Assembly: GCF_014193425.1 (NCBI RefSeq)
Contig: NZ_JACHZG010000001.1
Span: 310,001-374,000, forward strand
Origin: Microlunatus antarcticus
GTDB taxonomy: Bacteria; Actinomycetota; Actinomycetes; Propionibacteriales; Propionibacteriaceae
Length of the DNA: 64,000 bases
Direction of reading: 5' to 3'
Shown: piece by piece, positions 1-64,000 of the stretch
How the letters are laid out: each line of letters starts with the position of its first letter
Position numbering within the stretch: position 1 is the stretch's first letter
Program-made: the position numbers and the translations under genes
Notes under the pieces: model-generated
What the model was told of the DNA's origin: nothing
The model's input: the letters and a program-made list of their open reading frames with translations, nothing else
The model's database searches: none

Positions 1-1011
1 GCGGCTCTCGCCGACCCCGTCCACGTCCTGCAGCTCGGCGATGCTCGCCCCGAAGAGGGCCTGCAGGTTGCCGAAGTGCTCGATCAGCCGGACGCCGAGG
101 GCGGCGGGGAGCCGGCTGATCTGCGCCACCTGACGGAAGCCCCGGCTCACGACGCGGGCGTCGAGGTTGATGACGGGCCCGAAGCCGAGCGTCCGGGCCA
201 CGACCGCGGGCTCCACCAGCTGCGGGGTGGTCAGGCGACGCAGGTGGGCCAGCGAGAAGTCGTCGTCCTCGTGCGGGCGGTAGTCCCGCTCCAGCAGGTC
301 GGGCAGGCGGGCGAAGTCGACCGCGAGCTCGGAGAGCTGGAGGGTCAGCAGGCGCCCGTCCGTCCCGAGCTCCAGGACGTAGCTCTCGATCTCCTCCTCC
401 AGCCGGGCCACCATCTCCAGCCGCTGCGCCACGAGGGCGACGTCGCGGATGGTGACGGCGTCCTGCACCTCCAGCGACGAGAGCCGCGCGATGACCTGGG
501 TGAGCCGGCCGCGGTAGCGCTCGAGCGTCTGCAGCGCCTGCTCCGCCCGCGACAGGATCTGGCCCGACTGCTCGAGCAGGTAGCGCTGGTCGGCGAGGAA
601 CAGCGAGATCGTCGCCATCGAGGCGGAGACGGTGACCACGGGCAGGCCCGACTGCCGGGCGACGCGCTCCGCCGTACGGTGCCGGGTCCCGGTCTCGGAC
701 GTCTCGATGGAGCGGTCCGGCATCAGGTGGACGCCGGCCCGGACGATGCGCTCCCGGTCCTCGCTCAGCACGATGGCGCCGTCCATCTTGGCCAGCTCGC
801 GCAGGGCGGTCGGGGTGAAGGGGACGTCGAGCGCGAACCCGCCGGTCGAGACCTCGGTGATGACGTCGGTGTCGCCGAGCACGATCAGCGCGCCCGTACG
901 GCCGCGCAGGATGCGCTCCAGCCCGTCGCGCATCGGGGTGCCGGGCGCGAGCGTCCGCAGCTCGTCGAGCAGCGTCGCCCGACCCCCGCCGTCGCTCTCC
1001 GCAACCTCCAC
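1..1011 (-). CDS. disA: DNA integrity scanning diadenylate cyclase DisA (3' end beyond window)
   Basis: DisA condenses two ATP into cyclic di-AMP and responds to branched DNA. The reverse strand reads 337 codons from a GTG at 1011 to the window edge. The family is about 355 residues, so only the last ~20 are missing. The DAC domain shows the DGA motif at residues 77-79 and GTRHRTAER at 108-116, which form the ATP site. A helical linker follows, then a helix-hairpin-helix domain ending in a GVGES motif. GTG 1011 is chosen because an in-frame TAA lies upstream and no other start codon intervenes. It follows radA by 81 nt, the usual actinobacterial pairing. A TAAGAT hexamer at 1065-1060 could give it its own promoter. 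Confidence 0.95.
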   Translation of the reverse strand, partial: MEVAESDGGGRATLLDELRTLAPGTPMRDGLERILRGRTGALIVLGDTDVITEVSTGGFALDVPFTPTALRELAKMDGAIVLSEDRERIVRAGVHLMPDRSIETSETGTRHRTAERVARQSGLPVVTVSASMATISLFLADQRYLLEQSGQILSRAEQALQTLERYRGRLTQVIARLSSLEVQDAVTIRDVALVAQRLEMVARLEEEIESYVLELGTDGRLLTLQLSELAVDFARLPDLLERDYRPHEDDDFSLAHLRRLTTPQLVEPAVVARTLGFGPVINLDARVVSRGFRQVAQISRLPAALGVRLIEHFGNLQALFGASIAELQDVDGVGESR

Positions 1012-1059
1012 GGCTCGTGCTCCCGTCCCCGTCGGCCCACCCCGCAGCCGGCCGCCGTC

Positions 1060-1065
1060 ATCTTA
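1060..1065 (-). promoter_or_regulatory. Possible -10 element for disA
   Basis: TAAGAT on the minus strand in the 81-nt radA-disA gap matches the actinobacterial TANNNT -10 pattern. It would give a leader of roughly 40 nt before the GTG. I see no convincing -35. Confidence 0.4.
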
Positions 1066-1092
1066 GGTCACTCTCAGCCGGAGTGCCCCGCC

Positions 1093-2496
1093 TCAGCGTC
1101 CGTCGACCCCGGCCGCCGACAGCGCGTGGGCGAGCGTCGGGACCTCGTGCACCCGGATGCCGGGACGCTCGGTCGTGCTGAGGCGCCGGGCGTCGACCAG
1201 GCCGCGACGGCCGGTCGTCGTCTCGGTCGGGACGAGCGCGTCGGTGAAACCCAGCCGCGCCGCCTCGGCCAGCCGCCGGTCGGTCCCCGGCACGCGGCGC
1301 AGCTCCCCGGCGAGCCCGACCTCGCCCAGGGCGAGGGTGCGCGGCGCGAGCGTCGTGTTCGTGGCCGCCGACGCGATGGCGATGGCGATCGCCAGGTCGG
1401 CGGACGGGTCGGAGACCTTGGCCCCGCCCACGGTGGAGGCGTAGACGTCGCGGCTGCCCACCGCGACGCGGCAGCGGCGCTCGAGCACGGCCAGCACCAT
1501 CGACACCCGGCCGCTGTCGAGGCCGTGGACCGTGCGCCGCGGTGCGGGCAGCACGCTCGGGACGACGAGGGCCTGCAGCTCGGCGAGCAGCGGCCGGCGG
1601 CCCTCCATCGTCACCGTGATGCAGGTGCCGGGCACCGGCTCGGCGTGCACCGAGGTGAAGAGCCCGCTCGGGTCGGTGACCTCGACGATGCCGGTCTCGG
1701 CCATCTCGAAGCAGCCGACCTCGTCGGCCGGGCCGAAGCGGTTCTTGGTGGCGCGCACCATGCGGAACCCGGAGTGCCGGTCGCCCTCGAACGCCAGCAC
1801 GACGTCGACCAGGTGCTCGAGCAGCCGCGGGCCAGCGATCGCGCCGTCCTTGGTCACGTGGCCGACGATGATCACCGCCATGCCGCGCCGCTTGGCCACG
1901 CGGACGAGCGCGGCCGTCACCTCGCGGACCTGGGTCGGCCCGCCGGGCGAGCCCTCCGCCTCCGCGGTGCCGACGGTCTGCACGGAGTCGAGCACCATCA
2001 GCGACGGCGCGACCTCCTCGATGTGCCCGAGCACGGTGCCGAGGTCGGTCTCGGCCGCCAGGTAGAGCTCGTCGGCGAGCGCGTTGGTCCGCCCGGCCCG
2101 CAGCCGCACCTGGGCGGCGGACTCCTCGCCCGAGACGTAGAGCGTGCGGCGGCCCGCCTTGGCCCAGCGCGCGGCGACCTCGAGCAGCAGGGTCGACTTG
2201 CCGACGCCGGGCTCGCCGGCCAGCAGCACCACGGCCCCGGGGACGATCCCGTCGCCGAGCACGCGGTCCAGCTCGCCGACGCCGGTCAGGGTGCGGATCG
2301 CGAGGTCGGGGTCGATCCGGGCGATCGGCACGGCCTTGGACGTGGGGGTGTGGGACTGCACGGTCGCGAGCCGGGGCGCGCCGGCCTCGCTGACGCTGCC
2401 CCAGGTCTGGCACTCCCCGCACCGGCCCTGCCACTTGACGGTCGTCCAGCCGCACTCCGTGCAGACGAACCCGGGTCGTGCCGCAGTCTTTGCCAC
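1093..2496 (-). CDS. radA: DNA repair protein RadA (Sms)
   Basis: RadA is a RecA-like ATPase that drives branch migration in recombinational repair. The 467-residue product carries a C4 zinc finger (C12, C15, C26, C29). Walker A is GEPGVGKS at 94-101 and the RadA-specific KNRFG motif is at 251-255. A Lon-protease-like C-terminal domain completes the normal length. The GTG at 2496 has no good Shine-Dalgarno sequence. TAGCGT lies 7 nt before it and its TAG is the stop codon of the upstream aminotransferase, so radA may also be transcribed leaderlessly from inside the operon. Gene order is aminotransferase, radA, disA. Confidence 0.97.
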   Translation of the reverse strand: MAKTAARPGFVCTECGWTTVKWQGRCGECQTWGSVSEAGAPRLATVQSHTPTSKAVPIARIDPDLAIRTLTGVGELDRVLGDGIVPGAVVLLAGEPGVGKSTLLLEVAARWAKAGRRTLYVSGEESAAQVRLRAGRTNALADELYLAAETDLGTVLGHIEEVAPSLMVLDSVQTVGTAEAEGSPGGPTQVREVTAALVRVAKRRGMAVIIVGHVTKDGAIAGPRLLEHLVDVVLAFEGDRHSGFRMVRATKNRFGPADEVGCFEMAETGIVEVTDPSGLFTSVHAEPVPGTCITVTMEGRRPLLAELQALVVPSVLPAPRRTVHGLDSGRVSMVLAVLERRCRVAVGSRDVYASTVGGAKVSDPSADLAIAIAIASAATNTTLAPRTLALGEVGLAGELRRVPGTDRRLAEAARLGFTDALVPTETTTGRRGLVDARRLSTTERPGIRVHEVPTLAHALSAAGVDGR

Positions 2497-2506
2497 GTCG
2501 ACGACG

Positions 2507-3604
2507 CTAGGCGGGCCCGCTGACAGTTCCGGCCAGCCGCGCCGCCACCTCGAGCACGCGGGCGTCGGCCTCGGGCTCGCCGACGGTGATCCGGACGCCG
2601 TCGCCGGGGTCGCCGGACACGTACGGGCGCACGACCAGCCCGGCCTCGCCGAAGGTCGCGGCCACGTCGGCCGTGCCCGGACCGGCCGCGAGCCAGACGA
2701 AGTTGCCCTGGGCGTCGGGGACGTCGAGCCCGAGGTCGCGGAGCCCGACCGCGAGCGCGTCGCGACGGGTCACGAGCTCGGCGACCCGCGCGAGCAGCTC
2801 GGGCTCGTGCTCCAGCGAGGCGATCACCGCGGCCTGGGCCGGCAGCGAGACCCCGAAGGGCAGGGCCACGGCCCGGACCGCCTGCGCCAGCGGCGGCGCG
2901 GCGACGCAGTAGCCGACGCGGAAGCCGGCCAGCCCGTACGCCTTGGAGAACGTCCGTAGCACAACGACGTTGTCGCGGCCCTCGGCGACCTCCAGGCCGC
3001 GCACGGCGGTGGGGGAGGTGACGAACTCGACGTACGCCTCGTCGACGACGACGAGGACGTCGTCGGGCACCGCGTCGACGAAGGCGACGACCTCGTCGTG
3101 ACGCAGCGCCGGGCCGGTGGGGTTGTTCGGGCTGCAGAGCAGGACGGCCCGCGTGGCAGGGCCGACGGCCGCGAGCATCGCGTCGAGGTCGTGCTCGGCC
3201 CCGCTGCCCAGCGGAACGCCCACCCAGCGAGCCCCGGTCAGCAGGACCGCGATCGGGTACGCCTCGAAGCTCCGCCAGGCGTGGACGACCTCGTCGCCGG
3301 GACCGCAGACCGCCTGCAGCAGGTGGTAGAGCACCCCCACCGAGCCCGTGCCGAAGGCCAGCCGGTCCGCGTCGACGCCGAGCCGGGCGCCAAGCGCCTC
3401 GGCCATCCGGGTGTTCGCGATGTCGGGGTAGCGGTTCATCGAGGCCGTGGCCTGCGCGACCGCCTCGAGCACGCCGGGCAGCGGCGGGAAGGGGTTCTCG
3501 TTGCTGGACAGCTTGTAGGTGACGAGGTCGGGCCGCGTCGGGGCCGGACGGCCGGCGACGTACGCGGGCAGGCCGGAGACGGCCGGCCGGAGGGGGACGG
3601 GCAC
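2507..3604 (-). CDS. pat: Aromatic amino acid / histidinol-phosphate-type aminotransferase (Pat)
   Basis: This is a PLP-dependent class II aminotransferase of the HisC/Pat group, which transaminates phenylpyruvate-type or histidinol-phosphate-type substrates. The 365 residues include an N-terminal LSSNENPFPPLP segment, NNPTG, the DEAYVEF stretch that holds the PLP-ring aspartate, and TFSKAYGLAGFRVGY with the Schiff-base lysine. Wording and length resemble the mycobacterial Pat/HisC2 protein more than the HisC of a his operon, and no his genes are near. GTG 3604 is chosen for its GGGA-type ribosome site; the frame stays open upstream but does not look coding. It lies 23 nt after the glyoxalase-fold gene. 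Confidence 0.85.
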   Translation of the reverse strand: MPVPLRPAVSGLPAYVAGRPAPTRPDLVTYKLSSNENPFPPLPGVLEAVAQATASMNRYPDIANTRMAEALGARLGVDADRLAFGTGSVGVLYHLLQAVCGPGDEVVHAWRSFEAYPIAVLLTGARWVGVPLGSGAEHDLDAMLAAVGPATRAVLLCSPNNPTGPALRHDEVVAFVDAVPDDVLVVVDEAYVEFVTSPTAVRGLEVAEGRDNVVVLRTFSKAYGLAGFRVGYCVAAPPLAQAVRAVALPFGVSLPAQAAVIASLEHEPELLARVAELVTRRDALAVGLRDLGLDVPDAQGNFVWLAAGPGTADVAATFGEAGLVVRPYVSGDPGDGVRITVGEPEADARVLEVAARLAGTVSGPA

Positions 3605-3627
3605 GGTGCTCCCGGACTCGGTGAGGG

Positions 3628-4263
3628 CTAGATGCGGACGACGCCGGAGGGCGTCGTGAACACGGCGGCGACGACGCCGGGCTGGCCGTGCGGGGCGACC
3701 CACTCGACCTCGAGGTCGTCCAGCACCAGGTTCATCTTGCCGCCGAGCCACTCGTCGACCCGGGCGTGGTCCCCGGCGATCTCCAGCCGGGTCAGCGCGA
3801 TGTCGCCGCCGCCCGCAGAGGGGTGCTGCTCGGGGTCGCTGAGCCACTGCACGAAGAAGGGGAGCTGCGGGTCGCTCTGCAGGCCCTTGACCCCGACCTG
3901 GCGCCAGCGCAGCTGGGAGCCGTCCGGGGTGAAGCGGCTGCCCTCGGCCGCGGTCCGCCCGAGGCGCTGCTCCACGGGACCGAGGTCGTCCACGGCCACG
4001 ACCCAGCCGAGCCAGCCGCCGCCGTCCGCGGAACGGGCCCGGACGGCCTGCCCGAAGGGGGCCTTGTCGGCGGCCGGGTGGTCGAGGACCTCGACGACCT
4101 CGAGGTAGCGGCCCCCGGCGAGCGGGAGGATCCGGTTGCGGGTGCCGAAGCGGGGATGGAAGCCGCCGTCGAGGAAGCGGCCGCCCAGCTGACCGCCCAG
4201 CCGCCGGGTCGTCTCGTCGAGACCCTCGGGTCCCGCGGCGAAGGCCAGGTGATCGAGCTGCAT
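3628..4263 (-). CDS. VOC / glyoxalase-like domain protein
   Basis: A 211-residue protein that opens MQLDHLAFAA, the typical first strand of a glyoxalase (VOC) module. It continues with RNRILPL and GRYLEVVEVL, the pattern of the glyoxalase-like domain (PF13468 type). The substrate is unknown. The ATG at 4263 lies 2 nt after the stop of the upstream Cys-rich gene, so the two are almost certainly translationally coupled. A longer reading frame extends upstream but overlaps that gene, so I reject it. No catalytic metal residues can be assigned with certainty. Confidence 0.75.
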   Translation of the reverse strand: MQLDHLAFAAGPEGLDETTRRLGGQLGGRFLDGGFHPRFGTRNRILPLAGGRYLEVVEVLDHPAADKAPFGQAVRARSADGGGWLGWVVAVDDLGPVEQRLGRTAAEGSRFTPDGSQLRWRQVGVKGLQSDPQLPFFVQWLSDPEQHPSAGGGDIALTRLEIAGDHARVDEWLGGKMNLVLDDLEVEWVAPHGQPGVVAAVFTTPSGVVRI

Positions 4264-4265
4264 CG

Positions 4266-5063
4266 TCACATCCTCGCTGCCGGGCCGCGGCGCGGCGCCA
4301 CGGGGTCGGCCGGGTGGGACAGCGCCCGGCCCCGTCGGGTCTCGAACTCCTCGCACAGCCCGACCAGCACGTCGTACGCCGCGTCGCCCATCAGCGCCCG
4401 CAGCTCGGCGGCGTTCGTGGCGTACACGGGCTCGTCGGCGACGTGGGCCTCGGTGTTCGACGAGCAGTACCAGTCGAGGTCGTGCCCGCCCGGTCCCCAG
4501 CCCTCACGGCCGTACTCGCCGATGCTCACCTCGAGGTAGGTGGTGTCGTCGGTGCGGGTCACCGTGCGGTACTGCCGGCGCTGCGGGAGCTGCCAGCAGA
4601 CGTCGGGCTTGGTCTCGGTGATCTCCAGGCCGGTGTCGAGGGCCAGCTTGTGCAGCGCGCAGCCGGTGCCGCCCGCGAAGCCCGGCCGGTTGAGGAAGAC
4701 GCACGCCCCGTCCTCGACCCGGGTCTTGCGCGCCGGCTCGGTCCCGGCGGGGAGGTCCGTGGTGTCCTCGAGCTCGACCCAGCCGTCCCGCAGACCGACG
4801 TCGCGCAGCTGCCACTGCTCCTCGGTCAGCCAGGAGACGGCCTCGGCCACGCGCGACTCGTCCTCCTCGTCCGCGAAGTGGGCGCCGAGCGTGCAGCAGC
4901 CGTCGTCGGGCCGGTCGGCGTAGATGCCGGGGCAGCCGCGGCCGAAGATGCAGGTCCAGCGCGAGGTGAGCCAGGTGAGGTCGCAGCGGAACACCTGGTC
5001 GGGGTCGGACGGGTCCGTGAGCTCCGCCCACGCCCGGGGGAATCCGATCTGCACCTCGGGCAT
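4266..5063 (-). CDS. Conserved cysteine-rich protein (YkgJ/DUF3109-like, function unknown)
   Basis: A 265-residue soluble protein with cysteines at 27, 38, 44 and the pair 56-57, followed by further single cysteines around 125-155. The spacing recalls YkgJ/DUF3109-type proteins thought to bind metal or an iron-sulfur cluster, but I cannot assign a family with confidence. It heads the five-gene minus-strand run to disA. The ATG at 5063 has TACGCT 6 nt upstream, which suggests a leaderless mRNA. Its promoter interlocks with that of the divergent isomerase gene. Confidence 0.7.
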
Positions 5064-5085
5064 CCCGTCAGCGTAGTCTCGACGG
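5064..5085. promoter_or_regulatory. Interleaved divergent leaderless promoters
   Basis: The whole 22-bp gap between two divergent start codons. On the plus strand TAGTCT (5074-5079) sits 6 nt before GTG 5086. On the minus strand TACGCT (5075-5070) sits 6 nt before ATG 5063. The two -10 hexamers share the TA at 5074-5075. Confidence 0.65.
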
Positions 5086-5922
5086 GTGACAGCACAGGCG
5101 CCGAAGGTGGCCCTCTCGACGTCGTCGGTCTACCCCGAGGGCACGTCCAGCGGCTTCGAGCTCGCCCGCAAGCTCGGCTACGACGGCGTCGAGCTGATGG
5201 TCGGCATCGACGCGGTGGCCGCCGACATCGACGCGGTGGAGAAGCTGCGCGACTACCACGGCGTCCCGGTGCTCGCCGTGCACGCACCCTGCCTGCTGAT
5301 CAGCCAGCGGGTGTGGGGGACCGACCCCTGGGCCAAGCTCGACCGTTCCGCGGAGGCGGCGATCCGGCTCGGCGCCGGCGTCGTCGTGGTGCACCCGCCG
5401 TTCCGGTGGCAGCCCGAGTACGCCCGCGGCTTCGTCGCCGGCATCGAGCGGCTCAACCGCGAGTACGACGTGACGTTCTGCGTCGAGAACATGTACCCGT
5501 GGCGTACGCCGGGTCGCGAGGTCAAGGCGTACGTGCCGGGCTGGGACCCGACCGAGCTGCCGTACGAGCACCTCACCCTCGACTTCTCCCACGCCTCGAC
5601 CGCGCAGCAGCAGTCGATCGACCTGGCCAAGACCTGGGGCAGCCGGCTGCAGCACATCCACCTGACCGACGGCACCGGGTCGCGCAAGGACGAGCACCTG
5701 ATGCCCGGCTACGGCGACCAGCGGGCGGGCGAGACCCTGACCTGGGTGACCGAGAACGGCTTCGACGGCCACGTCGTGCTCGAGGTCAACTCCCGCAAGA
5801 GCGGCTCGCGGGCCCGTCGCGAGGCCGAGCTGCACGAGGCGCTCGAGTTCACCCGCGAGCACCTCGCGGCCGGCGTCCGCTCGTTCGCCGTGGACGAGAC
5901 GGGTACGGCACAGCAGAAGTAG
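5086..5922 (+). CDS. Sugar phosphate isomerase/epimerase family protein (AP endonuclease 2-type TIM barrel)
   Basis: A 278-residue xylose-isomerase-like TIM barrel. Visible family features are [10 protein letters not shown] near the N-terminus, [24 protein letters not shown] with a metal-ligand glutamate, [16 protein letters not shown] and the late VLEVNSR with a second ligand glutamate. Members isomerise or epimerise sugars or act on related carbonyl substrates; the substrate here is not predictable. The GTG start at 5086 has a TANNNT hexamer 6 nt upstream and no ribosome site, so it is probably leaderless. It converges on the alpha/beta hydrolase gene. Confidence 0.85.
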
Positions 5923-5978
5923 GAAGCCGACCCGCGCACCCGTCGTCGAAAGAGCCGAGCAGACGGTCAGCCCATCCC

Positions 5979-8559
<2,581 letters not shown>

Positions 8560-8560
8560 G

Positions 8561-9412
8561 GTGACGGAGACCGCGGAAGGTCGGCAGCGCAGCCGGCTCG
8601 CCCTGCTCGGGGCCGGCGTGATGGGGGAGACCGTGCTGTCCGGTCTCGTCCGGGCGGGCTGGGACCCGACCGACCTCGTCGCCACCGACCGCCGGCCCGA
8701 ACGGGTCGCCGAGCTCGAGGCCGCGTACGGCATCACCATGACGACCAACGTCGACGCGGTGGCCGGGGCGTCGACCGTGGTCCTCGTGGTCAAGCCCCAG
8801 GACATGCGCGGCCTGCTGTCCGAGATCGCGCCGACGCTCGACGCCGAGGCCCTCGTGGTCTCGCTCGCGGCCGGCGTCGACACCGCCACGCTCGAGGCCG
8901 GCCTGCCGGCGGGCCAGCCCGTGGTCCGCGTCATGGCCAACACGCCGGCCCAGGTCGACGAGGGCATGGCCGCCGTCGCGGCCGGGTCGTCGGCCACGCC
9001 CGACCACCTCGAACGGGTCCGCGACATCCTCTCGGCCACCGGTCGCGTCGAGGTCGTGCCCGAGGGCTACCTCGACGCGGTGACCGCGATCTCGGGGTCG
9101 GGGCCCGCGTACCTCTTCTTCGTCGTCGAGGCCATGATCGAGGCCGGCGTGCACCTCGGGCTGCCCCGCGACCTGAGCACCGAGCTCGTCGTGCAGACGA
9201 TGCTCGGCTCGGCCAAGCTCCTGCGCGAGAGCGGGGAGCACCCGACCGTGCTCCGCGAACGCGTGACCTCGCCCGGCGGGACGACGGCGGCGGCGCTGCG
9301 CGAGCTCGAGGACCACAAGGTGCGGGCCGCGTTCCTCAGCGCGATGGAGGCGGCGCGCGACCGCAGCCAGGCGCTGGCGGCCGCCGCGCGCGACCAGCAG
9401 GCGCACCGGTGA
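8561..9412 (+). CDS. proC: Pyrroline-5-carboxylate reductase
   Basis: Last step of proline biosynthesis: NAD(P)H-dependent reduction of pyrroline-5-carboxylate. The 283 residues contain the Rossmann GAGVMGETVL, LVVKPQDM, VMANTPAQVDEG and the C-terminal family signature SGSGPAYLFF through SPGGTTAAALRELE. GTG 8561 follows the asd stop by 1 nt, and the proC stop overlaps the next start as GTGA. proC also precedes a small HTH gene in mycobacteria, as I remember that locus. Confidence 0.96.
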   Translation: MTETAEGRQRSRLALLGAGVMGETVLSGLVRAGWDPTDLVATDRRPERVAELEAAYGITMTTNVDAVAGASTVVLVVKPQDMRGLLSEIAPTLDAEALVVSLAAGVDTATLEAGLPAGQPVVRVMANTPAQVDEGMAAVAAGSSATPDHLERVRDILSATGRVEVVPEGYLDAVTAISGSGPAYLFFVVEAMIEAGVHLGLPRDLSTELVVQTMLGSAKLLRESGEHPTVLRERVTSPGGTTAAALRELEDHKVRAAFLSAMEAARDRSQALAAAARDQQAHR

Positions 9413-10557
9413 CCGGGCGCCCGGTCTTCGTCTACTCCGAGGCCCTCACCGGCTACGACTTCGGCTCCGACCACGCGATGTCGCCGGGCCGCGTACGGTC
9501 CGCGGTCGCGCTGGCCGCCAGCCTCGGCGTGCTCGACGCGCTCGACGTCGTCGCCCCGCCGCCCGCCGACGACGCCCTGCTCGCTACGGTCCACACGCCC
9601 GAGTACATCGAGGCCGTACGGCGTGGCGTGGCCGACGAGCGCCACGGCCTCGGCACCAGCGACAACCCGGTGTTCCCCGAGATGCACGAGGTCTCCTCGC
9701 AGGTCGTCACCGCGACGGTCGAGGCGGCCCGGCAGGTCTGGGAGGGCCCGGCCCGCCGGGCGAGCAACATCGCCGGCGGCCTGCACCACGCGATGCCGGA
9801 CCGGACCAGCGGCTTCTGCGTCTACAACGACGTCGCGGTCGCCATCCAGTGGCTCCTCGACCAGGGGGTCGAGCGGGTGGCGTACGTCGACGTCGACGTG
9901 CACCATGGCGACGGCGTCCAGAAGGTCTTCTGGGACGACCCGCGCGTCATGACCGTGAGCCTGCACGAGACGCCGGTGTGCCTGTTCCCCGGCACGGGCT
10001 TCCCGACCGAGATCGGCGGGCCGGACGCCCTGGGCTCCGCGGTGAACGTGGCCCTGCCCCCGGGGACCGGCGACGCCGGCTGGCTGCGGGCGTTCGACGC
10101 GGTCGTGCCGCAGGTCCTCGCCGCCCACAGTCCGCAGGTCCTGGTCACGCAGCACGGCTGCGACTCCCACAGCCACGACCCGCTGGCCGACCTCGACCTG
10201 ACCCTCGACGGGCAGCGCGCCTCGTACGTGGCCCTCGCGAACCTGGCCGACGAGCTCGCCGACGGCCGCTGGGTGTCGACGGGCGGGGGCGGCTACGCCG
10301 TGCTGCACGTCGTGCCCCGCGCCTGGACCCATCTCCTCGCCGTCGTCGGCGGCCACCCGCTCGACCCGGAGACGCCCACGCCGCAGGCCTGGCGCGACCG
10401 GATCGGGGCGTACGCGCCGGAGACCATGGGCGACGGCGTGCAGGTCTCCTTCCGTCGCTTCGACGACGGCTTCAACCCGGAGAGCCGGCTCGACCAGGCG
10501 ATCATGGCGACCCGGCGGGCCGTGTTCCCCGAGCTGGGCCTCGACCCCGGTTTTTAG
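9409..10557 (+). CDS. AcuC-like (class I/II histone-deacetylase fold) deacetylase
   Basis: A 382-residue member of the arginase/deacetylase superfamily, most like acetoin-utilisation protein AcuC, which removes acetyl groups from lysines such as that of acetyl-CoA synthetase. The zinc site is visible: GLHHAMPD, FCVYNDVAVAI, YVDVDVHHGDGVQ (Asp and His ligands), SLHETP, and STGGGGYAVL near the C-terminus with the transition-state region. Its start overlaps the proC stop by 4 nt (GTGA), so it is translated from the asd-proC message. No acetyl-CoA synthetase is in the window. Confidence 0.88.
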   Translation: MTGRPVFVYSEALTGYDFGSDHAMSPGRVRSAVALAASLGVLDALDVVAPPPADDALLATVHTPEYIEAVRRGVADERHGLGTSDNPVFPEMHEVSSQVVTATVEAARQVWEGPARRASNIAGGLHHAMPDRTSGFCVYNDVAVAIQWLLDQGVERVAYVDVDVHHGDGVQKVFWDDPRVMTVSLHETPVCLFPGTGFPTEIGGPDALGSAVNVALPPGTGDAGWLRAFDAVVPQVLAAHSPQVLVTQHGCDSHSHDPLADLDLTLDGQRASYVALANLADELADGRWVSTGGGGYAVLHVVPRAWTHLLAVVGGHPLDPETPTPQAWRDRIGAYAPETMGDGVQVSFRRFDDGFNPESRLDQAIMATRRAVFPELGLDPGF

Positions 10558-10871
10558 CTGTCCTCCTCGCGCCCGCCTACGCCCTGACGCTTCGGTCTTC
10601 CTCCTCGCTCGTCAGCGGTCGTCCCTGCCGCTGCCGCCGCTCGGCAGCTGACTCGCTCGTCGTCCAGACCGAACCGGGGCTCCGGCTACCCGACGCTCGG
10701 AGGGGTGGTGTGACCCTCGAGTTGAGCGTCAAGCACCAAGCCCTGCGTGTCGAAGAATTTCCTGTGAGGAGTCTGTACCAGGGGCACCGTTTACCACTAC
10801 TCTCACACCAGTGCTCGCGTGACGCCGGAGGGGAAGCCCGGCGCCGACGGCACAGAAACGAGCACACGAGC
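10558..10871. other. Intergenic region with promoter of the HTH gene
   Basis: 314 nt without a supportable gene. The right half is less GC-rich. TACTCT at 10798-10803 fits a TANNNT -10 and would give a leader of about 60 nt to the ATG at 10872. No clear terminator for the asd operon is visible. Confidence 0.4.
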
Positions 10872-11102
10872 ATGGTGGACAAGACCGCCCCGAGCGGCGT
10901 CAGGCCGATCGGCGGCAACCTGACGAACGTCAATTTCCTCACGGTCGCCGAGGTCGCCGCGGTCATGCGGGTCTCCAAGATGAGCGTCTACCGCCTCATC
11001 CACGCCGGCGAGCTGGAGGCGGTGCGCTTCGGCCGCAGCTTCCGGGTCAAGGAGGGCGCCGTCGACGCCTACCTCAAGGAGTCCTTCTACGAGACCGGCT
11101 AG
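10872..11102 (+). CDS. Small helix-turn-helix (excisionase/MerR-type) DNA-binding protein
   Basis: A 76-residue protein with one winged HTH: FLTVAEVAAVMRVSKMSVYR, then LIHAGELEAVRFGRSFRV. This excisionase/MerR-like fold closely resembles the small mycobacterial protein next to proC (Rv0500A, from memory), including the MRVSKMxVYRLxHxGEL core. That protein is a chromosomal regulator or nucleoid-type factor, not a phage excisionase, and no integrase is near here. ATG 10872 is chosen because the coding pattern begins there; the ribosome site is weak (ACGAG). Its target genes are unknown. Confidence 0.85.
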   Translation: MVDKTAPSGVRPIGGNLTNVNFLTVAEVAAVMRVSKMSVYRLIHAGELEAVRFGRSFRVKEGAVDAYLKESFYETG

Positions 11103-11159
11103 GCGAGGGCTCCGCGGGGTACGGGGTGCAGGTAGTCCCGTCCCCCGGAGGTCCCGCCC

Positions 11160-11620
11160 GTGCCCAGCCCCGCCCGTCGTCAGCCCGCCGCCCGCAGCAC
11201 CCTGTCCGGCGTCCTCGCCGGGGTCGGTCTCGTCGCCTTCGTCGACGAGACCGTGTTCCACCAGCTGCTGCACTGGCACCACTTCTACGACCGCTCGACG
11301 CCGGACGCCGGCCTCGTCTCGGACGGGCTGTTCCACGCCGTCGGCTTCGTCGCCGTCGTCACCGGGCTGTTCCTCCTCGCCGACCTGCGCCGCCACCAGG
11401 CGCTCGTCGTGCGGCGGTGGGTCGGTGGGCTGCTGCTCGGCGCGGGCGGGTTCCAGCTCTACGACGGCCTCGTCCAGCACAAGGTCTTCGGGCTGCACCA
11501 GATCCGCTACGAGGTCGACCTGCTGCCGTACGACCTCACCTGGAACGTCCTCGCCGTCGCGATGCTGGTCGTCGGCGCCGTCCTGACCGTGCGCTCGCGC
11601 GGCCCGCAGCCGGCGGTCGC

Positions 11621-11624
<4 letters not shown>
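11160..11624 (+). CDS. DUF2243 family membrane protein
   Basis: A 154-residue protein with four hydrophobic segments and the DUF2243 pattern: GFVDE-like FVDETVFHQLLHWHHFY near the first helix, GLFHAVGF, and LYDGLVQHKVFGLHQIRY. The many histidines suggest metal or heme association, but the function is unknown. It starts at GTG 11160 behind a GGAGG ribosome site and overlaps the CtaG-like gene at its stop (GTGA). DUF2243 and CtaG-type genes are often paired, which suggests a joint role near cytochrome oxidase or copper handling. Confidence 0.85.
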
Positions 11625-15424
<3,800 letters not shown>

Positions 15425-15475
15425 CTAGTGGTGGCCCCGGAATGTCCTCGAGGTGACCACCGCGCTCGATCCGGG

Positions 15476-15481
15476 TAGTCT
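15476..15481 (+). promoter_or_regulatory. -10 element for the bS22-epimerase operon
   Basis: TAGTCT, TANNNT class, about 60 nt before the bS22 GTG, gives a leadered transcript. That contrasts with the many leaderless genes around it. Confidence 0.45.
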
Positions 15482-15542
15482 TCCTGGGCTGTCAGAACAA
15501 GAAGTCCGGGGCCAGGCTGTCTCGGTTACGAGAGGGTCACCT

Positions 15543-15644
15543 GTGGGTTCGGTCATCAAGAAGCGGCGCAAGCGTATGGCGAAGAAGAAGCACCGCAAGC
15601 TCCTGAAGAAGACGCGCATCCAGCGTCGTCGCGCCGGCAAGTAG
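15543..15644 (+). CDS. Small ribosomal protein bS22 (AURKAIP1/COX24 domain)
   Basis: A 33-residue, extremely basic protein beginning [19 protein letters not shown]. It nearly matches the mycobacterial protein identified in ribosome structures as bS22 and the AURKAIP1/COX24 domain of mitochondrial ribosomes. It binds the small subunit near the decoding region. The GTG start at 15543 and the position right before the epimerase and acyltransferase genes match the mycobacterial order. Its size makes it easy to miss in automatic annotation. Confidence 0.93.
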
Positions 15645-15653
15645 CGCAGACCC

Positions 15654-16727
15654 GTGGCCACGACCCCTACGGTCCTGGTCACGGGGGTTTCCCGTTCTCT
15701 GGCCGCTCGTTTCGCGCGCGCTGCCGCCGCTGACACAGTGTGCGAGGTCATCGGGGTCGACATGACCCCGCCGCGTGACGACCTCGGTCGGGCGACGTTC
15801 GTCCGGGCCGACATCCGCAGCCCCGCCATCGCCAAGGTGGTGCAGGGCCGCGGGGTCGACACCGTCGTGCACATGGCCATCGTGGCGACCCCCGCGGGGG
15901 AGTCCGGCCGGGCATCGGCGCGGGAGACCGCCAAAGAGATCAACGTCATCGGCACCATGCAGCTGCTGGCCGCGTGCCAGCGGGCGGCGACGTTCCGCAA
16001 GCTGGTGGTGCAGAGCTCGGTCTCGGTCTACGGGGCGTCACCCCGTGACCCGGCGGCCTTCACCGAGGAGGACTCCGCACGGGTCCAGCCGAGGACGGGC
16101 TTCGGCCACGACGCGATCGAGATCGAGTCGTACGTCCGCGGGTTCGGCCGCCGCCGGCCCGACGTCGTCGTGACGACCCTGCGCCTGGCGACCCTGCTGG
16201 GTGCCGGCGTGGACAGCCGCCTCGCGCGCTACCTCTCCCTGCCCGTGGTGCCACGGGTGCTCGGCTTCGACGCCCGCCTGCAGCTGCTGCACCCCGACGA
16301 CGCCGTACGCGCCCTCGAGCTCGTCGTCCGCGAGGACCTCCCCGGCACGTTCAACGTCGCCGCGCCCGACGTCGTCACCCTCTCCCAGGCCATCCGCCGC
16401 ATGGGCCGCCCGACCGTGGGCGTGCCCCGCGGGAGCGCGCCCCTGGTCGCCTCCCTCTTCCGGTCCTGGCGCGCGGCCGACTTCTCGGCCGACCAGATCG
16501 ACGCCCTGACCTACGGTCGGGTCATGGACACCTCGCGGTTCACCGAGGCCGGGTTCGTCCCTTGTCGTTCGACGGCCGAGGCGCTCGCGGAGTTCGTGGC
16601 CACCGCGCAGCCCGGGCTCCTCTCCGCCGAGCGGGTCGAGGGCGCCGCCGGTGCCGTCGCCCGCTTCGCCGAGCGCGCTGACCGCCGCGCCGACCGACAC
16701 GCTGCCCGACGGGCCGGACGTGCCTGA
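15654..16727 (+). CDS. NAD-dependent epimerase/dehydratase family protein
   Basis: An extended short-chain dehydrogenase of 357 residues. The N-terminal nucleotide-binding segment is VLVTGVSRSLAARFA. VVHMAIVATP and the strand VVQSSVSVYG follow. In the catalytic stretch the usual YxxxK is not obvious: the region reads TGFGHDAIEIESYVRGFG, so redox chemistry is uncertain. It resembles the mycobacterial galE2-type protein downstream of bS22. GTG 15654 is 9 nt after bS22. The 3' end overlaps the acyltransferase reading frame. Confidence 0.8.
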   Translation: MATTPTVLVTGVSRSLAARFARAAAADTVCEVIGVDMTPPRDDLGRATFVRADIRSPAIAKVVQGRGVDTVVHMAIVATPAGESGRASARETAKEINVIGTMQLLAACQRAATFRKLVVQSSVSVYGASPRDPAAFTEEDSARVQPRTGFGHDAIEIESYVRGFGRRRPDVVVTTLRLATLLGAGVDSRLARYLSLPVVPRVLGFDARLQLLHPDDAVRALELVVREDLPGTFNVAAPDVVTLSQAIRRMGRPTVGVPRGSAPLVASLFRSWRAADFSADQIDALTYGRVMDTSRFTEAGFVPCRSTAEALAEFVATAQPGLLSAERVEGAAGAVARFAERADRRADRHAARRAGRA

Positions 16728-17736
16728 CGGCGAGCTCGTGCTGGTCGAGGACCCCGTGAGGCCGCCGCCCACACCGGAGGAGAGCCTCGCGGCCCGGCTG
16801 GGCGCGGCGCTCCGCGACGCCGGCGCCTCCGGTCGTCGCTTCGTGCGCGCCGTGGCCGACGACCCGGTCAGCGCGGTGCGCTCCCTGGCCGAGCCGCTCG
16901 GGCTGGACCCCGACGCCGCGGCGGAGGAGCTGACCGCGTTCCTGCGCTCGCGCGTCCAGGGCGACTACCCGGTCGACGCGTTCGGCTTCGACGTCGAGCT
17001 CACCGAGCTCGTGTTCCTGCCGCTGCTGCGCCCGCTCGTCCGGTCGTGGTTCCGCGTCGAGCTGCGCGGGGCGGAGAACCTGCCGACCACCGGGCCGGCC
17101 CTGCTCGTCTCCAACCACGCCGGCGCATTTCCGCTGGACGGGATGGTGCTCCACACGGTCGTGTTCGACGAGATCGGGCGCCACCCGCGGATGCTCGGCG
17201 CGGACCTGATCTTCTCCACCCCGTTCTCCGCCGACCTCGCCCGCAAGACCGGCACGACGCTGGCCTGCCCCGAGGACGCGGAACGTCTCCTGCGCGCCGG
17301 CGAGCTCGTCTCCGTCTTCCCCGAGGGGTTCAAGGGGCTGGGCAAGCGCTTCGCCGACCGCTACAAGCTGCAGCGCTTCGGCCGCGGCGGCTTCGTGTCG
17401 ACCGCGGTGCGGGCGTCCGTGCCGATCGTCCCGGTCTCGATCGTCGGCTCCGAGGAGATCTACCCCGTCCTCGGTCGCCTCCCGACCCTCGCCCGGGCGC
17501 TCGGGTGGCCGTACTTCCCGCTGACACCCACGTTCCCGTGGCTCGGGCCGCTCGGCGCGGTGCCGCTGCCCAGCAAGTGGGTCATCGAGGTGGGCGAGGC
17601 GATCGCGACCGACGAGCTGCCCCCCGGTGCGGCCGACGACCCGATGGTCGTCTTCGACGTGACCGACCAGGTGCGCGAGACCATCCAGCAGACGCTGTAC
17701 ACGCTGCTCATGCAGCGGCGCGGCACGTTCTTCTGA
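16651..17736 (+). CDS. Lysophospholipid acyltransferase family protein (PlsC-like)
   Basis: A membrane-associated acyltransferase with the HX4D block NHAGAFPLD and the FPEG acceptor motif (VFPEGFKGLG), the hallmarks of the glycerolipid acyltransferase family. An N-terminal helical region (FVRAVADDPVSAVRS) precedes the catalytic domain. The frame opens at GTG 16651, overlapping the epimerase by 77 nt, with GAGGG upstream. GTG 16720, overlapping by 8 nt, is an alternative and would avoid a Pro/Ala-rich leader that does not look conserved. It probably acylates a lipid intermediate; the substrate is unknown. Confidence 0.85.
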   Translation: MPSPASPSALTAAPTDTLPDGPDVPDGELVLVEDPVRPPPTPEESLAARLGAALRDAGASGRRFVRAVADDPVSAVRSLAEPLGLDPDAAAEELTAFLRSRVQGDYPVDAFGFDVELTELVFLPLLRPLVRSWFRVELRGAENLPTTGPALLVSNHAGAFPLDGMVLHTVVFDEIGRHPRMLGADLIFSTPFSADLARKTGTTLACPEDAERLLRAGELVSVFPEGFKGLGKRFADRYKLQRFGRGGFVSTAVRASVPIVPVSIVGSEEIYPVLGRLPTLARALGWPYFPLTPTFPWLGPLGAVPLPSKWVIEVGEAIATDELPPGAADDPMVVFDVTDQVRETIQQTLYTLLMQRRGTFF

Positions 17737-17749
17737 GCGGCTGAGCACC

Positions 17750-18076
17750 GTGTACGGACCTCTCGCCCTGCTCGTCGTCGCGACGGCCCTCTTCGCGTCC
17801 GGCCTCGTCTGGTGGCGCGTCCGCCGACGCGCGGCCGAACCCCTGCCGGGCGGGGTGGACCTCGAGCAGGTCCAGGGTTTCGTGTTCGTGGGGTCCGGCG
17901 CCCTGGCGGTGCTCGGCGTCGCCGTCCTCGTGCTCGGCCTGGTCGGCCGCGGCGGGCCGGCCGAGGCCATGGGCGTCCTGGGCCTGATCGCGTACCTGGT
18001 CTACCTGCTCGTGGCCGTCGTGCTCATCCGCCGTACGGCCCGCCGCGGCGCCCGCCGCGCCGCGAACGTCCCTTGA
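17750..18076 (+). CDS. Small membrane protein, function unknown
   Basis: A 108-residue protein with three hydrophobic segments (about residues 4-22, 44-66 and 72-95) and a basic tail (RRTARRGARRA). I recognise no family. It follows the acyltransferase by 13 nt, is the last gene of the bS22 operon and converges on the HAD hydrolase gene. The GTG at 17750 is the first start codon after the preceding stop. Confidence 0.6.
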   Translation: MYGPLALLVVATALFASGLVWWRVRRRAAEPLPGGVDLEQVQGFVFVGSGALAVLGVAVLVLGLVGRGGPAEAMGVLGLIAYLVYLLVAVVLIRRTARRGARRAANVP

Positions 18077-18089
18077 TCCCGATCCCCGG

Positions 18090-18974
18090 TCAGCGGCGCA
18101 GGTAGCGCGTGACCGCGACCGTGGCGGCGATGCCCCCGGCGAGCGCGCCCGCGCCGGCGGCGCTCAGCAGGCCCACCCGCGCGGCCCGGCGGCCGGTGCG
18201 GAAGTCGCGCACCTGCCAGTCCTGGTCCTCGGCCAGCGCAGAGAGGCGACGGTCGGGGTTGATGGCGACGGGGTGGCCGACGAGCGAGAGCATCGGCAGG
18301 TCGTTGTAGGAGTCGGAGTAGGCGAAGCTGCGGGCGAGGTCCAGCCCGTGCTCGACGGCGAGGTCACGCACGGCCTCCGCCTTGGCCGGGCCGTGCAGCA
18401 TCTCGCCCACCAGCCGACCGGTGTAGACGCCGCCGTCGTGCTCGGCCGTGGTTCCGAGGGCGCCCGTCAGGCCGAGGCGGGAGGCGATGATGCCGGCCAT
18501 CTCGACCGGGGCGGCGGTGACGAGCCAGACCTGCTGGCCCGCGTCGAGGTGCAGCTGCGCGATCGCCCGCGTGCCGGGCCAGATGCGTTGCGCGACGGAC
18601 TCCTCGTACACCTCCTCGCCGACCTGCGTGATCTCGGCGACGGTGTGGCCCGCGATGAAGGACAGCATCGTCGCGCGCGCGTCTGCGACGTGCGCGGCGC
18701 TCTCCTTGCCGGCGGCGCGGAAGTACGTCTGGAACCACAGCGCCTTGATGATCGTGCGGGCGTCGAAGAAGCCGCGGCGGTACATGCCCTTGGCGAAGTG
18801 GAAGATCGACGCGCCCTGGACGATCGTGTTGTCGAGGTCGAAGAAGGCGGCGGCCAGCGGGTCGGGCTCGATGGGGTCCCGGCGCCGGACGGGGCCGCCG
18901 ACGAGCTGGACGGCGCCCGCCCCGTGCGGCAGGGACTCGGGCGCCATCGACGAGACGGGCTCCGACGTCGGCAC
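18090..18974 (-). CDS. HAD-IB family hydrolase (SerB-like)
   Basis: A 294-residue haloacid-dehalogenase-type phosphatase. Motif I is FFDLDNTIVQG (nucleophile and acid aspartates), motif II TAAP, and motif III plus IV run K..EAVRDLA then AYSDSYNDLPML. The group includes phosphoserine phosphatase and acyl-phosphate hydrolases. A hydrophobic C-terminal tail (GLLSAAGAGALAGGIAATVA) may anchor it to the membrane. GTG 18974 is preferred because TACGCT stands 6 nt upstream; ATG 18947 and GTG 19019 are alternatives. The SerB-like gene lies beside the hem block in mycobacteria too. Confidence 0.85.
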   Translation of the reverse strand: MPTSEPVSSMAPESLPHGAGAVQLVGGPVRRRDPIEPDPLAAAFFDLDNTIVQGASIFHFAKGMYRRGFFDARTIIKALWFQTYFRAAGKESAAHVADARATMLSFIAGHTVAEITQVGEEVYEESVAQRIWPGTRAIAQLHLDAGQQVWLVTAAPVEMAGIIASRLGLTGALGTTAEHDGGVYTGRLVGEMLHGPAKAEAVRDLAVEHGLDLARSFAYSDSYNDLPMLSLVGHPVAINPDRRLSALAEDQDWQVRDFRTGRRAARVGLLSAAGAGALAGGIAATVAVTRYLRR

Positions 18975-19021
18975 GGTGCCAGCGTAGGGGTGGGCGCCGA
19001 CGCCCGTGGGAGACTCCACCC

Positions 19022-19300
19022 GTGGAACGCACCGCCGCTGCTCCGGCTCGCGTCCGGCTGCTGACCCGCACCGGCTGCCACCTCTGCGAGGAGGCCCGTG
19101 CAGTCGTCGCGCAGGTGTGCGCGGAGGCCGGGGAGATGTACGAGGAGGTCGACCTCGACCGCGCTGCGGCTGACGACCCCGACCTGCTCCGGCGCTACAC
19201 CGACGAGGTCCCGGTGGCCTTCGTCGACGGCGCCCAGCACGCCTACTGGCGGGTGGACCCGGCCCGGCTCAGGGCGGCCCTCGCGCGTGCCCGCACGTAA
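19022..19300 (+). CDS. Glutaredoxin-family thiol protein
   Basis: A 92-residue thioredoxin-fold protein with a CHLC active site in LLTRTGCHLCEEA, followed by VPVAF, the cis-proline region. It is the short DUF836/glutaredoxin-like type found before rex-hem genes in actinobacteria. It probably acts as a thiol-disulfide reductant, possibly coupled to mycothiol. The TAA stop doubles as the start of the TAAGGT hexamer of the rex promoter. Confidence 0.85.
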   Translation: MERTAAAPARVRLLTRTGCHLCEEARAVVAQVCAEAGEMYEEVDLDRAAADDPDLLRRYTDEVPVAFVDGAQHAYWRVDPARLRAALARART

Positions 19301-19303
19301 GGT
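19298..19303 (+). promoter_or_regulatory. -10 element of rex overlapping the preceding stop codon
   Basis: TAAGGT ends 6 nt before the rex GTG at 19310, and its TAA is the stop of the glutaredoxin gene. rex should be leaderless from here. Confidence 0.6.
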
Positions 19304-19309
19304 GGGTCG

Positions 19310-19996
19310 GTGATCTCGGACCTGCTGCCGGGCGCCGGCGCGGGAACCCGACCCGCTCGAGGCGTCCCCGACGCGACGGTCGCCCGGCTCCCGCTCTACC
19401 ACGAGGCCCTCGGCCGGCTCTTCGACGGCCACGTCGAGGTCGTCAGCAGCACGGCGCTCGCCGAGGCCGCCGGGGTGAGTCCCTCGCAGCTGCGCAAGGA
19501 CCTGTCCTGCCTGGGCACGTACGGGACCCGGGGCGTCGGCTACGACGTCACGCGCCTGCAGCGCCAGATCGCCACCCACATCGGCGCCGCCTCCGAGTGG
19601 CCGGTCGTCATCGTCGGGGTCGGCCACCTCGGCACGGCCCTGGCCAACTACGCCGGCTTCGCGGCGCGCGGCTTCCGCGTCGTCGCCCTGGTCGACCCGT
19701 CGCCGGCGCTGGTCGGCACGACCGTCACCGGGCTGGTCGTCACCGACCTCACCGAGCTCGAGGCGGTGGTCCGTAACGCGGGCGCCGTCATCGCCGTCGT
19801 CGCCACCCCGGCCGATGCGGCCCAGGCCGTCACTGACCGGCTCGTGTATCAGGGGGTGACCAGCATCCTCAACTTCGCGTCCACCGCGCTCGTGGTGCCC
19901 GAAGGAGTCAACGTGCGCAAGGTGGACCTGGGTCAGGAGCTCGCCATCCTGGCGTTCCACGAGCAGCGCAAGATCGAGGAGATCGCACACCCATGA
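19310..19996 (+). CDS. rex: Redox-sensing transcriptional repressor Rex
   Basis: Rex represses respiratory and heme genes and leaves DNA when the NADH/NAD+ ratio rises. The 228-residue protein has the N-terminal winged helix (RLPLYHEALGRL; SSTALAEAAGVSPSQLRKDL; FGT-like CLGTYGTRGVGYDV). The Rossmann domain shows VGVGHLGTALANY and NFAS. In Streptomyces rex heads rex-hemACD, the same order as here. The stop overlaps the hemA ATG (ATGA). I see no full Rex operator close to its promoter. Confidence 0.95.
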   Translation: MISDLLPGAGAGTRPARGVPDATVARLPLYHEALGRLFDGHVEVVSSTALAEAAGVSPSQLRKDLSCLGTYGTRGVGYDVTRLQRQIATHIGAASEWPVVIVGVGHLGTALANYAGFAARGFRVVALVDPSPALVGTTVTGLVVTDLTELEAVVRNAGAVIAVVATPADAAQAVTDRLVYQGVTSILNFASTALVVPEGVNVRKVDLGQELAILAFHEQRKIEEIAHP

Positions 19997-21264
19997 GCAT
20001 CCTTGCGGTGAGCGTCTCGCACCGCTCCACGTCGATGGCCCGGCTGGCCGCGCTGGCGCTGGACCCGGCCACCGCCGGCAAGCTGGCCCAGACTCTCGTC
20101 GGCAGCGAGCACATCGACGAGGCCGTCGTCCTCTCCACCTGCAACCGCACCGAGCTGTGGGTGTCGGTCTCCCGCTTCCACGGGGGCCTCGACGACGCCG
20201 TGCTGGCGCTGTCCGACCTCGCCGGTGAGCCGGTCGCCGACCTGCGCGCCATGGCGCGCGTCTTCTTCGACGAGGGCGCGGTCGCCCACGCCTTCTCCGT
20301 CGCCTCCGGGCTCGACTCGGTCGTGCTGGGCGAGAGCCAGATCCTCGGGCAGGTCCGCGGCGCGCTCGTCGTGTGCCAGGAGCAGGGCACCGTCGGCACC
20401 GTCCTCAACGCGCTGTTCCAGCAGGCCATCCGCGTGGGCAAGCGGGTCCAGACCGAGACCGGCGTCGCCGGCGCGGGCCGCTCGCTGGTCACGGCCGCGT
20501 ACGACCTCCTGGTCGAGGCGCAGGGCGACCTCGAGGACCGCCGGGTGCTGGTCGTCGGCGCCGGCGCGATGGCCGGGCTGGCCGCCCGGACCGCCGCGGC
20601 GGCCGGGGCCCACGTGACCTGCGTCAACCGCACGCTCGAGCGGGCCCAGCGGCTCGCGGACTCGGTCGGCGGCCGGGCAGAGCCGCTGAGCCGGTTGTCC
20701 GTCGCGCTGCGCGAGGCCGACGTCGTCGTCACCTGCACGGGGGCGCGTTCGCTGCACCTGGACGCGGACGACTTCGCGGGCACCCCCGTCACGGCCGCCG
20801 TCGACCTCGCCCTGCCCTCGGACATCTCGGCCGACGTGACGGGGCTGGGCATCCTGCTGGTCAACCTCGACCTGCTCGTCGCGACCCGGTCGGAGACCGC
20901 GACCCCCGAGGTGGAGGCCGCGCGCGAGCTCGTCCGCTCCGAGGTGCGCGACTTCCTCGGCGTCCGCCGGGCGGCCGCGGTCGCCCCGACGGTCGTGGCG
21001 CTGCGCAGCATGGCCTCCCAGGTCGTCGCCGCCGAGATGAAGCGGCTCGACGCCCGCGTGCCCGGCCTGGACGACCACGAGCGCGGCGAGGTGCAGCGCA
21101 CGATGCGCCGCATCGCCGACAAGCTGCTGCACTCGCCGACCGTGCGCGTGCAGGAGCTCTCCGCCGACCCGGACGCGCTCGACTACGCCGCCGCGCTGCG
21201 GGAGCTGTTCGCGCTCGACCCGCAGGCCGTCGCCGCCGTCATGTCTCCCGAGACGAACGCGTAG
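19993..21264 (+). CDS. hemA: Glutamyl-tRNA reductase
   Basis: First committed step of C5 heme synthesis: reduces Glu-tRNA(Glu) to glutamate-1-semialdehyde with NADPH. The 423 residues show the catalytic cysteine in VVLSTCNRTELW, then SVVLGESQILGQVR, VVGAGAMAGLAA for NADPH, and a C-terminal dimerisation region. The ATG overlaps the rex stop, so expression is tied to Rex. Its partner hemL is about 5.6 kb downstream in a separate run with hemB. Confidence 0.97.
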   Translation: MSILAVSVSHRSTSMARLAALALDPATAGKLAQTLVGSEHIDEAVVLSTCNRTELWVSVSRFHGGLDDAVLALSDLAGEPVADLRAMARVFFDEGAVAHAFSVASGLDSVVLGESQILGQVRGALVVCQEQGTVGTVLNALFQQAIRVGKRVQTETGVAGAGRSLVTAAYDLLVEAQGDLEDRRVLVVGAGAMAGLAARTAAAAGAHVTCVNRTLERAQRLADSVGGRAEPLSRLSVALREADVVVTCTGARSLHLDADDFAGTPVTAAVDLALPSDISADVTGLGILLVNLDLLVATRSETATPEVEAARELVRSEVRDFLGVRRAAAVAPTVVALRSMASQVVAAEMKRLDARVPGLDDHERGEVQRTMRRIADKLLHSPTVRVQELSADPDALDYAAALRELFALDPQAVAAVMSPETNA

Positions 21265-21285
21265 GGCCTGGCCCGACCGGGCAGG

Positions 21286-22359
21286 ATGACCTCCGTCATG
21301 ACCGACCCGTCGACGACCGACCCGCTCCTGCTCCGGCTGGGCGCGCGCACGTCGCCGCTCGCCCGGGCCCAGGTGGACCTCGTCGCCGGCCTGCTGGCCG
21401 CGCGGGGCGCGGGATCCTCCTTCGTCGGGGTCACGACGTCGGGTGATCTTGATCCCCGCTTGCTGACCGAGATCGGCGGCACCGGCGTCTTCGCGCTCGG
21501 CGTCCGCGAGGCGTTGCGGGCCGACAAGATCGACTGCGCGGTCCACTCGCTCAAGGACCTGCCCACCGCCGCCGAAGCTGATCTTGAGGTGCTGGCCGTG
21601 CCGGCACGCGAGGACGTGCGCGACGTGCTCGTCGGCTCGACGCTCGCCGACCTGCCGGACGGCGCCCGGATCGGCACGGGAGCGCCCCGCCGGGCGCTGC
21701 AGCTCCTCGACTGGGCGCGCCTGCAGGGTCGGCGTCTCGAGGTCGTCCCGGTCCGCGGGAACGTCGACACCCGCATCGAGCTGGCCCGGGGCGGCGGGCT
21801 CGACGCGGTGGTGCTCGCCGGAGCCGGCCTGCGTCGGCTCGGCTACCTGGGTGTCGACGACCAGTTGTCGGGTTCTGACAAAAAGGACACCGTTGTCAAA
21901 GGGCTGCTCTCGGAGATCATCGACGAGGAGCTGATGCTCCCGGCGCCCGGTCAGGGCGCCCTGGCGCTCGAGGTCCGCCGGTCGCTCGAGGGGCCCGCGC
22001 GGGACGCGGTGGCCCTGCTCGACGACGCGGTCGCGCACGCCGAGACGCGCGCCGAGCGCGCCTTCCTCGCCACGCTCGAGGCCGGGTGCACCGCGCCGGT
22101 GGGGGTGCGTGCTCGCGTCACCGGTCGTCGTGGTAACGCCTTCGATTTGACTATGTCGGCCGTTGTTGAAAGAACGTTGCTGAACACCTTGTCGGGACTG
22201 ACCAAACAGCCTCCGGTACGGACCGCCGTCTCCGGGTCGACGAACGACCCGGCGCAGCTCGGTACGGACCTGGCCCGGTCGGTGCTCGACCAGCTGAACG
22301 ACGAGGTCCGGCGCACCGGCGCCGGGTCCGCGCCTGCCCGAATCGAGAGAGCCACGTGA
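21286..22359 (+). CDS. hemC: Hydroxymethylbilane synthase (porphobilinogen deaminase) with low-GC inserts
   Basis: Polymerises four porphobilinogens to hydroxymethylbilane. The 357 residues include RLGARTSPLARAQ, HSLKDLPT, GTGAPRR, RGNVDTR and LPAPGQGALA. The dipyrromethane cofactor cysteine is in LEAGCTAPVG. Compared with the usual sequence there is an extra stretch of about 15 residues (SGSDKKDTVVKG region, ~21865-21915) just before LMLPAPGQG. That stretch and the segment at 22130-22215 use AT-rich codons (aaa, gtt, ttg, gaa) unlike the rest of the gene. ATG 21298 is an alternative start. Confidence 0.95.
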   Translation: MTSVMTDPSTTDPLLLRLGARTSPLARAQVDLVAGLLAARGAGSSFVGVTTSGDLDPRLLTEIGGTGVFALGVREALRADKIDCAVHSLKDLPTAAEADLEVLAVPAREDVRDVLVGSTLADLPDGARIGTGAPRRALQLLDWARLQGRRLEVVPVRGNVDTRIELARGGGLDAVVLAGAGLRRLGYLGVDDQLSGSDKKDTVVKGLLSEIIDEELMLPAPGQGALALEVRRSLEGPARDAVALLDDAVAHAETRAERAFLATLEAGCTAPVGVRARVTGRRGNAFDLTMSAVVERTLLNTLSGLTKQPPVRTAVSGSTNDPAQLGTDLARSVLDQLNDEVRRTGAGSAPARIERAT

Positions 22360-24020
22360 GCACAACCTCGGTCCCCACCACCTCCGACCCCCCCTCGAGC
22401 TCCGCCGGCTCCTCGAGCTCCACCGGCACCCGCGGCCGCGTGATCTTCGTGGGTGCCGGGCCGGGCGATCCTGATCTTCTGACGCTCGGGGCGATCGCCG
22501 CCCTGGCCGACGCGAGCGCCGTGATCTTGGACGACGACCGCCAGCGCGAGATCCTCGGTCACCCCGCGATCACCCTCGGCAGCGACGCCTCCGTGACCAC
22601 CCTCGGCTTCACCGAGGGCCAGAAGCCCCTCACCCCCTCCGCCCGGGCCCGCATCGTCCTCAAGCAGGCGGCGGGCGGGGGCCGCGTGGTCCGCCTGGTC
22701 ACCGGCGACCCGTTCTGGGACAACGCCGTGGCCGACGAGGCCGCCGCCTGCGTCCGCGGCGGCATCGACTTCGAGGTCGTCCCCGGCGTCTCCAGCCTGA
22801 CCGCGGTCCCCGAGTACGCGGGCATCGACCTCGTGCACGCTGGTGGGGTCCAGTTCGCGTCCATGACCGACGGCCGCTTCACCAAGGTGGCCACCACGCC
22901 CTGGGGCAACGCGGCCACGGTGGTCGTCAGCACCCTGGTCGGGCACCTCTCCTCGCTCGTCGACGCCGCCCGCGCGGCCGGCCGGGCCGGTGACGACCAC
23001 GTCGTCCTCACGCTGCACGGCGGGAGCACCAACCAGGTGACGGTGCCCTGCCTGCTCGCCGACGTCGTGACCGCGATGTCGGCCACCGAGGCTCCCGACC
23101 ACGACCCGGTCCACGTGATCATGGGCGTCGCCGCGGAGCAGCGGGGCGAGCTGAGCTGGTACGAGACCAAGCCGCTGTTCGGCTGGCGCGTCCTCGTGCC
23201 GCGCACCAAGGACCAGGCCTCGGCCATGGTCGCCCGGCTGCGCACGTACGGGGCCCACAGCGAGGAGGTCCCGACCATCTCGGTCGAGCCGCCGCGCAGC
23301 CCGCTGCAGATGGACAAGGCGATCCGCGGCCTCGTCGAGGGCCGCTACGAGTGGATCGCCTTCACGTCGGTCAACGCCGTCAAGGCCGTCCGCGAGAAGT
23401 TCGAGGAGTACGGGTTGGACGCCCGCGCGTTCTCCGGCCTCAAGGTCGCCGTGGTCGGCGACGTCACCGCCACCGCGCTGCGGGCGTGGGGCATCGAGCC
23501 CGACCTGGTCCCGCGCGACGAGCAGTCGGCCGCGGGCCTGGCCGCGGAGTTCCCCCCGTACGACGAGGTCCTCGACCCCATCAACCGGGTCTTCCTGCCG
23601 CGCGCCGACATCGCCACCGAGACGCTGGCCGCCGGGCTGATCGAGCTCGGCTGGGAGGTGGAGGACGTCACGGCCTACCGGACCGTCCGCGCCGCCCCGC
23701 CGCCCGCCGCCGTGCGCGAGGCGATCAAGACGGGCAAGTTCGACGCCGTCGTGTTCACCTCGTCCTCGACGGTGCGCAACCTCGTCGGCATCGCCGGCAA
23801 GCCTCACCCCGGCACGATCATCGCCGTGATCGGCCCGGCCACGCAGAAGACGTGCGAGGAGCACGGGCTGCGGGTCGACGTGGTGGCCGACAAGCCGTCC
23901 GTCGTCGCCCTGGCCGACGCGCTCGCCGCGTTCGCCGCCGACCGGCGCGACGCGATGCTGGCAAGTGGCGAGCCGGTGCTCCGTCCCTCGCAGCGCAAGG
24001 CGCCGACCCGCCGGGTCTGA
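22356..24020 (+). CDS. hemD: Fused uroporphyrinogen-III methyltransferase-like / uroporphyrinogen-III synthase
   Basis: A 554-residue fusion. Residues ~28-270 form a SUMT/CobA-type methylase module (VIFVGAGPGDPDLLT, then VVRLVTGDPFW and VVPGVSSLTAVP), which would make precorrin-2 if active. Residues ~275-530 form HemD (GWRVLVPRTKDQ, FTSVNAVKAV, FTSSSTVRNL), which closes hydroxymethylbilane to uroporphyrinogen III. This fused form is usual in actinobacteria. GTG 22356 overlaps the hemC stop by 4 nt. A strong hairpin follows at 24044. Confidence 0.93.
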   Translation: MSTTSVPTTSDPPSSSAGSSSSTGTRGRVIFVGAGPGDPDLLTLGAIAALADASAVILDDDRQREILGHPAITLGSDASVTTLGFTEGQKPLTPSARARIVLKQAAGGGRVVRLVTGDPFWDNAVADEAAACVRGGIDFEVVPGVSSLTAVPEYAGIDLVHAGGVQFASMTDGRFTKVATTPWGNAATVVVSTLVGHLSSLVDAARAAGRAGDDHVVLTLHGGSTNQVTVPCLLADVVTAMSATEAPDHDPVHVIMGVAAEQRGELSWYETKPLFGWRVLVPRTKDQASAMVARLRTYGAHSEEVPTISVEPPRSPLQMDKAIRGLVEGRYEWIAFTSVNAVKAVREKFEEYGLDARAFSGLKVAVVGDVTATALRAWGIEPDLVPRDEQSAAGLAAEFPPYDEVLDPINRVFLPRADIATETLAAGLIELGWEVEDVTAYRTVRAAPPPAAVREAIKTGKFDAVVFTSSSTVRNLVGIAGKPHPGTIIAVIGPATQKTCEEHGLRVDVVADKPSVVALADALAAFAADRRDAMLASGEPVLRPSQRKAPTRRV

Positions 24021-24043
24021 GTCACACCTCCGTCCCACCCGGA

Positions 24044-24070
24044 CCGCGCAGCACGTGACGTGCTGCGCGG
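24044..24070 (+). terminator. Hairpin terminator after hemD
   Basis: A perfect 12-bp stem (CCGCGCAGCACG / CGTGCTGCGCGG) with a 3-nt TGA loop, followed by a short TT. It ends the rex-hemACD unit and insulates the iron-regulated gene. Confidence 0.75.
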
Positions 24071-24149
24071 TTCGTGCGTCCGGGGACCCCCGCGCACCTC
24101 GGCCCGGGACGCGTGGGCTGGACGAGGGACGACGCTCGGCTCCGAGTCT

Positions 24150-24172
24150 GGTTAGGTTAGCCGTACCTAACC
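24150..24172 (+). promoter_or_regulatory. DtxR/IdeR iron box
   Basis: A perfect 8-bp inverted repeat, GGTTAGGT-N7-ACCTAACC, matching the TTAGGTTAG-type operator of the iron repressor DtxR/IdeR. It ends 10 nt before the ATG of the siderophore-binding lipoprotein gene, so it should block transcription when Fe2+ is plentiful. Confidence 0.85.
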
Positions 24173-24182
24173 AGGAGGCACG

Positions 24183-25214
24183 ATGGACCGACGACTCTTT
24201 CTCGGTGGGCTCGGGGCGGCGGCAGCGGCCCTCGCGCTGCCGGCCTGCTCCCGCACCGACGCCGGGGCCACCGCCCCGGTCACGACCCCGGCCGCGGCCG
24301 CCCCGACCTCGTGGGAGGTCCGTCACCGCTACGGCACGACGGCCGTCACCGGCCCGCCGCAGCGGGTCGTGACGCTCGGCCAGACCGACCACGACGCGGC
24401 CATCGCGCTCGGCTTCGTGCCGGTCGCGGTCGGTGGCTTCCTCGGCGGCTCGTACACCCCGTTCCGGCCGTGGAACGAGGCCGGCCGGACCGGCCCGCCG
24501 CCGCCGGTCCTCGACATGCAGGAGATCGCGTTCGAGAAGGTCGCCGCGCTCGCGCCGGACCTGATCCTGGCCGTCATGAGCGGGGTGACCAAGGAGGACT
24601 ACGCCAAGCTCAGCCAGATCGCCCCGACCGTGGCGCAGCCGGTCGACGCGGAGGACTGGGCCGTGCCGTACCGCCAGCACACCGAGCACATCGGTGAGGC
24701 CCTCGGGAAGCCGGACCTGGCGCGGACCCTCGTCGACGAGCTCGACGCGGCGTTCGCCGGAGCCCGGGCCGCGAACCCGCAGCTGGCCGGGCGCACCGCG
24801 GTCTGCGCAGAGGTCTTCGGCGGGCAGTACGCCGTCCTGGGGACCTCGGCACCGCGCACCCAGTTCCTCGCCGACGTCGGCATGACGCCCCACGCGGCCC
24901 TCACCGCGCTCGCGGGGAAGGGCTACAACGCCCCGCTGAGCCCGGAGAAGATCGACCTGCTCGACCAGGTCGACGTGGTCGTCTGGAGCACCGACGTCGC
25001 GGAGGAGAAGAAGGTCTTCGCCGACCCGCTGGTCAAGACCCTGCAGACCACGCAGCAGGGCCGCTACGTGCTCGCGCCGAACGGGGGGAACGACGACCTC
25101 CTCTACTCCATGGACTGGGGGAGCGTCCTCAGCAACCGGTGGGCCATCGACCAGGCGCTGCCGCGGATCGTCCGCGCGGCCGACGGGGACCCGGCGACCG
25201 ACGCGAACGCCTGA
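24183..25214 (+). CDS. Iron-siderophore ABC transporter substrate-binding lipoprotein
   Basis: A 343-residue FepB/FecB-type binding protein. A signal peptide with two arginines (MDRRLF) ends in the lipobox LPAC, giving a lipid-anchored cysteine near residue 21. The mature part shows the PF01497 pattern: PQRVVTLGQTDHDAAIALG, VAALAPDLIL, and the late DLLYSMDWGSVL. It captures ferric siderophore for an ABC permease. No permease or ATPase gene is adjacent, so it stands alone. AGGAGG at -8 and the overlying iron box are typical of DtxR control. Confidence 0.92.
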   Translation: MDRRLFLGGLGAAAAALALPACSRTDAGATAPVTTPAAAAPTSWEVRHRYGTTAVTGPPQRVVTLGQTDHDAAIALGFVPVAVGGFLGGSYTPFRPWNEAGRTGPPPPVLDMQEIAFEKVAALAPDLILAVMSGVTKEDYAKLSQIAPTVAQPVDAEDWAVPYRQHTEHIGEALGKPDLARTLVDELDAAFAGARAANPQLAGRTAVCAEVFGGQYAVLGTSAPRTQFLADVGMTPHAALTALAGKGYNAPLSPEKIDLLDQVDVVVWSTDVAEEKKVFADPLVKTLQTTQQGRYVLAPNGGNDDLLYSMDWGSVLSNRWAIDQALPRIVRAADGDPATDANA

Positions 25215-25266
25215 CGCCCGCGCCGGTCGGCCGGCCCGGGTCCGACCAGCCCGTCGGATCACCCCG

Positions 25267-25710
25267 TCAGACGACGGCGAGCAGGTCGTCCCCGGCCAGG
25301 GGGACGACCGCCGCGTCGTGGGCCAGGTGCAGCGGGGCCAGCGGGACGTCGAGCCGGCGTCCCGACGCGAGCAGGGCGCGCCCCCACCGCCGGTCGCTGG
25401 CCCGGACCGGGCCCTCGCCGGGCCGGCTGAGGAGCACGGCCACCCGTCCGAGCCCGTGCTCGCGCCGGACCTCGTGGCACAGGCGGAGGAGCGAGTCGGT
25501 CTCGCCCTCGCGGGGGACGTCGGGGATGTCGTCGATCTGCATGAGGAGCTCGGTCGGCCGGTCGTCCGGGTCGAGGAAGAGCAGCCACAGGCGCCGGGAG
25601 CCGAAGCCGAGCGGGCCCATCATGGCGCGCCACTGGTGGTGCAGGTCCGCCTGCGTGCGCAGCGGCGCGACCTGGTGGAGCGGGAGCAGGGCAGGGATGT
25701 CGTCGTCCAT
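25267..25710 (-). CDS. Conserved hypothetical protein
   Basis: A 147-residue soluble protein starting MDDDIPALLPLHQVA. It contains RRLWLLFLDPDDRPTELLMQIDDIP, then an alternation that fits an alpha/beta fold (RVAVLLSRPGEGPV). I recognise the general type from actinomycetes but no named function. ATG 25710 has CAGGCT 7 nt upstream, a weaker form of the local leaderless -10. It converges on the lipoprotein gene. Confidence 0.65.
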   Translation of the reverse strand: MDDDIPALLPLHQVAPLRTQADLHHQWRAMMGPLGFGSRRLWLLFLDPDDRPTELLMQIDDIPDVPREGETDSLLRLCHEVRREHGLGRVAVLLSRPGEGPVRASDRRWGRALLASGRRLDVPLAPLHLAHDAAVVPLAGDDLLAVV

Positions 25711-25893
25711 GTCCCGCAGCCTGGTCGAACCACCCCTCGCGACCGGCCCGGTCGCGGAGTTGTGCACAGGAGTCGGCCCGACGGACAACACGGTCCTGAC
25801 CTGGGGAGACATCTCCCGCCGGACCGGCAGATGCGGACCCGGATCGTGAGGTTGTCCACTCCGCCGGAGGAGGGTCGTGGGCGGTTCGGCGAC

Positions 25894-25899
25894 TAGATT
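25894..25899 (+). promoter_or_regulatory. -10 element of hemB (leaderless)
   Basis: TAGATT ends 6 nt before the hemB GTG. The 195-nt region from 25711 separates hemB from the divergent hypothetical gene and shows nothing else clear. Confidence 0.6.
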
Positions 25900-25905
25900 G
25901 GGAGC

Positions 25906-26895
25906 GTGCCTCTCACGTCGCTGCGACAGCGTCCCCGACGGCTGCGCACGTCGCCGGTCATGCGGGCGATGGTCGCGCAGACCAGCGTCGAGCCCCGTCA
26001 GCTCGTGCTGCCGGTGTTCGTCGCGGAGGGTCTGACCGAGCCCCGCCCGATCAGCTCGATGCCCGGCGTCGTCCAGCACACGCTCGACACCCTGCGCAAG
26101 ACCGCGGTCGAGGCGGCGCAGGCCGGGCTCGCCGGGGTCATGCTCTTCGGCGTCCCCGCGACCAAGGACGCACGGGGTTCCGGGGCGCTCGACGAGCACG
26201 GCATCCTCACCGAGGCGATCCGGGCCGTGCGCCAGGAGGTCGGCGACGACTGCCTGGTCATGACCGACGTCTGCCTCGACGAGTTCACCGACCACGGACA
26301 CTGCGGCGTGCTGACCCCCGGCGGCGCGGTCGACAACGACGCGACGGTGGCGATCTACGCCGAGATGGCCGTCCTGCACGCCGAGGCCGGGGCGCACGTC
26401 GTCGCCCCCAGCGGGATGATGGACGGCCAGGTCGGGGCGATCCGCGACGCCCTCGAGGCCGCCGGCCACGTCGACACCGCGATCCTCGCGTACGCGGCCA
26501 AGTACGCCTCCGCCTTCTACGGGCCCTTCCGGGAGGCCGTCGCGTCGTCCCTCCAGGGTGACCGCAGGACCTACCAGCAGGACGGCGCCAACCTGCGCGA
26601 GGCGCTGCACGAGGTCGCCCTCGACCTCGCCGAGGGCGCCGACCTCGTCATGGTCAAGCCGGCGCTGGCCTACCTCGACGTGATCCGCGCGGTCCGCGAG
26701 GTGGTGGACGTGCCGGTCGCGGCGTACAACATCTCGGGGGAGTACGCGATGGTCGAGGCGGCCGCAGCGAACGGCTGGATCGACCGCGACGCCGCCATCG
26801 GCGAGACGCTCACCTCGATCCGCAGGGCGGGTGCGGACATCGTCCTCACCTACTGGGCCCTCGAGGTCGCGCAGCGCCGGGGAGGTCGGCGATGA
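25906..26895 (+). CDS. hemB: Delta-aminolevulinic acid dehydratase (porphobilinogen synthase)
   Basis: Condenses two 5-aminolevulinate molecules to porphobilinogen. The 329 residues contain both Schiff-base lysines, in [11 protein letters not shown] and [10 protein letters not shown]. The metal-binding loop reads [13 protein letters not shown]: the first and third cysteines of the zinc type are kept while the middle one is aspartate. I remember the same pattern in Streptomyces, so it is probably normal for the phylum. The hemL ATG overlaps the stop (ATGA). Confidence 0.96.
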
Positions 26896-28217
26896 CGGCT
26901 CAGGGCACGGCGGTGGACACGAAGTCAGCCGCGGCCTTCGCCCGCGCCCGCGAGGTCATCCCCGGCGGCGTGAACTCGCCCGTCCGCGCCTTCCTCTCCG
27001 TCGGCGGCACGCCCCGCTTCATCGCCCGGGCCAAGGGTGCCTACCTGTGGGACCTCGACGGCAACGAGCTCGTCGACCTCATCTGCTCGTGGGGCCCGAT
27101 GCTGCTCGGCCACGCCCACCCCGAGGTGCTGGGTGCGGTCGCGGACGCGGCGCAGCACGGGACGTCGTACGGCGCCCCGACGCAGGCCGAGGTCGACCTG
27201 GCCGCGGCCATCGTCGACCGCACCCCGGTCGAGATGGTGCGGCTCGTCAACAGCGGCACCGAGGCGACCATGTCGGTCCTGCGCCTGGCGCGCGGGATCA
27301 CCGGGCGCGACAAGATCGTGAAGTTCGCCGGCTGCTACCACGGCCACGTCGACTCCCTGCTGGCCTCGGCCGGCTCCGGCGTCGCGACGCTGGCCATCCC
27401 CGGCACCCCCGGCGTCACGGAGGCCACGACCGCAGACACGATCGTGCTGCCGTACAACGACCGCGCCGCCGTGCGCGAGGCGTTCGCCACGTACGGCGAC
27501 CAGATCGCCTGCCTCATCACCGAGGCCGCCTGCGGGAACATGGGTGTCATCCCCCCCGGGGTCGAGGACGGGGTCGGGTTCAACACGTTCCTGTCCGAGA
27601 CGTGCCACGCCCACGGGGCGCTGTTCATCAGCGACGAGGTCATGACCGGTTTCCGCGTGACCGCGTCGGGCTGGTTCGGCGTCGACGGCGTCGTGCCCGA
27701 CCTCATGACCTTCGGCAAGGTGATGGGCGGCGGCTTCCCGGCCGCGGCGTTCGGCGGGCGGACCGAGCTCATGCACAGCCTCGCCCCGGTCGGCGGCGTC
27801 TACCAGGCCGGCACCCTCTCGGGGAACCCCGTCGCCACGGCGGCCGGTCTGACCACGCTGCGGCTGGCCACGCCCGAGGTGTACGCGCACGTCGACCGGG
27901 CGTCGGCGCTCCTGCAGCGCGAGGTCCACGCCGTGCTGGAGTCGGCCAGCGTGCCGCACGTCATCCAGACCGCCGGGAACATGTTCAGCGTCTTCTTCGT
28001 GGGTGAGGACGTGGACTCCGTGCCGGACTACGCCACCGCGTCGACGCAGGTGACGACGCGCTACTCGGCGTTCTTCCACTCGATGCTCGACGCGGGCGTC
28101 TACCTGCCGCCGAGCGCGTACGAGTCGTGGTTCCTCTCGAGCGCCCACGACGACGCGGTGCTCGACCGCGTGGTCGCGGCGCTCCCGGCAGCAGCGGCCG
28201 CGGCCGCGGAGGTGTGA
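26892..28217 (+). CDS. hemL: Glutamate-1-semialdehyde 2,1-aminomutase
   Basis: PLP/PMP enzyme that turns glutamate-1-semialdehyde into 5-aminolevulinate. The 441 residues include [11 protein letters not shown], the PLP-phosphate segment [10 protein letters not shown], and CYHGHVD. The Schiff-base lysine is in [17 protein letters not shown]. It is translationally coupled to hemB and feeds the HemA product into HemB. Confidence 0.97.
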
Positions 28218-28218
28218 C

Positions 28219-28863
28219 GTGACCCGTACGACGGTGCACCTCGTCCGGCACGGGCAGGTCTTCAACCCGACCGGGGTCATCTACGGCCGGCTGCCCGACT
28301 ACCACCTCTCCGACACCGGCCGGGCGATGGCCGACCTCGTCGCCGAGCACCTGCGCGGTCGCGACGTGGTGCACCTGCGCTGCTCGCCGCTGGAGCGGGC
28401 GCAGGAGACGATGGAGCCGGTCGTCGACGTCTTCGGGCTGCCGGTCACGACCGACGGCCGCGTGATCGAGGCCGACAACTACCTCGAGGGCGTCAAGTTC
28501 ACGCTCGGCCGGACGGCCCGTCGTCCGCAGGACTGGTGGCTGTTCCGCAACGCGCTCCGGCCGACCTGGGGCGAGCCCTACCGCGAGATCGTCGCGCGGA
28601 TGCGGCTCGCGATCCGCGACGCCGAGGAGGCCGCGCGCGGCCACGAGGCGGTCATCGTGTCCCACCAGCTCCCGATCTGGATGGCCCGCTGCGACGCCGA
28701 GGGCCGACGGCTCGCCCACGACCCGCGCAGGCGCCAGTGCAACCTGGCCAGCGTCACCTCGCTCACCTTCGTCGACGGCCGGGTCGCCGCGGTCGACTAC
28801 GCCGAGCCCGCGGCCGAGCTCTACACGCTGCGCCGGACGCGGAAGTTCGTGGCCGGTGCGTAG
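28219..28863 (+). CDS. Histidine phosphatase family protein (phosphoglycerate-mutase-like)
   Basis: A 214-residue branch member of the histidine phosphatase superfamily. The phospho-accepting histidine is in HLVRHGQVFN and the second histidine in VIVSHQLPI. The surrounding order hemL, this gene, TlpA, CcdA, ResB, CcsB is shared with mycobacteria, so it may be functionally tied to heme or cytochrome c maturation, but its substrate is unknown. GTG 28219 follows the hemL stop by 1 nt. The 3' end overlaps the TlpA start by 8 nt. Confidence 0.85.
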   Translation: MTRTTVHLVRHGQVFNPTGVIYGRLPDYHLSDTGRAMADLVAEHLRGRDVVHLRCSPLERAQETMEPVVDVFGLPVTTDGRVIEADNYLEGVKFTLGRTARRPQDWWLFRNALRPTWGEPYREIVARMRLAIRDAEEAARGHEAVIVSHQLPIWMARCDAEGRRLAHDPRRRQCNLASVTSLTFVDGRVAAVDYAEPAAELYTLRRTRKFVAGA

Positions 28864-29458
28864 GGCGCGCCGAGGGGTCGTCGCGTCGCTGGCGGTCGCC
28901 GCCGCCACGTCGCTGCTGCTGGCGGGCTGCTCGGCCACCGGGGCGGACGAGCCCACCCGCGGTGCGGACCAGCAGGGCTACGTGGGGTCGGACGGCGCGC
29001 TCACCCGCATCGCGCCCGACCAGCGCGAGCCCGGCCCGACGGTGAGCGGCGAACAGCTCGGGGCCACCGACAAGACCGTGTCGACCGCGGACTACCCGGG
29101 CAAGGTCGTCGTGCTCAACGTCTGGGGCTCGTGGTGCCCGCCGTGCCGTCAGGAGGCCGCGGGCCTGCAGGCGGCCAGCGTGGCGACGAAGGCGGACGCG
29201 CAGTTCGTCGGGATCAACACGCGCGACGCCTCGCCGGCGGCGCCGGAGGCGTTCCTGCGGACGCAGGGCGTCACCTACCCCAGCATCTTCGACCCGTCCG
29301 GCAAGAGCCTCCTCCAGCTCGCGGGCCAGGTCCCGCCGAGCGCCATCCCGTCGACCCTCGTGCTCGACCGCGAGGGCCGCGTGGCCATCCGCGTCCTCGG
29401 CCAGGTCTCGGAGAACACGCTCACCGCTATGGTGGCCGAGGTCGCGGCCGGCCGGTGA
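28856..29458 (+). CDS. TlpA/ResA-like thioredoxin-family lipoprotein
   Basis: A 200-residue extracytoplasmic thiol-disulfide protein. A basic start (RRARRG), a hydrophobic core and the lipobox LLAGC give a membrane-anchored lipoprotein. The active site is WCPPC in NVWGSWCPPCRQEAA, and the cis-proline region is PSAIPSTLVLD. It probably keeps apocytochrome c cysteines reduced, using electrons passed by the adjacent CcdA. GTG start; both ends overlap the flanking genes. Confidence 0.9.
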   Translation: MRRARRGVVASLAVAAATSLLLAGCSATGADEPTRGADQQGYVGSDGALTRIAPDQREPGPTVSGEQLGATDKTVSTADYPGKVVVLNVWGSWCPPCRQEAAGLQAASVATKADAQFVGINTRDASPAAPEAFLRTQGVTYPSIFDPSGKSLLQLAGQVPPSAIPSTLVLDREGRVAIRVLGQVSENTLTAMVAEVAAGR

Positions 29459-30243
29459 CGTCGCTGGAGCTGTACGCGCTCAGTCCCCTCGACCTGGCGA
29501 CCTGGGCCCAGCAGGCCGTCGGCGGGTCGATGCTGCTCGCGCTCCCCGTGGCGCTGGCGGCCGGGCTGGTCTCGTTCTTCTCCCCGTGCGTCGTCCCGCT
29601 CCTGCCCGGCTACCTCTCGTACGCGACGGGGCTCGGGGCGGCCGAGGTCGTCGAGGGCACCCGGCGCCGCGGGCGGATGCTCGCCGGGACGTCGCTCTTC
29701 GTCCTCGGCATCGCCGCCGTCTTCGTCGTGACGGGTGCGGTGATCGGCAGCGCCGGCGTCCTGGTCCTGAGCCACGCGGACGCCATCAGCCGCGTGCTCG
29801 GTGTGCTGATCATCGCCCTCGGGCTGATGTTCGCCGGTGTCCTCCCGCTCGGCCGTCGCGACCTGCGGATCCACCGGATGCCGGCCGTCGGGGTCGCCGC
29901 CGCGCCGCTGCTCGGCGTGGTCTTCGCCCTCGGCTGGACGCCGTGCATCGGCCCGACGCTCGCCGTCGTCTACAGCCTCGCGCTCAACGAGGGGACCGCG
30001 TCCCGGGGTGCGCTGCTGGCCTTCGTCTTCGCGCTCGGCCTGGGCGTCCCGTTCGTGGTCGCCGGTCTGCTCTACACGCGGGTGTCCCGGGCCGTCGGCT
30101 TCCTGCGCCGGCACCAGGTCGCCCTGATGCGGACCGGGGGCGTCCTCATGGTCGTCGTCGGCCTGCTCCTCGTCACCGGCCTGTGGACGGTCATCACCGC
30201 CGACCTCCGTCAGACCTTCGCCTCCTTCACCCCACCGATCTGA
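29455..30243 (+). CDS. ccdA: Cytochrome c biogenesis protein CcdA
   Basis: A 262-residue, six-helix membrane protein that moves reducing equivalents from cytoplasmic thioredoxin to outside. The paired redox cysteines are in FFSPCVVPLLPGYLSY and GWTPCIGPTLA. The GTG start overlaps the TlpA stop (GTGA). The reductant should be passed to the lipoprotein encoded immediately upstream. Confidence 0.94.
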   Translation: MTSLELYALSPLDLATWAQQAVGGSMLLALPVALAAGLVSFFSPCVVPLLPGYLSYATGLGAAEVVEGTRRRGRMLAGTSLFVLGIAAVFVVTGAVIGSAGVLVLSHADAISRVLGVLIIALGLMFAGVLPLGRRDLRIHRMPAVGVAAAPLLGVVFALGWTPCIGPTLAVVYSLALNEGTASRGALLAFVFALGLGVPFVVAGLLYTRVSRAVGFLRRHQVALMRTGGVLMVVVGLLLVTGLWTVITADLRQTFASFTPPI

Positions 30244-30267
30244 GCCGCCAGCCATGACCACGAGACG

Positions 30268-31911
30268 ATGACCGACACCCAGACCCGCCCCGCGGGCCAC
30301 GCCGACAGCAGGCCCGAGCCCACGGGCCCCGACCTGCCCCGCCTGGGCTGGCGCGGCACGCTGCGCTTCGTGTGGGCGCAGCTCACCTCGATGCGCACCG
30401 CCCTCGTGCTGCTCTTCGCGCTCGCGGTCGCGGCGATCCCCGGCTCGCTCATCCCGCAGCGCAACGTCTCGCCCATCCGCGTCGACGACTTCATCGCCGC
30501 GCACCCGACGCTCGGGCCGGTCTACGACAAGGTCGGGCTGTTCGGCGTCTACCACTCGCCGTGGTTCTCCGCGGTCTACCTGCTGCTGTTCGTCTCGCTG
30601 ATCGGCTGCATCGTGCCCCGCGTCCGGGTCTACGCCCGCGCGCTGCGCGCCCAGCCGCCCCGGACGCCCCGGAACCTCCGCCGCCTCCCCGCGTACGGCA
30701 GCGCCGACCTCGCGCCCGGTGACGACGCGCCCGCCGCCGTCCTGGAGCGGGCCGCGCAGGAGCTGCGCCGTCAGCACTACCGCGTCCGCGTCGAGGACGG
30801 CCCGGGTGGCTCCGTCGCGGCGGAGCGCGGCTACCTCCGCGAGGCGGGCAACCTCGTCTTCCACGTCAGCCTGCTGTTCCTGCTGCTCGGCGTCGCGGTC
30901 GGCGCGCTGTGGGGCTACCGCGGCACGAGCGTCGTGGTCGTGGGCCAGGGCTTCTCGAACAGCATCACCCAGTACGACGACCTCCAGGCCGGGGCGTGGT
31001 TCAAGGCGTCGAGCCTCAAGCCGTTCAACGTGCTGGTCAAGGACTTCCAGGTCAAGTTCGAGGAGGGCCCGGTGCAGACCGGGGCCGCGCGGCTGTTCCG
31101 CGCCGACCTCGACGTGACCGACGCCCCGGGGGACCCGACGAAGCCGGTCGTGCTCGAGGTCAACCACCCGCTGAACGTGGACGGCTCGACCGTGCACCTG
31201 ATCGGGCACGGCTACGCGCCGATCGTCACGGTCAAGGACGGGCAGGGGAACGTCGCGTTCTCCGGACCGGTCGTGTTCCTGCCCCAGGACGGCAACTTCA
31301 CCTCCGCCGGGGTGGTCAAGGTCCCCGACGCGCGGCCGGAGCGGATCGCCCTGCAGGGCTTCTTCCTGCCGAGCACGGTCGAGGGGGCCAACCAGGCGCC
31401 GGTCTCGGCCTTCCCCGACGCGCTCAACCCGATGCTGTTCGTCAACGTGTGGGCGGGCCCGCCCGCCGCCGAGACGGGCAAGGCCGAGAACATCTACTCC
31501 CTCGACACCACCGGCCTCACCCAGGTCAAGGGCGACGACGGCGCACCGCTGCGGGTCGCCCTGGCGCCCAAGCAGGGCGTGACCCTGCCCGACGGGCTCG
31601 GCTCGGTCGAGCTCGTCGGCTGGAGCCGGTGGGTCAAGCTGCAGGTCGGCAACTCCCCGGGCGCCCCGCTGGCCCTGGGCTCGATCGCCTTCGCGGTGCT
31701 CGGCCTGTGCCTCTCGCTCTTCGTCCGGCCGCGTCGCGTCTGGGTGCGGCTGGCAGAGCGAACCGAGGGTGAGCAGACATCTACAGTGGTCGAGGTCGGT
31801 GGCCTCGACCGGGCGGACGCCCGCGGCGGCCTGACCGACGACGTGGACGACCTCGTGAAACATCTGACGACCGCTGGCCGCCAGGACAAGGAAGAGGCGA
31901 GCAGCACGTGA
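30268..31911 (+). CDS. resB: Cytochrome c biogenesis protein ResB
   Basis: A 547-residue ResB/CcsB-type component of the System II heme-attachment complex. Three N-terminal membrane spans (MRTALVLLFALAVAAIPG, FSAVYLLLFVSLIGCI, LVFHVSLLFLLLGVAVG) precede a large extracytoplasmic domain and a last span near residue 470. Together with the next gene it forms the synthetase that attaches heme to CXXCH motifs. ATG 30268 is 24 nt after ccdA. The stop overlaps the next gene (GTGA). Confidence 0.93.
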   Translation: MTDTQTRPAGHADSRPEPTGPDLPRLGWRGTLRFVWAQLTSMRTALVLLFALAVAAIPGSLIPQRNVSPIRVDDFIAAHPTLGPVYDKVGLFGVYHSPWFSAVYLLLFVSLIGCIVPRVRVYARALRAQPPRTPRNLRRLPAYGSADLAPGDDAPAAVLERAAQELRRQHYRVRVEDGPGGSVAAERGYLREAGNLVFHVSLLFLLLGVAVGALWGYRGTSVVVVGQGFSNSITQYDDLQAGAWFKASSLKPFNVLVKDFQVKFEEGPVQTGAARLFRADLDVTDAPGDPTKPVVLEVNHPLNVDGSTVHLIGHGYAPIVTVKDGQGNVAFSGPVVFLPQDGNFTSAGVVKVPDARPERIALQGFFLPSTVEGANQAPVSAFPDALNPMLFVNVWAGPPAAETGKAENIYSLDTTGLTQVKGDDGAPLRVALAPKQGVTLPDGLGSVELVGWSRWVKLQVGNSPGAPLALGSIAFAVLGLCLSLFVRPRRVWVRLAERTEGEQTSTVVEVGGLDRADARGGLTDDVDDLVKHLTTAGRQDKEEASST

Positions 31912-32894
31912 ACTACAGCTACTACTCCAGCGTGGCGCTGGTGAGCTCGGTGGTGGTCTACCTCCTGGCGTTCTTCGCGCACGCCGCCGAGTGGGCCGCC
32001 GCCCGGCGCGACCCGGCCGCCGAGGAGGTCGCCACCCAGCGCGAGCTGGTGTCCGTGGGGGCCGGTGGGTCCGGGAACGCACCGGTCGAGGCCGATCAGG
32101 TCGAGGCGTACGCGCGGTCCCTGGCCGACGCCCGCCTCGCCGACCTCCGGGTCGAGCAGTTCAGCCGCATCGGGGTGTTCCTCACCGTGCTCGGCTTCCT
32201 GCTGAGCGCGATCGGGGTCGTCGGCCGCGGTCTCGCCGCCGGCCGCGCCCCCTGGGGCAACATGTACGAGTTCACGACGCTGGCCCTGGTCTTCGTCGTC
32301 GCCGCCTACCTGCTGATGGTCTGGCGCGCGGGCCTCGGCTGGCTCGGGCTGCCCGTGACGCTGCTGGCCACGGTCGGCAACGGCCTCGCGGTCACCGTCT
32401 TCTACGTGGCCGTCGCGCCGCTCGTCCCCGCGCTGCACTCGGTCTGGTTCCTGATCCACATCACGGCGGCGGCCATCGCCGGGGCGGCGTTCAACGTCGG
32501 CGGGCTGATGTCGATCCTCTACATCGTCAAGAAGCGCGCCGAGGACCGCGGCCAGGTGCGCGGCTACCTGGCCCGCATCCCCAGCTCGCGCCGGATCGAC
32601 CTGATCACGTACCGCTTCCACGCCTTCGCGTTCCCGCTGTGGACGTTCACCGTCGCGGCCGGCGCGATCTGGGCCGAGTACGCCTGGGGCCGCTACTGGG
32701 GCTGGGACCCCAAGGAGACGTGGGCGCTCGTGACCTGGGTCATCTACGCCTGCTACCTGCACGCCCGGTCGACCGCCGGCTGGCGGGGGAGCAAGGCGGC
32801 GGTCATCGCGATCGTCGGCCTCGCGTCCTTCTGGTTCAACTTCATCGGCGTCAACCTGCTCGTCTCCGGCCTGCACTCGTACGCCGGCGTCTGA
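31908..32894 (+). CDS. ccsB: Cytochrome c biogenesis heme-handling protein CcsB (CcsA/ResC type)
   Basis: A 328-residue polytopic membrane protein with the tryptophan-rich heme-handling motif WGRYWGWDPKETWALVTW. Flanking histidines (RFHAF, CYLHARSTAGW) fit heme ligands. It exports heme and, with ResB, ligates it to apocytochromes. It is the last gene of the hemBL-ccs run; a 19-bp inverted repeat follows. Confidence 0.94.
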   Translation: MNYSYYSSVALVSSVVVYLLAFFAHAAEWAAARRDPAAEEVATQRELVSVGAGGSGNAPVEADQVEAYARSLADARLADLRVEQFSRIGVFLTVLGFLLSAIGVVGRGLAAGRAPWGNMYEFTTLALVFVVAAYLLMVWRAGLGWLGLPVTLLATVGNGLAVTVFYVAVAPLVPALHSVWFLIHITAAAIAGAAFNVGGLMSILYIVKKRAEDRGQVRGYLARIPSSRRIDLITYRFHAFAFPLWTFTVAAGAIWAEYAWGRYWGWDPKETWALVTWVIYACYLHARSTAGWRGSKAAVIAIVGLASFWFNFIGVNLLVSGLHSYAGV

Positions 32895-32936
32895 GAGCGC
32901 GCCCTCTCCGGGATCTCCCCGTCGGGCACCGCACGT

Positions 32937-32999
32937 CAGAAACCGCTGACTCCCGCCACCGCATCCTTCGATGCGCGTGACGGGAGTCAGCGGTTTCTG
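32937..32999. terminator. Long inverted repeat, probable bidirectional terminator
   Basis: Two perfect 19-nt arms (CAGAAACCGCTGACTCCCG and its complement) flank a 25-nt loop that holds a second hairpin, CGCATC-CTTC-GATGCG. It lies between the convergent ccsB and rhodanese genes. The stem is longer than needed for termination and lacks a U-tract. A dispersed palindromic repeat is an alternative. Confidence 0.6.
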
Positions 33000-33031
33000 T
33001 GTCCAGTGCCGGTGCAACCCGCGGGGCAGAC

Positions 33032-33445
33032 TCAGGCGCCGAGGTCCTCGCGCCAGGCGGCCCAGCCGCCCACGACGTCGGTCGCGCGGTGCAGGCCGAG
33101 GTCCTGCAGGGCCGCGGCGGCGAGGCTCGAGGTGAAGCCCTCCTGGCACAGCACGACGACCTGCAGGTCGTAGTCGGCGATCGGCAGCCGGGCGTCGCTC
33201 GCCGGGTCGAAGCGCCACTCGAGGACGTTCCGCTCGACGAGCAGCACGCCGTCGGGACCGCCCTGGACCTCACGCTGGGCCGCCGGGCGGATGTCCACGA
33301 CCACGGCGCCGGCCTCGCGCGCCGCGACGGCCTCCGCCGGGGTCAGCCGGTCGATCCGGGAGCGGGCCTCGGCGAGGACCTCGTCGATCGTGCGACGGCG
33401 GGCCAGGTAGTCCGAGGCCGGGGGAGCGAGGAGGGTGCTCACCAC
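33032..33445 (-). CDS. Rhodanese-like sulfurtransferase
   Basis: A 137-residue single-domain rhodanese with VVVDIRPAAQR and an active-site loop CQEGFTSS, whose cysteine would carry persulfide. The start is one of two tandem GTGs; the second overlaps the cysteine dioxygenase stop (GTGA), so the two proteins are co-translated. It may handle sulfur released downstream of cysteine sulfinate formation. The same unit carries the leader peptide at 33986-34066. Confidence 0.88.
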   Translation of the reverse strand: MVSTLLAPPASDYLARRRTIDEVLAEARSRIDRLTPAEAVAAREAGAVVVDIRPAAQREVQGGPDGVLLVERNVLEWRFDPASDARLPIADYDLQVVVLCQEGFTSSLAAAALQDLGLHRATDVVGGWAAWREDLGA

Positions 33446-33912
33446 GCCACGCCCGCCAGGCGCGACTCGACGAGGCGGAGACGGTCGCCCTCGCGGACGT
33501 AGCCGTTCATGCGGGTCAGCGCGGGAGCGTAGACGTGGATGCTCACGGCCGGCTCGAGGCTCGTGTTGGTGACGCGGTGGATGTGGCGGGTGCCGAAGGG
33601 CCGGATGGCACCGGCCCCGAGCTCACGGGTCGACGCGACGGTGGCCGACTCGTCGCCCTGCAGGACGGCGTGCTCCTCGGTCAGGGCACCACGGACGACG
33701 GTGAAGGCCCCGGCGCTGCCGCCGTGGTCGTGCCAGTCGGTGCCCTGGCCGGGCACCCAGGTGAGCAGCCACGCCTCGTGCTCGCGGGTCATGGCGAGGC
33801 GGGCGTAGTAGCGGGAGACGGGGTCGTAGTCGACGAGCGACTCCCAGAGGCGGGTGTTGTCGGCGAGCCGGGTCGCGGTGGCCGCGAGGTCGACGAGATG
33901 GCGCTGAGGCAT
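33439..33912 (-). CDS. Cysteine dioxygenase family protein (cupin)
   Basis: A 157-residue cupin that should oxidise cysteine or a related thiol to its sulfinate. Iron-ligand histidines are visible in GTDWHDHGGSAGAF and FGTRHIHRVTN. ATG 33912 is preferred over the upstream GTG 33975 because AGGA stands at -7 and the coding pattern begins there. It is followed by a rhodanese and preceded by a leader peptide, which suggests control by sulfur amino acid supply. Confidence 0.85.
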   Translation of the reverse strand: MPQRHLVDLAATATRLADNTRLWESLVDYDPVSRYYARLAMTREHEAWLLTWVPGQGTDWHDHGGSAGAFTVVRGALTEEHAVLQGDESATVASTRELGAGAIRPFGTRHIHRVTNTSLEPAVSIHVYAPALTRMNGYVREGDRLRLVESRLAGVAW

Positions 33913-33985
33913 GGAGAGGTCCTGTCGGGCGGGAAGAGGATGACCAGAGGGGCGGCGCACGGGCCGGGCCCTCACGGGGAGCGCG

Positions 33986-34066
33986 CTAGGAGCGCGTGGT
34001 CATTCGACACACCGCGCTGGCCGTCCGGCTCAGGTCGATGTGGCGGCGCTGGTGCAGCGTCCTCAT
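33986..34066 (-). CDS. Probable regulatory leader peptide for the cysteine dioxygenase-rhodanese unit
   Basis: A 26-codon ORF with an excellent ribosome site (GAAGGAG, 8 nt before ATG). It encodes a basic peptide beginning MRTLHQRRHIDLSR and continuing to a single cysteine in SAVCR. The RRHxDLxR...SAxCR pattern is that of the actinobacterial putative leader peptides found before sulfur-metabolism genes. It ends 73 nt before the dioxygenase ATG. Ribosome pausing at the cysteine codon could control the genes downstream. A promoter-like TAGCGT is at 34109-34104. Confidence 0.75.
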   Translation of the reverse strand: MRTLHQRRHIDLSRTASAVCRMTTRS

Positions 34067-34103
34067 CCGGGTCGCTCCTTCTCTCCTCGTGCGTGCGGAG
34101 CCC

Positions 34104-34109
34104 ACGCTA
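34104..34109 (-). promoter_or_regulatory. -10 element of the leader peptide transcript
   Basis: TAGCGT on the minus strand, with TTAGGC about 17 nt upstream as a weak -35 candidate. It gives a leader of roughly 30 nt before the small ORF. Confidence 0.45.
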
Positions 34110-34217
34110 GGCCCGACTGCAGGAGCCTAATCCCTTGTCTCACCGTAGGGAACATCGGGTTTGTGTCGGCGCTGCGTTCGCAGCCACCGCCTCCTGTCCG
34201 CCTGGCAGACTGGTCGC

Positions 34218-35630
34218 GTGCGACACTTCGACCTCTGCGTCATCGGCAGCGGCTCCGGCAACTCCGTGATCGACGACGCGATGGACGACTGGTCGGTCGC
34301 CATGGTCGAGGCGGGGACGTTCGGCGGGACCTGCCTCAACGTCGGCTGCATCCCGACCAAGATGTACGTCTACCCGGCTGACCTCGCCGCCTCGCCGCAC
34401 CAGGCCCGGGAGCTCGGCGTCGACCTCGACCTCGCCGGCGTCCGCTGGCCCGACATCCGTGACCGGATCTTCGGCCGCATCGACCCGATCTCCTCGGGCG
34501 GTCGCGACTGGCGGGCCAATCGGCCCAACGTGAGCCTGTACGAGCAGCGGGGCCGCTTCGTCGGCGACCACGAGCTCCTCCTCGAGGCCCGCGACGGCCG
34601 CCCGGAGACCAGGATCACCGCGGACCGCTTCGTCCTCGCCAACGGCAGCCGGCCGGTGATCCCGCCGTTCCCTGGGCTCGACCAGGTCCCGTACGAGACG
34701 TCCGACACCGTCATGCGGCTGCCCGAGCTGCCGCGCTCTCTGGTGATCGTCGGGGGTGGCTACATCGCCGCCGAGTTCGCGCACGTCTTCGCCTCCTTCG
34801 GCGTCGCGGTGACGATCGTCGGGCGCTCGCCGCGTCTGCTCTCCCGCGAGGACGAGCAGGTGTCGGAGCGGTTCACCGAGCTGCTGGGCCACCGGGTCGA
34901 CGTCCGGACGAGCACCGAGGTGCAGCGGGTCGACCGCCGCGCCGCGGGCGACGGGGTCCGGCTGACCGTCCGCGACGGGCAGGGGACCGAGAGCACGATC
35001 GAGGCCGACCTCCTCCTGGTCGCCACCGGCCGCAAGCCCAACGCCGACACGCTCGACCTCGCCACCACCGGCGTCGAGGTCGACGACGAGGGCCGGGTCG
35101 TCGTGGACGCCCAGCAGCGGACCACCGCGTCGAACATCTTCGCCCTCGGCGACGTGTCGTCGCCCCACCAGCTCAAGCACGTCGCCAACCACGAGGCCCG
35201 GGTCGTCAAGCACAACCTGCTGCACCCCGACGCCCTCGTGGCGTCCGACCACCGCTACGTGCCGCACGCGGTCTTCTCCGACCCCCAGGTCGCTTCGGTG
35301 GGCCTCACGCAGGCCCAGGCCGAGGAGCAGGGCCTGGACCACGCCGTGGCCGTCCAGGACTACGGCTCGACCGCCTACGGGTGGGCGATGGGCGACAAGG
35401 ACCACTTCGTCAAGCTGGTCGGCGACCGACGCACCGGCCGCCTGCTCGGCGCGCACCTGATCGGCCCGCAGGCGTCCTCGCTGATCCAGCCCCTCATCCA
35501 GGCCATGAGCTTCGGCACTCCGGCCCACGAGGTGGCCCGGGGCCAGTACTGGATCCATCCGGCCATGGCCGAGGTGGTGGAGAACGCGCTGCTGGCTCTT
35601 CCTTCTCCGGCTGGGTCGTCGGAGGTCTGA
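34218..35630 (+). CDS. mtr: Mycothione reductase
   Basis: FAD-dependent disulfide reductase that returns mycothiol disulfide to mycothiol with NADPH. The 470 residues show FAD binding GSGSGNSVIDD, redox cysteines in GGTCLNVGCIPTKM, the NAD(P)H site VIVGGGYIAAEFAH, FALGDVSS, and a C-terminal HPAMAEVVENALL with the catalytic His-Glu. The GNSVIDD start separates it from lipoamide dehydrogenase. GTG 34218 has CAGACT 6 nt upstream. It goes with mshD at 57425-58360. Confidence 0.93.
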   Translation: MRHFDLCVIGSGSGNSVIDDAMDDWSVAMVEAGTFGGTCLNVGCIPTKMYVYPADLAASPHQARELGVDLDLAGVRWPDIRDRIFGRIDPISSGGRDWRANRPNVSLYEQRGRFVGDHELLLEARDGRPETRITADRFVLANGSRPVIPPFPGLDQVPYETSDTVMRLPELPRSLVIVGGGYIAAEFAHVFASFGVAVTIVGRSPRLLSREDEQVSERFTELLGHRVDVRTSTEVQRVDRRAAGDGVRLTVRDGQGTESTIEADLLLVATGRKPNADTLDLATTGVEVDDEGRVVVDAQQRTTASNIFALGDVSSPHQLKHVANHEARVVKHNLLHPDALVASDHRYVPHAVFSDPQVASVGLTQAQAEEQGLDHAVAVQDYGSTAYGWAMGDKDHFVKLVGDRRTGRLLGAHLIGPQASSLIQPLIQAMSFGTPAHEVARGQYWIHPAMAEVVENALLALPSPAGSSEV

Positions 35631-36017
35631 GGTCTCAGGTCTCTGGCCTCCTGGCTGACGTCCGGCGCCGTCGCGGTGTCGGACGGCGGCGGCTCGCAAC
35701 CATCCGCCCGGGCGTCGTTGCGTCTGCTGCTTCTCCTCCGTACGCGTACGCCCGGGCTCCCGCCAGACCCATCCACGCTCCCCGCCGCCGTCCGACACCG
35801 CTCCTTCACGGTCACCGTCGGCGCCTCGTTCGTTCAACCCTCCCCCGTGTTCTACGGGTGGGTGGCAGCGGCGTCCCTGGTAGGTCCCGGCTCCGTAGTC
35901 GCTGCCCCCTGAGCCCGTCAGAGTCCACACGTCGGCGGGGGACTGCGCCTAACGCTCCCTGAGCTTGTCGAAGCGGTGTCCTGAGCCTGTCGAAGGGGGC
36001 CTCGGAGAGGTTGGCGT
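35631..36017. other. Intergenic region with short direct repeats
   Basis: 387 nt in which I see no supportable gene; open frames here lack a ribosome site and recognisable content. The right end carries two CCTGAGC-type repeats (separate entry). Confidence 0.5.
35957..35995. repeat. Two copies of a CCTGAGCYTGTCGAAG repeat
   Basis: CCTGAGCTTGTCGAAG at 35958-35973 and CCTGAGCCTGTCGAAG at 35980-35995, 22 bp apart. This short motif, with complement CTTCGACARGCTCAGG, is a dispersed intergenic repeat known from many high-GC genomes. Confidence 0.6.
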
Positions 36018-36470
36018 TCAGCTCGGGAGGAGGCGGTGACGGAGGCGGGCGATGCGGGCCAGGCGGGCGGCGGGGTCGTCGCCGGCGGTGACCCAGCGGC
36101 CGTACTCGTCGTGGTGGTCCTCGGGTAGGGCTGACCAGGCGTCGCGCAGGGGTGCGTCGGTGCTGAGGGCCTCGTCCAGCTCGAGGCAGGTCAGCGGGAC
36201 GGGCTCCGCCTCGGGCTCCTCGACGGGAGGAGCGGCCTCGAGCTCGACGTGGACCTGGTCACCGGCGACGACGCCGAGGGTAGTCAGGAGGGCCTTCTTC
36301 AGCCCGAGGAACGTGCGCCCGCCGTACGCGCCGAGGGTCGCCTCGAACGACTCGGGGCCGATCCGGACGACGACGCGGCGCGAAGCCAGCTCGGTGAGGG
36401 CCGCCTTGGGGACGACCAGCGCGTGGCTCCCGCGCCCCGACGCGCGGACCTCGGCGTCGAAGGCGGGCAC
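36018..36470 (-). CDS. DUF1905 / YdeI (OmdA)-domain protein
   Basis: A 150-residue two-part protein. Residues ~1-85 resemble DUF1905 (HALVVPKAAL, then GGRTFLGLKKALL). Residues ~95-150 match the YdeI/OmpD-associated tail (LDEALSTDAPLRDAWSALPEDHHDEY.RWV, then ARRIA-like RLARIARL). The function is not established; distant relatives are called bacteriocin-protection proteins. GTG start at 36470, 19 nt after bioY on the same strand. Confidence 0.75.
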   Translation of the reverse strand: MPAFDAEVRASGRGSHALVVPKAALTELASRRVVVRIGPESFEATLGAYGGRTFLGLKKALLTTLGVVAGDQVHVELEAAPPVEEPEAEPVPLTCLELDEALSTDAPLRDAWSALPEDHHDEYGRWVTAGDDPAARLARIARLRHRLLPS

Positions 36471-36489
36471 GCGGCGTGAGAGGGGTCGG

Positions 36490-37068
36490 TCAGCCGCGAC
36501 GGGTGCCGACGAGCTTCCACGCGGCCGGCAGCAGGGCTGCGGCCACGACGACCTTGATGAGGTCGCCGACGAGGAACGGGGCGACGCCCTTGGCCAGCGC
36601 GGTGGTGATCCCCATGCCGGTGCTGGCGGCGAGGCCGGTCACGCCGAAGGCGTAGATGACGACGTTCCCGAGGACCAGCAGGCCGGCGCTCTTGAGCACC
36701 TTGCGGTCGGCACCGGCCTCGGCGAGGCGGCCGGCCAGCCAGGCCGCGGCGACGAAGCCGACGACGTAGCCGAAGGACGCGAACGCCCAGCCGCTCTGGT
36801 GGCCCGCGAACCACGGGACCCCGACCATGCCGGCGAGGAGGTAGAGCGCCATCGACGCGGCGCCGCGGCGGCTGCCGAGCGCGGCACCGGCGAGCAGGAC
36901 CGCGAAGGTCTGCAGCGACAGGGGGACCGGCGTGAAGGGGAGCGGGATCTGCACCAGCGCGCTCAGCGCGACGAAGAGCGTGCCGCCGACCACGAGGGCG
37001 ACGTTGCGGACCAGGCCGCCCGGGACGACGTCCGCGAGCGTGCGGGGGGAGGCGCTGACGAGAGACAT
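36490..37068 (-). CDS. bioY: Biotin transporter BioY (ECF S component)
   Basis: A 192-residue membrane protein with six hydrophobic segments and BioY signatures IPLPFTPVPLSLQTFAVLLAG (written here as a span), LYLLAGMVGVPWFA and a C-terminal GDLIKV. It binds biotin and may work alone or with a shared ECF energy module; bioM/bioN are absent here. ATG 37068 has TAAGGT 6 nt upstream, so it is probably leaderless. I see no obvious BirA or BioQ operator. Confidence 0.92.
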   Translation of the reverse strand: MSLVSASPRTLADVVPGGLVRNVALVVGGTLFVALSALVQIPLPFTPVPLSLQTFAVLLAGAALGSRRGAASMALYLLAGMVGVPWFAGHQSGWAFASFGYVVGFVAAAWLAGRLAEAGADRKVLKSAGLLVLGNVVIYAFGVTGLAASTGMGITTALAKGVAPFLVGDLIKVVVAAALLPAAWKLVGTRRG

Positions 37069-37109
37069 GGCCTCACCTTAATGGGCGGCGTCGGCCGACC
37101 GGAACACGC

Positions 37110-38174
37110 TCAGCCGTCGACCTGCAGCTGCTCGAGCGCGTCCCGGGCCGGCTGCAGCAGCTCGGGCGTGGTGTCCGGGATCGAGGCGTAGAAGAGACCC
37201 GAGCGCTCGGTCCCCGCCTGGACGATCGCCACGATGAGGCGCTCGCCCTTGGTCTGCAGCCCGGGGATGTCGAAGGTCAGCTTCGACTCCACGACCCAGG
37301 CGTCGTGACCGTCGATCGTGGTCGCCTTGTCGGTGACCACGTCGCTGTTGACCTGGTTCTGGCCGTAGAACTTGCCGAGGATGCACTTGACCACGATCTG
37401 CGAGCCCTGCTGCGGGGTGAAGAAGCCGTCGCCGGCCTGCAGCTCGCCCACCAGCACCGAGGCGACCCAGCCGCCGCCCCGGCCGTCGTAGTTGGACTGC
37501 ACGGGCACGTCCTGGCTCAGGACGTTGACGCCGAAGGGCACCCGGGTCTCCGCCTTCGGCGCTCCCCACGGGGAACCGAGCTGCGGGTAGGAGACGGGAC
37601 CGCCGTGCACGCGGCCGTCGGCCGGCGGCTGCGCGGCGGAGGGGGAGTCGGAACGCTCGGGCGGGCACTGGTCCGCCGACGCCTGACCGCTCCCTCCGCC
37701 ACCGGCCGTGATGCCGCCACCGTCGGTGGCCGCCCGGATGGCGACGACCGCGACGATCACCAGCGCGACGAGCAGGACCCCGGCGCCGATCCACCAGCGG
37801 ATCCCGGAGCTCTTCTTCTGGAACTGCGCGTACGGGGGCTGACCGGCCTGGCCGGGCTGACCGGTGGCCTGGCCGTACGGGTTGCGTCCGGCGCCGGCGG
37901 TGCCCGATCCGAAGGCGGACCCGCCCTGGCCGGAGGCACCCTGGCCGTAGGACGACTGCCCGTACGAGCCCTGGCCGTACGAGCCCTGCCCGTAGTTGGC
38001 GTGCGCGGTGCTGCCGGCGGTGCCGGCGGCGGAGCCCGGGTTGACGAGGCCCTGCGGCGGGGCCGCCGAGGACGGGTCGGTGGTGGTCGCCGCAGACCAC
38101 GCCCGACCGTCCCAGTAGCGGTAGAGACCCTGGCCGCCGCCGGGATCGGGATACCAGCCGCCCGTCGCACTCAC
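37110..38174 (-). CDS. DUF2510 domain membrane-anchored protein with GQGSYGQ repeats
   Basis: A 354-residue protein. Residues ~6-30 are a DUF2510 module (GGWYPDPGG...LYRYWDGRAW). A low-complexity Gly/Gln/Tyr/Ser linker (repeated GQGSY) runs to ~residue 120. One membrane helix (WWIGAGVLLVALVIVAVVAI, ~130-150) precedes an extracytoplasmic domain of unknown fold with two cysteines (DQCPPE, VKCILG). It is probably a cell-envelope protein. GTG 38174 has TAGACT 6 nt upstream. Confidence 0.75.
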   Translation of the reverse strand: MSATGGWYPDPGGGQGLYRYWDGRAWSAATTTDPSSAAPPQGLVNPGSAAGTAGSTAHANYGQGSYGQGSYGQSSYGQGASGQGGSAFGSGTAGAGRNPYGQATGQPGQAGQPPYAQFQKKSSGIRWWIGAGVLLVALVIVAVVAIRAATDGGGITAGGGGSGQASADQCPPERSDSPSAAQPPADGRVHGGPVSYPQLGSPWGAPKAETRVPFGVNVLSQDVPVQSNYDGRGGGWVASVLVGELQAGDGFFTPQQGSQIVVKCILGKFYGQNQVNSDVVTDKATTIDGHDAWVVESKLTFDIPGLQTKGERLIVAIVQAGTERSGLFYASIPDTTPELLQPARDALEQLQVDG

Positions 38175-38260
38175 GGGGCGAGTCTAGGAGGCCGCGGGTC
38201 CCAGGCCAGGGTCCTGCGCGCCTTCACAGCGAGCCGTGACCTGTGCGTCACAAGCAGGAA

Positions 38261-38294
38261 CGCCCCCTGGACCCGTCGGCGGGTCCAGGGGGCG
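38261..38294 (-). terminator. Strong hairpin terminator of the pst operon
   Basis: A perfect 15-bp stem (CGCCCCCTGGACCCG and complement) with a TCGG-type 4-nt loop, about 30 nt beyond the pstB stop on the minus strand. No long U-tract, as is usual in this phylum. Confidence 0.8.
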
Positions 38295-38323
38295 TCCGGC
38301 CGGCTGGCAGGAGCGTCGGCGGC

Positions 38324-39100
<777 letters not shown>

Positions 39101-39104
39101 GTTC

Positions 39105-40025
39105 TTACTTCTCCTTGAGCTTCGTCGCGCGCGAGATGCCGCGGGCGAGGAGGTTGAGCAGCATGACGATGAGGATCAGCGTGAGCGCTGCAGCCCACGT
39201 CCGGTCGTAGCCGGGGAGGCTCGGCGCGATGTCGCGGCTCGAGTTGATCATGGTCGGCAGCGAGGCCATGGTCGCGCTGGTCGGCGAGAAGTTGATGCCC
39301 ACCGCGTACGAGACCAGGATCAGCAGCGGCGCCGTCTCGCCCATGACGCGGGCCAGGCCGAGCATGACGCCGGTGGAGATGCCGCCGAAGGCGGTCGGGA
39401 TGACGACCTGCAGGATCGTCTTCCACTTGGGGACGCCGAGCGCGTACGAGGCCTCACGGAGGGAGTCCGGCACGAGCTTGAGCATCTCCTCGGTGGAGCG
39501 CAGCACGACCGGGAGCATCAGCAGCACCAGCGCCAGCGACACGGCGATGCCCGAGCGGCCCAGGCCGAGGATCGTGATCACGAGCGCGTAGATGAAGAGC
39601 GCCGCCACGATCGACGGGATCCCGCTGAGGATGTCGACGGTGAAGCTGACGACCCTCGCGGCCTTGGTGCCCCGCGCGTACTCGACCAGGAAGATCGCGC
39701 CGAGGACCCCGAGCGGGACGGCGATGACCGCGCAGATGAGGCCGATCTCCAGGGTGCCGACGATGGCGTGGTAGGCGCCACCACCCTCCCGGCGGGGCGT
39801 GATGCCGCGCTGGCTCTCCAGCCACCAGCTGGAGGTCAGCAGCAGCTTGTAGCCCTTGCTGATCACCGTCCACAGGACCCACACCAGCGGGATCAGCGCG
39901 AGGACGGTGGCCAGGCCGACGTAGACGGTCGCGATGCCGTTCTTGAGCGTGCGCGAGCCGCTCGGCTTGGAGAACGAGACCGGGGCGTCTCCGGTGCCCG
40001 GCGTCACTGCGGTGGACGTGGCCAT
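39105..40025 (-). CDS. pstA: Phosphate ABC transporter permease PstA
   Basis: A 306-residue permease with six membrane segments and the cytoplasmic EAA loop [20 protein letters not shown] that docks on PstB. ATG 40025 overlaps the pstC stop (TGATG); a GTG one codon earlier is possible. It partners PstC in the membrane channel. Confidence 0.96.
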
Positions 40026-41242
40026 CACTTCACTCCCCGGTCGGCGATGGTCCGGGCCGCCGCGTTCACCAGGAAGGTGACCACGAACAGCACGAGGCCC
40101 GCCGCGATGTAGGCGCCGGTCTTGGACGGCGAGTCGAACTCGGACGCGTTGTTGGCGATCTTGCTGGCGAACGTCTCGCCGCCGGCGAAGATCGACGGGG
40201 TGAAGGCGCTGCCCGGCGCCGGCTGGCTGAGGATGATCAGGACCGCGATCGTCTCGCCGAGCGCCCGGCCCAGCCCGAGCATCGAGGCGCTGATCACGCC
40301 GGAGCGGCCGTAGGGGAGCACCGAGGTCCGGATGACCTCCCAGCGGGTCGCACCGAGGGCGAGCGCGGCCTCGATCTGGTCGCGGGGGGTCTGCTCGAAG
40401 ACGTTCTTGGAGATGGACGTGATGATCGGCAGGACCATGATCGCCAGCACGATGCCGGCGACGAAGACGGTGCTCTTCGGGTCGGACTCCAGCCGGAAGA
40501 GCGGGATCACACCGAGGGCGTTGCCGAGCCAGGTACCGATCGGGCCGAGGAACGGACCGAAGACCGTGAGGCCCCAGAGGCCGAAGATGATCGAGGGGAC
40601 GGCGGCCAGCAGCTCGACCAGGAAGCCGACGGGCCCGGCGACGCGCTTGGGCAGGTACTGCGTGAGGCCCAGCGCGACCCCGATCGCGACCGGCACGGCG
40701 ATGACCAGCGCGACGAGCGAGGAGAGCACCGTCGTCCAGAGCAGGCCGAGGATGCCGAAGCGGAGGTCGCCGCCGGACACCTGCCAGTTGCGCGACAGCA
40801 GGAAGTTGTCCTGGTCGGCCAGGATGCTCGGCAGCGCGAGCACCAGCAGGAAGATGCCGACGAAGGCGACGAGCGCCACCAGGAGGACCGCGGTGCCCTT
40901 GGTCATCGCGCCGAAGACGAGGTCCCCGGTGCGGCTGATGGTGGCGAGCCTGACCCCGCTGCCCGGGCGGTCGGCGTCACGCAGGTCGGCGTCCGGTCGG
41001 GACGGCGCGACGTGGTGCTCGACCACGGGCACCGGGCTGTGGGGGGCGGCCTCGTCCTGGACGGGCGAGATGGCCGGGTCGGCCGCGGCGGGGACGCTCG
41101 TCAGCGGGTCACCCTCCACCGGGCGGGCGAAGGCGGATGGCCCGTCGTCGAACCCGGTCCTGGCGTGGGCCAGCGGGTCGACCACCGGCTCGACGGTGCC
41201 GGTCCGGCCGTCGGGACCCGGCTGTCGTGTCGTATCGGTCAC
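40025..41242 (-). CDS. pstC: Phosphate ABC transporter permease PstC with long N-terminal extension
   Basis: A 405-residue permease. The membrane part starts near residue 118 (VLLVALVAFVGIFLLVLAL) and has the loop QIEAALALGATRWEVIRT that contacts PstB. The first ~110 residues are Pro/Asp/Val-rich and look disordered, longer than the usual N-terminus. GTG 41242 is supported by GAAGGG at -7, so the extension is probably real. A large hairpin separates it from pstS. Confidence 0.94.
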   Translation of the reverse strand: MTDTTRQPGPDGRTGTVEPVVDPLAHARTGFDDGPSAFARPVEGDPLTSVPAAADPAISPVQDEAAPHSPVPVVEHHVAPSRPDADLRDADRPGSGVRLATISRTGDLVFGAMTKGTAVLLVALVAFVGIFLLVLALPSILADQDNFLLSRNWQVSGGDLRFGILGLLWTTVLSSLVALVIAVPVAIGVALGLTQYLPKRVAGPVGFLVELLAAVPSIIFGLWGLTVFGPFLGPIGTWLGNALGVIPLFRLESDPKSTVFVAGIVLAIMVLPIITSISKNVFEQTPRDQIEAALALGATRWEVIRTSVLPYGRSGVISASMLGLGRALGETIAVLIILSQPAPGSAFTPSIFAGGETFASKIANNASEFDSPSKTGAYIAAGLVLFVVTFLVNAAARTIADRGVK

Positions 41243-41286
41243 TGTCAGCCCTTCTAGGACGCTCTGCGGCTTGACGCGAGGACGCC

Positions 41287-41345
41287 GGCGCCACCCGATC
41301 GGCGCGTCCGAGGCCTCGGGGGCGACCTCGGACGCGACCGGGTGG
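41287..41345 (-). ncRNA. Intercistronic hairpin between pstS and pstC
   Basis: In the 120-nt pstS-pstC gap, CGCGTCCGAGG (41303-41313) pairs with CCTCGGACGCG (41326-41336), and the flanking CCACCC (41291) pairs with GGGTGG (41340). Such a structure commonly protects the pstS mRNA or attenuates read-through, so binding protein is made in excess over permease. Confidence 0.55.
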
Positions 41346-41362
41346 CACCGGCGCCGGATGGA

Positions 41363-42514
41363 TCAGGAGATCGCGGAGACCGCGGTCTTGACCTTGGTCT
41401 GCAGGTCGGTCGGCAGCGGGGCGTAGCCGAGGTCCTGCAGTGCCTTCTGCTCCTCGTCGGAGGAGAAGAAGGTGAGGAAGTCCTTCACGAGGGCCGTCTT
41501 GTCGGCGGCGAGGCCCTTGCTGCAGACGATCTCGTAGGTCACGAGCAGGGCGGGGTAGGCGGCGGAGTCCTTGGGCTCGTAGTTGAGCTTGAGGGCCAGG
41601 TCGTTGCCGCTGCCGGCCACGGTGGCCTCGGACACGGCCTTGCCCACCGACTCGCCGGTCAGCTCGGTCGCGCCCGTGCCGGTGGAGCTGGAGAGCTGGG
41701 CGATCGCGAGCTTGTTGTCGCGGGCGTAGCTCCACTCCATGTAGGAGATGGAGTTCTTGGTGCTGCCGACGGCCTCGGCCACGCCCGAGGACTTGTTCTT
41801 GCCCTCGCCCGTGCCGGTCCAGGCCTTGGCCGGCTCCTTGGTCCACGCGCCGTTGCCGGCCGCGGCCAGGTACTTGGTGGCGTTCTCGGTGGTGCCCGAC
41901 TCGTCGGAGCGGAAGAAGACGGTGATCGCGTCGCCCGGCAGGGTGACGCCCGGGTTCAGCTTGGTGATGGCCGGGTCGTTCCACGTCTTCACGGTGCCGT
42001 TGAAGATCTTGGCCAGCACCTCGGCGCTCAGGACGAGCTTGTCGACGCCGTCGACGTTGTACGCGAAGGCGATCGGCCCGACGACCATGGGGATGTTCCA
42101 GGCCTCGTTGCCGCCGCAGCGCTCCTTGGCCTTGTCCGACTCGACGACGCCGTCGACCGCAGCGGTCTTGAGGGCGGAGTCGGAGCCGGCGAAGTCGACC
42201 AGGCCGTTGTAGAACGACTTGATGCCGGCGCCGGAGCCGGTCGGGTTGTACTCGATGGTGGAGGCGTTGTTGCAGGCGGAGCCGTAGTCGGCGATCGCCT
42301 CGGTGATGGCGTTGCCCTGGGCGCTCGAGCCCTCGGCGTTGAGGGTGCCCGAGGGGCACGCCAGGCCGGAGGCGTTGGCGCCGGTCGACCCGGCGTCGGA
42401 CGAGCCCGGGGCTGCGGTGCCAGCAGGGTCGGAGCCGCAGGCGACGAGGCTCAGGGAGGCCATCGCAGCGAGGGCGGCGAACGTGGTGTTCCGCGCGCGG
42501 CGGGAGGTGATCAT
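41363..42514 (-). CDS. pstS: Phosphate-binding lipoprotein PstS
   Basis: A 383-residue periplasmic-type phosphate receptor. The signal peptide ends in a lipobox (SLVACGSD; lipid-anchored cysteine near residue 26). A Ser/Gly/Ala linker follows, then the PstS fold: EGSSAQGNAITE (phosphate loop), YNPTGSGAGIKSF, FRSDESGTTENATKYL and a late SKGLAADK. ATG 42514 with AGGACTTGC-type ribosome site. A tandem PHO-like box lies at 42633-42654. Confidence 0.97.
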   Translation of the reverse strand: MITSRRARNTTFAALAAMASLSLVACGSDPAGTAAPGSSDAGSTGANASGLACPSGTLNAEGSSAQGNAITEAIADYGSACNNASTIEYNPTGSGAGIKSFYNGLVDFAGSDSALKTAAVDGVVESDKAKERCGGNEAWNIPMVVGPIAFAYNVDGVDKLVLSAEVLAKIFNGTVKTWNDPAITKLNPGVTLPGDAITVFFRSDESGTTENATKYLAAAGNGAWTKEPAKAWTGTGEGKNKSSGVAEAVGSTKNSISYMEWSYARDNKLAIAQLSSSTGTGATELTGESVGKAVSEATVAGSGNDLALKLNYEPKDSAAYPALLVTYEIVCSKGLAADKTALVKDFLTFFSSDEEQKALQDLGYAPLPTDLQTKVKTAVSAIS

Positions 42515-42841
42515 GCAAGTCCTTCACAGACAAGTGGAGGGCTGCCGGGAGCGCGTGCGCGCCCCCCGACGCCGGCCGGCGGCTCGCCGGCTGATCCGGA
42601 ACGTACGCAGGTCAGTTGTCCGGTTGGACCCGGTCAGGTGAACGGAGGATGAACGGTCCCACCGTGCTGCTGTGACGATGCAGAAGCAGGTCCTGCGGTC
42701 GACGGCGGCTCGTGGGTCGGAGCGGGCCGACCGTGCCCTCACGGGGTCGCGCACCCCGGTCCACCGACGTCACCTGCCGGTCGTCCGCGTCCTCTACAGT
42801 GCGCGCCGACGCGAGCCCACGCCGACCGACCAGGAGGAACG
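42515..42841. other. Divergent control region between pstS and the glycosyltransferase cluster
   Basis: 327 nt with the pstS promoter and PHO box (42633-42654). For the plus strand, TACAGT at about 42796 is a -10 candidate for the GT2 gene, which has its own AGGAGGA ribosome site. No ORF here is supportable. Confidence 0.5.
42633..42654 (-). promoter_or_regulatory. PHO box of pstS
   Basis: Two tandem 11-mers on the minus strand, GTTCATCCTCC then GTTCACCTGAC, matching the direct-repeat units bound by PhoP in Streptomyces. They lie about 120 nt before the pstS ATG. Confidence 0.8.
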
Positions 42842-43801
42842 ATGCGACCCGACGTGTCGGTGATCATCCCGATGCACAACGCCGCCGCGACGGTCGACCG
42901 GCTGGTCGGGTCGCTCCTGGCGATCGACGCGCCGAGCGTCGAGGTGGTCGTCGTGGACGACGCGTCGACCGACGGCTCGGCCGACCGCGTCGACGCGACC
43001 GGGGACCCCCGCGTGGTGGTGGAGCGCTTCACGACCAACCGGGGTGCCGGGATCGCGCGCAACCGCGGGCTCGAGCTCGCCACCGGGCGCTACGCGCTCT
43101 TCTTCGACGCGGACGACGAGATCCACCCCAGCAGCCTGGCCGCCGCGGTGACGGGGCTGGACGAGACGAGCGCCGACGTCGCCTTCCTGCCGTACCGGTA
43201 CCGCCGCGGGCACGCGTCGACCTTCGAGGGCATGAACGTCTTCGACCTCGCCGCCTGGGGCCGCTACATGCCGACGGGGCGTCGCCTCACGCACCTGGCG
43301 GAGGCGCCGCAGCTGCTCGGCTTCTCCAGCTATCCCTGGAACAAGGTGCTGAGGACCGATCACTACCGCCGGGCCGGGCTGCGCTTCGGTGGCACCCCGG
43401 TGCACAACGACATCCTCGGCCACTGGCTGACGCTGCTCGACGCGGACGGCATCCTCCTGCTGGACCAGCCGCTCTGCACCCACATCGTCAGCGCCGGCGG
43501 GCGCAACCTGACCAACCGGGAGAGCCGGGCCCGGCTCAGCCTGGTCGAGGCGCTCGACGAGACCTACACCGAGCTCGAGCGCCGGCCCGAGAAGCGCAGC
43601 CGCTACGCCCAGCACTACTGGGACTTCGTGCTGCGCGTCGGGGGCTGGGCGACCACCCGCCTGACCCCGGAGGTCGTCGACGAGTTCAACCTGAAGATGC
43701 ACCGCCACCTGCTGCGCATGGACCTGGGCGACTACGCCCGGCTGCGGCTGCGCCGGGACCCGCTCCTGGCCGACCTCGTCCTGCGTCGCGCGCTGGCCTG
43801 A
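42842..43801 (+). CDS. Glycosyltransferase family 2
   Basis: A 319-residue GT-A enzyme: VSVIIPMHNAAATVDRL at the N-terminus, VVVVDDASTDGSAD, and the metal-binding FFDADDEI. The C-terminal part (from ~residue 125) is helical and resembles teichoic-acid or capsule glycosyltransferases (YPWNKVLRTDHYRRAGLRF). The sugar is unknown. It is the first gene of the surface-polymer cluster, facing away from pstS. ATG 42842 with AGGAGGA. Confidence 0.88.
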   Translation: MRPDVSVIIPMHNAAATVDRLVGSLLAIDAPSVEVVVVDDASTDGSADRVDATGDPRVVVERFTTNRGAGIARNRGLELATGRYALFFDADDEIHPSSLAAAVTGLDETSADVAFLPYRYRRGHASTFEGMNVFDLAAWGRYMPTGRRLTHLAEAPQLLGFSSYPWNKVLRTDHYRRAGLRFGGTPVHNDILGHWLTLLDADGILLLDQPLCTHIVSAGGRNLTNRESRARLSLVEALDETYTELERRPEKRSRYAQHYWDFVLRVGGWATTRLTPEVVDEFNLKMHRHLLRMDLGDYARLRLRRDPLLADLVLRRALA

Positions 43802-43837
43802 CCCAAGTGCCGGCCTGACCCGAAGAAGGAGGCGGAC

Positions 43838-45181
43838 GTGCCCGCAGTGAGCATCGTCGTGACCGCGTACAACATCGAGACCTACATCGAGGGGTGCCTC
43901 GAGAGCGTGGCCGCGCAGACCCTGCGCGACCTCGAGGTGCTGGTCGTCGACGACGGGTCGAGCGACGCGACCGCGGAGCTGATCGCCGCGTTCTGCGCGC
44001 GGGACCCCCGCTTCGTCCCGGTGCTCCTGCCCACCAACAGCCCCGGCGGCGTCGGTACGGCGGCCAACGCGGGGCTCGACCGGGCCACGGGGGAGTGGGT
44101 GGGCTTCGTCGACGGCGACGACTTCGTCGAGCCGCGCATGTTCGAGCGGCTCGTCGAGGCGGCCGAGCGCTGCGGCGCCGACCTGGCGATGTGCGAGTAC
44201 CAGGAGGTCGTGGACTCCACCGGCGAGCGCCACGACCCGGCCGACGCCCACCGCTGGGCCGGCCTGACCGAGCCCTGCTACACCCTCGACGTCCCGACGC
44301 GGCGGCAGGTGCTGCGCTTCATCGCGGTGCCGTGGCGCAAGCTCTACCGCCGCAGCCTGCTGGAGGACGACGCCATCCGGTTCCCGGTCGGCGACCGCTT
44401 CTACGAGGACAACCCGTTCCACTGGTTCACGGTGCTGTCCGCGCGCGCGCTCGCCGTCGTGCCCGAGGTGCTCTGCTACCACCGGGTCGGCCGGGCGGGT
44501 CAGACGATGGCCACCGTCGACGCCCGGCTCTTCCAGATCTTCGCCCACCACGACACGGTGCACACCTGGCTGGCGCAGAAGCGCCTGCTCGAGGTCTACG
44601 AGACCTCGCTGCTCGGCTGGGTCATCTCGCAGATGGAGTGGATCTCGCGTCGTACGCCGGGCCCGCTGCAGCGCACGCTCTTCGACACGCTCGTGCCGGT
44701 CTTCGCCCAGTACGCGCCCGAGACCGTGGCGAGCGCGCTGCGGGAGGGCGGCAAGGGGGCCACGGCGCAGAAGCTGAGCGCGGCCGTCCGCAAGCGCGAG
44801 TTCGGCAGCTTCGTCCGGACGCTGGCGAGCCGGCCGGGGTCGAACAACCCGCTGGTCACCGCCGCCTTCCACCTGAAGCACTCCGGGGTGCAGCACACGG
44901 CGACGCTCACCGGCCGCTACCTGCGCAACACGCTGCAGGGGGGTGCGGTGACCCGCACCGTGAGCCGCGCGACCAAGCTGCGGCGGCGCGAGCCGTCGCG
45001 GCGCGACCTCATGTTCGGGCTGATGGTCATCCAGCAGCGGCTCGACGTCCTGGCCACCCGCCTCGGCGAGATCGACGCGCGGCTCGGCGACGCCGAGCGG
45101 CAGGCACCGGAGGCCGGGCCGGACCCGCGTCGCGCCCAGGCCCCCGCGAACGGCCGGGGGCCGGTCAGCCGCGGGTCCTGA
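43838..45181 (+). CDS. Glycosyltransferase family 2 (long C-terminal domain)
   Basis: A 447-residue GT2: VSIVVTAYNIETYIEGCLES, VLVVDDGSSDATAE, GFVDGDDFVEP, then VPWRKLYRRSLL and YEDNPFHWFT typical of polymer glycosyltransferases. From ~residue 240 the C-terminal half is helical and probably binds the polymer or a partner. GTG 43838 follows the previous gene by 36 nt with GAAGGAGG. The 3' end overlaps the convergent GT2 gene by 17 nt. Confidence 0.87.
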   Translation: MPAVSIVVTAYNIETYIEGCLESVAAQTLRDLEVLVVDDGSSDATAELIAAFCARDPRFVPVLLPTNSPGGVGTAANAGLDRATGEWVGFVDGDDFVEPRMFERLVEAAERCGADLAMCEYQEVVDSTGERHDPADAHRWAGLTEPCYTLDVPTRRQVLRFIAVPWRKLYRRSLLEDDAIRFPVGDRFYEDNPFHWFTVLSARALAVVPEVLCYHRVGRAGQTMATVDARLFQIFAHHDTVHTWLAQKRLLEVYETSLLGWVISQMEWISRRTPGPLQRTLFDTLVPVFAQYAPETVASALREGGKGATAQKLSAAVRKREFGSFVRTLASRPGSNNPLVTAAFHLKHSGVQHTATLTGRYLRNTLQGGAVTRTVSRATKLRRREPSRRDLMFGLMVIQQRLDVLATRLGEIDARLGDAERQAPEAGPDPRRAQAPANGRGPVSRGS

Positions 45182-46403
45182 GCTCCTCCTCCAGGCGCTC
45201 CTGGGCCTTCTGGAGCTCGCGGACCGAGCGGCGCAGCGCCGCGAGCTCCTCGACCACGTGCCGGTGGCTCGCGAGCCCGGCGACCACGTCGGTGACCCGG
45301 CGGGCCCGGCCCGCCCAGCGCTCGGCGGTGCCGACCGGGGCCTTCGGCGCGGGGCCGGCCTGCTTCATGAGCCGGCGGAGCCCGGGCAGGTCCCGATCGC
45401 GGATCGCCGCCAGGTGCTCGGGGGTGAAGCCCTTCCGCAGCCCGGCGTCGTCGAGGCCCGCGAGCAGCGGGTCGGCGAGCAGCCCGGCCAGCTCGGCCAG
45501 CGCCTTCGCACCGACCTCCGGGTCGGCGTTCGCGATCGAGGCGAGGTAGCGCTGCCGCAGCAGCACGCGGGGGAGCAGGACGTCGTAGACGACCCGGAGC
45601 CGCTCGGCCTCGGAGAGCGGGCTGCGCGTCAGGTCGGTGATCATCGACGTGAGGATCCGGTGGTTCTTCTCGATCAGCGCCGCCGGGCTGCTGGCCCGCC
45701 GGGAGAGGTGCACGGGCTCGTCGGGGTTGCCGCCGTGCTGGGTCAGGTAGTAGTAGTCGTATCCGCCGAGCATGAGGAAGCGCTGCGCGTTGACGAGGTA
45801 GGAGAACGCGAAGCTGATGTCCTGCCCCGACGGGAGCTCCTCGTCGAAGCGGAGGTGCTGACGCTCGATCTCGGCCCGGCGGAAGACCTTGTGCACGGTG
45901 AGCGTCGACAGGGCCTTGTCGCGCGACACCTCGACCTGCGTCTGCCGCACCGTGCACCCGGCGGCGCGGCCGTTGACGGGCACCTGGTGGAGCGCGACCC
46001 AGTCGGGCTCCACCGCCGCGACCGCCTCGGCGATGCGTTCGAGGGCCTGGCTGCCGATCGTGTCGTCGGAGTCGATGAAGAAGACGTACGCCCCCGTCGC
46101 CTCGTCGAGGATCCGGTTCCGTGGACGCGCGGCGCCACCGGAGTTCGTGCCCAGCGAGAGGACCCGGAAGAAGCCCGGCTCGCCGGCCAGCTTGGCGCTG
46201 AAGTCGGCGAGGATGGCCAGCGTCTCGGGCTCGCGGCTGCCGTCGTCGGCCACGAGGATCTCGAAGCGCTCGCGCGGCAGGCCGGAGCTGATCACCGAGT
46301 GCAGGCAGCTCCGCAGCAGCGACCGGCCGTTGAACACCGGGATGCCGACGGTGATCAGCCGCCCGTCGGCGGCACCCGGGGTGCCGGGGACGACGTCGTC
46401 CAT
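45165..46403 (-). CDS. Glycosyltransferase family 2
   Basis: A 412-residue GT2: ITVGIPVFNGRSLLRSCLHS, ILVADDGSREPET, FFIDSDDTIG with the metal-binding DxD, and KVFRRAEIERQHLRFDE. A coiled-coil-like end (ELAALRRSVRELQKAQERLEEEL) may mediate oligomerisation. ATG 46403 is chosen for AGGAGG at -8; the frame is open to 46427. It follows glf by 16 nt and may use the UDP-galactofuranose made by Glf, which is inference. Confidence 0.87.
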   Translation of the reverse strand: MDDVVPGTPGAADGRLITVGIPVFNGRSLLRSCLHSVISSGLPRERFEILVADDGSREPETLAILADFSAKLAGEPGFFRVLSLGTNSGGAARPRNRILDEATGAYVFFIDSDDTIGSQALERIAEAVAAVEPDWVALHQVPVNGRAAGCTVRQTQVEVSRDKALSTLTVHKVFRRAEIERQHLRFDEELPSGQDISFAFSYLVNAQRFLMLGGYDYYYLTQHGGNPDEPVHLSRRASSPAALIEKNHRILTSMITDLTRSPLSEAERLRVVYDVLLPRVLLRQRYLASIANADPEVGAKALAELAGLLADPLLAGLDDAGLRKGFTPEHLAAIRDRDLPGLRRLMKQAGPAPKAPVGTAERWAGRARRVTDVVAGLASHRHVVEELAALRRSVRELQKAQERLEEELRTRG

Positions 46404-46419
46404 GGGTCGGACCTCCTGC

Positions 46420-47580
46420 TCAGGCATCGACGAAGAGGGACGGGACGGCCGTGCCGTGCTCGAACGCGTGCAGGATGCCGTCGGCCGCGGTCAGAGCCTC
46501 CCCGATGGTGACGTCCATGTCGAGGTAGCGGTAGGTGCCGAGCCGCCCGACGAACGTCACGTCGGGCTCGACGCGCGCGGCGTCGACGTAGCGGCCCAGC
46601 AGGCTCTTGTCCTGGGCCAGCCGGATCGGGTAGTAGGGCGTGTCGCCCTCCCCGGCCAGCCGGCTCGTCTCGCGGAAGCACACCGTCTCGGCGTGCTCCT
46701 CCCAGGGCGCGAAGTGCTTGTGCTCGGCGATGCGCGTGTACGGCACCTCGAGGTCGCCGTAGTTCATGACGGCGCAGCCCAGGTGGTCGCCCTCGGCCCG
46801 GATCTCCTCGAAGTCGAGCGTGCGGTAGCCGAGCCGGCCGTACCGGTGGGAGAACCACGCGTCCAGGGGCCCCGACCACACCGAGTGGTCGAAGTCGGCG
46901 CGGTCCGCCTCCGTGTACGGGGTCGACAGCCGGACCTCGATGCCCGGGTGGTCGAGGATCGCCGCCACCACCGCGGTGTAGCCGTCGCGGGGGATCGCCT
47001 GGTGGGGGTGGTTGAAGTACGAGTCCTCGTACGTGAACCGCAGCGGCAGCCGCTTGAGCACCGCGGCCGGGATCTCGGACGGCGCCAGGCCCCACTGCTT
47101 GCGGGTGTAGCCGAGGAAGAACGCCTCGTACAGGCGTCGGCCCATGAACTTCAGCGCCTGCTCCTCGAAGTTCTGCGGCTCGCCGATCGAGGAGTCCGCC
47201 TCGCGGGCGATGAGCGCCCGGGCCTCGTCGGGACCGAGGGTCGTGCCGAAGAGCTGGTTGATCGTCAGCAGGTTGACCGGGAGCAGGTAGACCCGGCCCT
47301 GCACCGTCGTGCGGACCCGGTGGTTGAAGGCCACCATGGCGCCGAAGCGGTTGACGTAGGACCACACCCGCTCGTCGGCCGTGTGGAAGATGTGCGGGCC
47401 GTAGCGGTGGATCATCACGCCGGTGGCCGGGTCGCGCTCGGTGTGGCAGTTGCCGGCCACGTGGTCTCGCGCCTCGAACACCACGACGTCGTGGCCGGCC
47501 TCGGCCAGCTGCCGGGCGATGACCGCCCCGGAGAAGCCGGCCCCGGCGATGCCGATCCGGCGCGCTCGTCTCGTCGTCAC
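46420..47580 (-). CDS. glf: UDP-galactopyranose mutase
   Basis: A flavoenzyme of 386 residues that interconverts UDP-galactopyranose and UDP-galactofuranose. It has the FAD fold GAGFSGAVIARQLAEAG, then FEARDHVAGNCHTER, and HRYGPHIFHT. Substrate residues include FTYEDSYFNHPHQAIP and the late YRYLDMDVTIG. GTG 47580 has TAGCGT 6 nt upstream. Its presence implies a Galf-containing wall or capsular polymer. Confidence 0.96.
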   Translation of the reverse strand: MTTRRARRIGIAGAGFSGAVIARQLAEAGHDVVVFEARDHVAGNCHTERDPATGVMIHRYGPHIFHTADERVWSYVNRFGAMVAFNHRVRTTVQGRVYLLPVNLLTINQLFGTTLGPDEARALIAREADSSIGEPQNFEEQALKFMGRRLYEAFFLGYTRKQWGLAPSEIPAAVLKRLPLRFTYEDSYFNHPHQAIPRDGYTAVVAAILDHPGIEVRLSTPYTEADRADFDHSVWSGPLDAWFSHRYGRLGYRTLDFEEIRAEGDHLGCAVMNYGDLEVPYTRIAEHKHFAPWEEHAETVCFRETSRLAGEGDTPYYPIRLAQDKSLLGRYVDAARVEPDVTFVGRLGTYRYLDMDVTIGEALTAADGILHAFEHGTAVPSLFVDA

Positions 47581-47715
47581 CCGGCGACGCTAACGACCGG
47601 GACGGGCCCTGCCCGCCGGTGGACGGGGCGGTCGCGCGGTCGTCGCCGACTCGTCGTCGAGTGGTCGCCCGCCGGTCTCCTGCTGGTCGTCCGGGGCGTC
47701 CGTCAGGGGCGTTCG

Positions 47716-48654
47716 TCAGGGGGGCCGGGGCAGTCCCCGCGGGATCAGCGCGAGGCAGCGCAGCGCCTCCCGCAGCTGGCGCGCCGCGCCGGGGAGGCGA
47801 CCGGCGCGTACCTGCTGGAGCGCGGTGCGGGCCGCGAAGACGGCGGCGTACGCGTACGCGCGCCGGGCCAGCGGGGCCCGCCGTGCCGGCGGGAGGTAGC
47901 CGAGGACGACGCCGACGACCGTCACGCGCTCCCGGACGTTCGCGCCGGACCGCACCCGGGTGGAGGTGTCGGACGCGGCGTGGCGGCGGTAGCAGGCCAG
48001 GACCTCGTCGACGAACACCACCGGGCCGTGCGCGGCCAGCCGCGTCCACATGTCCCAGTCGGCGGCGTGCGGCAGGTCGGTCCGGAAGCCGCCGACGGCC
48101 TCGTACGCGGACCGGCGCACGACGACGCCGGGGGCCCGGACGCGGTTGGAGAGCGCGAGCGACTCGAGGGCGTCGCACCAGACCCCGGTCCCGTGCCGGT
48201 AGGAACGGGTCGTGTGCAGCGGGCCGCCGTCGGCGTCGACGTCGCGGACGCGGCAGACGGCGGCGACGGCCGCCGGGTCGGCCAGCGCGGCCTCCGTGGC
48301 CGGGTAGAAGCCGGGCAGGACCGTGTCGTCGCCGTGCAGGAGGTGCACCAGCTCGCCCTGCGCGAGGGTCAGGCAGCGGTTGAACGTGCCGATGGCGCCC
48401 AGGTGGCCCGGGTTGGGCCGGTACTGCACGCGTCCCTGCCCGAGACGGGCCACGACCGCCCCGGGGTCGTCGGTCGAGGCGTCGTCGACCACGACGACCT
48501 CCGCGTCGTCGCGGTCGCCGAGCTGGGCGAGCACCTCGGGCAGCGCGAGCGCGAGGTAGCCGGCGCAGTCGTGGACGGGGATCATCACCGACCAGCGGGG
48601 GCGGGCCCCGTCGGGGACGTCGGGGACGTCGGGGACGGCCGGGATGGCGAGCAC
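47716..48654 (-). CDS. Glycosyltransferase family 2
   Basis: A 312-residue GT2: WSVMIPVHDCAGYLALAL, VVVVDDASTDDPG, HLLHGDDTVLPGF, and APGVVVRRSAYEAVGGF. A helical C-terminus is rich in Arg/Ala. GTG 48654 has TACTGT 6 nt upstream (leaderless). An in-frame repeat of VPDVPD occurs before the catalytic domain. It is separated from glf by 135 nt that hold a tandem 13-mer CCCCTGACGRACG. Confidence 0.87.
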   Translation of the reverse strand: MLAIPAVPDVPDVPDGARPRWSVMIPVHDCAGYLALALPEVLAQLGDRDDAEVVVVDDASTDDPGAVVARLGQGRVQYRPNPGHLGAIGTFNRCLTLAQGELVHLLHGDDTVLPGFYPATEAALADPAAVAAVCRVRDVDADGGPLHTTRSYRHGTGVWCDALESLALSNRVRAPGVVVRRSAYEAVGGFRTDLPHAADWDMWTRLAAHGPVVFVDEVLACYRRHAASDTSTRVRSGANVRERVTVVGVVLGYLPPARRAPLARRAYAYAAVFAARTALQQVRAGRLPGAARQLREALRCLALIPRGLPRPP

Positions 48655-48725
48655 GCGGCGACAGTAGTGGGCGCCACCGGGCCGGGTCCGCCGTTGTCGG
48701 TGAGTTGGGGCCGCGCTCGGCTGAC

Positions 48726-48758
48726 GTTCGCCTGCCGTTCAGACGGGCCGTCGACGAT
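48726..48758 (+). promoter_or_regulatory. PHO box and -10 before a GT2 gene
   Basis: Tandem 11-mers GTTCGCCTGCC (48726-48736) and GTTCAGACGGG (48737-48747). Five nt later comes GACGAT (48753-48758) as -10. The box replaces the -35, as at PhoP-activated promoters. Confidence 0.65.
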
Positions 48759-48797
48759 GCAGGGGACGAGGCCGCACGAGCACGATGGAGGAACCCC

Positions 48798-49754
48798 TTG
48801 ACCCCGACTGCCGGGACCTTGGTGCGGAGCACCGCCCGCGAGGTCGAGCCGGAGGCCGTCCAGCCGCTGCCGCGGACGTCGCCGTACGAGGTCGCGGTCG
48901 TCCTGCTCACCCAGGCCAACCGTCCCGCCGAGCTCGAGCGGGCCATCGCCTCGGTGCGGGCCCAGGTGGGCGTCGACCTGCAGCTGGTGCTCGTGCTCAA
49001 CGGCAGCGCGACCGCGCGACCCGCCTCGGAGGTCCGCCTGCCCGCCCTCGGGCCCGACGAGGAGCTCGTCGTGCTGCCCGAGAACCTCGGCATCCCCGGC
49101 GGCCGGAACCTCGGCGCCTCCGTCGCGGACGCCCGCCTGCTGCTGTTCCTGGACGACGACGCGGAGCTGCTCGGCCCGACGGTGCTGGCCACGGTGGTGC
49201 GGCGCTTCGCCGACGACCCCGGCCTCGGCGCGATGGCGATCCGCCTCGTCGACGAGGAGGGCCGGACGCAGCAGCGTCACGTGCCCCGCGTCGGCTGCCG
49301 CTCGGCGCTGCGCTCGGGCGAGGTGACCCACTTCATCGGGGCCGCCTGCCTCGTCCGCGCCGACGCGTTCGCCGCGCTCGGCGGCTTCGACCGGCAGTTC
49401 TTCTACGCGATGGAGGAGTCCGACCTCGCGTGGCGGCTGCTCGACGCCGGCTGGACCATCTGGTACTCGGCCGACCTCACCGCGTTCCACCCGCGCACGG
49501 CTCCCTCGCGGCACCCCGGGCACGTCGTCCTGACGGCCCGCAACCGGATGTGGGCGGCGGTCCGCTCCCTGCCCTGGCCCCTCTGCGTGGCCTACCTGCT
49601 GACGTGGACAGTGGTCGCCGTCCTCCGGGGCGGTCCGCTGCCGCAGATCCTGGCCGGCTACCGGCAGGCCTGGTCGGCCCGGCCCCTCCGTCGGCCGATG
49701 CGGTGGCGCACCGTCGTGCGCATGACCCGGCTGGGTCGCCCGCCCGTCCTCTGA
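48798..49754 (+). CDS. Glycosyltransferase family 2 (rhamnosyl/galactofuranosyltransferase-like), TTG start
   Basis: A 318-residue GT2: VAVVLLTQANRPAELERAI, the PENLGIPGGRNLGAS block, LFLDDDAELLG, and FFYAMEESDLAWRLLDAG. The GGFDxxFFxxxEDxDL-type block marks rhamnosyl- or galactofuranosyl-transferases. A membrane-facing segment (LCVAYLLTWTVVAVL) lies near residue 265. TTG 48798 is chosen because GGAGG stands 6 nt upstream; no ATG or GTG is near. It is downstream of a PHO box. Confidence 0.85.
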   Translation: MTPTAGTLVRSTAREVEPEAVQPLPRTSPYEVAVVLLTQANRPAELERAIASVRAQVGVDLQLVLVLNGSATARPASEVRLPALGPDEELVVLPENLGIPGGRNLGASVADARLLLFLDDDAELLGPTVLATVVRRFADDPGLGAMAIRLVDEEGRTQQRHVPRVGCRSALRSGEVTHFIGAACLVRADAFAALGGFDRQFFYAMEESDLAWRLLDAGWTIWYSADLTAFHPRTAPSRHPGHVVLTARNRMWAAVRSLPWPLCVAYLLTWTVVAVLRGGPLPQILAGYRQAWSARPLRRPMRWRTVVRMTRLGRPPVL

Positions 49755-49778
49755 GCGCCCCGTTCTTAGGGAAAGCGG

Positions 49779-50879
49779 TCAGCCGAGGGTCTTGTGGACC
49801 TTCCGCTTGCCGCCGGGCAGCCGGAGCTCGCTGAGCCAGCGCTTGCGGAGGAACCGCTGCCGAATCTTGGGGTGGACCTCGAGGAAGCCGATCGAGGCCG
49901 CCCGCCGGGCCGCGAGCAGGCCGGGCTGCATCGTGTAGGCGACGGTCCCCAGCAGCCCCGTGAGGTCGAGCGGGACGGGGTCCTGGCCGCCCGGGTGAGC
50001 CGTCCAGGTGCGCAGGTCCGGGACCGTCGCCGCGACGAGGGTGGCGGCGACGCGTCGGGGGTCGTCGGCCGCGTCGAGGTGCTTGAGCACGACCTCCGAG
50101 TCCAGCTGGGCGACCCGGCGTCCGAAGACGCTGCGGGCGACGAGCAGGTCCTCCGTCGCGCTGCCGACCACCAGGCCGACCCCGTCGAGCGCGAGCCACG
50201 CCTCGACCGGGCCGTCGTCGGTGACCAGGGTCAGGTCGGCCCGGGCGGCGGCCGCGGCCTTGTCGAGCGGGCGCCGGACGCGGTCCGGGGTGTCCTCGTC
50301 GAGGAGCAGCACGATGCGCGAGTGCCCCGCCTCGGCGCAGCGCTGGACCATCGCGACGAGCAGGTCGGTGCGGTCGTCGCGGTCCAGGCCGCCACCCCAG
50401 GCCGCGGACCGGCCCAGCACGAGCGTCGTGGGGTCCGGCACCGGACCCGGGGAGGGCAGCGCGGCGGCCAACGCCCGGACGCCCGCCAGCGGCACGGGTC
50501 GGGTCGGGACGTCGCGCTCGTCGAGCAGGAGCGGCTCCAGCTCGGGCACGAGGTCGAGGTGGAGCACCTGCCGCACCCGCTTCGCCAGCCGGCCCTGCAG
50601 GGCGCCGTACGTCGGGCCGTACGCGGTCGCGCCGACGGCCAGCAGCGTCACCGGGGCGTCGCCGAGGTGCCGGGACAGCGCCCGACCCACCGGGAGGCTG
50701 CTGGTGCCGACGACCAGCTCCACCGCGTCGTCGCCGACGGCGGCGGCCGCGCGTTCCACGTCGTCGGTGCCCGGCACCACCACCAGGCGGTCGGCCACGT
50801 CGAGCAGGCCGGCCTCGGCCGCGGCCGTGGCCAGCAGTCCCTCGGCGGCGGTCGAGGTGACCAGCAGTTGCGTCGTCAT
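49779..50879 (-). CDS. Putative polysialyltransferase-like glycosyltransferase
   Basis: A 366-residue protein starting MTTQLLVTSTAAEGLLATAA. It contains VVGTSSLPVGRALSRHLGD, LLAVGATAYGPTYGALQGRL, TTLVLGRSAAWGGGL and LVVGSATEDLLVAR. The two-lobed alpha/beta pattern resembles the actinobacterial polysialyltransferase family (GT52-like), but I cannot confirm the catalytic residues. No sialic acid genes are in view, so the donor sugar is open. The ATG overlaps the stop of a 13-codon upstream ORF. A PHO box lies further upstream. Confidence 0.5.
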   Translation of the reverse strand: MTTQLLVTSTAAEGLLATAAAEAGLLDVADRLVVVPGTDDVERAAAAVGDDAVELVVGTSSLPVGRALSRHLGDAPVTLLAVGATAYGPTYGALQGRLAKRVRQVLHLDLVPELEPLLLDERDVPTRPVPLAGVRALAAALPSPGPVPDPTTLVLGRSAAWGGGLDRDDRTDLLVAMVQRCAEAGHSRIVLLLDEDTPDRVRRPLDKAAAAARADLTLVTDDGPVEAWLALDGVGLVVGSATEDLLVARSVFGRRVAQLDSEVVLKHLDAADDPRRVAATLVAATVPDLRTWTAHPGGQDPVPLDLTGLLGTVAYTMQPGLLAARRAASIGFLEVHPKIRQRFLRKRWLSELRLPGGKRKVHKTLG

Positions 50880-50917
50880 GCGGGGCGGGTCCCACCCGGG
50901 TCCGGAATCGCGCTCAC
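50876..50917 (-). CDS. Leaderless 13-codon upstream ORF coupled to the polysialyltransferase-like gene
   Basis: TAGGTT (50929-50924) stands 6 nt before GTG 50917. That GTG opens a frame encoding MSAIPDPGGTRPA, and its TGA overlaps the downstream ATG as ATGA. The main gene has no good ribosome site of its own, so translation may depend on ribosomes arriving from this mini-ORF. Confidence 0.5.
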   Translation of the reverse strand: MSAIPDPGGTRPA

Positions 50918-50966
50918 GCGGCGAACCTAGGAGTCGCGGACGGCAGCAGGTGGCCGCGGGCGGTGC

Positions 50967-50988
50967 GCCGGGCCAACGCCAGGTGAAC
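50967..50988 (-). promoter_or_regulatory. PHO-like box (minus strand)
   Basis: Tandem 11-mers GTTCACCTGGC then GTTGGCCCGGC on the minus strand, 37 nt before the TAGGTT -10 of the uORF transcript. Confidence 0.55.
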
Positions 50989-51014
50989 ACCTGTCGTCCG
51001 CCCCCGGCCCCGTC

Positions 51015-51054
51015 GTTCACCGTTGCGGTGCCGTTCGTCCGGCGTTCGTCCCGT
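51015..51054 (+). promoter_or_regulatory. PHO-like box (plus strand)
   Basis: GTTCACCGTTG at 51015-51025, then tandem GTTCGTCCGGC (51033-51043) and GTTCGTCCCGT (51044-51054). The -10 TACCGT is at 51082-51087, 6 nt before ATG 51094. Confidence 0.55.
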
Positions 51055-51093
51055 CCGGGGCGTCCGTCCTCGTCGTCCCCCTACCGTCCGGGG

Positions 51094-51990
51094 ATGACGT
51101 ACCCGACCTCGGCGCCCGCGACCGCCGCGCTCGCCCTGGTCGAGAGCCCGACGCAGCTGCTGGACGTGATCGAGCTCGCGTACGCGTCACGGGGGGACGA
51201 CGAGCTCGCGGGCCTCCGCGTCGCCGTCCTGGCGCCGGCCCCGGGCCGCACCCGCGACCAGCTCCGGGCCGTGGTCGCCCTGGCCCGCGGGGAGGGGCTT
51301 CCCGTGCGCTGGCACGAGCCGCGCTCGGGCGGGGCGTCGGTCGCGCGCACGATCCGCGGGCTGCTCGACGAGCTCGGCCAGAGCCGGCACCTGGTCGTGG
51401 GCGACCCCTCCTCCGGCGTCCTGCAGGTGCTGGTCGGCCTCGTCCGGCCGACCGACGTGACCGTGGTCGACGACGGCAGCGTGACGCCGGAGCTCGTCCG
51501 GCGGTGGGCCGCCGGGACGCGGCTCCGGCTCTTCACCTGCCGGTCGCCGGAGGAGCCCGGGCCGAGGTCGACGGGCGTCGAGGTCCGGCCGAACACGTAC
51601 GCGTGGCTGCGGCAGCGGTTCCCCGCCCCGGACGTCCGCGACGGGGTCGACCTGGTGGCCGGCTCGTTCGTCGGGTCCGCGGCGCCCGACCCGGGTGGCT
51701 ACCTCGACGGGGTCGCCCGGATCGTCGATCAGCAGGGCGTCACCCGCTACCTCGCGCACCGCCGGGAGCCGGAGGCGCAGCTCGCGCAGATCCGGGCCCT
51801 CGGCGTCGAGGTCACGCGACCGAGGCTGCCGCTCGAGATCGAGGCGCGTCGCGGCCCCGTGAACGCGACCGTCCTCAGCCTGTCCCCGACCGTCGCCCGC
51901 ACGCTGCCGCTCGTCCTCGCGGACACCCGCGTACGGACGTCCGCGGTCCTTGTCCGACCGGTGGGGGTGTCGGCGCTCGTGGCGCCGTAG
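51094..51990 (+). CDS. Putative glycosyltransferase (polysialyltransferase-like family)
   Basis: A 298-residue protein with ALALVESPTQLLDVIELAY at the N-terminus, the ESPxQLLxxIE block of actinobacterial polysialyltransferase-like proteins. HLVVGDPSSGVLQVLVGLV and VTVVDDGSVT follow. It lacks membrane segments. With the divergent gene at 49779-50879 it forms a pair sharing a PHO-box-rich promoter region. Leaderless start: TACCGT 6 nt before the ATG. The family assignment is by motif only. Confidence 0.45.
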   Translation: MTYPTSAPATAALALVESPTQLLDVIELAYASRGDDELAGLRVAVLAPAPGRTRDQLRAVVALARGEGLPVRWHEPRSGGASVARTIRGLLDELGQSRHLVVGDPSSGVLQVLVGLVRPTDVTVVDDGSVTPELVRRWAAGTRLRLFTCRSPEEPGPRSTGVEVRPNTYAWLRQRFPAPDVRDGVDLVAGSFVGSAAPDPGGYLDGVARIVDQQGVTRYLAHRREPEAQLAQIRALGVEVTRPRLPLEIEARRGPVNATVLSLSPTVARTLPLVLADTRVRTSAVLVRPVGVSALVAP

Positions 51991-52013
51991 AAGTCGCGGG
52001 GCGATCTGCTGGG

Positions 52014-53087
52014 ATGGTCCTCATGCTGGTCATCGCTCACCGCGGCGCAAGCGGCTACCGACCCGAGCACACGCTCGCGAGCTACGAGCTGGCGATCGCC
52101 CAGGGTGCAGACGTGATCGAGCCCGACGTCGTCCCGACGTCCGACGGGCACCTGGTCGTCCGGCACGAGAGCGCGATCACCGAGACCACCGACGTCGCGG
52201 ACCACCCCGAGCTCGCCGACCGGCGGACGACCAAGACGATCGACGGTCGCCAGGTCACCGGCTGGTTCACCGAGGACCTGACCCTGGCCGAGCTCCAGAC
52301 CCTGCGGGCGCGCGAGCCCCTCCCGGCGCTCCGGCCCGAGAGCGCGGCGTACGCCGACGAGGCCGTCCTCACCCTCGACGAGGTGCTCGCCCTCGCCCGC
52401 CGCTCGACGACGCGCGACGGCAGGCCCGTGGGGGTCGCGCCGGAGACCAAGCACCCGACGTACTTCCGCTCGATCGGCCTGCCGCTCGAGGAGGCGCTGG
52501 TCGACGCGCTGCACCGGCACGGGTGGAGCCGGCGCGACGACCCGGTCGTCATCCAGAGCTTCGAGACCGGCAACCTCCAGACGCTCGCGGGCCTGACCGA
52601 CCTGCCGCTCATGCAGGTCTGCCACGTGAGCGGCGCGCCGTACGACCTGCGCAGCACCGACGACCCGCGCACGTACCTCGACCTGATGACCCCGCAGGGG
52701 CTCGCGGCGATCAAGGAGTACGCCGACCACGTCGGGCTGCACAAGGACCTGATGATCCCGCGCGACGCCGACGGGCGGCTGCTCGAGCCGACCCAGGTCC
52801 TGCGCGACGCCCACGAGGCGGGCCTGCGGGTCACCGGCTGGACGTTCCGCCGCGAGAACCGCTTCCTGCCGCTGCAGCTGCGCGGTGGCGACGACCTCGA
52901 CGGCGTCGGCGACCTCGCGGGCGAGATCAGCACGTTCGTGCGGGCGGGGATGGACGACTTCTTCACCGACAACCCGGACGTCGGCGCGGCCGTGCGGACG
53001 GCGATGGCCACGGACCAGCGTGCGTCGGGTGCCGTCCGCCCGCCGTTCGCCGGTCGTTCACCGGGCGCTGCCACGATCACGGGGTGA
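52014..53087 (+). CDS. Glycerophosphodiester phosphodiesterase
   Basis: A GDPD TIM-barrel enzyme of 357 residues that frees glycerol-3-phosphate from glycerophosphodiesters, and possibly from teichoic-type polymers. Active-site landmarks are IAHRGASGYRPEHT, VIEPDVVPTSDGHLVVRHE (metal ligands), VAPETKHP and WTFRREN. There is no signal peptide, so it acts inside. Start ATG 52014 or 52023 is uncertain. It follows the putative glycosyltransferase by 23 nt, and its 3' end carries a PHO box for the next gene. Confidence 0.92.
   Translation: MVLMLVIAHRGASGYRPEHTLASYELAIAQGADVIEPDVVPTSDGHLVVRHESAITETTDVADHPELADRRTTKTIDGRQVTGWFTEDLTLAELQTLRAREPLPALRPESAAYADEAVLTLDEVLALARRSTTRDGRPVGVAPETKHPTYFRSIGLPLEEALVDALHRHGWSRRDDPVVIQSFETGNLQTLAGLTDLPLMQVCHVSGAPYDLRSTDDPRTYLDLMTPQGLAAIKEYADHVGLHKDLMIPRDADGRLLEPTQVLRDAHEAGLRVTGWTFRRENRFLPLQLRGGDDLDGVGDLAGEISTFVRAGMDDFFTDNPDVGAAVRTAMATDQRASGAVRPPFAGRSPGAATITG
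53045..53077 (+). promoter_or_regulatory. PHO box and -10 inside the 3' end of the GDPD gene
   Basis: Tandem 11-mers GTTCGCCGGTC (53045-53055) and GTTCACCGGGC (53056-53066). A 5-nt gap follows, then CACGAT (53072-53077), then 6 nt to GTG 53084. Same geometry as at 48726. Confidence 0.6.
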
Positions 53088-53476
53088 CTGAGCACCAGGT
53101 GCTGGGCCCGGCGACCGCCGGATGGAGCGACTACGTCGGGACGGCGGCCGCCGAGGACGCGGTCGCCACGCTGGGGTCGCCGAGCCTCTACGAGCTCGCG
53201 GGCGTCGACCGCGAGCGCTGGACGATCCTCGGCGTCGACATCGCGGTGGACGAGTCCACCGCGGTCACCGTCTACGCCTTCGACCGGACGACCCACGGCG
53301 TGGTGAGCGTCGAGGAGATCGAGCGGCTCGGCTGGGACTCCGGGCAGATCCCGGTGACGGCGTTCGCGGTCGACGACGCCCACGTCGAGGCCTTCGTCGA
53401 GGACGCGTTCAAGCGGCTGACGGTCCGCCTCGTCTCCCGCGCGGTGCGTGACCAGGCCCTCGTCGTCCAGGAGTAG
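53084..53476 (+). CDS. Hypothetical protein under a PHO-type promoter
   Basis: A 130-residue soluble, acidic protein (MTEHQVLGPATAGWSDYVGT...). I recognise no domain. Predicted alternation of strands and helices (ERWTILGVDIAVDEST) suggests a compact alpha/beta fold. Its GTG overlaps the GDPD stop (GTGA), and it has its own PHO-like promoter, so it may be a phosphate-starvation protein. Confidence 0.65.
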   Translation: MTEHQVLGPATAGWSDYVGTAAAEDAVATLGSPSLYELAGVDRERWTILGVDIAVDESTAVTVYAFDRTTHGVVSVEEIERLGWDSGQIPVTAFAVDDAHVEAFVEDAFKRLTVRLVSRAVRDQALVVQE

Positions 53477-53519
53477 CCCCACGCCGGGCTTGGGCGAGGC
53501 GCGTGGCAGGCTGCCCGTC

Positions 53520-54218
53520 GTGCCCCGACACGTCGTCGCCCTCGGTGGGGGCGGGTTCCTGTCCGGCGACGACCGCGCCTTGGACGATGCCGTGCTGGCG
53601 CTCGCGGACCGCGACACCCCGCGCGTCGCCTATGTCGGGACCGCGAGCGGGGACCCCGGGCACAACGAGGACCGGTTCCGTGACGCGTTCACCGGCCGGG
53701 CCCGGCCCAGCGTGCTGCGGCTCTTCGACCGCGAGGTGGCCGACCTGGACGCGTTCCTCGCCGAGCAGGACGTCGTCTACGTCGGCGGCGGCAGCACCGT
53801 CAACCTCCTCGCCGTCTGGCGGGCCCACGGCCTGGACGCCGCCCTGCGCCGCGCGTACGAGGCGGGCGTCGTCATGGCCGGCGTGAGCGCGGGCGCGAAC
53901 TGCTGGTTCGGCCGCTCGACCACCGACTCCTGGCTCGTCGGGCGGGCGGACGGCCTGACCGACGGCCTCGGCTGGCTGCCCGGCGGCATGTGCCCGCACT
54001 ACCGGTCGGAGCCCAGCCGCCGGCCCGCGCTGCTCGACCTCGTCGCGGACGGGTTCGGCGACACCTACGGCGTCGACGACGACTGCGGCCTGCACTTCGT
54101 CGACGAGCAGCTCGTCGGCGCGATCTCCGCCCGGGCCGGCGCGCAGGCCGTCCTGGTGCGTCGGGGTGACGACGGTCGCGTGGTCGAGGAGCCGGTCAGC
54201 GCGGCCGACGCTCCCTGA
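53520..54218 (+). CDS. Peptidase E-like serine peptidase (S51 family)
   Basis: A 232-residue enzyme with VVALGGGGF at the start, VVYVGGGSTVNLLAVWR, and the nucleophile elbow GVSAGANCWF (catalytic serine). A late GDTYGVDDDCGLHFV follows. Peptidase E releases N-terminal Asp from Asp-X dipeptides; relatives are cyanophycinase-like. GTG 53520 has CAGGCT 7 nt upstream. It converges on mutT1. Confidence 0.88.
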   Translation: MPRHVVALGGGGFLSGDDRALDDAVLALADRDTPRVAYVGTASGDPGHNEDRFRDAFTGRARPSVLRLFDREVADLDAFLAEQDVVYVGGGSTVNLLAVWRAHGLDAALRRAYEAGVVMAGVSAGANCWFGRSTTDSWLVGRADGLTDGLGWLPGGMCPHYRSEPSRRPALLDLVADGFGDTYGVDDDCGLHFVDEQLVGAISARAGAQAVLVRRGDDGRVVEEPVSAADAP

Positions 54219-54227
54219 CGCTCGCGC

Positions 54228-55190
54228 TCAGACCTGCGGTCGGTGCCGTTCGAGGCTGTGGACGCTGCCGTCCTCGGTGAGGTGCGCGACCAGGAACTCA
54301 CCCGTCACGAGCGTGGCCGGGGCCATGTCGAGGGCCTCGAGGACGTGCGGCAGGACGGGGCGGTGGACGCAGATCGCCGCGGGTCGTCCCGACCGGACGG
54401 CGTTCGACCGGACCCGGCGGACGATGCGGGCGACGCCCTTCGCGTCGTCGGTCCCCTCCTCCTCGGTGAGGCCGGGGTAGGTCGCGATCTTGTGCTTCCC
54501 CGCGGCCGCGTACGGCTGCAGCGTGCTGACGCAGCGGACCGCCGTCGACGACACCAGCTTCTCCACCCCGTACGCCCCGAGCATCGGAACGAGCAGCCTG
54601 GCCTGCTTGCGGCCCTGGGCGTTGACGGGGCGGGCGACGTCCTTCTTGGACCAGTCCTTGCGGTCCATCGCCTTGGCGTGGCGCACGATGATCAACGGCG
54701 TGGTCACCGGCTGCTCGAGGTACTGCTCGAGCAGGAAGTGGTCGGCGGCGTACGACAGCCGGCCGAGCGCCGCGCGGACCGGCAGCCACGAGACGACGTC
54801 GACCTCGTGGTCCGGGGCACGCCGGGCGACGTGGGTCGCGGTCGCGCCCCAGTAGCTGACCCGCTTGATGCCGGTCAGCAGCTTGCCGTGCTTGGACAGG
54901 TCCGGCCGGGCGGGCTTGGTGAGGTCGTACGAGACCGTGTCCAGCGGGGCGCCGAGCCTGATCGTCGCGCCGGTCTCCTCGAGCACCTCGCGGACCGCCG
55001 CGGCCGGGACCGACTCGCCGTTCTCGACCTTGCCCTTGGGCAGCGACCAGTCGTCGTAGCGGCGGCGGTGCACCACCACCACCTCCGTGCCGCGCTCGGG
55101 GTGCTGCCGCGTGACGACCGCGCCGCCGGCGAGCACGGGCCGGGCGGGGATGACCTGCACCCCGCCCGCGCGCATGACGGAGACGGTCAC
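54228..55190 (-). CDS. mutT1: NUDIX hydrolase fused to histidine phosphatase (MutT1)
   Basis: A 320-residue two-domain protein. Residues ~1-150 carry the Nudix box [22 protein letters not shown]. Residues ~170-320 are a histidine phosphatase ([14 protein letters not shown]; second histidine in [10 protein letters not shown]). The mycobacterial homologue next to ppk removes 8-oxo-GTP and related nucleotides, the second domain finishing the dephosphorylation. GTG 55190 overlaps the ppk stop (GTGA), so the two are one operon. Confidence 0.9.
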
Positions 55191-57370
55191 CGTGATGGGT
55201 TGGCGCCCAGCCGGCGTCGGCTCTTGGTCCCGATCAACCACTCCTGCATGTCGAGCAGCGGCTTGCCCTCGCTGTCGGCGGTGAACTGCGTCCAGGTGCC
55301 GTCGGGCTGCAGCTTCCACGACGCGGTGCCCTTGTCGAAGGCCACGTCGAAGAGCTCGCCGATCTCGGCGGCGTGCGCCGGCGAGCTGATCGAGGTCAGC
55401 ACCTCGACCCGGCGGTCCAGGTTGCGGTGCATCAGGTCGGCCGAGCCGATGCCGACGCTGGGCTGCCCGCCGTTGGCGAACCAGAACAGGCGGCTGTGCT
55501 CGAGGAACCGGCCCAGGATGCTGCGGACGCGGATGTTCTCGCTGAGCCCGGGGGCGCCCGGCCGGATGGTGCAGATGCCGCGGACCCAGAGGTCCACCGG
55601 CACGCCGGCCTGCGACGCGCGGTAGAGCGCGTCCCCGATCGCCTCGTCGACGAGGGAGTTGACCTTGATCCGGATGTAGCCGCCGCGGCCCGCCTCGTGG
55701 TGGGCGATCTCGGTCTCGATGCGCTCGATGAGTCCGGTCCGGACGCCGTGCGGGGCGACCAGCAGCCGCTTGTACGACGTCTCCTGGCTCATCCCCGACA
55801 GGTGGTTGAAGAGCCGGCCGATGTCGTCGGTCACGATCGGGTTCGCGGTCAGCAGGCCCATGTCCTCGTACTGGCGGGCCGTCTTCGGGTTGTAGTTCCC
55901 CGTGCCGACGTGGGCGTAGCGGCGCAGGCCGTCCGGCTCGTCGCGGACGACCAGGGCCAGCTTGCAGTGCGTCTTGAGGCCGACGACGCCGTAGACGACG
56001 TGGCAGCCGTGCCGCTCGAGCCGACGGGCCCAGGCGATGTTCGCCTGCTCGTCGAAGCGGGCCTTGATCTCGACCAGCGCGAGCACCTGCTTGCCCGCCT
56101 CGGCCGCCTCGATCAGGGCGTCGATGATCGGGGAGTCGCCCGACGTGCGGTACAGCGTCTGCTTGATCGCGAGCACCTGCGGGTCGTCCGCCGCCTGCTC
56201 GATGAAGCGCTGCACGCTCGTGGCGAAGGAGTCGTACGGGTGGTGCAGCAGGACGTCGCGCTGCCGGATGGCGGCGAACATGTCGGCCGGCTGCGCGGTC
56301 TCGACCTCGGCCAGGTGCGGGTGGGTCGTGGGCAGGAACGCCGGGTACTTGAGGTCGGCCCGGTCGAGGTCGGTGAGCGAGAACAGCCCACGCAGGTCCA
56401 GCGGACCGGGCAGCGAGAAGACCTCGCGCTCGCTGATGTCCAGCTCGGTGGTGAGGATCTCGAGCATCCGCGGGTCCATGTCGTCCTCGACCTCGAGGCG
56501 CACGGGCGGGCGGCCGACCTTGCGGCGCAGCAGCTCCTTCTCGAGGGCGAGCAGCAGGTTCTCCGCGTCGTCCTCCTCCACCTCGACGTCCTCGTTCCGG
56601 GTGACCCGGAAGACGTGGTGGCTGACGACCTGCATGCCGCTGAACAGCTGGTCCAGGTGGCGCGCGATGACGTCCTCGAGCGGGACGAAGCGGCCCTCGC
56701 CCAGCGACATGAACCGCGGCAGCACCGTCGGCACCTTGACGCGCGCGAACTGGCGCTGGCCGGTCTCGGGGTTCTTGACCAGGACGGCCAGGTTGATCGA
56801 CAGGCCCGAGATGTACGGGAACGGGTGCGACGGGTCGACGGCCAGCGGCGTCAGCACGGGGAAGATGCGTTCCGCGAAGAGCACGTGCATGCGCTCGCGC
56901 TCCTCGGGACGCAGCTCGTCCCAGCGCAGCAGCTCGATGCCGGTGTCCGCGAGGGCCGGGCGGATCTCGTCGGAGAACAGGCGGTGCTGCTCCTCGACGA
57001 GCTTGCGGGTCCGGTTGAGGATCGCGGCGTGCAGGTCGCGCGGCAGCAGGCCGCTGACGCCGGGGACCGCCACGCCGGCGGCGATCCGGCGCTTCAGCCC
57101 GGCCACCCGGACCATGAAGAACTCGTCCAGGTTGGAGGCGAAGATCGCCAGGAACTTGGCCCGTTCGAGCAGCGGCACCCGGACGGTGTCACGGGCCAGG
57201 TCGAGGACCCGGTTGTTGAACGCGAGCCACGACAGCTCGCGGTCCAGGAACCGGTCGGACGGCAGCTCCGGCGCCGGCAGGTCGTCGAGGAGGCTCAGGT
57301 CCGCCCCGTCGGTGTTGATGGTGCCGCCATCGGTCTCCAGGCTGGGGACAGCCGTGTCGACCACGTCCAT
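55187..57370 (-). CDS. ppk1: Polyphosphate kinase 1
   Basis: A 727-residue enzyme that builds inorganic polyphosphate from ATP. It shows the N-terminal [24 protein letters not shown], and the phosphorylated-histidine region [14 protein letters not shown]. The C-terminal half reads [11 protein letters not shown]-like [20 protein letters not shown] and [12 protein letters not shown] 57370 is preferred for AGGAG at -4; the frame is open to ATG 57382. A PHO half-site with -10 TAACAT precedes it. Confidence 0.96.
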
Positions 57371-57398
57371 CACACTCCTCATGCTCGGCGAAGCGCTG

Positions 57399-57420
57399 AT
57401 GTTACTCAGCGCAGGTGAAC
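57399..57420 (-). promoter_or_regulatory. PHO half-site and -10 of ppk
   Basis: GTTCACCTGCG (57420-57410), then 5 nt, then TAACAT (57404-57399), the same spacing as at the two full PHO promoters in this window. The second 11-mer is degenerate. Confidence 0.4.
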
Positions 57421-57424
57421 GTTC

Positions 57425-58360
57425 TTACGACGTCGGAGACGTGGGACCGACGGCGGGTCCGCCGTACATCACGTCCCGGCTGGCGTCGGTGAAGCCGTAC
57501 GCGCGGTAGAGCCCCACCGGTCCCGGCTGGTCGGCCTCGACGTAGAGCTCGACGACCTCGTCGCCGGCGTCGCGCAGGTGCGCGAGCCCGGTGAGCAGCA
57601 GCGCCTTGGCCAGCCCGCGGCCCTGCGCGTCCGGGTCGACCCCCAGCACGTACACCTCGCCGAGCCCCGCCTCGCCGAGCGCGTCGTGCTGCTTGGTCCA
57701 GTGGAAGCCCAGCACCTTGCCGTCAGGATCTCCCGTGGCCCGCGCCAGGAAGAAGCCCGCAGGGTCGAACCACGGCTCGTGCAGGCGCTCGGCCAGGTCC
57801 TCGGCGTCGATCGAGCCCTGCTCGGGGTGGTGGGCGAAGGCACGCGCGTTGACGGTCAGCCAGGCCTGCTCGTCCGTCCCCACGCGGAACGGCGCGATCG
57901 TGATCCCGGTGGGGACCACCGGCCCGGGGAGGTCGGCGAGGGGCCGTTCCATGATCAGCAGCGTGCGCATCGGGACGAGGCCGGTGCGGGCGGCGAGCGC
58001 GTGGGCGGCGGGGGAGTCACCGAGGGCCCACACCTGCAACCGGAGGCCCAGGTCGCGGGCCGCGTCGAGGAGCGAGGTCATCAGCAGACCGCCGACGCCC
58101 TGCCGCCGGGACGCGGGGTCGACGACCAGCTGGCCCGTCCCGTCGGCGGCCAGCTGGGCGTAGCCGACCGGCTCCGGCCCGCGGAGCGCGACGAGGTGAC
58201 GCGTGTCCGGACGTTCCGGGTGCTTGAGGGCGAGCAGCCCCGCTTCGTTGAGCGCGGGAGACGGGTCCGCCGCGGCCGCACGCTTCAGAAGGGCGCCGAC
58301 CCGGTCGAGCAGCTCGAGGTCCGGGTCGCGGCTGATCCGTACGTCGTCCGCGCCAGGCAT
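57425..58360 (-). CDS. mshD: Mycothiol synthase (acetyl-CoA:Cys-GlcN-Ins acetyltransferase)
   Basis: Last step of mycothiol synthesis. The 311-residue protein has two tandem GNAT domains. The first has LVVDPASRRQGVGGLLM. The second, catalytic one has GFHWTKQH, GEVYVLGVDPDAQGRGLAKALL and VELYVEADQPGPVGLYRAYGF. ATG 58360 has TAGCGT 7 nt upstream. In mycobacteria it neighbours glnR, as it would here without the inserted block at 59-62.6 kb. Confidence 0.94.
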   Translation of the reverse strand: MPGADDVRISRDPDLELLDRVGALLKRAAAADPSPALNEAGLLALKHPERPDTRHLVALRGPEPVGYAQLAADGTGQLVVDPASRRQGVGGLLMTSLLDAARDLGLRLQVWALGDSPAAHALAARTGLVPMRTLLIMERPLADLPGPVVPTGITIAPFRVGTDEQAWLTVNARAFAHHPEQGSIDAEDLAERLHEPWFDPAGFFLARATGDPDGKVLGFHWTKQHDALGEAGLGEVYVLGVDPDAQGRGLAKALLLTGLAHLRDAGDEVVELYVEADQPGPVGLYRAYGFTDASRDVMYGGPAVGPTSPTS

Positions 58361-58415
58361 GGCCGTCACGCTACGCGGCCCGGTCGGGCTGGCCGCTGCG
58401 CCTATCCTGACCGCC
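58361..58415. promoter_or_regulatory. Divergent leaderless promoters of mshD and a membrane protein
   Basis: Minus strand TAGCGT (58373-58368) is 7 nt before mshD ATG. Plus strand TATCCT (58403-58408) is 7 nt before GTG 58416. No ribosome sites. Confidence 0.6.
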
Positions 58416-58958
58416 GTGGCGAACGGCGGCAGGACCAACGATCCCGACCTGCTGGTGGCCGGTGCTCAGCGCAGCGCGATGCTCGTGGCCGTGGGGTCCG
58501 TGCTGGCGACGGCGTCGGTGATCCTCGCCCTGCTGGCGCTGAACGCGACGACGAGCGGCGTGACCTCGACGACCGCGGTGCCCTGGATCATCGCCCTGCT
58601 CGTCTGCGGTGCGCTGATCGGCGTCTGCTGCGTGGTGCAGCAGCGGCTGTGGCTCCGCGCCTGGAACGTCTGGCGCGTGGACCCCTCGGCCAGCGTCGGC
58701 GAGCGCTTCTCCTGGGTCGTCCACGTCGTCTCGTACCCGGTGGTCGTCGCGGGCATCTTCGCCGGCATCGCGGCGAGCCACGACGTCGGTTTTGCCGGTG
58801 CGGTGGCGAACTGGTCGACGCTCGCCCTCGTCCCGCTCATCGGCGCGCAGGTCGTCGGCGCCGTCCAGCACGTGCGCAAGGACGGGCCTCCCGGCACGAT
58901 CCCCACTCACGTCCGCCGCCTCGCCGCCCGGATCGAGCGCTCGCGGCACGAGGACTGA
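58416..58958 (+). CDS. Conserved membrane protein, function unknown
   Basis: A 180-residue protein with four hydrophobic segments (around residues 22-44, 52-72, 100-120 and 126-146) and a positively charged C-terminus (HVRRLAARIERSRHED). No family recognised. It is the last host-like gene before the low-GC block. Confidence 0.65.
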   Translation: MANGGRTNDPDLLVAGAQRSAMLVAVGSVLATASVILALLALNATTSGVTSTTAVPWIIALLVCGALIGVCCVVQQRLWLRAWNVWRVDPSASVGERFSWVVHVVSYPVVVAGIFAGIAASHDVGFAGAVANWSTLALVPLIGAQVVGAVQHVRKDGPPGTIPTHVRRLAARIERSRHED

Positions 58959-59124
58959 TGCCTTCGGTTACTCAGTCCGGGCAGCCGTTCGCGCCCCCGT
59001 CACGTATAGCCTAGAAGTCGGCAGGGATTCTTTAATACGTGTTTTCCCTAGGCCGGTTACCGGCCGGCGCTCAGATAAGTCTTTTACGATCCCTGTTGCC
59101 TGCGACTGCTTCGGGAGTTCTGAT
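58959..59124. other. Left boundary of the low-GC insertion, no gene seen
   Basis: Composition falls within a few tens of bases of the preceding stop codon. GGCCGG-TTA-CCGGCC (59051-59065) is a small hairpin that could end the convergent transcripts. A GGTTACT heptamer at 58966-58972 recurs at 62679-62685 on the other side. Confidence 0.4.
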
Positions 59125-62100
59125 TCAGTCTTTCGAACGACCTTCCTTGTCGATCCCATCCCGGAGCCGCTCGGCTTTGCGGTGCAGATGGGCCGAGAGG
59201 TCCGCGCGCCCAGCAAGTAGCTCGACTTCAGCAAGCGCAGCAAGCGTCTCTGCTAGTTGTTGTAGGCGACCTTCAGACTCGAAAATCTGGCGGCACTTCT
59301 GTAGAAGATCCCTTGCTAACGGTAGGCGTCCAAGTTCAACAAGCGGCTGCCAGCTATGGAATGCATCAGAAGCCTGCTCGCCCGCTGCTGCGCCCCGAGC
59401 GACTTGGGATCTGTTGATCTCCCCGTTGATGGCAAGCGCCTCATCCCAGAGACGCAACTGCCTCGCGGCCAAGACCAAGGTATTAAGGAGGGATTCCCGA
59501 ACGTTCCAGTCAATAACTGTCGAGTCTGTGGGCCCAGGCGGGTACGGCAAGTCAGGAATCCGAGCATAAAGGGCCCGCCCTTGTTCTAGAGCGCCTTTCG
59601 CGTCTCCCATCAGATACGCAACTTCTAGCCGCGTCCCCTGCGCGAGTAGTTGAGTCCAAGGCCCGCGACCCGCTCTTTGTACATAATCGATTTGTTGTTC
59701 AGCGAAGATGAAGGCCTGGTCAAATATAGATAAATCCATGTAACCGTTAGCGACGTCTCCAGCTAAGCCATACGCAACCTCCCACTCTTCGGCCTGAACC
59801 GACGTCACTAAGAGGTTCTCGAATGCGGCCGTCGCCCGTCTTAAGTCAACGGACGTAAGTGCTCGGGCACGTGTACGGGCCAGGTAGATCTTGATGGCCT
59901 GATCCGTCTCAGCCGCTATGGCGACGTCCAGAAAGGGGATGACGATCGCCGCCGTAAGTGGACTAAGGTCGCGGTTGATTAATCCTTGAGCTGCGAAGTC
60001 AACGTCCGCCCACCTCTTCGAGCGGGCTAGGTACGGCAATCCAGACCTAGCAGCATGCAGGATGGAACTGCCACCGCCCAGGCTTTCGTGACTTAAGCCG
60101 TTGTCAAGTATTCGTAGCCAGAAGTCACCGAGTGTTCGTGCGACTAGATCCAAATAGTTGGTGGATGAAGCGCTAAGGACCGTCTCGGCTACTGCGGGGT
60201 GTATCTCAAACTTGAACGCACGTCCAGATCCATCAGAGGAGACACGGATCAAGGCCTGACTTACCAACTCACCTACGGCTTTGTCGACGTCCGGCCACTC
60301 GGCTAAATTGCTGGAGGTTGCTACAAGCAGGCTCTGCCAGTTCTCCTGGACGACGTTGGAAATCCTGTCGCCCTCCTCAAGTGCAGATAAGTAGGCAAGA
60401 AAGCCTTTACTTCCCGCAGGTAGTGCGTCAAAGACAGACCTGGTCCAGTCTCGGAGCAAGGCGAAGTAATCGTCTCCGGTTGCGTTAGATGCACCAATCG
60501 CCCAGAACGCCTCAAGTGATACGCCACGCTCGATCCACGTTTTCTCGGCGTCATCGAGCTGCATTCTCAAGTTTGAGGGGTATTTTGCCTGAGCGTCGCA
60601 CAACTCGACCAATTTCGGGTGCCCTTGCATCAAGCGCAGCGCTCGAGCCGCTAGGTTTCTGCCAGCAGCCGCACTCACGCCGGCTTCGCTACTCGTCCCG
60701 TCTATTAGCTGGCGGAGGTGCGGCAATTCTCGCGCGAGTAATGCCGACTCCTCAAGACTCAGGGCGTGCACAGGATAGCTACGAACTCGAAGGTTCAAGT
60801 TGGTTGGGACCCGGCGAGTGGTAAACACAACTCGGGAGAGCCCAGCATGGGAGGTCAGTGCGCTAATCAACTGCGACCACCGCGCGTCTCTCCAAGAGGC
60901 GTCAGCGGTAAGGAGCGATTCGATATTGTCTATTAAGACAAGAACTCGGTTCTGCGCAAGGAACTCTGTGAGTAATGTTAGGCGCCGCGAAAGTTCAGTG
61001 CCAGTTGTCAGAACGTCAATTAATGCCAGCCCTGGGATCCTGCGCTCTAACTCCAGAGCAAAGTTGAGTAGGGCTCCGTCGACTGCCGGCGCGGCCACAT
61101 CAGCGGTTGGGGCCTCAAACCAGATGACCACCTGGAACGAATGTTGGAAATTATATGCAACCTCCAGAGCCATAGTCGTCTTTCCTGTACCTGCCATGCC
61201 GTGAAGGAGTGCCCCCACATATTTGGACTGTGGCGCGAGAACTTCTCGCATCGCCGACATGGCGCTAACTCGACCAACAAACCGGTCGGGCTCGGGTGGG
61301 AGTCCTGCAAGCTTGAGATCTGCAGGATCGAAAAAGATCGGTCTGCCTGCCGGTGCGACCATAGAGAGTGTTGCAGCCCGTTCACCGACTAGCATCGGGG
61401 TAGCCGCACATAGCGCACCGAAGTCGAAGGCTGAGTTCTGTAGGTTCCGCCGCAGCGCCAAGCTCAGTGCTTTGGCGACAGGCTGAGCCTTCCCGAGCAG
61501 GATGTCGTAGAACTCGCTCGCAAACGCCACTGCGAAATCGTCTTCAACTGGATAACGCATCGCGAGTGCGGTGCAATCAAGTTTCTCGACTACCTCGCCT
61601 GCGACCGAGAAGCCCGGTGTTTGAGCGCTTGCGGCCGTACCGGTTATGGGCGACTGCGCGAATCCAAGGCTTTCAAGCGTTCGGTGGGCCACTAGCGTGG
61701 CGGAGTTGCATGTGGAGATCGTAATAAGCTTTAGTTGATCAGAGTTGTACTCGAGAATGTCAAGTAGGTCGTCTGAGGTAACGAAGTCTGGCAGGCCCTC
61801 CGATGACTCTAGAACAAGCGAACCGGGCGAGCCGTGGCCTGAAATGTGGATGATATCCCAACCGCTGCCTTCCAGTAGTGCCTCGGTCAACTCTGTGCGC
61901 GTTGCCCCGTATTGAAGGACCTTCAATTCGATTGCTTTGTTGCCAACGGCGGCGATAGAATGAATCAGTTTTACCAGTTCGTATCGCTCCCGCCGCAGAT
62001 TGAGTGCATCTAGGCCTTCTGGATGACTGAAGACGCCAAGCATCCGTAGCCGATCTCCGACTGCGCTCTTTGCAATGGTTCGAGGAGAACTCTTGTCCAG

Positions 62101-62502
62101 TATGAAGTTAACTTGCTGCTCGGCCAACGTCACGCCGTTCACAAGAGCGATCTCCCACGGCTTGTACGCCAGGACCTCGGCGCCGGCCGCTGAGCTCGAT
62201 ATTGTCAGAAGGACGGGCTGGCGACTTTGGCTCAACTCAATGCTAATTGCGCCAAGCCCGTAAGAGGTAAGCCACTCCCCAAGCCCACGAACGATAAAGT
62301 TCTCGTCGTGTGGTTCGCCGTCGGGGTCAGCGTTCGACTGGATGTATCCATCGAGATCAATGAAAGCGGCAAACTGCCAACTTGAGGTGTTCAACTCCGC
62401 TTGATGATCGGCTAACAAAGTCCCATTTGCGGATACAAGTCGCCAGTGCCACCGGCTCAAAGAGGAGAAGGACGTTACCTCAAGTCGAGCAAAATTTGCC
62501 AC
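59125..62502 (-). CDS. CHAT protease - STAND/NB-ARC NTPase - TPR protein (putative immune sensor)
   Basis: A 1125-residue three-part protein. Residues ~130-370 form a caspase-like CHAT domain with the catalytic histidine H223 in HISGHG and the cysteine C265 in STCNSA, both intact. Residues ~405-720 form a STAND NTPase: Walker A GMAGTGKTT (435-443), Walker B VLVLIDN (D525), RVVFTTRR (~557-564) and GHPKLVEL. Residues ~790-1110 are helical TPR-like repeats. The design resembles self-contained sensors in which the repeats detect a ligand, the NTPase oligomerises and the protease fires. The GTG start has GAAGGA at -7. GC is about 52% in a sampled line against 73% nearby, with codons foreign to the host. 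No partner gene is adjacent. Confidence 0.88.
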   Translation of the reverse strand: MANFARLEVTSFSSLSRWHWRLVSANGTLLADHQAELNTSSWQFAAFIDLDGYIQSNADPDGEPHDENFIVRGLGEWLTSYGLGAISIELSQSRQPVLLTISSSAAGAEVLAYKPWEIALVNGVTLAEQQVNFILDKSSPRTIAKSAVGDRLRMLGVFSHPEGLDALNLRRERYELVKLIHSIAAVGNKAIELKVLQYGATRTELTEALLEGSGWDIIHISGHGSPGSLVLESSEGLPDFVTSDDLLDILEYNSDQLKLITISTCNSATLVAHRTLESLGFAQSPITGTAASAQTPGFSVAGEVVEKLDCTALAMRYPVEDDFAVAFASEFYDILLGKAQPVAKALSLALRRNLQNSAFDFGALCAATPMLVGERAATLSMVAPAGRPIFFDPADLKLAGLPPEPDRFVGRVSAMSAMREVLAPQSKYVGALLHGMAGTGKTTMALEVAYNFQHSFQVVIWFEAPTADVAAPAVDGALLNFALELERRIPGLALIDVLTTGTELSRRLTLLTEFLAQNRVLVLIDNIESLLTADASWRDARWSQLISALTSHAGLSRVVFTTRRVPTNLNLRVRSYPVHALSLEESALLARELPHLRQLIDGTSSEAGVSAAAGRNLAARALRLMQGHPKLVELCDAQAKYPSNLRMQLDDAEKTWIERGVSLEAFWAIGASNATGDDYFALLRDWTRSVFDALPAGSKGFLAYLSALEEGDRISNVVQENWQSLLVATSSNLAEWPDVDKAVGELVSQALIRVSSDGSGRAFKFEIHPAVAETVLSASSTNYLDLVARTLGDFWLRILDNGLSHESLGGGSSILHAARSGLPYLARSKRWADVDFAAQGLINRDLSPLTAAIVIPFLDVAIAAETDQAIKIYLARTRARALTSVDLRRATAAFENLLVTSVQAEEWEVAYGLAGDVANGYMDLSIFDQAFIFAEQQIDYVQRAGRGPWTQLLAQGTRLEVAYLMGDAKGALEQGRALYARIPDLPYPPGPTDSTVIDWNVRESLLNTLVLAARQLRLWDEALAINGEINRSQVARGAAAGEQASDAFHSWQPLVELGRLPLARDLLQKCRQIFESEGRLQQLAETLAALAEVELLAGRADLSAHLHRKAERLRDGIDKEGRSKD

Positions 62503-62680
62503 GTGGAATCCTTCAACGCCCAGTTATCGACCACGGCAGAACTTCGCGTTTAGCGAGCGTGCGCATTGCGCGGTGCGCGGTCGCGTCGGCCCTCGGTGGT
62601 CCGTTGGATGGATCTTCCTCGGCGTGCGGCAGCGGCTTTTGGTCCCCCACTTGTTGCCGCGCTTTGCATTCAGACGGGGG
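62503..62680. other. Right boundary of the low-GC insertion; promoter side of the CHAT gene
   Basis: 178 nt of mixed composition between the CHAT gene start and the glnR stop. I see no clear -10 on the minus strand and no supportable small ORF. The glnR stop lies inside the copied GGTTACT heptamer. Confidence 0.4.
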
Positions 62681-63388
62681 TTACTGGCTTGTCGGCACGC
62701 GTCCGGAGTCACGACTCGGCTCGTCGGCCGGGGTGACGAAGCGGTAGCCCACGTTGCGCACGGTGCCGATGACCGACTCGTACTCGGGGCCGAGCTTGGC
62801 GCGGAGGCGACGCACGTGGACGTCGACCGTCCGGGTGCCCCCGTAGTAGTCGTAGCCCCACACGTCGCTCAGCAGCTGCTGACGGCTGAAGACCCGGCCG
62901 GGGTGCTGCGCGAGGTACTTCAGCAGCTCGAACTCGGTGTAGGTGAGGTCGAGCTGGACGCCGTTGAGCTTCGCGCTGTAGCCGGCCTCGTCGATGATGA
63001 TGTTGCCGGTCTGGATGAGCGGGTCGACCCCGGAGTGGGAGACCGGCGTCATCGCGAGCCGCAGCCGGACGTCGACCTCGGCGGGTCCGGCGGTGGCGAG
63101 CAGGAGGTCGTCGAAGCCCCAGTCCGAGCTCAGCGCGGCGAGGCCGCCCTCGCTGGCGATGACCAGCAGGGGTGCTTCCTTGCCGGTGGTCTCGATGAGG
63201 CGGCAGAGCGAGCGGGCCCCGACCAGGTCGCGGCGGGCGTCGAGCAGGATGACGTCGGCGGCCGGTGCGTCGAGGAGCGCCGTGGCCTCGGCCTGGGCGA
63301 CCTTGACCTGGTGCGGGAGGAGCTCGAGCGCTGGAAGGATCTCGGCGGACGCGTGCATGTCGTTCGTCAGGAGCAGCAGGGTGGCCAT
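62681..63388 (-). CDS. glnR: GlnR-type orphan OmpR-family response regulator
   Basis: A 235-residue regulator of nitrogen genes. The N-terminal receiver-like domain lacks the usual acidic pocket detail of phosphorylated regulators ([19 protein letters not shown]). The C-terminal winged helix is standard OmpR type: [24 protein letters not shown], then [20 protein letters not shown]. It closely resembles mycobacterial and Streptomyces GlnR. GAGGAG at -8. The last ~11 residues after PADEP are unlike the family and end within the junction with the insertion. Confidence 0.87.
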
Positions 63389-63489
63389 CGAAGGTCTCCT
63401 CAGCGGGATGGTCGAGCTCGGTCAGCAGACGCCGGACCGCACCCGGGCCGCCGCTTCGCTGCCCTGGTGCATGGCGGGACAATATCCCA

Positions 63490-63744
63490 GTGACGCTGGT
63501 GACCCTGAACTACTGGGCGGGCGCCCGGGCCGCCGCCGGCCGGGCCTCGGAGGCCGTCGAGGCCGCGACGGTGGGGCAGGCGGTGGACCTCGTCCTCACC
63601 GGGCACGACGACGACCGCTTCACGCGTGTGATCAGGGCTTCGAGCCTGCTGGTCGACGGGATCGCGGCCTCCACGGACTCCCTGGGGCGGGCTCTCGACG
63701 GACCGACCACGGTCGAGGTGCTGCCCCCGTTCGCGGGCGGCTAG
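63490..63744 (+). CDS. MoaD/ThiS-family ubiquitin-like sulfur carrier
   Basis: An 84-residue beta-grasp protein ending in PPFAGG, the Gly-Gly tail that is adenylated and thiocarboxylated in MoaD/ThiS sulfur carriers. The N-terminus MTLVTLNYWAGARAAAG matches MoaD-like strands. Whether it serves molybdopterin, thiamine or cysteine synthesis cannot be told; no partner adenylyltransferase is in the window. GTG 63490 has GACAAT 6 nt upstream. Confidence 0.85.
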   Translation: MTLVTLNYWAGARAAAGRASEAVEAATVGQAVDLVLTGHDDDRFTRVIRASSLLVDGIAASTDSLGRALDGPTTVEVLPPFAGG

Positions 63745-63767
63745 ACCGCCGAGGATGTGGCGGAGAC

Positions 63768-63789
63768 GTGAACGGCGTGTGAACAACCT
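63768..63789 (-). promoter_or_regulatory. PHO-like direct repeat
   Basis: Plus strand GTGAACGGCGT then GTGAACAACCT, i.e. two GTTCAC units 11 bp apart on the minus strand. It lies between the MoaD-like gene and the start at 63900; the target is unclear. Confidence 0.4.
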
Positions 63790-63899
63790 CACGTGACGAA
63801 ACGGAAACGCATCCGTGACGTCTCAGGATGTGGGCAACGATCTCGGGATCTGGTACGCCCGCTGGGGGGTTCGCGCGTGACCGTCGTAACGTTGCCGTC

Positions 63900-63983
63900 A
63901 TGACGACCGAGTGGGCACTCCCGCTGGTCCGCCGCCGTGCGGTGGACCACGGTCGAATGCGCTCGTCGCTCTGTCGGCCCTGA
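63900..63983 (+). CDS. Possible leaderless mini-ORF at the window end
   Basis: TAACGT (63887-63892) stands 7 nt before ATG 63900, the local leaderless pattern. The ORF has only 27 codons (MTTEWALPLVRRRAVDHGR...) and stops at 63983. In another frame the following bases encode a hydrophobic run (NALVALSALTLGA), so a larger gene with a frame change, or one continuing beyond the window, is possible. Confidence 0.3.
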   Translation: MTTEWALPLVRRRAVDHGRMRSSLCRP

Positions 63984-64000
63984 CCCTGGGTGCCTGACCG

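Follow-up and report, generated by a model that had tools for sequence, protein, structure and literature searches.

The window, a 64,000-nucleotide stretch of the Microlunatus antarcticus genome, contains a gene of aberrant base composition that encodes a CHAT protease, a STAND NTPase and TPR-like repeats in a single chain. On a sequence-only reading this gene was an orphan, inserted between mshD and glnR, and a candidate single-gene immune system. The locus raises the question of whether such a protein is indeed an immune sensor and whether the copy found here can still act as one. Taken together, sequence, structural modelling and analogy favour (probability of roughly 0.55) a sparse actinomycete family of single-chain NLR-like proteases, of which the window copy would be a horizontally acquired member and probable immune sensor.

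Composition and insertion site of the CHAT gene

The ORF was found exactly where the sequence-only reading had placed it, on the minus strand (Table 1), and the ribosome site attributed to it is plausible: direct reading gives GAAGGA-TTCCAC-GTG, with GAAGGA six bases before the start. Its 1125 codons are free of stops and frameshifts, and GC by codon position (0.637/0.458/0.587) retains a coding-like pattern. Scans for sigma-70 promoters and terminators at the gene gave no promoter, and terminators no better than those of shuffled sequences. GC over the whole gene is 56.1%, against 70-75% in its surroundings (a ratio of ~0.56/0.73), and GC3 is 0.587, compared with 0.98 in ppk, 0.93 (0.926) in mshD and 0.95 in glnR. 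The low GC is therefore not an accident of the two 60-base lines originally sampled, for which the values were also correct (51.7% at 59641-59700, 73.3% at 57841-57900). The low-GC tract extends over ~58,950-62,500, with an intergene of intermediate GC (64%) from there to glnR, and the 3.7-kb segment is clearly foreign by composition.

Table 1. Coordinates of the CHAT gene, its predicted protein regions and its flanks within the window
Feature	Position	Strand	Evidence
Complete CHAT - NB-ARC/STAND - TPR ORF, 1125 aa, GTG start	59125..62502	-	Pfam, alignment, model
Residues 1-146, pseudo-protease (N-terminal) lobe	62065..62502	-	Structural match, with CHAT, to Csx29 and separase
Residues 147-386, active-type CHAT protease lobe, H223 and C265	61345..62064	-	PF12770, alignment, 8tl0 match
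Residues 405-780, NB-ARC-type STAND NTPase and winged-helix region	60163..61290	-	Pfam, alignment, profile and structure matches
Residues 781-1113, predicted sensor arm, TPR-like helix pairs forming a superhelix	59164..60162	-	Model, structural matches
Last 12 residues and stop; C-terminal module of relatives missing here	59125..59163	-	Alignment, profile
Inserted low-GC segment	58959..62680		3722 bp between two flanking stop codons
Left flank: 180-aa membrane-protein gene, genus-conserved, outside insertion	58416-58958	+	Genus comparison
Right flank: glnR, present in 19/20 genus genomes	62681..63388	-	Genus comparison

Between the stop codons of the 180-aa membrane-protein gene and glnR, the equivalent gap measures -4 to 192 bp in eight genomes of the same genus, compared with 3722 bp here; the insertion thus consists of the CHAT gene alone. 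Acquisition of this gene by horizontal transfer, as a single gene, is supported. Of the two neighbours named for the insertion, glnR does flank it, but mshD is not adjacent: the 180-aa membrane-protein gene, which is divergent from mshD, conserved beside glnR in the genus and without a Pfam family, lies between mshD and the insertion. A search of the insertion borders for repeats, direct or inverted, gave only short matches of the kind expected by chance, and a tRNA-linked insertion was rejected, as the window has no tRNA. The neighbours of the CHAT gene are glnR, the genus-conserved 180-aa membrane protein, mshD and ppk; among the neighbours examined there was no mobile gene, known defence gene or CRISPR gene, and the single sub-domain match of a neighbouring NUDIX gene to PDC-S07 is not informative. 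The site beside glnR varies in gene content within the genus: in two genomes (G011 and G018; L009, L011) a different gene, by eye resembling polyphosphate kinase 2, is found beyond the 3' end of glnR. A second CHAT protein is encoded in the same genome as the window (G000 C1:1108380-1109060), and at least one CHAT protein is present in 12 of 20 genomes of the genus.

The CHAT gene was identified in 1 of 57 genomes in the genus and family samples and in 1 of 294 genomes of the order, the sole carrier being the window's own genome. This rarity, along with the GC3 values, supports horizontal acquisition. Among actinobacterial defence systems, those with a GC ratio below 0.8 tend to be rare in any one genus and have been linked to transfer (PMC10482375). 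The patchy presence and low GC of the CHAT gene would fit such systems, although other transferred genes likewise show both features.

Domain architecture and comparison with known systems

Profile searches and structure prediction agreed with a chain that combines sensor, switch and protease. Pfam identified CHAT (PF12770; 2e-13, residues 76-359, 50.9 bits against a cut-off of 24) and NB-ARC (PF00931; 4.5e-8, residues 432-584, 33.1 bits against a cut-off of 23.5). The TPR-like tail is represented in Pfam by a weak TPR_12 match (4e-4, under the curated cut-off) and is supported as a superhelix by an AlphaFold2 model built on 18 sequences (pLDDT 84.3, pTM 0.71), in which a separase-type lobe and a STAND region are also seen. 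The NACHT profile remained under its cut-off (16.3 bits against 26.7) and the Pfam scan of the protein gave no SAVED profile. The best PADLOC match was a weak one to SAVED_CHAT (16.7 bits, residues 199-357, CHAT part only), beyond which PADLOC matched no named defence protein; the FxSxx-COOH TPR protein (NF040586) scored 48.9 bits against an equivalog cut-off of 300, through the NTPase part only.

Residues H219, H223, C265, G435, G440, K441, D525, G627 and P629 are invariant in 18/18 full-length family members. These include the H223/C265 dyad, whose described intactness the model also supports, and the key residues of both Walker motifs (G435, G440, K441; D525). The predicted NTPase motifs are a P-loop (G435-K441), Walker B (D525), a GxP-like motif (G627-H628-P629) and an MHD-like motif (I767-H768-P769), and W18, W20 and P115 of the N-terminal lobe are conserved in the family alignment. 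As a predicted enzyme, the protein is intact in its catalytic dyad, NTPase motifs and TPR superhelix.

VIA-align comparison of the modelled CHAT lobe (residues 147-385) with activated SAVED-CHAT (8tl0) gave a Z-score of 24.0 and an rmsd of 2.1 A (194 aligned residues, 22% identity), and the model matched Csx29 (7y9x) over residues 1-376 (Z 20.7) and separase (5fc2) over residues 1-386 (Z 20.5). Because residues 1 to ~380 match both Csx29 and separase, residues 1-146, a region that the sequence-only reading did not describe, form the pseudo-protease lobe of a separase-type fold, as this lobe is called in separase. A profile of the 18 family members searched against the PDB matched the NTPase to the STAND-TPR protein PH0952, AfsR and APAF1, and a Foldseek search with the model ranked PH0952 first (E 5e-13), with RPP1 and Avs3 also listed.

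SAVED-CHAT, a caspase-like protease, is both the best structural and the best PADLOC match of the CHAT lobe, but its sensor is a SAVED domain, which the window protein lacks, and it has neither NB-ARC nor TPR. Csx29 (TPR-CHAT of the type III-E CRISPR system, or Craspase) resembles the window protein in its two-lobed separase-like protease and its TPRs; however, these TPRs precede CHAT, there is no NTPase and the protein is governed by Cas7-11 and RNA, whereas the order here is CHAT - NTPase - TPR. Borvo, likewise a CHAT protease, is a single gene; no Borvo-named match was obtained at E up to 1 in PADLOC 2.0.0. CHAT has been placed in phage defence through both Borvo and type III-E CRISPR (PMC10952713). 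In fungal NLRs with a CHAT N-terminus the protease is part of the receptor and the sensors are repeats, as here; they have been termed 'contracted pyroptotic-like pathways', and those described cluster with a gasdermin gene (PMC10197012).

PH0952, MalT, AfsR and APAF1 share with the window protein a NOD core followed by an arm of TPR or other repeats, but differ in effector: there is none in PH0952, a DNA-binding one in MalT and AfsR, and a separate caspase in APAF1. The tripartite plan of effector, STAND and C-terminal sensor is common to Avs and bNACHT proteins, the latter having a NACHT domain where NB-ARC is above and NACHT below the cut-off here. Anti-phage activity is known for STAND proteins that carry an effector at the N-terminus and a variable sensor at the C-terminus, the characterised Avs/bNACHT effectors named being nucleases (PMC10907252). 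Caspase-superfamily domains together with STAND NTPases and repeats have been described from conflict systems of multicellular bacteria (PMC7159879), and metacaspase-NACHT-repeat and metacaspase-NB-ARC proteins from prokaryotes (PMC3501461). The combination of a caspase-like protease, a STAND NTPase and repeats is hence an already known plan, and the window protein is a further member.

Relatives of the CHAT protein and its short C-terminus

The description as an orphan holds locally, where a single gene was inserted, but not by sequence: sparse full-length relatives (27-39% identity) were identified in large-genome actinomycetes. Relatives occur in 12 of 395 genomes of the class and in 16 of 251 genomes of one large-genome family (f92), and one in Streptomyces came to light independently. 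The tree places the window protein alone on a long branch (1.23) beside the main clade; its donor is thus unsampled, and it has no close relative on which selection could be gauged. Neither the window protein, nor the family alignment, nor a relative matched anything when used to scan plasmids, phages and viral contigs. Among the relatives dN/dS ranges from 0.25 to 1.0, depending on the domain and the pair compared (NG86, which is only approximate for GC-rich DNA); this is high against house-keeping genes, yet at no more than 1 it resembles that of fast-evolving functional genes.

Homologues do not appear to lie generally in defence islands, where the sequence-only reading had proposed to look for them. 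Most intact relatives have transporter, polyketide, Hsp90, LigT or comparable genes around them; in four f92 genomes the surroundings of the relative are syntenic and its composition is host-like. The exception is a broken copy (G134, L004:9910-10821, considered with L004:1-9751), which ends shortly past the catalytic cysteine and adjoins a phage integrase domain protein. Some 2 kb away from it lies a type III restriction-modification operon, with genes for a UvrD helicase, a methyltransferase of type III (PADLOC 1257 bits) and a type III-like restriction enzyme. Another genome (G495) carries a fragment, and a third (G536, L050:5834-14402) two head-to-head CHAT-NB-ARC-TPR paralogues, whose TPR parts are 85% identical and whose N-terminal lobes only 47%, a contrast suggesting gene conversion or different substrates.

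Three genomes (G638, G735 and G925) have, ~110-130 bp downstream of the CHAT gene and on the same strand, a gene whose product is predicted to contain 3-4 TM segments. This conserved protein (L047:7119-7757, L048:11879-12580) has no Pfam match and is a candidate substrate or pore. The CHAT proteins of G735 and G925 are identical, the surrounding 19.6 kb being 98.6% identical and the main ppk block 96.0%, values that may or may not reflect a recent transfer between these two genomes. Such a neighbour is confined to one subclade and is absent from most relatives and from the window. The earlier statement that the protein has no partner nearby stands for known defence genes among the neighbours examined, but partner-free action is not a rule of the family, as one subclade has the adjacent 4-TM protein. 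Nor does it follow that the target has to be a host protein or the protease itself, since it could just as well be a phage protein or an unlinked partner.

A feature that had escaped the sequence-only reading is the short C-terminus. The window protein ends 13 residues after R1112, whereas every intact full-length relative runs on for at least 120, leaving it ~110-125 residues shorter than any of them. The C-terminal part of the relatives is variable in length (126-317 residues after R1108) and includes, past the point where the window protein ends, a further conserved TPR-like segment (SHHNLGNYL...AHHLAAALL). When the profile was built without the window protein, this protein aligned to positions 5-1113 of 1287. 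A frameshift was rejected as the cause, module similarity being absent in all frames of 58701-59300; there is also no room for a module of ~110-125 residues downstream, as only ~165 bp separate the stop from the next gene. The C-terminal sensor module thus appears to be absent from the window copy, which is either a natural short form or a copy that lost its end. A single-sequence model of the C-terminal part of a relative was of unusably low quality (pLDDT 54.6). NTPase-sensor contacts help to hold PH0952 and MalT in the off state (PMC6468293), so loss of the sensor end could alter control. The missing module may have changed the specificity, or any responsiveness, of the window copy, and its loss casts doubt on whether this copy still senses.

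Proposed mode of action and alternative explanations

By analogy with known systems, we infer a phage-defence role for the CHAT protein. The resting NTPase would be in an ADP-bound, closed state that is maintained by its contacts with the TPR arm. Binding of a trigger to this arm would release the NTPase, the trigger being most likely a product of a phage or another invader, and ATP binding would lead to oligomerisation, bringing the CHAT domains together for activation by proximity. The activated protease would then cut one or more cellular proteins, resulting in growth stop or cell death (abortive infection). The sensing, oligomerisation, substrate and immune role in this scheme are drawn from the Avs/bNACHT plan, STAND autoinhibition and the fungal CHAT NLRs (PMC10907252, PMC6468293, PMC10197012). 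This reading is supported by the domain matches, the invariant H223, C265, K441 and D525, the foreign composition, the empty site in relatives and the patchy distribution, and the truncated copy beside integrase and type III restriction-modification genes, the fragment, the duplicates and the dN/dS values (~0.25-1.0) suggest family dynamics like those of conflict genes. Against it stand the weak SAVED_CHAT match as the only one to a named defence protein, the ordinary contexts of relatives, the synteny and host-like composition in f92, the lack of copies among the phages, plasmids and viral contigs scanned, the missing module and the lack of a close relative.

The strongest competitor, to which we would give about one chance in four, is a decaying gene that was functional on arrival but has since been deprived of its C-terminal sensor module, leaving a remnant that is inert or only partly active. 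The shortfall against all intact relatives, the lack of module remnants in the 165 bp that follow and the visible decay of other copies (G134, G495) would agree with this; the open frame with all its catalytic and NTPase residues, the coding-type codon-position GC, the plausible ribosome site and the variable C-terminal length of relatives anyway argue against it. Less probable is a regulatory or developmental STAND protease that processes a regulator or other cell protein upon an endogenous signal. The NTPase-TPR part does match AfsR and PH0952 (and, below cut-off, the FxSxx TPR protein), relatives sit in ordinary contexts, which are syntenic in four f92 genomes, and HetF, the cyanobacterial protein from which CHAT takes part of its name, has a role in development and division (PMC8406250). 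A regulatory role in this host is, however, difficult to reconcile with the foreign composition of the gene, its patchy occurrence and its absence from all other genomes of the order sample, and duplicated and broken copies within the family also speak against this reading. Similarly unlikely is a two-part killing system in which the protein supplies the protease and a membrane protein is the substrate, the latter being encoded next door in certain relatives but absent or unlinked in this genome. Its model would be the gasdermin pairs, in which the CHAT protease activates an adjacent pore-former (PMC10197012), and the TM protein after the CHAT gene in three genomes points the same way, yet that arrangement is limited to a single subclade and the TM protein belongs to no Pfam family.

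For the horizontally acquired, probable immune sensor that we favour, the most far-reaching version is itself doubtful: a one-gene 'apoptosome plus caspase' that would sense an invader, oligomerise and, unaided by any gasdermin, CRISPR or pore-forming partner, kill through cleavage of an ordinary cell protein, and that would work even without the terminal sensor module. If the family is immune, it would be a bacterial equivalent of the NLR/caspase pathway in compact form, its receptor and protease joined in one chain, and would offer a clean system for the question of CHAT substrates, free of an adjacent gasdermin or Csx30-like partner. Within it, the natural C-terminal loss would provide a ready-made sensor comparison and the membrane-protein subclade a substrate comparison.
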